The notes below the pieces were generated by a model, which worked only from the letters and a program-made list of their open reading frames with translations, had not been told where the DNA came from and ran no database searches. The position numbers and the translations under genes are program-made. From a virus, in IMG/VR virus record IMGVR_UViG_3300021425_000170, positions 1 to 25,893 of that record: DNA of 25,893 nucleotides. One strand, 5' to 3'. Position 1 is the stretch's first letter. Each line of letters opens with the position of its first letter. Positions 1 to 25,893 of the stretch are shown here, one piece after another.

Positions 1-1
1 A

Positions 2-115
2 ATCGAAAATCAAAAAGAGGAGTTCCTAATTAGACGTGCTGATGGCACTGCTGTTGTAGCAGTCCCAGCAGGTGAAGAATATAATTATCTTTGGGATCAT
101 AACGACGCATCATGA
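2..115 (+). CDS. C-terminal 37 residues of an unknown protein (partial)
   Basis: The window opens inside a reading frame that ends IENQKEEFLIRR...LWDHNDAS with a TGA at 113-115. The stop overlaps the ATG of the next gene at 112 as ATGA, the usual sign of translational coupling in compact phage operons, so this is very likely the tail of a real gene. The visible part is acidic and soluble-looking, with no membrane segment. The piece is too short for me to assign a family or function. Confidence 0.7.
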   Translation: MENQKEEFLIRRADGTAVVAVPAGEEYNYLWDHNDAS

Positions 116-1137
116 TTGAATCAATACTAAAAAATGAACTCTACATGGGTTACATCTTTGGTATCATGATTATTGGTGGATTTATCCGTGAATATCATGT
201 GCTAGAAGATGTTTATTCCCTTGCTAAAAAATATGTAAAAGATAATCGTTTGATTATTCTGATTACATCACTCCTTGGTGGTGTGCTACCTATCCCTGGA
301 CGTGTTGCTCTGTCAGCACCACTCCTAGATGCTATTGCACCACCAGACAAAAAGAAGCGTAGTGCCTATGGCATTATTGATTATCTTTCTACTCACCACT
401 ACTACTGGTGGTCTCCTCTTGAGAAAACTGTAGTCCTTCCGATGGCAGTTCTTGGAGTATCTTACTCAACATTCCTTGGAATGATTTGGATTCCTCTAGC
501 GATCACTCTTGGATATACTTTCTGGTATATCTTCAGCAAGATTGACCCAGACCGCGTTGATGTTCTCGCTAATGTTCGTGAATTCAATGCTCTTCGTGCC
601 TTCAAAGGTTGGGCACCTATGATCGCCACGGTGATCTTCCTGCTGAGCTCTGGTAAGGATGGAGCAATCTTCTTCTTCCCTTGGTTTGCTGCTATGGCAA
701 TCTACTATAGTATCCTCTGTAAAGATTGGAAGTGGGGTCGTTGGTTGGATGGTAAGTTCGCTATCGTGGCAACCATTGTTCTTGCTCTTGGTGGTGTAGT
801 TGAGTTACTCAATGCTCCTGTAAAGGAATATCTAAGTGCTGCTACTCCAGAAACACTTATTCCTGTTTCTATTGTTGCTGCTGTTGCTGCTTGGGTTATG
901 GGATCTTCTGGTAAGTATGCTGGTATGGCATCTTTGCTCACTAAGATCTTCGGTCCTCAGTATCTCGTATGGTTTCTCTGTACCGAGTATGCTGGTTACC
1001 TTCTGTCCCCCGCTCATAAGTGTTTGATGATCGGTCAGCAGTATTTCGGCACACCCATAAGGAAGTATTATAAGGTAATCGGTGGATTGTGTGCTATACT
1101 AGTAGGGTACGCAGGACTGGTAACCTTCCTTCTATGA
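112..1137 (+). CDS. Polytopic membrane protein resembling the DUF401 permease-like family
   Basis: This 341-residue protein is strongly hydrophobic, with about eight to ten membrane segments, for example around residues 10-28, 45-75, 105-140, 165-200, 215-235, 245-265 and 320-341. Two motifs recall the DUF401 group of the ion-transporter superfamily: a Gly/Pro-rich turn GGVLPIPGRVALSAP near residues 55-70, and a late YLLSPAHKCLMIGQQYF near residues 295-315. From what I recall, the pair marks the two half-repeats of such permeases. If the match holds it would be an inner-membrane transporter, but the substrate is unknown. It overlaps the upstream gene (ATGA at 112) and the downstream gene (ATGA at 1134), so all three are probably translated from one message. 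A transporter-like gene is unusual beside virion genes and may be of host origin. I am sure it is an integral membrane protein and moderately sure of the family. Confidence 0.8.
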   Translation: MIESILKNELYMGYIFGIMIIGGFIREYHVLEDVYSLAKKYVKDNRLIILITSLLGGVLPIPGRVALSAPLLDAIAPPDKKKRSAYGIIDYLSTHHYYWWSPLEKTVVLPMAVLGVSYSTFLGMIWIPLAITLGYTFWYIFSKIDPDRVDVLANVREFNALRAFKGWAPMIATVIFLLSSGKDGAIFFFPWFAAMAIYYSILCKDWKWGRWLDGKFAIVATIVLALGGVVELLNAPVKEYLSAATPETLIPVSIVAAVAAWVMGSSGKYAGMASLLTKIFGPQYLVWFLCTEYAGYLLSPAHKCLMIGQQYFGTPIRKYYKVIGGLCAILVGYAGLVTFLL

Positions 1138-1373
1138 CCAAACCCACTGTCATCCTTGAACGCTCCCCTTATCGTTATGTCCAGTGTGGTCTCCTAGAGA
1201 TCAATGGCAAACCTGACTACCGTATCCAAAAGTTCAACGAATGGACCAAGCGTTATACAGACATGTATTTGCTTGATAACCAGATGCAACTTGATGTATG
1301 CTTAGAAGATCCTGAATATACTAAGTGGTTAGATCCTGACCCTGAGGTTGGTGCTTACCGCAAGTTTGACTAG
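1134..1373 (+). CDS. Small hypothetical protein, 79 residues
   Basis: I chose the ATG at 1134, giving MTKPTVILERSP..., because it overlaps the TGA of the membrane protein gene as ATGA. A longer version starting at 1089 would lie inside that gene and is less likely. The protein is soluble, rich in Tyr, Asp and Glu (for example EDPEYTKWLDPDPEVGAYRKFD at the C-terminus), with two cysteines and no signal peptide or membrane segment. I do not recognise a family. It is the last gene before a 364-base non-coding stretch containing the hairpin array, tRNA and late promoter, so it probably closes the upstream operon. Confidence 0.75.
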   Translation: MTKPTVILERSPYRYVQCGLLEINGKPDYRIQKFNEWTKRYTDMYLLDNQMQLDVCLEDPEYTKWLDPDPEVGAYRKFD

Positions 1374-1398
1374 TCTCGGGATGACTCTAAAAGCGCCC

Positions 1399-1448
1399 TG
1401 GTCGGGATGGTCTTTTGACCCCTGGGTTTCTTACTTCCTAAAAGTAAG
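1399..1448 (+). repeat. Hairpin-array unit 1
   Basis: The unit begins TGGTCGGGAT (1399-1408). It contains a small hairpin A (GGTC, loop TTTT, GACC; 1409-1420), then a 9-base linker CCTGGGTTT, then hairpin B (CTTACTT at 1430-1436 pairing with AAGTAAG at 1442-1448, loop CCTAA). Unit 2 repeats the order, spacing and flanking bases while the stem sequences differ in a pairing-preserving way. There is no U-tract after the hairpins, so this is not a standard terminator. A further weak AGTC/GACT stem lies just upstream at 1372-1386. Confidence 0.7.
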
Positions 1449-1502
1449 TGGTGCGGATGGGAATACTCCCGCCTGGTTTCTTGCTTCCAGTTAAAGAGCA
1501 AG
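1449..1502 (+). repeat. Hairpin-array unit 2
   Basis: The unit begins TGGTGCGGAT (1449-1458), matching unit 1 apart from two bases. Hairpin A is GGGA, loop ATAC, TCCC (1459-1470). The 9-base linker is GCCTGGTTT. Hairpin B is CTTGCT (1480-1485) pairing with AGCAAG (1497-1502), extendable by one wobble pair. Compared with unit 1, both stems changed on both sides while pairing was kept, and the A-to-B distance is the same. Confidence 0.7.
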
Positions 1503-1567
1503 TGGTGGATCCAAATGACCCCTTCCGTGTGGTTGATTTCCTGTTTCTCAACTGAATAAAAAACAGG
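1503..1567 (+). repeat. Hairpin-array unit 3, diverged
   Basis: The unit starts TGGTGGAT, which corresponds to the start of units 1 and 2 with two bases missing. Hairpin A is not convincing here. Hairpin B is clear: CCTGTTT (1540-1546) pairs with AAACAGG (1561-1567) around a 14-base loop. It is again preceded by TTT and followed by TGGCG, as the other B hairpins are preceded by TTT and followed by TGGTG. Confidence 0.6.
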
Positions 1568-1584
1568 TGGCGTGCATGTGTCCT

Positions 1585-1600
1585 GGGGATTGACCTCCCC
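1585..1600 (+). other. GC-rich hairpin just upstream of the tRNA
   Basis: GGGGA (1585-1589) pairs perfectly with TCCCC (1596-1600) around the loop TTGACC. It resembles the A-type hairpins of the array and ends 7 bases before the tRNA. It could be a fourth, partial unit or a structure that guides processing of the tRNA 5' end. No U-run follows, so termination is unlikely. Confidence 0.55.
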
Positions 1601-1607
1601 ATTTCCT

Positions 1608-1679
1608 GCGGGTGTAGTTCAGCGGTAGAACGCTATCCTTCCAAGTTAGATGTCGTCGGTTCGAGTCCGATCACCCGCT
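1608..1679 (+). tRNA. tRNA-Gly (anticodon UCC)
   Basis: The 72-base cloverleaf is complete. The acceptor stem GCGGGTG pairs with CACCCGC (1672-1678), followed by discriminator T. The D stem is GTTC/GAAC, and the T arm GTCGG-TTCGAGT-CCGAT contains the TTCGA signature. The anticodon arm is CTATC-CTTCCAA-GTTAG, giving anticodon TCC and hence glycine codons GGA and probably other GGN. The anticodon stem has one U-U mismatch at the fourth pair. The 3' CCA is not encoded, and a T-rich run follows. GGA is very frequent in the structural genes downstream, so the tRNA plausibly supports their translation. Confidence 0.95.
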
Positions 1680-1691
1680 TATTTTTCATAA

Positions 1692-1699
1692 CATAAATA
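1692..1699 (+). promoter_or_regulatory. T4-type late promoter box (CATAAATA)
   Basis: CATAAATA differs by one base from the T4 late consensus TATAAATA. It lies 38 bases before the ATG of the first long structural gene and 12 bases after the tRNA. T4 late promoters are read by host RNA polymerase with the phage sigma-like factor gp55. I assume the same here by analogy. The start codon at 1738 has no obvious Shine-Dalgarno sequence before it. Confidence 0.65.
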
Positions 1700-1737
1700 G
1701 GAAAAGCAATAGTATCCACCGTAGTTGGTTAAGTTAG

Positions 1738-4686
1738 ATGGCTGAACGCTTTCCTCTCGTTGTTAATCCTATATCTAGGAAAATTGAAGAAATTAAAGAG
1801 ACAGACAGTTTAGAACTTACTGGAAATGGCATTAGTATTTCTGGTAGTACTGGAACTTCTACTCAATATCTAAAGAGTACTGGATCTGCGGAACTGGAAT
1901 GGGCAGATCCATTTGTAGAAATTTCTACTCGCTCTAGTTTTTCGTTAAACAATCTAACTGTTAACGGAACTTTGACAACAACGGGAGTGTTAGATGTTGG
2001 TACTAATGCAGTAGTTTCTGGAACTCTGGGTATTGGTACTAGTGCTACTGTTGGTACAGACCTTTCCATTGGAAATAATACAACGATAGGTGGTACACTA
2101 GGAGTAACATCAAATACTACTATAGGTGGTACATTAGATGTAACATCAAATGCAAGTGTTGGTGGAACATTAGAAACTGGTGGAAATCTTACAGTTGATG
2201 GTTCGTATCTTGTAAAGGATATTGGTGGAACAGTACAATTTAAAACTAATGCTAGTGTGTTAGCTTTGAATGATGATTTTGAAACAGGATCACCCACAGA
2301 AACAGTTTCGTTGTTAGTTAGGAGAGGTGATGAAAGATCTACTGGAATTAGATGGAGTGAATTCTTTAAAAGATGGCAGTTTAGTAACGACGGACTTACA
2401 TACTATAATATTCTACTTCCAACAGAGACTGTTTCTGCTGCTGCTGACGAGTTTGGTGCATCTGCAGACCCTGATAGATACAACATATCGTCTACTGAAA
2501 CTATTATCCAAAGTTCGGAAAGTTTCTTAGAAGTAACATTAGAAAATTCTTCCGACATTCAGTTCTTTACTCTTAATCACTCTGTAAAAATCTTTGGTGC
2601 AAGCACAACAATTCCAGCATTGCTTCCAGCAGCACCAGCAGTTGGATCTACTAGTTATACTGCATCAAATGAAGAAAGCACTTTCAATGATGAGACAATT
2701 CCCCACTCTTTCTATGCTTATGCAGTAGCTGCTTTTAAGTTGGATAATGGTGATATAAGTTCTTATACTTCATTCAATACTATCATTGAAAATTTGGCAA
2801 GTGATAGAATGAATGAAGCAAACTATAACAGTCTTGTTATTAATAGAGCTTCTCAAACTGGTATTCTTGTTTATAGAGGTGAGTTTAGCACACAAGCAGA
2901 TGCTCAAGCAGCAATTAATAATATTGAAACTTCTGGAAATAGTTCTTTTAAACTTATTAATGTATTAGCAACGAAAGAATTCCCTAGTGATGCTCTTACT
3001 GCACAGTTTATTGACTATGGATCTTATGATATTCCTCTTTGGAGTGCAAAAAATTCTGATGGAACATTTAAAGAAGAAGTACACTTCCCATTAAATCCAC
3101 CTATTACTCCCAAGAGAGGGTGGGCTGTTGCTGGCATTAGAGACTTGGATCAACTTGATGGTACTTTTGTTATTGATATTCCAGGATTGATAGGAGATTC
3201 CAATGGATATCAAATTTATCTTTATCACGATGATACAGAGAACATTCAATCTGCTATTAATCAGACTGCATTGGAAGGAAGAAACTATCTAATTATTCCT
3301 GGTGGTACGTATTTATTAGATCACATTAAATTGCCAAGTGGTTTTACTCTTGGTGGACTGAACGATGCTACAGTTTTCAAAAAGCAATATTGGTCTACTA
3401 CAAACATCAATTCTTCTACTTATGATGGTTTGAAAAACTCTATGTTCTTTAGTGATACATTTGATGCTACTGTTCCATCTAGTCAATGGACTTTATCTGA
3501 CTTTACGATGAGAGATTTAGTTATTGATGGTAATGGTGTAAATCAAATCTTATATGATGTTAGTAGCTTAGGAGATGAAACAAATAATTGCATGGTTGGT
3601 TTACCAAATAGTAGTTTCCTTAGATTAATCAATATTAAAATTAGAAACGTTTCTGGTCCAGCATTGTTTGCTGAAGGTTCTACCAACTTACAGATTTCTG
3701 GTTCTACTTTCCTCGATGGTATGCAAACAGAAAGATATGGTACTCCTTGTGTACTGATGTCTGACTGTGAGAATACAACAATTGGATCTTCATTCTTTAG
3801 AAACTTCCCAGGAGCACTTGATTTTACAACTAATCAGGTTCTTGCTATGTCTGGTAACGTTATTAGAAGTTGTGGTGCTGGTATTCAGATTTATGGATCT
3901 GTTAATACTGACGTTCTTGATAACATTATCCTAGGTCCAAATGATGAATACATTCCAGTTCCCGACTTGTATGATACTGATTATGATGGTGTTAATATTT
4001 CAGTCTATCCTGGTATTGAATCTCAGACTCCAGTGTATCAGTATCAATCTGAAGGACAAAATGTAGATCTCAGTGAAACTGTTATTACTTTTAATGTATA
4101 TCAAGCAACGGTTACTAATGGAATTGAAAGTGTTGACTTAGCTAACCCACTTTCTGATGTACAATTTTTATACTTCAATCCAATTGACGAGAATTTAGAT
4201 CCTCAGGATGATATTAGTGTAGGTCAAATTAGATTTAAACTAAGTTCTGATGCTAGTTCTAATATTCCTGCAGCATCTACTGGAAGTTATCTGGTTTATT
4301 CTATAACTGGTATTGATTATAAGAATATTGGAAATGATATTGAAACAGTTCTTGATACTGGAGAACTTTCTGGAACTACTCCAGAGTCTTATATTGTTAC
4401 TGTTACAAATGAAAATGCTTTCAATGCATTAATTATTGGTGATTATGTTAGATTAGTATCGCATGATTATAGTCCAGATTCTGGTGTTAATGTCTGGAAA
4501 ATTCTAGACAAAATCGTTGATACTGAAAACAAAATTGAATTAGAACCATATCAGGAAGATGCTGATGGCAATCTTTCTCTAGTAGAAGTTACTGATATTG
4601 GATCTGCTATTGCTCCAGGGGGAGGATATTTACAACTGAGAGAAACATTTATTATTGCTAAGGGAGTTATCTCCAGAGTCCAGTAA
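1738..4686 (+). CDS. Fibre-like virion protein with repeat shaft and beta-helix, 982 residues
   Basis: The N-terminus (MAERFPLVVNPISRKIEEI) is of the kind I associate with cyanomyovirus fibre proteins and probably attaches to the particle. Residues about 72-157 are short beta repeats built on GTLxV and GTLxVTSN, such as TIGGTLGVTSN and TIGGTLDVTSN, typical of trimeric fibre shafts. Residues about 518-741 look like a right-handed parallel beta-helix of the pectate-lyase type, with IIPGGTYLLDHIKLPSGFTL at its start and turns such as NTTIGSSFFRN and LAMSGNVIRSCGAGIQIYGS. Such domains in phages often bind or cut surface polysaccharide, but I see no assignable catalytic residues. It is the first gene after the late promoter at 1692. 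The alternative is a baseplate-wedge accessory protein. I am confident that it is a virion surface protein and less sure of the exact part. Confidence 0.82.
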   Translation: MAERFPLVVNPISRKIEEIKETDSLELTGNGISISGSTGTSTQYLKSTGSAELEWADPFVEISTRSSFSLNNLTVNGTLTTTGVLDVGTNAVVSGTLGIGTSATVGTDLSIGNNTTIGGTLGVTSNTTIGGTLDVTSNASVGGTLETGGNLTVDGSYLVKDIGGTVQFKTNASVLALNDDFETGSPTETVSLLVRRGDERSTGIRWSEFFKRWQFSNDGLTYYNILLPTETVSAAADEFGASADPDRYNISSTETIIQSSESFLEVTLENSSDIQFFTLNHSVKIFGASTTIPALLPAAPAVGSTSYTASNEESTFNDETIPHSFYAYAVAAFKLDNGDISSYTSFNTIIENLASDRMNEANYNSLVINRASQTGILVYRGEFSTQADAQAAINNIETSGNSSFKLINVLATKEFPSDALTAQFIDYGSYDIPLWSAKNSDGTFKEEVHFPLNPPITPKRGWAVAGIRDLDQLDGTFVIDIPGLIGDSNGYQIYLYHDDTENIQSAINQTALEGRNYLIIPGGTYLLDHIKLPSGFTLGGLNDATVFKKQYWSTTNINSSTYDGLKNSMFFSDTFDATVPSSQWTLSDFTMRDLVIDGNGVNQILYDVSSLGDETNNCMVGLPNSSFLRLINIKIRNVSGPALFAEGSTNLQISGSTFLDGMQTERYGTPCVLMSDCENTTIGSSFFRNFPGALDFTTNQVLAMSGNVIRSCGAGIQIYGSVNTDVLDNIILGPNDEYIPVPDLYDTDYDGVNISVYPGIESQTPVYQYQSEGQNVDLSETVITFNVYQATVTNGIESVDLANPLSDVQFLYFNPIDENLDPQDDISVGQIRFKLSSDASSNIPAASTGSYLVYSITGIDYKNIGNDIETVLDTGELSGTTPESYIVTVTNENAFNALIIGDYVRLVSHDYSPDSGVNVWKILDKIVDTENKIELEPYQEDADGNLSLVEVTDIGSAIAPGGGYLQLRETFIIAKGVISRVQ

Positions 4687-4692
4687 TCAAAT

Positions 4693-4700
4693 TATAAATA
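4693..4700 (+). promoter_or_regulatory. T4-type late promoter box (TATAAATA)
   Basis: An exact match to the T4 late consensus lies 43 bases before the ATG at 4744, in the only gap among the large structural genes. It probably starts a transcript covering the next four plus-strand genes, which have almost no intergenic space. Confidence 0.75.
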
Positions 4701-4732
4701 CACCAAGATACCAAGCATTTGCTATAAAAGTT

Positions 4733-4738
4733 AGGGAG
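4733..4738 (+). promoter_or_regulatory. Ribosome binding site AGGGAG
   Basis: AGGGAG sits five bases before the ATG at 4744 and fixes that start. Confidence 0.7.
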
Positions 4739-4743
4739 CAAAA

Positions 4744-7700
4744 ATGGCTGCTGTAAATAATAATTCATCAACTGTTATTATCGGAAGGACTGCCCCAGTC
4801 CCTGCTGGACAACAGACTTCTGCGAAGTCAATTCCAGTAGTTATTGCGAGTGATCAATCTGCTATTCCTGTTGAAGAACAGAATAAGCAACAATCCGAAG
4901 TTGCTCTTTCTCTACTTGGTATTCCAAGATCGGAAGTTGCTCTTGGTATTTTTGCTGATGTTAACACATATGATGTCAACCCAACAGAATGGACTGCTTA
5001 TCCAGAGCAGTTTACATCTCTTGCTCAATACCAACCAGGCGGAAATATTCTTCTTGAAAAGTATTCTGGATATGGTGGAGATCAAGACTGGGGTCTAACT
5101 CACATCGCTGAAGAAGCAGGTGCTATGATTGAAGCACCATCCGATGAATACTCTATTCTTACATCAAAGAGATTCTTCCGTTATCAGCCTGGTCGTGTTT
5201 CTGCTGCTACCTTTGGTGTAAAACTAAACAGAGGACCATATACTATTACCGCCAATGATCCAGCATTCAAAGCTGTTAGAAACCCAACAATTAAAAAGTA
5301 TGGAATCTTTGATAAGTTTGATGGATATTATTTTGAATCTAAAAATGATGGATATGGAGACAACTTCTCTGTAGTAAGAAGAACGCAGTCTATCATTAGA
5401 GATAATCCACTTCCTTTCAGCACTACTGCTGGTTATCAAACTGAAGACTATGCGTGGGTTGGTGTAGCACAGGTAGAATCAAATGCTCCAACATATTCAA
5501 ATGCATATGATATTCTCAAAGCAAATAAGAGATTCCTTCAAGAAGTAGCAGCAAACTTTATTGGAACAGAAGGTCAGGGTGCTGAGACATTAGATGGTCC
5601 TGATGTAATTGATGGTGGTACTGGTCCATCTTATTACACTCCAACTGCTGCTACGTATACTCCAGCGACTGGAGAATTGAGTCTTACTATTGGTGCTCAC
5701 AGTCATGAAGTTGGAGACACTGTTCTATTAGAACCAAATTCTTTAAGTTTCACTTGTACTAGTGATGGAAACCAAGTTGCAAAGTCATATCCTAGAGCAA
5801 GTGGAGATGATGGAACTCAGTATGGAGCTGGAGATAATAGAGGAGAACCAGATCCAGCATACAATAAAGATTTAAAAATCCTTGCTGTTACTGGTACTAC
5901 TATTACAATCAATGTTGGTATCTCTTCTGATACTGCTGCTCATAATTTCACTGGAGCATCTGCAGATGCTGTTGCTATCTATTCTACACAAAATGCTGAG
6001 TGGGATAAGTGCCGTAGAGATGCTGGTCTAGTTATTGAAGGTCTTCTGCATGACCTTAAGTATGGTGGAAATGCTAGCACTGTTTATAATACATATAGAT
6101 TCTTTAACAAAACAGATTTAGATAACATTCGTCTTTATGTTGATGATTCTTCTCAGGAAGTTCTGAGATATACAGCAATTCGTAAAGCAATTAGTGATAT
6201 TCTAGGTCGTTCTACAGTACAATATTTTACTCCAGGTGCAGGTACAAGTTACGATCCTGCTACTGGAGATTTAGAACTTTCTATTGGATCTCACAGTCTT
6301 GTTCCTGGACTTAGAGTACAACTTGCTGCAAACTCATTGATCTTTACATGTGATACTGATCCATCAAAACCAAAGTCTTACCCTAGAGCAACAGGTGAAG
6401 ACGGATCTCTAGTGACTCCTGGAGCAAATAACAACATCGGTAATCCAGACCCAGCATATAATAGAGCAATTGAAATTACTGCAGTAACTGGTACTACTAT
6501 CACCGTTAATGTTGGTATCTCGTCTGATACTGCGGCACACCAATTTGTAAGTGCTGATACAAATGCAGTTAAAGCATATCGTCCAACATATTATACACCA
6601 ACAAATACTGGAAGCACTACAGCATATGATCCAGCAACTGGTCTTCTAACTCTTACCATTGGTAATCATAGTATTGAGGCAGGATCTTCTATTTTACTAC
6701 AACCAAATTCACTTAGTTTCACTTGTACTAGTGATGGAAACCAAGTTGCAAAGTCATATCCTAGAGCAAGTGGAGATGATGGAACTCAGTATGGAGCGGG
6801 TGATAATACTGGAAGACCTGATCCAGCATACAAGAGAGGAATTAGAGTTGAATCTGTAACAGCAACATCTATCACTATTAATGTTGGCATCTCATCTGAT
6901 ACTGCTGCACATACATTCACCGCAGCTGCTTCTAATGCTGTTATAGCATATGCTCCTACAGCACCATACTATAGCGATCTCAAAGGATATGATGCGTATG
7001 CTGGTGCAACTAATACTTTACCTATTTCAGAACAGGGTGCATATGATGCTGCAGCATCTCTCTTAAGTATTCTTACTACTGCTCTCACTGGTGCTGGTAA
7101 CTACTCATCTATTCCATCTCCAACAGGATCTGCTGCTGGTGAGATGTGTGTTTATAGAGATGGGTTGGTCATGACTCATGGTGCAGCACATGATCCGTCA
7201 TTACTGTTAGAAAAAGTTGATTATGCTGTAACAGATCTAATCAATGATGGTATTAATAACTGGTTGAGAATAAAAATTCCATCAGGAGCATCCGTTTTAC
7301 AAGTAGGTCAGAATTTTTACTTTAATAAGAACGGAAATACTGCTGATAATATTGTCTCTACTGATGCTGATAATTTATCTGATGGAAGTATTTGGCATGT
7401 TCATAGTATTAGAGACATGATATCTAATTCTTCTGGAGTTTTCCAAGATATTAGATTGTCTAAGTATCCAAACAATGAAGAAATTTATACTACAGTCGGT
7501 GAAGGTTCTACAGCAAGTCCTTCCAACCCATGGGGTAATAATGAAGATAAAGCATATCCAGATGTAGAAGAGTTTGTTATTGATACTGCTGCTAATATTA
7601 CTACTGCTGGATATTCTCTGCAGACTCCAACTCCATTCTTGCTTCCAGATGATGCTAGAGCATATAAAGGACAGAATTATTCTGATGATTCGTTGAATGA

Positions 7701-9936
7701 TAATCCAACAGCATATGTTGATGGTGCATTCCCTTATCTCTATCCTTCTGGTGCTTCTGGAGATCCAAACTCTGTTGGATATATTGACACTACTCTCCAG
7801 GGCAGTGGTGGTATTCCCACATTAAAACAACAGATTAATTATGTTAACAAGAGACTTTACAAAAACTGGTGTTGGTTTAATGTAGATCCAAAATACTATA
7901 AAGTATATGAGTATCGTGTTCCTCGCTCTAGAATGAGTGGAGAGAAACTAAATGGTGTCATTACAGATGTTGTTTATAGCGACAACGTTCTTGACAAAAG
8001 AGCTGGTGATCCTGTACTAGAACCAACGACACAAGAACAGATCGAGTTTGAATCTGTTTGGGATTTAGATCCAACAAAAGTTACCATGTATAAAGTTGAA
8101 TTCTCATGGTATGGTGCTGTTGGTGCTACCTTCCTTGCATATGTTCCTGTTGAAAACAACGAGGCGAGATGGGTAAGAGTCCACCACCTCAGAGCATCTA
8201 ACCAGTTAAAGGTTGCTTCTCTTGGTAACGCTACACTTCCAATTACCTACATGGTATATGGTGGTGGCAGTAAGAACAGACATGGATATCAAAATACAGA
8301 TAGACTTGCTAATACCGAGTCTGGATATGGTTCATTCTCTGAGCAGTTGGTTAAGTATGGTGCTTCTTACTATATTGATGGTGGTGACAGAGGAACTGTA
8401 AGACTATTCAGTTATGCGTCTGAAACACTAAAAGAAATTGGTGGTTCTAAGTATTTAATTTCTGGTAATGCACTAGACAATCCAAATCTATTTGATTATA
8501 CTAACGGATCAAAACTAAATCCAAACCCAGGAACATCTTACATCAATGCATTTGCATTGAAGATTGATAATACAGGAATTGCTCCACCTGTAAGTGACTA
8601 TTATATTAATGCTAGAGTTGTTACTGGTAATGCTAATGATCAAGACGTTAGAGTTATCTGGGCAAGACCAGCAGAGTCAACTACTTACGCTGGACCAAAG
8701 ATATCTAACACTGCCATTAATTCATACGATCCCAACACTGGTCTACTGACACTTGATATTGGAGAGCATAATCATCAAGTTGGAGATCGTGTCTTAATAG
8801 AAGAAGAAGCATTAGGATTTACTTGCGGACTAGATAATTTTGCCTCAACAAAATATTATCCTAGAGCAACGGGATCTAATGAGCCAGGTGGTGCTGATCC
8901 AGGATACAATAACGAATTGGAAATTCTTTCTAAAACTTCAACCACCATTACTGTCAATGTAGGTGACTCCTCTGATACAACTGAGCATAGATTTGTTGGA
9001 TATAATACTGGAGTTTATTCTACTACCGACACAATTATCACTGTTAATGCTGGACCATTCCTTTATCTAAGTAGAGCACTGTCTGCTACGAGTGGTAACA
9101 TTTCCCTTGTTGTTGATAGACCACAACCTTTGATTGGAATCAAGTGTAGAAGGGAGATTAATGGTGTTAGAAATAGAGTTCAAATCTATCCTACTAGACT
9201 AGCCACTGGACTAACATCTAGTTCCGAGTCACTAGTTGTTCAATTAATCAAGTCTCCTTTATTCCAGACTCTAAGTGTTCCTGCATCGGGATCATCGATT
9301 GGTGTTAATGCATCTATTAACATCGGCAAGAGAGGAAAGAAAGTTCTTCTTCCTTCTTCTGAAATTACTGAGTATGGAACATATTTGGAAGAAGGTCAAA
9401 GTACTTATGGTTACTTCCGATATACGGTTGTTGGAGATACTTCTGGTGAAGCATCAACAATGCTTGGACTACTAGAGAAGACGGGTGGAAGTTACTATTT
9501 CAGTGCTAGTGAAGTAACGATTGATGAATTAAATATTAGGGGATCGTTCTTAAGAGTTTCTAACTGGTCTGGTCCTGGAGATAACAGTGATGATCCAGAT
9601 CTAACAGCAACAGTTGAATCTCCTGGATTTAATGGATTCTTCTCATCAACTTTATCTAGACTCTCTGCTGTACAGATAGATACAGAACAGAGATCACCAA
9701 TTCCTGGAACTGGTACAGTTGTTACTACTTTATTCTCTCCAAACTCTGGAGCAGAATTTGACTTACAATCATACTTTGATTATAATAAAGATTATCTGTC
9801 CTTCCCATTGACTGACTTAGTTGATTCGCTTTATGTTTGTGCTTCTTCTAAATCATTCTATGGTGATAGTAACGGAACAGGTGCATACGGTAAACGCGGA
9901 GAAATTTTAGCAAGTCTTACTTGGGAGGAGCAGTGA
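4744..9936 (+). CDS. Giant virion structural protein with four copies of an immunoglobulin-sized module, 1730 residues
   Basis: The N-terminus carries KSIPVVIASDQSAIPV, a motif I have seen in many marine phage structural proteins. A conserved core follows with RYQPGR at residues 146-151. Four copies of a roughly 110-120 residue beta-rich module lie at about 295-413, 493-612, 614-738 and 1319-1429. Each has the pattern YxPxTGxLxLxIGxHS, then FTC, YPRA, DPAYN, and TTITxNVGxSSDTxxH. Between copies 1 and 2 lies a helical segment with a CRRDAGLVIEGLLHDL motif. A second conserved core begins at MYKVEFSWYGAVG (residue 1115) and includes YYIDGGDRGT. The protein ends LTWEEQ. It is paralogous to the next gene but has a far longer middle. 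A tail-fibre or baseplate-associated role is inferred from size, repeats and neighbours. No enzyme motif is seen. Confidence 0.85.
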   Translation: MAAVNNNSSTVIIGRTAPVPAGQQTSAKSIPVVIASDQSAIPVEEQNKQQSEVALSLLGIPRSEVALGIFADVNTYDVNPTEWTAYPEQFTSLAQYQPGGNILLEKYSGYGGDQDWGLTHIAEEAGAMIEAPSDEYSILTSKRFFRYQPGRVSAATFGVKLNRGPYTITANDPAFKAVRNPTIKKYGIFDKFDGYYFESKNDGYGDNFSVVRRTQSIIRDNPLPFSTTAGYQTEDYAWVGVAQVESNAPTYSNAYDILKANKRFLQEVAANFIGTEGQGAETLDGPDVIDGGTGPSYYTPTAATYTPATGELSLTIGAHSHEVGDTVLLEPNSLSFTCTSDGNQVAKSYPRASGDDGTQYGAGDNRGEPDPAYNKDLKILAVTGTTITINVGISSDTAAHNFTGASADAVAIYSTQNAEWDKCRRDAGLVIEGLLHDLKYGGNASTVYNTYRFFNKTDLDNIRLYVDDSSQEVLRYTAIRKAISDILGRSTVQYFTPGAGTSYDPATGDLELSIGSHSLVPGLRVQLAANSLIFTCDTDPSKPKSYPRATGEDGSLVTPGANNNIGNPDPAYNRAIEITAVTGTTITVNVGISSDTAAHQFVSADTNAVKAYRPTYYTPTNTGSTTAYDPATGLLTLTIGNHSIEAGSSILLQPNSLSFTCTSDGNQVAKSYPRASGDDGTQYGAGDNTGRPDPAYKRGIRVESVTATSITINVGISSDTAAHTFTAAASNAVIAYAPTAPYYSDLKGYDAYAGATNTLPISEQGAYDAAASLLSILTTALTGAGNYSSIPSPTGSAAGEMCVYRDGLVMTHGAAHDPSLLLEKVDYAVTDLINDGINNWLRIKIPSGASVLQVGQNFYFNKNGNTADNIVSTDADNLSDGSIWHVHSIRDMISNSSGVFQDIRLSKYPNNEEIYTTVGEGSTASPSNPWGNNEDKAYPDVEEFVIDTAANITTAGYSLQTPTPFLLPDDARAYKGQNYSDDSLNDNPTAYVDGAFPYLYPSGASGDPNSVGYIDTTLQGSGGIPTLKQQINYVNKRLYKNWCWFNVDPKYYKVYEYRVPRSRMSGEKLNGVITDVVYSDNVLDKRAGDPVLEPTTQEQIEFESVWDLDPTKVTMYKVEFSWYGAVGATFLAYVPVENNEARWVRVHHLRASNQLKVASLGNATLPITYMVYGGGSKNRHGYQNTDRLANTESGYGSFSEQLVKYGASYYIDGGDRGTVRLFSYASETLKEIGGSKYLISGNALDNPNLFDYTNGSKLNPNPGTSYINAFALKIDNTGIAPPVSDYYINARVVTGNANDQDVRVIWARPAESTTYAGPKISNTAINSYDPNTGLLTLDIGEHNHQVGDRVLIEEEALGFTCGLDNFASTKYYPRATGSNEPGGADPGYNNELEILSKTSTTITVNVGDSSDTTEHRFVGYNTGVYSTTDTIITVNAGPFLYLSRALSATSGNISLVVDRPQPLIGIKCRREINGVRNRVQIYPTRLATGLTSSSESLVVQLIKSPLFQTLSVPASGSSIGVNASINIGKRGKKVLLPSSEITEYGTYLEEGQSTYGYFRYTVVGDTSGEASTMLGLLEKTGGSYYFSASEVTIDELNIRGSFLRVSNWSGPGDNSDDPDLTATVESPGFNGFFSSTLSRLSAVQIDTEQRSPIPGTGTVVTTLFSPNSGAEFDLQSYFDYNKDYLSFPLTDLVDSLYVCASSKSFYGDSNGTGAYGKRGEILASLTWEEQ
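5626..5982 (+). repeat. Beta-module copy 1 within the 1730-residue protein
   Basis: It runs from YYTPTAATYTPATGELSL through TITINVGISSDTAAH to AVAIYS. It shares an 83-base identical block with copy 3. Confidence 0.75.
5746..5828 (+). repeat. 83-base exact direct repeat, copy A
   Basis: The DNA from AGTTTCACTTG to ATGGAGC is identical to 6715-6797, including third codon positions. It lies inside beta-module copy 1. The offset is 969 bases, a multiple of three. Confidence 0.9.
6220..6579 (+). repeat. Beta-module copy 2 within the 1730-residue protein
   Basis: It has the same order of motifs (TGDLELSIGSHS, FTCD, YPRATGEDG, DPAYN, TITVNVGISSDTAAH) but is clearly diverged from copies 1 and 3 in DNA sequence. 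Confidence 0.75.
6585..6957 (+). repeat. Beta-module copy 3 within the 1730-residue protein
   Basis: It follows copy 2 directly. It has TGLLTLTIGNHS, then the block identical to copy 1, then SITINVGISSDTAAH. Confidence 0.75.
6715..6797 (+). repeat. 83-base exact direct repeat, copy B
   Basis: Identical to 5746-5828. The sequences on both sides diverge at once (for example CTGGAG against GGGTGA after the block), so the boundary is sharp. Confidence 0.9.
8698..9029 (+). repeat. Beta-module copy 4 within the 1730-residue protein
   Basis: The most distant copy lies after the second conserved core: TGLLTLDIGEHNHQVGD, FTCG, YPRATGSN, DPGYN, TITVNVGDSSDTTEH. Confidence 0.7.
9923..9930 (+). promoter_or_regulatory. 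Strong ribosome binding site GGGAGGAG
   Basis: GGGAGGAG overlaps the last codons of the upstream gene and lies nine bases before the ATG at 9940. It encodes the Trp-Glu-Glu part of the terminal LTWEEQ, so the conserved C-terminus and the next gene's ribosome site use the same bases. Confidence 0.7.
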
Positions 9937-9939
9937 TTC

Positions 9940-12900
9940 ATGGGAAAGAAAGTTAAGATCGGTAATGATAGGCAACCAGCACCTCTCATTACCGAAAATG
10001 TTCCTCTGTATAATTTATCTACAGGTCAAGCTTTAACAGACGAAGGTGGAACTCCACTTGTTTCTGCAGAAGATACATTTCTCACATCGGAAGCAACATC
10101 TAGTAAAGCTACATCGTTAGTTTATACTAATGATAAAGCATACAATCAAACAAAAAATATTAAAATTTCTGGTCAGAATTTTAGTGCAGTTGGTAGTATA
10201 ATTTCTGCTGCAAGTGGTTCTCGTTTCAAAGGAGAATTTAAATATAAAATTATATTTTCTTCCACAGATATTTTGCTAGGTTTATCAGAAGGAACAGTTC
10301 TTACAAATAGAAGAACTGGGGAATCTGGTGAAGTGCTTAGTCTTTCTCTAAATGAATTTAACACTGGTGGATTTTTAATCATATCCGATTATGAATCTAC
10401 AATATTCTCAGGAGATCTGTTTGATTTTGGTACTGAAACCATCAGTTCTATTCAATCATTTTTTGTTGGAAAAGCAGGAGAACTTTCTTCTGGGGATAGA
10501 TTATTATTACCAACAGGTCTTGATGGAAGTACTAAAGTATATGAAGTAAGAACGATTAAAGAAGTAATTGATAATCAGACGCTTGAGTTAAGTTTGAATG
10601 TCACATCAAATGTAAATTTGTTTGGGGAACTGATCAAACTTCAATCTATTAGAGTTGATCCTGTTTTACAAGTAGAAGAACAGTTTCCAACGTTTAGTGA
10701 AGTAAGTACAACTATTCTTGGATATCCAAAAGCAGAAGAACAGTTAGGACTATTTTCTAATGTATCTACTTATGGTTTGGATGAAGATGAGTTTATTTTT
10801 TATCAAAATGATGCTTTTTCAAGTCCAAGTGAGTGGGAAAACAGGAAGAATAAAACATATGGAAATCACTATGGATCTAGATATAGAGAAATAGGTGATG
10901 AAGCTGCTATTGCAATTGAATCGTATAGAGTTCCATATTCTTATCCGTATGGACCTAATGAAAGATATGGATACCAACAGGAAAACTTTAAAAAATTCAA
11001 TACATTTCTAAAACTAGGAGCACTTCTTTATGATACTTTTAAGGAAAGTAATCCTTCCTATGCAAATAATTTTCTTCCATATATTCCAAACCATGTGGTA
11101 TTAGATATTGATGATACTGGTGCAGGTCTTAATGCTCAAGTGGATAACATTGGCAACTATTTAAATTACTTTATACCTGGAGAGCAAATAATAATATCAA
11201 ATACTGCTGAAGTAATTGGTACTGTTAAATCATTTAATATGAATACCAAAGTTCTTCATTTTAATGAGGAGATTGGTTACATTTTGGAAGACAGAAATGT
11301 TGTTCAACTTCCTATTGCTGGCGTACAGAGTGGATCAGTGGGTGATATCGTAGGAGATATGACATTCTCTGAACCAGAAGATTTCTTTACTAGTTTTGTT
11401 ACACCACTTAATCCTTTCTACTCTAGCACGGATGATTTCTTTGCTCAGGTTGATACTTGGACTGAAACTTATAGAAAAATTCTTAGAGGAGATATTGATA
11501 GACCTAATGGATCTCCACTAGATTCATCTTTCATTCAAAACTTGGCACTTGTACAGAAGTATATTGTTACCCCTCTTGGAACTTCTGGAGCAATTGCTTC
11601 TAATGATAATACACGACCAGGGTATTCTACTGGACAAGTAACAAGAGCATACTTAGAATCTAGGAAGGCATTTAGATATCAACCAGGAAGAATTAGTGGA
11701 TATACTTTTGGCGTCAGAGCATCTAATGATGCCCGAGATGATAACAATGTTATTATTGAGTGGGGTATTGGAAATAATACTGACGACTTGGTGTTTCAAA
11801 TTAGAGGTTCTACATTTTCTATTGTAAGAAGAAGTGTTGTTCCATTATCAGAAGAAGTACTATCTTCTAATAGTTTGGAAGTTTCAGATCAAGTACTCAT
11901 TGAGAAAGATACACAAAACAATGAAGTCTTTACTGGTTTAGAGAATAAAGAAGTATGGGAAACAGTTATTTCTAGAGACAGATGGAACGGAGACAAACTA
12001 GATGGTAATGGTCCTAGTGGATACCTCTGGAAGGCAGAGAATGTCACTATGTATAAGATTGAGTTTGGTTGGTATGGTGCTATTGGAATTCAGTTCTATG
12101 CTTATGTTCCCGTTGAAAATGGTGAAGCAAGATGGGTAAAATTACACAGACTTATCATTGAAAACAAATTAAACCAACCTTGTATGGGAGATCCTTACTT
12201 TAAGTTTAAGTATTCTCTTATAACTTTAGATCATATTAATGTGAAAACACCTCAGTATATCTACAAGTATGGAACTTCGTGCTACATTGATGGTGGAGAT
12301 GAAGGAACTCTTAGAATTTATTCTGCTACATCAGAACCAAAAACAGCACCAGTTGAAATTGATGGAGCACCTTTATCCACATCTCTTGTTGCTATTCAAC
12401 CAAAGACAGTAATATACAACTCTACAGGTACTGCCATTAAGAATAAGATGCAGGTATTTCCAAAAGAATTATCTGTTCAATCAACTGGTCTTACTGAAGT
12501 TAGTATTGTAAAGTGTAAGTCATGTCCTGGATTTGGACATACTTATCAACCTAATTTGAGTACTGGATACAATGGTGATGTTAGAATCTTCGATTTCCCT
12601 GCAACTGTCAGTGGTTATGATAGATCAAGAGTAGACTTGAGATTGCTTACTAAAGGAATAACAGCATCTTCTGGCGCTGGTGGATTTACTATTACTTTAG
12701 ATAGTGTTGAATATATTAGAGTTGGAGATGTTGTAGATCCCAATAATATATTCGCTGATATCCCTCAGCAAACTTTGATAACTGCTATTGATACCGATAC
12801 AAATGAAATTACTTTGAGTAATGCTTTAGTAGCATCTGTTAGTGGTAGTATAGAAATTCAACCTGTATTTTTAGAATCTGATTTATATTCTAAGGTAATA

Positions 12901-14388
12901 GGTGGAAGACTGTATCTTACCTATATTTGGGAGTATGATACTGGAAGTCTTGTAAGTATTGCTGGTCAAGAAGATAGATATAAAACCGCACTACTCGGAA
13001 CTATTGACACTGCTGCAGTACTTGGAGATCAAGATTTAAGAATGCCAGATTATCTGATTGAGAGAGAACTTCCAGAAACATATAGAGTTGGGGATACTAT
13101 TGTACCTTTCCCAACATCTTTTACTGGTAGACTATCTCAGTATAAAGCATTAGCAGCATCTTCTGTTCCTGTTATTGGAAGAAAAAATAGTTTATTATTC
13201 TTGATGACAGACTCTTCTGATACTGGACCATATTCTGATGGTCAGTATGCAGATTTTAGAGTGGGTGTTACATCATTGAGACCAGAATTTGACGGTGTGA
13301 ATACTATAAATTGGTATGATTCTTTGGGAGTTCAGCAAGAGTTTACTGATGATTATAAATTATATGCTGAGAGATTTAATGAGGGCGTTGGATTTGATAT
13401 TGATGGATTTGAAACAGGAGAAACTAGATTTGGTAGAATACAACCATTCTTAGTTGATTATAGAATACCAAATCCTCCTGGATCTAATACGGGAAGATGT
13501 TCTTTTCTCAATATCACAGTTAATGATGCTGAGTTTATTGAATGTCAACAAATTCGTGGAGATAATTTGCCTGCAGGTGACATTCAACCAGTATATCCAT
13601 CGTTTAATTCCAATGCTTTCTATCTAAGAACTTCTAGTTTCCCATTTACATTTAATCCACAGAATGCTGAGATTGGATTTAATGAGAATGATCCAACTGG
13701 AATTGATGAGATTCCAACAGTCGGTTCTGGTGTGTACTTTAATTCGGATGTTATTACATATACAGATAGTAGCTCTGGAATTACATATCAATTAATTGAA
13801 ATTACAAACAATCTACCAAATCAAACTGATCCAACATCAACTACTGTTGTTGTGTGGTATGTTCCTATATCTCTGGAGACTTATAGAAAGTTAGCAACAA
13901 AATCATTTAACTTTAATCCATTCCCAATTTATTTCTTTGTGGAACTTCGTGATGGATCTAGATTAAATGGAGCAGTTATTAAAGAAGAAGGGCAAATAAA
14001 CAATACTTATAATCCTAGATGGTTTTTTACTGAAGAGATGTCTGTAACAAATGATTCTATTCAGGTAGGAACAACTGATAATGTCTTTACTACAACTGGA
14101 GATCTAACACAATCTCCTCCAAACTTTGTGGATAAAAAGAGACTGTCATCTGCACTGATTGATACTCAAAATCAATCGCAGTTGAGACCATATGAAGTCG
14201 TCGATAAAATTTATGTCGGACAAGATACTAAGTCTATATCTTTAGATAGTATTTTTGATAGAGATAAGGAGACTATCACACCAGACCTTCTAAATACTAC
14301 AGCATACTTCTTTCTAGCGACTTCAAAAGAAACAGATCCTAATAATGAAAGGAGTATCCAAGCAACACTAACTTACGTAGAGCAGTAA
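9940..14388 (+). CDS. Virion structural protein, paralogue of the preceding gene, 1482 residues
   Basis: This gene starts three bases after the previous stop, with a strong Shine-Dalgarno. Four blocks match the preceding protein. The first is near residue 250-290 (LGYPKAEEQLGLFSNVSTYG against LGIPRSEVALGIFADVNTYD). The second is RYQPGRISGYTFGV at 579. The third is MYKIEFGWYGAIG at 704, with CYIDGGDEGTLRI after it. The fourth is a C-terminal segment ending LTYVEQ. Here the second and third blocks are only about 125 residues apart, against about 970 in the neighbour. The first 247 residues have no counterpart there. A CKSCPGFG motif near residue 860 could bind metal or be structural. No enzyme motif is seen. 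I infer a tail or baseplate-surface role from context. Confidence 0.83.
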   Translation: MGKKVKIGNDRQPAPLITENVPLYNLSTGQALTDEGGTPLVSAEDTFLTSEATSSKATSLVYTNDKAYNQTKNIKISGQNFSAVGSIISAASGSRFKGEFKYKIIFSSTDILLGLSEGTVLTNRRTGESGEVLSLSLNEFNTGGFLIISDYESTIFSGDLFDFGTETISSIQSFFVGKAGELSSGDRLLLPTGLDGSTKVYEVRTIKEVIDNQTLELSLNVTSNVNLFGELIKLQSIRVDPVLQVEEQFPTFSEVSTTILGYPKAEEQLGLFSNVSTYGLDEDEFIFYQNDAFSSPSEWENRKNKTYGNHYGSRYREIGDEAAIAIESYRVPYSYPYGPNERYGYQQENFKKFNTFLKLGALLYDTFKESNPSYANNFLPYIPNHVVLDIDDTGAGLNAQVDNIGNYLNYFIPGEQIIISNTAEVIGTVKSFNMNTKVLHFNEEIGYILEDRNVVQLPIAGVQSGSVGDIVGDMTFSEPEDFFTSFVTPLNPFYSSTDDFFAQVDTWTETYRKILRGDIDRPNGSPLDSSFIQNLALVQKYIVTPLGTSGAIASNDNTRPGYSTGQVTRAYLESRKAFRYQPGRISGYTFGVRASNDARDDNNVIIEWGIGNNTDDLVFQIRGSTFSIVRRSVVPLSEEVLSSNSLEVSDQVLIEKDTQNNEVFTGLENKEVWETVISRDRWNGDKLDGNGPSGYLWKAENVTMYKIEFGWYGAIGIQFYAYVPVENGEARWVKLHRLIIENKLNQPCMGDPYFKFKYSLITLDHINVKTPQYIYKYGTSCYIDGGDEGTLRIYSATSEPKTAPVEIDGAPLSTSLVAIQPKTVIYNSTGTAIKNKMQVFPKELSVQSTGLTEVSIVKCKSCPGFGHTYQPNLSTGYNGDVRIFDFPATVSGYDRSRVDLRLLTKGITASSGAGGFTITLDSVEYIRVGDVVDPNNIFADIPQQTLITAIDTDTNEITLSNALVASVSGSIEIQPVFLESDLYSKVIGGRLYLTYIWEYDTGSLVSIAGQEDRYKTALLGTIDTAAVLGDQDLRMPDYLIERELPETYRVGDTIVPFPTSFTGRLSQYKALAASSVPVIGRKNSLLFLMTDSSDTGPYSDGQYADFRVGVTSLRPEFDGVNTINWYDSLGVQQEFTDDYKLYAERFNEGVGFDIDGFETGETRFGRIQPFLVDYRIPNPPGSNTGRCSFLNITVNDAEFIECQQIRGDNLPAGDIQPVYPSFNSNAFYLRTSSFPFTFNPQNAEIGFNENDPTGIDEIPTVGSGVYFNSDVITYTDSSSGITYQLIEITNNLPNQTDPTSTTVVVWYVPISLETYRKLATKSFNFNPFPIYFFVELRDGSRLNGAVIKEEGQINNTYNPRWFFTEEMSVTNDSIQVGTTDNVFTTTGDLTQSPPNFVDKKRLSSALIDTQNQSQLRPYEVVDKIYVGQDTKSISLDSIFDRDKETITPDLLNTTAYFFLATSKETDPNNERSIQATLTYVEQ

Positions 14389-14393
14389 TAGAA

Positions 14394-17300
14394 ATGGCTA
14401 TTAAGAATAATAGGATATTTGGTTTATCTGTTCCTCTTTCTTTAGCGGATGTTATTTCTAGAAACGAGTCTCTATTTAGTCTTGGTATTAACAGAGAAGA
14501 TCTTGAAATTATTCGAGGTATATCTGAGGGTGGTTTTGATAAATTAGATCTTCAAACAATATCTAATTTATCTGTTCCAGCATGGAAATCTTTTGATAGA
14601 TATATTAATGATGTAACTACATATAGTGATACTCTGACATCATCTGGTGGATCTGATTTCCAACTGAGAGGTAATCTTCATGTTGCTGGTGGGATTGGAT
14701 CTACTGCATTTAGATATAAAATATTAGATACAGAACCAGACCCACAAGATCCAAATGCAACTCCAATATTAAAGTGGGGAGACATCTCTACGTCTAGGGT
14801 AAGTTCTTGGAGTACTATTGGTACTAACATTTCTTATGGTGGAGATGTTGAGATTGGTGGCACTCTAAAAGTCGGAAAGATTAAAACAAGAACTGTAGCA
14901 ACTACTAAGGTATTTGATTCCGAAGTTCCTACACATAGAATCAAGATTGATCTGAATGGTCAGACGAGATATATCTATGCAATGAAAGGTATCCCTCTAC
15001 AATTTGAAGGATATTTTAGAAACTTTCTTGCTAAGATAGATTTTAATCCAGTACTTGGTAAGAAAGTTAGTTGGAGAATTAGAAGAACTGATGGTCTTAC
15101 TAGTCCAGAAGATTTCGAAAGCTATGGTGGTACAAATACATCGACCTTAGATTATAGATCTCCCTTTTCTGCAGAAAGAATAGTTGAAGTTTACTATAGT
15201 CCAGATGCTATTACAAACATCGAACTATCAAATACAAATGTAAGAAACCTACCAAGAGTTGGTTTGAATAATTTAAAGACATTTATTTTTTCTAACAATG
15301 GACTTGTAGATTTTCCAGATGTTAATTTCTTTGCTCCAAATCTTGAGACATTAAACATTAGCAACAACCCTTTCTTCAATGCTAGTGATGCTGATGAAAG
15401 AAGATTGAATCAACTTATTGCAGATAAATTACCAGCAACTTTGAGGTCTTTGGATATACGCGGTGGATTTCTTGGTGGTATAGAACAAGGAATCTTTGGT
15501 AGATTTACTGAGCTGAGAACTTTACAGATTGATAAATCTGGATCTACATATTTTTATCCCGACAGTACAAATCCAAATGGAGAGTTACCATTCTTCTTTG
15601 GTGATCCTAATGATTCAACTACTCATAAGTTAACATCGATTTATGCTAGAAATAATGACTTCAGATCTATTGGAACTCCAACGGCAGGATCTAATCTTGT
15701 ATCTGTAAAACAACTAGAATCTTTGGTTAATCTTTATCTCGATAACAATCCAAATTTATTAGACAATAACTTTCAGGTTGCCAGTGACGATATTGTCAAT
15801 ATAACAATAGACAGAACTAAACTAGCATGTCCTAATTTACAAGCAAGAACATCTCTTCGATATTTTACTGCTACTTTTAATTCAAACTTTAAATCTTTAT
15901 TTAATAACTGGGATGGTACTGGTTTTACAGGAGGAAATGTTCCAGTTGGAGTGAGTGATGCTAGTTATAAGTTTGCTGGTTGTTCTTCTTTGCAGACAAT
16001 TAATCTTTCTTTTTCTAATGTAGCAGGATATATTCCTAAGTTTATTGGTAATAGTTCTCTTACTTACATTAACCTTAGTGGATGTAATGGTCTTATTGCT
16101 GGAAGACCAGGAAAGTCTGATACTAAGTGCTTTTATAATGATACATTTGAGCAGGCAAGATCAGTGGCTACCATTTATGTTAGTATAAACAATCCAAATT
16201 TTGCTGGGGAAATTGATAGAAATACTTTTGTTCCACTCAATGATAGTCTTTCCAGATTAGATTTATTCGGTGCTGGTAGATTTACTGGTGCTTTCCCTGA
16301 CCTAGAAGGATGCACAAAACTTGTTACATTGAGAAGTCAGGGTCAAAACTGGGGTAGAAATACAGAGACCACACTTCCAAATCTTTCATCATCATTTGGT
16401 ATGACTAGAATTGAATTGCAAAATAATTATTTTATTGGATCTTTACAGTATACTAATAAAAATTCTTTGGATTATTTGGATGTAACTAACAATGATCTTA
16501 CATCCATTTCTTCTGCATTTAGTGCTCCAAATTTAATATATCTTTATGCTTCATCTAATAACTTTACTGGATCTCTTCCAAATCTTGAAACATCATGTCC
16601 AATAGTTGAATATGTTTCACTAAACAATAACCAATTTACCAGCTACACTAGAGGTAATGGATTTGTAAATCTTCCTAGACTAAAGCAACTAGATCTTTCT
16701 GCAAACATTCTTTCTCAAACAGCAGTAGATAATGTACTGTTTGATCTTGTTGATAATTATAAGGCAGCAAATAGAAGTGGAGTCATTGTTAACCTAACTG
16801 GATCAAATGCATCTCCTTCTCCTTATCCAGTCATTGAAGGTATCATAACTGGATTTGATCCAATCTTGCAACCAGCGATTAATAGTGGCGTTGTTGTTGA
16901 TCTCGGTGGGGTTGGTGGTCTAACAAATCCAAGTGAGTATTCGCCAGTGTCTGGTAATTATTCTAATCTTACTGTATTCTATCAAACTCCTGGTGGTGCT
17001 GGAAGAACTGCTAAAGCATCATTTAGAGTTAATGTTGATTATGATGAAGATTTAGTAGAAACTATAGGATCTTTTACTGCTCCTAATAATAATCCTGCTT
17101 TATATGATACTGGTATAGTCAATACTATCGGAACATTTTCTGCTCCTCAAAATGCTTCTTCTTTATATTCTACTGGTATTGTAAACGGACTTGGGTCATT
17201 CACTGCTCCTGGAAATACGCCACCTCAGGGAGTAGTTAATGCTATTGGATCTCCAACTGCTCCTAGAAATATACAACCAACTGGTATAGTCGATGTCCTT

Positions 17301-18617
17301 GGAACATTTTTTGCTGCAAGAAACAACGATCAATTCCCACCATATGTTGCTGGAACATATACAGATTCCAATCCACCAGCTGGAGGAACAGCAGCACAAG
17401 TATCTCTTACTGTAAATGCACAAGGTCAAGTTACTGATGTCACACTAGTTTCTGGTGGATCTGGTTATACAGATGCTGACCAAATTGTTGTTGCAACTGA
17501 TGTAACAATTGAAATTGATTCTGTATTCGACCAAGCATCTCCATATGTTTCTGGAAACTTTACAGATTCAAGTCCTCCTGCTGGAGGAGTAGCAGCTGTA
17601 GTGTCTATAAGTGTAAATGCACAAGGTCAAGTTACTGGTGCTACATTAGTTTCAGGTGGGGAGGGATATTCAAACGGAGATAATATCATTGTTCAAACAG
17701 ATGTTTCTGTACCTGTAGTTGATGCCATTGACATTGATCCTTCTTATATTGGTGGAACTTATACAGATCAAAATGCTGGTGCAGGAAAAACAGCTGCTCA
17801 AATAACAGTCGGTACAGATGCTGGAGCAATTACAACAGTCTCTATTTCTTCTGGTGGATCTGGTTATACTACTAGCGATATTATTAGAGTGCTTGATGAT
17901 GTCACTATTCCTATCACCAGTACTTATGATGAAAACCCAGGATATTTCAACATCTATACGGCAGGAACGTTTGCTGATACAAATCCTCCTGCTGGAGGAA
18001 CTGCTGCTACTGTTACCGTTAATTTAAACGGTAATGGATATATTACTAGTGTTGTATTAGCATCTGGTGGAACTGGATATACTACATCAGATACAATTAC
18101 AGTTTCTCCTGACATAACAGTACCAATCAGTACTGTTTATGATGAGACCCCAGCACAACAGGGAATTTATCCAGCGAATAAAACAAATGAAGTGTACCTA
18201 GATACAAGTGCTCCCCCAGGAGGAACTGCTGCTAGTGTTAATGTAACTACAGATGCTGGTGGATATATTCAGAGTGTTACTTTAAATAATCCAGGAACTG
18301 GATATTCTATTGGTGATACTATTAATTTCTTGGGCGATGTTTCTGTTCCAGTTAATACTATAATAGATAGATTTTATAATAGTGCTTCTTATACAATCAC
18401 TAAAATAAATAAAGGTGGATATGATTATGCTCCTGGTGACATTCTTAAAACGAGCGATTCTATTTTCTTTGAGAAAGCAGATGGAACTTTAAGCAAGGGA
18501 CATCTTATCTTTGAAGTTTCGAGTATCACCTCAAGAGTAGATACGACAGTATTTAAGGGTGTTGCAGCAGTAGCATATCTCAGAAATGTAGGTTGGACAG
18601 TACAGGTAAATAACTAA
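14394..18617 (+). CDS. Leucine-rich-repeat fibre-like virion protein, 1407 residues
   Basis: Four zones are visible. Residues 1-190 form an N-terminal attachment zone (FGLSVPLSLADV near residue 9, and GGDVEIGGTLKVG near residue 157). Residues about 270-800 are irregular leucine-rich repeats with LxxLxLxxN-type units such as LKTFIFSNNGLVDFP, LETLNISNNPF, LVNLYLDNNPNL, LTYINLSGCNGL, LDYLDVTNNDLTSI and LKQLDLSANIL. Residues about 889-980 carry five copies of an 18-21 residue motif, GxFTAPxN. Residues about 984-1330 carry five copies of a 67-80 residue unit ending SGGSGYTxxDxI. The gene starts five bases after the previous stop and ends in a one-base TAATG overlap with the next. Leucine-rich repeats are binding scaffolds, so I infer a receptor-contact role. 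They are uncommon in phage fibres as far as I know. Confidence 0.83.
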   Translation: MAIKNNRIFGLSVPLSLADVISRNESLFSLGINREDLEIIRGISEGGFDKLDLQTISNLSVPAWKSFDRYINDVTTYSDTLTSSGGSDFQLRGNLHVAGGIGSTAFRYKILDTEPDPQDPNATPILKWGDISTSRVSSWSTIGTNISYGGDVEIGGTLKVGKIKTRTVATTKVFDSEVPTHRIKIDLNGQTRYIYAMKGIPLQFEGYFRNFLAKIDFNPVLGKKVSWRIRRTDGLTSPEDFESYGGTNTSTLDYRSPFSAERIVEVYYSPDAITNIELSNTNVRNLPRVGLNNLKTFIFSNNGLVDFPDVNFFAPNLETLNISNNPFFNASDADERRLNQLIADKLPATLRSLDIRGGFLGGIEQGIFGRFTELRTLQIDKSGSTYFYPDSTNPNGELPFFFGDPNDSTTHKLTSIYARNNDFRSIGTPTAGSNLVSVKQLESLVNLYLDNNPNLLDNNFQVASDDIVNITIDRTKLACPNLQARTSLRYFTATFNSNFKSLFNNWDGTGFTGGNVPVGVSDASYKFAGCSSLQTINLSFSNVAGYIPKFIGNSSLTYINLSGCNGLIAGRPGKSDTKCFYNDTFEQARSVATIYVSINNPNFAGEIDRNTFVPLNDSLSRLDLFGAGRFTGAFPDLEGCTKLVTLRSQGQNWGRNTETTLPNLSSSFGMTRIELQNNYFIGSLQYTNKNSLDYLDVTNNDLTSISSAFSAPNLIYLYASSNNFTGSLPNLETSCPIVEYVSLNNNQFTSYTRGNGFVNLPRLKQLDLSANILSQTAVDNVLFDLVDNYKAANRSGVIVNLTGSNASPSPYPVIEGIITGFDPILQPAINSGVVVDLGGVGGLTNPSEYSPVSGNYSNLTVFYQTPGGAGRTAKASFRVNVDYDEDLVETIGSFTAPNNNPALYDTGIVNTIGTFSAPQNASSLYSTGIVNGLGSFTAPGNTPPQGVVNAIGSPTAPRNIQPTGIVDVLGTFFAARNNDQFPPYVAGTYTDSNPPAGGTAAQVSLTVNAQGQVTDVTLVSGGSGYTDADQIVVATDVTIEIDSVFDQASPYVSGNFTDSSPPAGGVAAVVSISVNAQGQVTGATLVSGGEGYSNGDNIIVQTDVSVPVVDAIDIDPSYIGGTYTDQNAGAGKTAAQITVGTDAGAITTVSISSGGSGYTTSDIIRVLDDVTIPITSTYDENPGYFNIYTAGTFADTNPPAGGTAATVTVNLNGNGYITSVVLASGGTGYTTSDTITVSPDITVPISTVYDETPAQQGIYPANKTNEVYLDTSAPPGGTAASVNVTTDAGGYIQSVTLNNPGTGYSIGDTINFLGDVSVPVNTIIDRFYNSASYTITKINKGGYDYAPGDILKTSDSIFFEKADGTLSKGHLIFEVSSITSRVDTTVFKGVAAVAYLRNVGWTVQVNN
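17058..17330 (+). repeat. Five short GxFTAPxN repeats
   Basis: The units are ETIGSFTAPNN, NTIGTFSAPQN, NGLGSFTAPGN, NAIGSPTAPRN and DVLGTFFAARN, spaced 18-21 residues apart. They connect the leucine-rich domain to the 67-residue repeats and look like a flexible or fibrous linker. Confidence 0.8.
17337..18375 (+). repeat. Five tandem 67-80 residue SGGSGY repeats
   Basis: Unit starts are at residues 984, 1051, 1118, 1188 and 1268. The first three are spaced exactly 67 residues apart. Each reads YxxGTYTDxxPPAGGTAA, VxxxGxITxVxLxSGGxGYTxxDxIxV, then a linker. A 26-base block (17411-17436) recurs identically 201 bases later (17612-17637), which points to recent unit duplication. Confidence 0.85.
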
Positions 18618-19993
18618 TGGCATCAGTTAATCAAGGGTATGTTACTAGTTTCAACTTATCGGAAACGATTGATGAAACTCTCACCATCAACAACTTGGGT
18701 GGAGGAAGTATATCTGATGACCTAAGTATATTTGCTGGCAACACTAAAAATTTTAGTAGAATTGTTTATAAACCAAACACTCCAAATTTTTCTGCTACTA
18801 TAACAGCAGGAACTACTCAATTTCAATTTGATTTAATTTCTTGCTATGGAAATGGAGACCCTATTAAAATTAAGATAGGAAAAACCATTAGTGATATAAC
18901 TTATGATTTTGAATTGGATGAATTAACCATAGAGTTTGACTCTGCTCATGGTTTAGTTCCCGATTCTATAGGAAATTTTATAACGATTGTTGATTCTTAT
19001 TTCGATGGACCAGGAACAATTTTCTTTAATGAAAGAACACTAAAGATCGCTACCATTCCAACTGCTACAAGTATTACAATTGTAAATACTGGATACTTAG
19101 ATATATACGAGGATGAACCAGGAGTTTTCGATCCATCTGCAAATCTTGCTGTTGGACAATCAACAAGATATACCTATGCAGTAACAACATCATTTCCCTT
19201 ACCTGCTCCTCTTTCATATACCAATGATTATTTTGCAGTACTATCGAATGGAATTAATCAATTTAAATTATCTAATTCATATAGGAGAGGACAGTTAATT
19301 GTTCCATTATTAATTACTGATCCTATTAATGATCCTTTAATTTTTGAGAGAAGTAATGCTGTAACACAGCAAAATTTACTTAATCTGGTTAGACCAGATT
19401 TTCAAGACGAAAATAATGCTACTGGATCAGTTCCAATTTTTTATAATGATGTTCTTGGCAGATCTTTTAATGAAAATTTTGATTACCTTGAATCTATCTT
19501 GGACTCTTCAAATTATTTTAGATTAAAGAAATATAGAAGATCAACCAGTAATGTCTTTCGTGAGAATCCTATTAAACTAGAGGGAAATATGAGAACTCTA
19601 GATCCAGATAATGCCAACGTTGGCACAGAAGAAATATTTGCTGAGACTAGTCCTGGTATTTTTATTATCGATCCAGATTCTTCTACAGATAATATTATTA
19701 AACTAAGATCATTCTCGGATAATACATCACCATGGGAATATGACGGTGTTGCTACACTAGAATACTCTGCACAATCTCTTGTGTCAACTACAACATCACA
19801 GGCACAAGCATTAGCTGGTCAAACTATGAGTATCGGAAACATGATTCTCAAAGGCAATCCAATTGGTATGGATAATTTGCAGGGAGTAGTTGTAGAGTCT
19901 GGAACTTTTACTCCTATCCAGAAATTTACACATAAACTACCAGTGCTTATTAATGGAGAAGAATATAATATTCTTCTGACTAATCTAATTTAA
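18617..19993 (+). CDS. Hypothetical virion protein, 458 residues
   Basis: The ATG overlaps the stop of the leucine-rich gene by one base (TAATG), so the two are coupled. The protein is rich in beta-prone residues, Asn, Asp and Ser, has no membrane segment or signal peptide, and resembles its neighbours in composition. Visible stretches include an early VTSFNLSETIDETLTINNLG and a C-terminal HKLPVLINGEEYNILLTNLI. I do not recognise a domain. Its place at the end of a run of structural genes suggests a virion or fibre-assembly role. Its stop shares the bases TTAA with the stop of the reverse-strand gene that follows. Confidence 0.78.
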   Translation: MASVNQGYVTSFNLSETIDETLTINNLGGGSISDDLSIFAGNTKNFSRIVYKPNTPNFSATITAGTTQFQFDLISCYGNGDPIKIKIGKTISDITYDFELDELTIEFDSAHGLVPDSIGNFITIVDSYFDGPGTIFFNERTLKIATIPTATSITIVNTGYLDIYEDEPGVFDPSANLAVGQSTRYTYAVTTSFPLPAPLSYTNDYFAVLSNGINQFKLSNSYRRGQLIVPLLITDPINDPLIFERSNAVTQQNLLNLVRPDFQDENNATGSVPIFYNDVLGRSFNENFDYLESILDSSNYFRLKKYRRSTSNVFRENPIKLEGNMRTLDPDNANVGTEEIFAETSPGIFIIDPDSSTDNIIKLRSFSDNTSPWEYDGVATLEYSAQSLVSTTTSQAQALAGQTMSIGNMILKGNPIGMDNLQGVVVESGTFTPIQKFTHKLPVLINGEEYNILLTNLI

Positions 19994-22281
19994 CTTCCTA
20001 GTATCATATAGAAGGTATTGCCAGCATCATCTTCTATAGGTAGGTAATGTGATATATTTTCTTCATTATACACAATGACATTGCCAGCGACATTGGTATC
20101 GTGTCGTATCTCCAAGTCATTGTAAGCAACTGTTGAATTATTATTTAAATTTCCTCCTCCATTAGAACTAAAATCATCTACTAATGCAACACCAAATGAT
20201 GTTGTTAGTCCAGTTGAGTTAGCAGCAAATGGTGGTGAAGTATCTGTTGGTTTGAAGCAAACTTCTTTGTTTACATCTGATGATGTGAATACAATATTTT
20301 TTACTTTTGCTGGATTGTATTCTAATACTGTTAGTAGAGCAGGACTTGATCCATCAATATGAGATATTGTAATGCGATTATTTACACTATCAATGTTAGT
20401 TACTCTTACTTTGCTGTAGAGTTCTTTGACAGATCCATCTAATCTTTCGGCAAAATTTACAGCAGGGAATGCATGTACATAATCATTGAGAGTGATGTCT
20501 GTAACATCATCGAGATCTAAAACTACGCTTGTTGAAGCAGTGTCATTCTGAGTAGCTAGTAACCTTTGTTTTATTACACCTTGACAGAAAAACTTTAGAC
20601 CTTCATCAGTCAATCCTGAAGTTTGATATACATAGAATCTTTGATTGCCTATTGAGTTTGATGTGGTAGCATTCTTTAAAAGAATGTTAGATCCATTGTA
20701 TAGATCTACTAATCTACCTACAGCAACAACTCCAGGATCTCCTTCTGTATCATCATCATATGTAAATGATAAACCATCTGATAGTACTATTTGATCTTTG
20801 GTGATATCAGATAATCCGTATGAATCTGTTATCGTTTCTATTCTATCATCATAAACATCACCATTACCGAAAGCAGCAAGAGCTCTATGGTTAACAAAAG
20901 TTAGTGAAGAAGAACTATAAGTTCCTACTGGTCTTGGATCAATTTCTATACTATTATTGATGACTACATTTGTTACCCTTGTACCAGGAACAATACCATT
21001 ACCAAATACAAAGTTTCCTATTTCAATTCCTTCGGTTGAATTTGGTTGGGAGTTTGATATAGTTACAGTTGATATACTATTTTGTACATTGCAACCAGTT
21101 ATGATGGTTTCTACTTCGGAAATTGAATTGGGGAAACTATAATAAGAAACTATAGGGTTGAAGTTGTTGACATTTGCATAACTATCTGCTGGTTCTGGAG
21201 TCTCTGATGAAGTTATAAACGTTCCTTGTACATCGCCAATTGTTCCTTGTAAACCAACTCCAGTTCCTCCTACACTAATTGAAGTCTCAACGAATGATCT
21301 GAAGTCTCCAATATCATAGTTTTGAAAATAGTCTCTTGTAAATAACTCTTTATAATTTAAATCTATCTCTCCTCTTTGTGGATCTATTAAATTGATATCG
21401 ATTCTCTTTTCTATTTCATCTCCCTCTGGAATAGAATCTTCATCAATAAACCATGTAATTCTTATTTTGTATGCTTCCCATTGAGCTAATGATCCGAGAG
21501 AAACATCTATTGTTCTATAAGCAGATAAGGAATTTGTAGTTCCAGACACTCTGGCGGTGTTGAGATCCGCTGATTGATCTAATTTAGTTTGATCTATTAG
21601 AGTTGTTAGTTTAGTAAAGTCGTAGTTGTTATAATTGAAAGTGTTTGTTGCAGAATCATATGCAAAGTCTCTTGCTTCAGTGCCATCATCAAATTCTATT
21701 TTTACATATCCTCTTGCTCGTACTCTTAAACTGAAATTACCATTTACAGTTGGTTTTAAATACCCCTCCCATTGTATTCCTCCATACAAAGAAGTTGCTT
21801 CCAGAGCAATTTTATTACTAAAATAAAAGTTTCCTCTTTCCCAGAAGTCATCTGTTTTTAAATCAGATTCTTCAACAAATCCCAAGAAATCTGAGGCTGG
21901 ATCATTGGGAGTCTGTCTTAGAATAGCATCGTTATCGTAATAGGTTGCTGATAAACCATCACCACCAGCAAAGTAAGGTTCTGAGGTTGTGAAGTATGCT
22001 TTATCAAATCTATTTTCTAAAGTAATTAGTGGATCATAAACTTCTAGATCTCCATTCGGTTGGATGTTCTTTACAGTTGCTCCAGATGCTGTAGAAAAAG
22101 TACCAGTGTTTAGATCTGATAGATAAATGTTTTGAATAACTCCCAAGTCTTCCCATGTAAAGGAAGTAATACCATCTGACAGTCCATCCAACAAGTTGTT
22201 AAGAGCTATCTTTTTGCTTGGTACATCAGCAAGATTTAAATCTCTTTTTAATCCAAACTTTTTGAATACCTTTAGTGCCAT
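19990..22281 (-). CDS. Fibre-like virion protein with PA14-like domain, 763 residues
   Basis: The N-terminus has FGLKRDLNLADV (residues 9-20), nearly the same spacing and residues as the plus-strand leucine-rich protein (FGLSVPLSLADV), so the two probably share an attachment segment. Residues about 106-300 look like a PA14-type beta-barrel: GLSATYYDND, then WEGYLKPTVNGNFSLRVRAR, then GYVKIEFDDG and a later YKIRITWF. PA14 domains commonly bind carbohydrates, so binding of the host surface is plausible. The rest (residues 330-763) is beta-rich and unrecognised. It is read against its structural neighbours from its own late promoter at 22303-22310 and converges tail-to-tail with the 458-residue gene with a four-base overlap. 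Confidence 0.82.
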   Translation of the reverse strand: MALKVFKKFGLKRDLNLADVPSKKIALNNLLDGLSDGITSFTWEDLGVIQNIYLSDLNTGTFSTASGATVKNIQPNGDLEVYDPLITLENRFDKAYFTTSEPYFAGGDGLSATYYDNDAILRQTPNDPASDFLGFVEESDLKTDDFWERGNFYFSNKIALEATSLYGGIQWEGYLKPTVNGNFSLRVRARGYVKIEFDDGTEARDFAYDSATNTFNYNNYDFTKLTTLIDQTKLDQSADLNTARVSGTTNSLSAYRTIDVSLGSLAQWEAYKIRITWFIDEDSIPEGDEIEKRIDINLIDPQRGEIDLNYKELFTRDYFQNYDIGDFRSFVETSISVGGTGVGLQGTIGDVQGTFITSSETPEPADSYANVNNFNPIVSYYSFPNSISEVETIITGCNVQNSISTVTISNSQPNSTEGIEIGNFVFGNGIVPGTRVTNVVINNSIEIDPRPVGTYSSSSLTFVNHRALAAFGNGDVYDDRIETITDSYGLSDITKDQIVLSDGLSFTYDDDTEGDPGVVAVGRLVDLYNGSNILLKNATTSNSIGNQRFYVYQTSGLTDEGLKFFCQGVIKQRLLATQNDTASTSVVLDLDDVTDITLNDYVHAFPAVNFAERLDGSVKELYSKVRVTNIDSVNNRITISHIDGSSPALLTVLEYNPAKVKNIVFTSSDVNKEVCFKPTDTSPPFAANSTGLTTSFGVALVDDFSSNGGGNLNNNSTVAYNDLEIRHDTNVAGNVIVYNEENISHYLPIEDDAGNTFYMILGS

Positions 22282-22302
22282 TTTTTAGACCTGTCCTTGT
22301 TA

Positions 22303-22310
22303 TATTTATT
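22303..22310 (-). promoter_or_regulatory. T4-type late promoter box, reverse strand (AATAAATA)
   Basis: On the reverse strand the sequence reads AATAAATA, one base from the T4 late consensus, 21 bases before the ATG of the PA14 gene at 22281. Confidence 0.6.
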
Positions 22311-22311
22311 C

Positions 22312-22319
22312 CCTAAATA
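22312..22319 (+). promoter_or_regulatory. T4-type late promoter box (CCTAAATA)
   Basis: CCTAAATA is a variant late box 23 bases before the ATG at 22343. It lies one base from the reverse-strand box, forming a compact divergent late promoter. Confidence 0.55.
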
Positions 22320-22322
22320 GAA

Positions 22323-22339
22323 GAGCCTAATTGTGGCTC
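22323..22339 (+). other. Leader hairpin directly before a start codon
   Basis: GAGCC pairs perfectly with GGCTC around the loop TAATTGT and ends three bases before the ATG at 22343. The purine-rich GAAGAG, the only Shine-Dalgarno-like sequence here, is partly inside the stem. The hairpin could limit or position ribosome entry. Confidence 0.5.
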
Positions 22340-22342
22340 ATC

Positions 22343-22807
22343 ATGGCAGAAGAAATTAAAGAAACTCCTAAAGAGGAAGAGAAAAAGAAAGGTCCGTTTG
22401 CTAAACTAAAGGATGCTGCTGCTGATCATGAAGGTCAGTTAGAAGCGATCAGCACAATGGTTAGACTTGGTATTCTTATCTGGTCTGGTGGTATTCTTAC
22501 GCTTGCCTACATCAAACTACCTCCTGCTCTTGGTATTCCCGAGCAGAAACTTGATCCTACTTTCATCGCATCCGTCTTCACTGGGGTCTTAGCTACCTTT
22601 GGAGTTCAGACTGCGAAGAAGTCTGGTGATGGAACAATGAAGATGGGTGCTGCTGGTGGTGGCGTGTCTAAAGCAGATCTAGAGAAACTGATTGCTGCTG
22701 CAGCACAGACAGCACCTGCTCAAACGATTCGTATTGAACAAGCACCTATTCAAATTGCCACCGCACCTAAGAAGGATGGTGAGCCACCTGTAATGCCTAC
22801 TATCTAA
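22343..22807 (+). CDS. Small membrane protein with two transmembrane segments, 154 residues
   Basis: I chose the ATG at 22343 (MAEEIKETPKEEEKKK). A TTG at 22331 would add four residues. The N-terminus is very highly charged. Two hydrophobic segments follow at about residues 40-58 (VRLGILIWSGGILTLAYI) and 70-86 (FIASVFTGVLATFGVQ). The C-terminal half is Ala/Gly/Pro-rich and probably soluble, with SKADLEKLIAAAAQTAPAQ. The size and topology would fit a small phage membrane protein such as a holin, but there is no specific holin signature and no endolysin nearby, so I leave the function open. It is the first gene of a four-gene plus-strand cassette behind the late promoter at 22312. Confidence 0.8.
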   Translation: MAEEIKETPKEEEKKKGPFAKLKDAAADHEGQLEAISTMVRLGILIWSGGILTLAYIKLPPALGIPEQKLDPTFIASVFTGVLATFGVQTAKKSGDGTMKMGAAGGGVSKADLEKLIAAAAQTAPAQTIRIEQAPIQIATAPKKDGEPPVMPTI

Positions 22808-22811
22808 AACC

Positions 22812-23069
22812 ATGCAAAAACTTATCAACCTTCTTGCTCTTGCTTCCTTTGGTGTATCTGCTGCCGTTGTTGGTGGTGGTGCATATTTGTATCTCAATAA
22901 AGATACATTGATTGAAGATGCAAGAGAGAAAGTAACCAAAGAAATTACTAAGACAATTACCGAAGCACTCCCTGGTATGATCAGTGGTGCTATGCCAGAG
23001 ATGCCTAAGATGACTGGTGGTGCTCTGCCTACTGGTCCTAAAACTACAGGTCCTGCTATCCCCTTCTGA
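22812..23069 (+). CDS. Small membrane-anchored or exported protein, 85 residues
   Basis: It starts four bases after the previous stop. The N-terminus, MQKLINLLALASFGVSAAVVGGGAYLYL in outline, is a single hydrophobic helix (about residues 4-27) that could be a signal anchor. A charged helical stretch follows (about residues 29-55, EDAREKVTKEITKTITEALP), then a Pro/Gly/Met-rich tail (PEMPKMTGGALPTGPKTTGP). I do not recognise the family. Its context among small membrane proteins suggests that it acts at the cell envelope late in infection. Confidence 0.72.
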   Translation: MQKLINLLALASFGVSAAVVGGGAYLYLNKDTLIEDAREKVTKEITKTITEALPGMISGAMPEMPKMTGGALPTGPKTTGPAIPF

Positions 23070-23071
23070 AA

Positions 23072-23665
23072 ATGACAACTAAAACACCAACGAAGAAAAC
23101 ATTGCCAATAAAGACCATTGGATTGGCATTACTTGGTCTTGTTGGTGTCTCTCATATTGGACTGCTGGGGTATGTATTGAGACCACAAAATCAGGTTCAT
23201 CAACCACCTACAATTAACATTCCCCATGGTCCATACTCATCGTATAGGATCAAAGCTGGTAAGGATGGATATGAGATTGAATTTCGTGCCAACGATCCTA
23301 AGGTTTTAGAATCTGAGAGATCTTTGAATGTAGATAGAGACAAAAGAGGATTATTTGGTGGTGGTTCTGAGAAAAGAAATGAATATCGTAGAGATCAATA
23401 CACTCAGGAAGGATATAGAAACCTTCAGGGAGGTGAATTGACTGAGGGAAAGTCTGCAAAAGACATAGAGTGCATCGTGGCGGACGCTGGAGCACGATCT
23501 CAAGGTGCGATGGCAGGTAGTGCTATTGCCGCAGGCGCCGCTGTTCCTGCCCTTGCTAGCATCCCCTATGTGGGTTGGTTAGCAGGTGGTTGGGCGTTGC
23601 TCCTAGGACAGAAAGCAGGATCTGAGATTGGATCTGAAGTTGGAAAAGTATTTAATGATTGCTAA
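23072..23665 (+). CDS. Membrane protein with glycine-zipper-like C-terminus, 197 residues
   Basis: It starts two bases after the previous stop. A single transmembrane helix lies at about residues 14-34 (IGLALLGLVGVSHIGLLGYV). Residues 55-130 are strongly charged (KRGLFGGGSEKRNEYRRDQY). Residues about 142-197 form a Gly/Ala-rich hydrophobic stretch (AMAGSAIAAGAAVPALASIP, then GWLAGGWALLLGQKAGSEIG) that resembles glycine-zipper membrane helices. Cysteines occur near residue 133 and at the last residue. The stop overlaps the next start as TAATG. The function is not recognised. Glycine zippers occur in pore-forming and secretion-associated proteins, so membrane insertion is a reasonable inference. 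Confidence 0.78.
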   Translation: MTTKTPTKKTLPIKTIGLALLGLVGVSHIGLLGYVLRPQNQVHQPPTINIPHGPYSSYRIKAGKDGYEIEFRANDPKVLESERSLNVDRDKRGLFGGGSEKRNEYRRDQYTQEGYRNLQGGELTEGKSAKDIECIVADAGARSQGAMAGSAIAAGAAVPALASIPYVGWLAGGWALLLGQKAGSEIGSEVGKVFNDC

Positions 23666-24447
23666 TGGAAATTCCTAACATCACTTCTCCCAACATTAAC
23701 ATTAGGGAGATTGACATTCCACAGGTAGTAACTGCTAACGAATATTACACATCAACTCCACTAGCACCACCTGTAGTGGTAAATATTGGTGTGCCTATTG
23801 TTAATGTGCCTGGTTGTGTTGAAGCCCACGAAGCAAAAAACAAATCTAAAACTGTCGGAAGTGATGACGACAGAGGACTGGTTACGTATTGTGACGCTGG
23901 CGTTCCCAGTTATAATCCTATTAATTTTGAACCTAACCAGATGCTGCCAACACAGCGTCCAAAGGTAGATACGAGGCAACCTGATACTCCCCCTGTTCCT
24001 GAGTTGCCGATACCTAAAACTCCTCCATCTGGTGTGGTAGTTCAGTGTCCCACACCAGCACAAGCAGCAAAAGAACCTGTAGGCACATACATTGAGGGGT
24101 TTAGAAAGAAGGTTACTGACTATCAGTTAGTTGGTAACCAGTGTATTCAGATTACAGAACCTGTGCCTCTACCAGAACAGATTGTTGCTGGTCTCCCTAG
24201 TCCTGGAACTGTCATGACCACTGGTGGTATTGCCGTGGTTGCTACAGCATCAGCACTTATGGCAAAACCGCTGGCAGATATCCTACTAAAGGTTATCAAA
24301 CCAACGATTAAAAAAGTTATGAAAAAGATTGCTAAGATCAGGGGGAAGTCTGTTCCTGTTTTGTCTGTAAAGGACCGCCAAGATCTTCAGCGCGAGAGGA
24401 CACAGGCGATTCGGGAGTTGAGGAAGGTCTTGAAACCGAAGGGATAG
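23665..24447 (+). CDS. Proline-rich protein with C-terminal membrane helix, 260 residues
   Basis: The ATG at 23665 overlaps the preceding TAA, so I prefer it to the TTG at 23659. Residues 1-130 are rich in Pro, Asn and Thr (SPNINIREIDIPQVV, then RQPDTPPVPELPIPKTPPSG) and look extended. Four cysteines are scattered through the first 165 residues. A hydrophobic helix lies at about 183-200 (TTGGIAVVATASALMA). The remainder is strongly basic (KPTIKKVMKKIAKIRGK, and a charged end with RERTQAIRELRKVLKPKG). This architecture suggests a membrane-anchored protein with a basic cytoplasmic tail. The last 110 bases are also coding on the reverse strand. I recognise no family. Confidence 0.75.
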   Translation: MEIPNITSPNINIREIDIPQVVTANEYYTSTPLAPPVVVNIGVPIVNVPGCVEAHEAKNKSKTVGSDDDRGLVTYCDAGVPSYNPINFEPNQMLPTQRPKVDTRQPDTPPVPELPIPKTPPSGVVVQCPTPAQAAKEPVGTYIEGFRKKVTDYQLVGNQCIQITEPVPLPEQIVAGLPSPGTVMTTGGIAVVATASALMAKPLADILLKVIKPTIKKVMKKIAKIRGKSVPVLSVKDRQDLQRERTQAIRELRKVLKPKG

Positions 24448-25225
24448 AATGGACATGTGGATGATCATGACCTGGAGGATTATTCACAACCACATCAGCA
24501 CACACTTTATAATAAGGTGAGCGTGGGTGGAACATGATACCCTGCTTCATCAATTCACCACAATTTTTTAATCTAGCGATCTCAAAATCTAATCTCTTGT
24601 TAGCAGTTGTCTGTTGCATCAAAGCGATGTTAGCAGCAGCTGCTTCTTTACATTGGTCCTGTAGTTTCTGATCTAATGGTTTGCTCCATGTCATAGAGAA
24701 ACCAACACCTAAGTTATAGTTATCTTTTTGTCCTGTTCTTACAGGAACTTGATATAATACAGAACCAGGATTGTCTGGTGCTCCATCATCATCCATGTCT
24801 CTCATATCGTAGACAGGATCATAGTAATATGGTTCGTATGGTGATTGCTTAGAAGCAGAACCAGTCACATATGGAGTAATATTTAGAGTAGGTCCTTGGC
24901 ATTGTATACCTCCGCCATATGTATTTGTGATATAGGGACCTTGTAAAACCTGGATCGCTTGATTAGTAACAGAGCCTGAAGAATTAGCAACGGGAGCAGC
25001 TGTAGCACTAACACCCCCGACTTCAGCGTATGCTTGAATTGGGAAAGCAAGATTGATACCTACTGTGAGAAGATAGAGGTAGTGTCTGTTATGCTTGTGA
25101 CTTCTGTGGTTCTTTGAATGATTGTTTGATTGCTTAAACCAGGACCTTGGTAAGATTCTGTGAACTGAAATGCTCCGCCTGGTGTCGTCTGTGTAAAGTT
25201 TGGTCTGCTTGTTATTCCTGTCCAT
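24338..25225 (-). CDS. Secreted or envelope-type protein with an uncertain start, up to 295 residues
   Basis: From the ATG at 25225 the protein begins with 48 very basic, low-hydrophobicity residues, then a signal-peptide-like YLYLLTVGINLAFPIQAYA (49-67) ending in a good AYA cleavage site. The mature part has YDPVYDMRDMDDDGAPDNPG, a possible acidic metal-binding loop, then a helical region with scattered cysteines, and a Ser/Pro-rich tail. No ATG, GTG or TTG lies in frame between residue 1 and the hydrophobic segment, and no Shine-Dalgarno precedes 25225. The true start may therefore be a non-standard codon within the upstream gene. It overlaps that gene by up to 166 bases and the opposite plus-strand gene by 110 bases. 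Function unknown. Confidence 0.65.
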   Translation of the reverse strand: MDRNNKQTKLYTDDTRRSISVHRILPRSWFKQSNNHSKNHRSHKHNRHYLYLLTVGINLAFPIQAYAEVGGVSATAAPVANSSGSVTNQAIQVLQGPYITNTYGGGIQCQGPTLNITPYVTGSASKQSPYEPYYYDPVYDMRDMDDDGAPDNPGSVLYQVPVRTGQKDNYNLGVGFSMTWSKPLDQKLQDQCKEAAAANIALMQQTTANKRLDFEIARLKNCGELMKQGIMFHPRSPYYKVCADVVVNNPPGHDHPHVHSIPSVSRPSSTPESPVSSRAEDLGGPLQTKQEQTSP

Positions 25226-25476
25226 GATGATGTCACGCCATCTATAGTTACATTGTTAGCACCTGTGCCTGGTTGTAAAGAACCTGATGCTGTAATTCCA
25301 CTCCCTGTTACAGAGTATTGATACCCTGTGTTATAGTCCATCGAGTTGATGGTCTCTGTAATTTTTTGTGTCGTCTCAGTGTGGCTAGTCATTGATCCCT
25401 GTGTGAAGTTGGGGACTACTGGGACCGCCATAGCAGGAGATCCCAGTAAGAATGCCACGAAAAGTAATCTCTTCAT
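25060..25476 (-). CDS. Small secreted protein, 138 residues
   Basis: A typical signal peptide is present: MKRLLFVAFLLGSPAMA followed by VPVVPNFTQ. The mature protein is Thr/Ser/Gly-rich and beta-prone, without cysteine. It contains YSVTGSGITASG (residues about 54-65) and TTPGGAFQFTESYQG, both recurring in the upstream gene. It ends in TTEVTSITDTTSIFSQ. It starts 15 bases after the stop of that gene, so the reverse-strand genes form one transcription unit. No standard domain is recognised. A surface or periplasmic role is inferred from the signal peptide. Confidence 0.78.
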   Translation of the reverse strand: MKRLLFVAFLLGSPAMAVPVVPNFTQGSMTSHTETTQKITETINSMDYNTGYQYSVTGSGITASGSLQPGTGANNVTIDGVTSSWTGITSRPNFTQTTPGGAFQFTESYQGPGLSNQTIIQRTTEVTSITDTTSIFSQ

Positions 25477-25491
25477 GGTTATCTATATAAG

Positions 25492-25893
25492 TTATCTAAT
25501 GGTGATTTCAGACACGAATTGTCCAGTAGCACTTGTGCCAGCACCACCAGCAGTCAATGACATCGTGCCAGCAGAATCGATAGTACCAGCGAGAGCACCA
25601 GCCACACCTCCACTAGTCGTGGTGACACTTCCAAACGCGGGTAAGGATGAAGCCACACCGCTAGTAACGGTCGTTCCTGTTGGGATTGCGTCTCCTTGGT
25701 TGAAGGTTTCTGTGAAGGAAAAGGCACTCCCGTCAGTTGTTTGGGAGTATGTGCCAGCATTCATAGTGGCAGCAGCAGTAGCTCCCGAAGGTGCTGTAAG
25801 ACCGCCAAGAGTAGCAGAGACATTAGAACCACTCACAGAATAGGATGAACCTAGACGAGTTGCCTGAGAGGCAGCAGCATCAACAGTCAGTTG
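25492..25893 (-). CDS. Secreted-type repeat protein, N-terminus outside the window (partial)
   Basis: The frame runs open to the window edge, reading QLTVDAAASQATRLG and then YSVSGSNVSATLGG, so the apparent ATG at 25836 is probably internal. The 133 visible residues are Ala/Gly/Ser/Thr-rich and contain TTDGSAFSFTETFNQG, matching the adjacent downstream gene. No cysteine or membrane segment is seen. It ends in GQFVSEITIR. It is probably a diverged tandem copy of the 138-residue secreted protein. Whether it also has a signal peptide cannot be seen. Confidence 0.72.
   Translation of the reverse strand, partial: QLTVDAAASQATRLGSSYSVSGSNVSATLGGLTAPSGATAAATMNAGTYSQTTDGSAFSFTETFNQGDAIPTGTTVTSGVASSLPAFGSVTTTSGGVAGALAGTIDSAGTMSLTAGGAGTSATGQFVSEITIR

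Follow-up and report, generated by a model that had tools for sequence, protein, structure and literature searches.

We found that the tandem array upstream of the tRNA-Gly gene in this viral DNA is almost certainly an extended wcaG RNA, in which three H-type pseudoknots follow one another within a larger structured array. The DNA analyzed is a stretch of 25,893 nucleotides (hereafter, the window). A first-pass annotation, made from the letters of the window, had read the array as tandem hairpins selected for RNA structure, and covariation among relatives bore this out. Sequence comparison also gives about an even chance to the reading that the array is a modular 3′-end element of the upstream transcript, rather than a 5′ riboswitch that acts on the downstream gene, because the arrays mostly end in a terminator-promoter or at a tRNA, with a constant upstream neighbor and a varied downstream gene.

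Parts of the array and its match to wcaG

All parts of the array and the genes adjoining it are on the plus strand, and the order within the array is C-A1-B1-A2-B2-A3-B3-tail. The upstream gene (1089..1373) encodes a 94-amino-acid protein of PHROG 481 (gp206/T4-GC250-like), and its stop codon overlaps the C hairpin (AGUC-UCGGGAU-GACU, 1372..1386). This hairpin is the 5′ module of the array. It is followed by CUAAAAGCGCCCUGGU and then by the A1 hairpin (GGUC-UUUU-GACC, 1409..1420); the two are helices 1 and 2 of our alignment of 19 tRNA-Gly-linked arrays. Each of the three pseudoknots is ordered as stem 1, UUU, stem 2, stem 1′, an A-rich loop, stem 2′ and UGG. In B1 (1424..1448), stem 1 is GGG (1424-1426) with CCU (1437-1439), stem 2 is CUUACUU/AAGUAAG, and UUU lies in loop 1. 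The A2 hairpin (GG-AU-GGG...CCC-G-CC, 1455..1473), which is present in the Rfam structure line and is helix 5 of the alignment, leads to B2 (1473..1502), with CUGG (1473-1476)/CCAG (1487-1490) as stem 1 and CUUGCUU/GAGCAAG as stem 2. The internal mark UGGUG and the A3 linker (1503..1530), seen in the sequence and in the alignment, join B2 to B3. The support for A3 as a hairpin was not convincing, and it was rejected as such. The third pseudoknot, B3 (1531..1567), lies outside the Rfam model; its stem 1 is GGUUGA (1531-1536)/UCAACU (1548-1553) and its stem 2 is CCUGUUU/AAACAGG. It is followed by UGGCG (1568..1572), the mark of the last unit in relatives, and by the tail hairpin (GGGG-AUUGACCU-CCCC, 1585..1600; helix 10 of the alignment), which is the counterpart of the terminator hairpin at other loci. 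The tRNA-Gly gene (anticodon TCC, 1608..1679) begins 7 nt further on. Between it and a gene for a virion structural, tail-fibre-like protein of 982 amino acids (1738..4686) stands ATAAATA, a T4-type late-promoter-like site (1693..1699).

The features named in the first-pass annotation were all found where it had placed them. TGGTCGGGAT begins at position 1399 and TGGTGCGGAT at position 1449; of the A stems, GGTC/GACC lies at 1409-1420 and GGGA/TCCC within 1459-1470, and the three B stems read as given above. TTT precedes each B stem, and TGGTG, TGGTG and TGGCG follow units 1, 2 and 3, respectively. The GGGG/CCCC hairpin at 1585-1600 and the tRNA-Gly gene at 1608 are in place too. After the window array, no intrinsic terminator (a G+C-rich hairpin with a U-tract) was found: the tail hairpin is followed by AUUUCC, and the U-tract is absent, as had been stated.

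In cmscan, positions 1422-1516, which comprise B1-A2-B2 only, matched the Rfam model of wcaG (RF01761) over its full length, with 92.1 bits against a gathering cut-off of 42 and with model positions 1-98 covered without truncation. Because of this match, a new RNA family was rejected for the core. The first-pass annotation had matched the array to no riboswitch, which proved wrong for this core, a riboswitch candidate since 2010. It had also stated that a match to a described Rfam family would speak against its proposal, and the RF01761 match therefore does so for B1-A2-B2. Its units cut across RF01761, which includes neither A1 nor unit 3, and neither these unit boundaries nor the suggested alternative of cruciform DNA was needed. 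The pairing of the linkers with the B loops, the extra hairpin at 1372-1386 and the Rfam match had been overlooked.

The passages on wcaG in Weinberg et al. 2010 (PMC2864571) present it as a riboswitch candidate, rated as probable cis-regulatory and probable riboswitch, near exopolysaccharide (EPS) and high-light genes. wcaG is already annotated in several cyanophage genomes. The records that matched the wcaG stretch were all from cyanophages, except for three 36-nt chance matches in mycobacteriophages. The window element shares with RF01761 the host group, T4-like cyanophages and marine metagenomes, but it extends further in the 5′ direction (C and A1 hairpins) and in the 3′ direction (third pseudoknot and tail hairpin); this comparison used the cmscan structure line, which shows nested stems only. 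The context also differs. The published one, the 5′ UTR of an EPS or high-light gene, was not found in the window, where tRNA-Gly, the late-promoter-like site and the structural gene lie downstream.

Two other Rfam families resemble the array. STAXI (RF01728), as the passages on it in Weinberg et al. 2010 describe it, is also a pseudoknot that recurs in tandem, mostly as two or three copies, but it belongs to Enterobacteriales, lies near DNA-manipulation genes and has UUCG loops. The similarity is of architecture only, and the Rfam model search of the window gave no STAXI match at E <= 1. manA (RF01745) is, like wcaG, a cyanophage RNA filed as cis-regulatory, but it is a separate model with no match in the window. 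The two share a tRNA cluster in S-CREM1 (locus L141, 2472-3370), where 0.9 kb contains wcaG, manA and abiF RNAs interspersed with tRNA-Met, -Leu, -Asn and -Gly. This layout raises the possibility that manA, too, is part of the transcript of a tRNA cluster and not of a 5′ UTR.

Pairing and covariation of the pseudoknots

In the relatives, each B stem has in front of it a linker complementary to the opening bases of the B loop, and the B elements are therefore pseudoknots. For B2, this pairing was tested in a non-circular manner. Loci from IMG/VR were chosen on the 5′ strand of stem 1 alone, before the loop was read. With this one-strand selection, the complement was present in 193 of 195 other viral loci: CTGG was accompanied by CCAG in 113/115, CAGG by CCTG in 37/37 and CCTG by CAGG in 43/43. 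A search for stem 1 of the CCAG type with a strict flank gave no match. When only distinct units were counted, 68 of 69 paired, compared with 5% after loops were swapped between stem-1 types. The scoring of B2 stem 2 without pairing-based location was spoiled by an extra TGG inside some stems, and the evidence for this stem comes from the other tests.

Stem 1 of B1 has only 3 bp. GAG was found with CTC in 28 of 30 cases and AGG with CCT in 26 of 32, and UGG with CCA was less clean; a chi-square test of the association gave P of about 3e-16, uncorrected for shared descent. Among 15 distinct B3 units, stem 1 occurred as GTTG/CAAC, GATG/CATC and GCTG/CAG, and stem 2 was of five kinds; three of the 15 had one mismatch in stem 1. 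Two crossing helices that both covary, the mark of an H-type pseudoknot, were found in each of B1, B2 and B3.

Over the whole structure, the alignment of tRNA-Gly-linked arrays contained 21 pairs that had changed on both sides, compared with 9.6 in shuffles, which do not correct for shared descent, and 6-16 when the structure was slid. All four pairs of the C hairpin and three of the four pairs of the A1 hairpin had changed in this way. In an alignment of the units themselves, the pairing of stems 1 and 2 was 100%, and we gave this figure less weight because its rows had been pre-selected by the unit descriptor. The patterns used to select IMG/VR loci fix the core, and thus conservation of the core is uninformative there.

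The unit descriptor had exactly three matches on the two strands of the 25.9-kb window, all in the array, and matched none of 1000 dinucleotide shuffles of 1381-1605. Over 224 loci, it gave 399 matches in arrays and none in either the shuffles or 404 kb of flanking background. When the background was enlarged to 3.5 Mb, six matches appeared, of which three were apparently true units of other arrays, and 1.9 Mb of unrelated genomes had none. We also searched for copies in hosts; a loose pattern returned unrelated GC-rich genomes, and no locus among them had a unit by the descriptor. A covariance model built from the B2 units of relatives only recovered B2, B1 and B3 in the window (E = 1.3e-13, 1.3e-5 and 0.0019, respectively) and nothing else. 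Applied to 35 loci, it gave 87 matches, falling in arrays. The nested minimum free energy of 1371-1605 was ordinary (z = 0.32), and the case for the structure therefore rests on covariation. A default ungapped repeat search did not list the units because the copies are too diverged.

Unit grammar, array ends and neighboring genes

Across the repeats of relatives, UGGUG, GGAU and UUU/AAA are kept while the stems vary. The mark after internal units was UGGUG in 137 of 140, and that after the terminal unit was UGGCG in 151 of 166 arrays. The number of units varies: most arrays have only two B units, and some relatives have extra upstream units, extra C hairpins or two arrays in succession. With this grammar of internal UGGUG, terminal UGGCG and extra units, the Rfam model captures only a part of the RNA. 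At three tRNA-Leu loci (L140, L024 and L073), the last pseudoknot abuts the tRNA, without the UGGCG mark or the tail hairpin, and L140 and L024 have a second complete array end (UGGCGUGCAUG and a hairpin) about 190 nt upstream. GenBank records carry short hypothetical proteins across the array in S-WAM2 (L125, 2534-2647), S-RSM4 (L121, 3034-3147) and Syn9 (L136, gp208, 2441-2599). These are likely to be spurious ORFs within a noncoding RNA.

Right after the array, an intrinsic terminator was found in 120 of 170 distinct loci, compared with 3 in shuffles. Promoters were called as consensus matches, by which 105 of the 120 terminator loci had a TATAAT-like hexamer (shuffled mean 42) and 85 of the 105 also had TTG at the −35 spacing inside the hairpin (shuffled mean 9). 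The TATAAT-like −10 sits 1-2 nt past the T-tract in 98 of the 105, and the loop of the terminator hairpin carries a −35-like TTGCAT or TTGACA. This terminator-promoter composite (for example, at L012, L083 and L183) occurred within 200 nt downstream in 135 of 223 arrays, compared with about 1 per 20 kb in the remaining sequence of these loci. Such a compact composite may mark cassette borders in cyanophage genomes.

A tRNA follows the array instead in 32 of 224 loci, mostly with 4-7 nt from the tail hairpin to the tRNA and usually without a U-tract. The place beside a tRNA, to which the first-pass annotation had drawn attention, is conserved next to tRNA-Gly in many T4-like cyanophages, but it is one of two common contexts; the other, a terminator-promoter, was present at most of the remaining loci. 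As a tRNA lies directly downstream at so few loci, tRNA linkage was rejected as the defining context. At L019 and L056, the tRNA is about 640 nt from the array. In S-RIM32 (L122, 3060-3704), an annotated endonuclease, with its likely start after the tail hairpin, is inserted between the array and tRNA-Gly, and in Syn1 (L123, 3211-3803) a 2OG-Fe(II) oxygenase gene has this position.

In 133 of 166 loci, the 1.5 kb upstream of the array include a relative of PHROG 481, and the orientation of the array relative to the upstream gene is constant. The downstream gene varies; among 157 loci, it was an epimerase in 67, hli in 18, a tail fibre in 13 and something else in the rest. In the window, no promoter call close to the array was convincing. 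ATAAATA has five copies in the window, three of them before ORFs of structural size: the one at 1693, one at 4694-4700 (+) just upstream of ORF 4744-9936, and one at 22303-22309 (−) just upstream of the minus-strand ORF 19990-22281.

Possible functions of the array

The published view would make the array a cis-regulatory leader, a riboswitch or attenuator in which a ligand on the pseudoknots controls the terminator, with readthrough into EPS or high-light genes. It agrees with the ratings and gene neighborhood in the wcaG passages of Weinberg et al. 2010, with a terminator directly after the array at 120/170 loci and with an epimerase downstream in 67/157. However, a sigma-70-like promoter begins within the terminator and runs beyond it at constant spacing, and the downstream gene therefore need not depend on readthrough. 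The downstream genes are varied and include tRNAs and tail fibres, the number of units is variable, and the window has no U-tract and a late-promoter-like site before the gene. On these sequence features, we consider a leader unlikely. The terminator could also be the obstacle to be overcome. A nascent array that modifies RNA polymerase would carry it past the terminator to the next module, a processive antitermination for which the EAR (epsC) RNA and HK022 put are established precedents, and structured RNA units in tandem that stand just before a terminator, and often before EPS genes, would fit such a role. But 32 loci, including the window, run into a tRNA, mostly without a terminator, and the next operon has its own promoter, which makes antitermination distinctly improbable.

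The variable number of units, and the UGGUG, GGAU and UUU/AAA that persist while the stems vary, would also suit a decoy or assembly array, in which CGGAU, GGGAU and UGGUG presented on pseudoknots titrate or recruit an RNA-binding protein of phage or host, as CsrB-type RNAs do. We give this little credence: no partner protein was identified, the GGA motifs are in many cases next to or inside stems and not in open loops, and most arrays have two B units only. It is also very hard to regard the array as conserved DNA repeats at which recombination exchanges the gene cassettes downstream, RNA structure being of secondary importance. The downstream side is indeed a hotspot, and in S-RIM32 and Syn1 foreign genes separate the array from tRNA-Gly. 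Nevertheless, compensatory changes in both stems keep the pairing despite lost identity, homologous recombination would not need pairing, and the orientation is constant relative to the upstream gene.

In the 3′-end reading, which we favor, the array would be transcribed with the upstream operon and would form the structured 3′ end of that transcript. The three covarying pseudoknots, the terminal-unit mark and the two main kinds of end, a terminator joined to the promoter of the following operon or a tail hairpin that stops a few nucleotides short of a tRNA, support this by comparison. RNase P acts on tRNA precursors, and because of this activity, its cut at the 5′ end of the tRNA in tRNA-type arrays, the window included, would generate the 3′ end that termination generates elsewhere. 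The compact pseudoknots might protect the 3′ end from 3′-to-5′ nucleases, or keep a stable small RNA, during infection. Their geometry seems suited to base triples, with the UUU loop along the 7-bp stem and the A-rich loop along the 4-bp stem. The tail-fibre gene of the window apparently starts from its own late promoter and would not be a target of the array. From the arrangement of the loci we infer that the array and the upstream gene are co-transcribed, that the 3′ end lies here and that RNase P cleaves; the papers on cyanophage transcriptomes that we consulted contained no transcript evidence over the array. Of the roles proposed in the first-pass annotation, an RNA-processing or stability element between operons comes close to what the wider comparison favors. 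Against the 3′-end reading, a terminator after an RNA structure also resembles a transcription-attenuating riboswitch, and a 3′ stabilizer does not explain the need for several variable units with conserved GGAU and UGGUG.

Comparable arrangements are found elsewhere. Tobamoviruses have a domain of tandem pseudoknots upstream of a tRNA-like 3′ end, and REP/BIME and triple-helix elements are 3′ stabilizers. They appear to resemble the array in having consecutive pseudoknots beside a tRNA or at an RNA 3′ end, but they belong to eukaryotic RNA viruses or bacterial repeats, without known homology to it. More tentatively, wcaG as a whole could be a variable-length array of H-type pseudoknots, with its last unit marked, that builds protected 3′ ends and is not a riboswitch. 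An intrinsic terminator joined to the following promoter, or RNase P at an adjoining tRNA, would produce these ends, and such an array would correspond, in phages, to the pseudoknot domains that resist nucleases.

Since 2010, wcaG has counted as an orphan candidate riboswitch, and the statement that it regulates EPS or high-light genes recurs in later papers on cyanophages. Should the array instead close the upstream transcript at its 3′ end, this annotation would be mistaken and searches for a ligand would be misdirected. It would then offer a testable case of RNA stabilization or processing by phages of abundant marine cyanobacteria.
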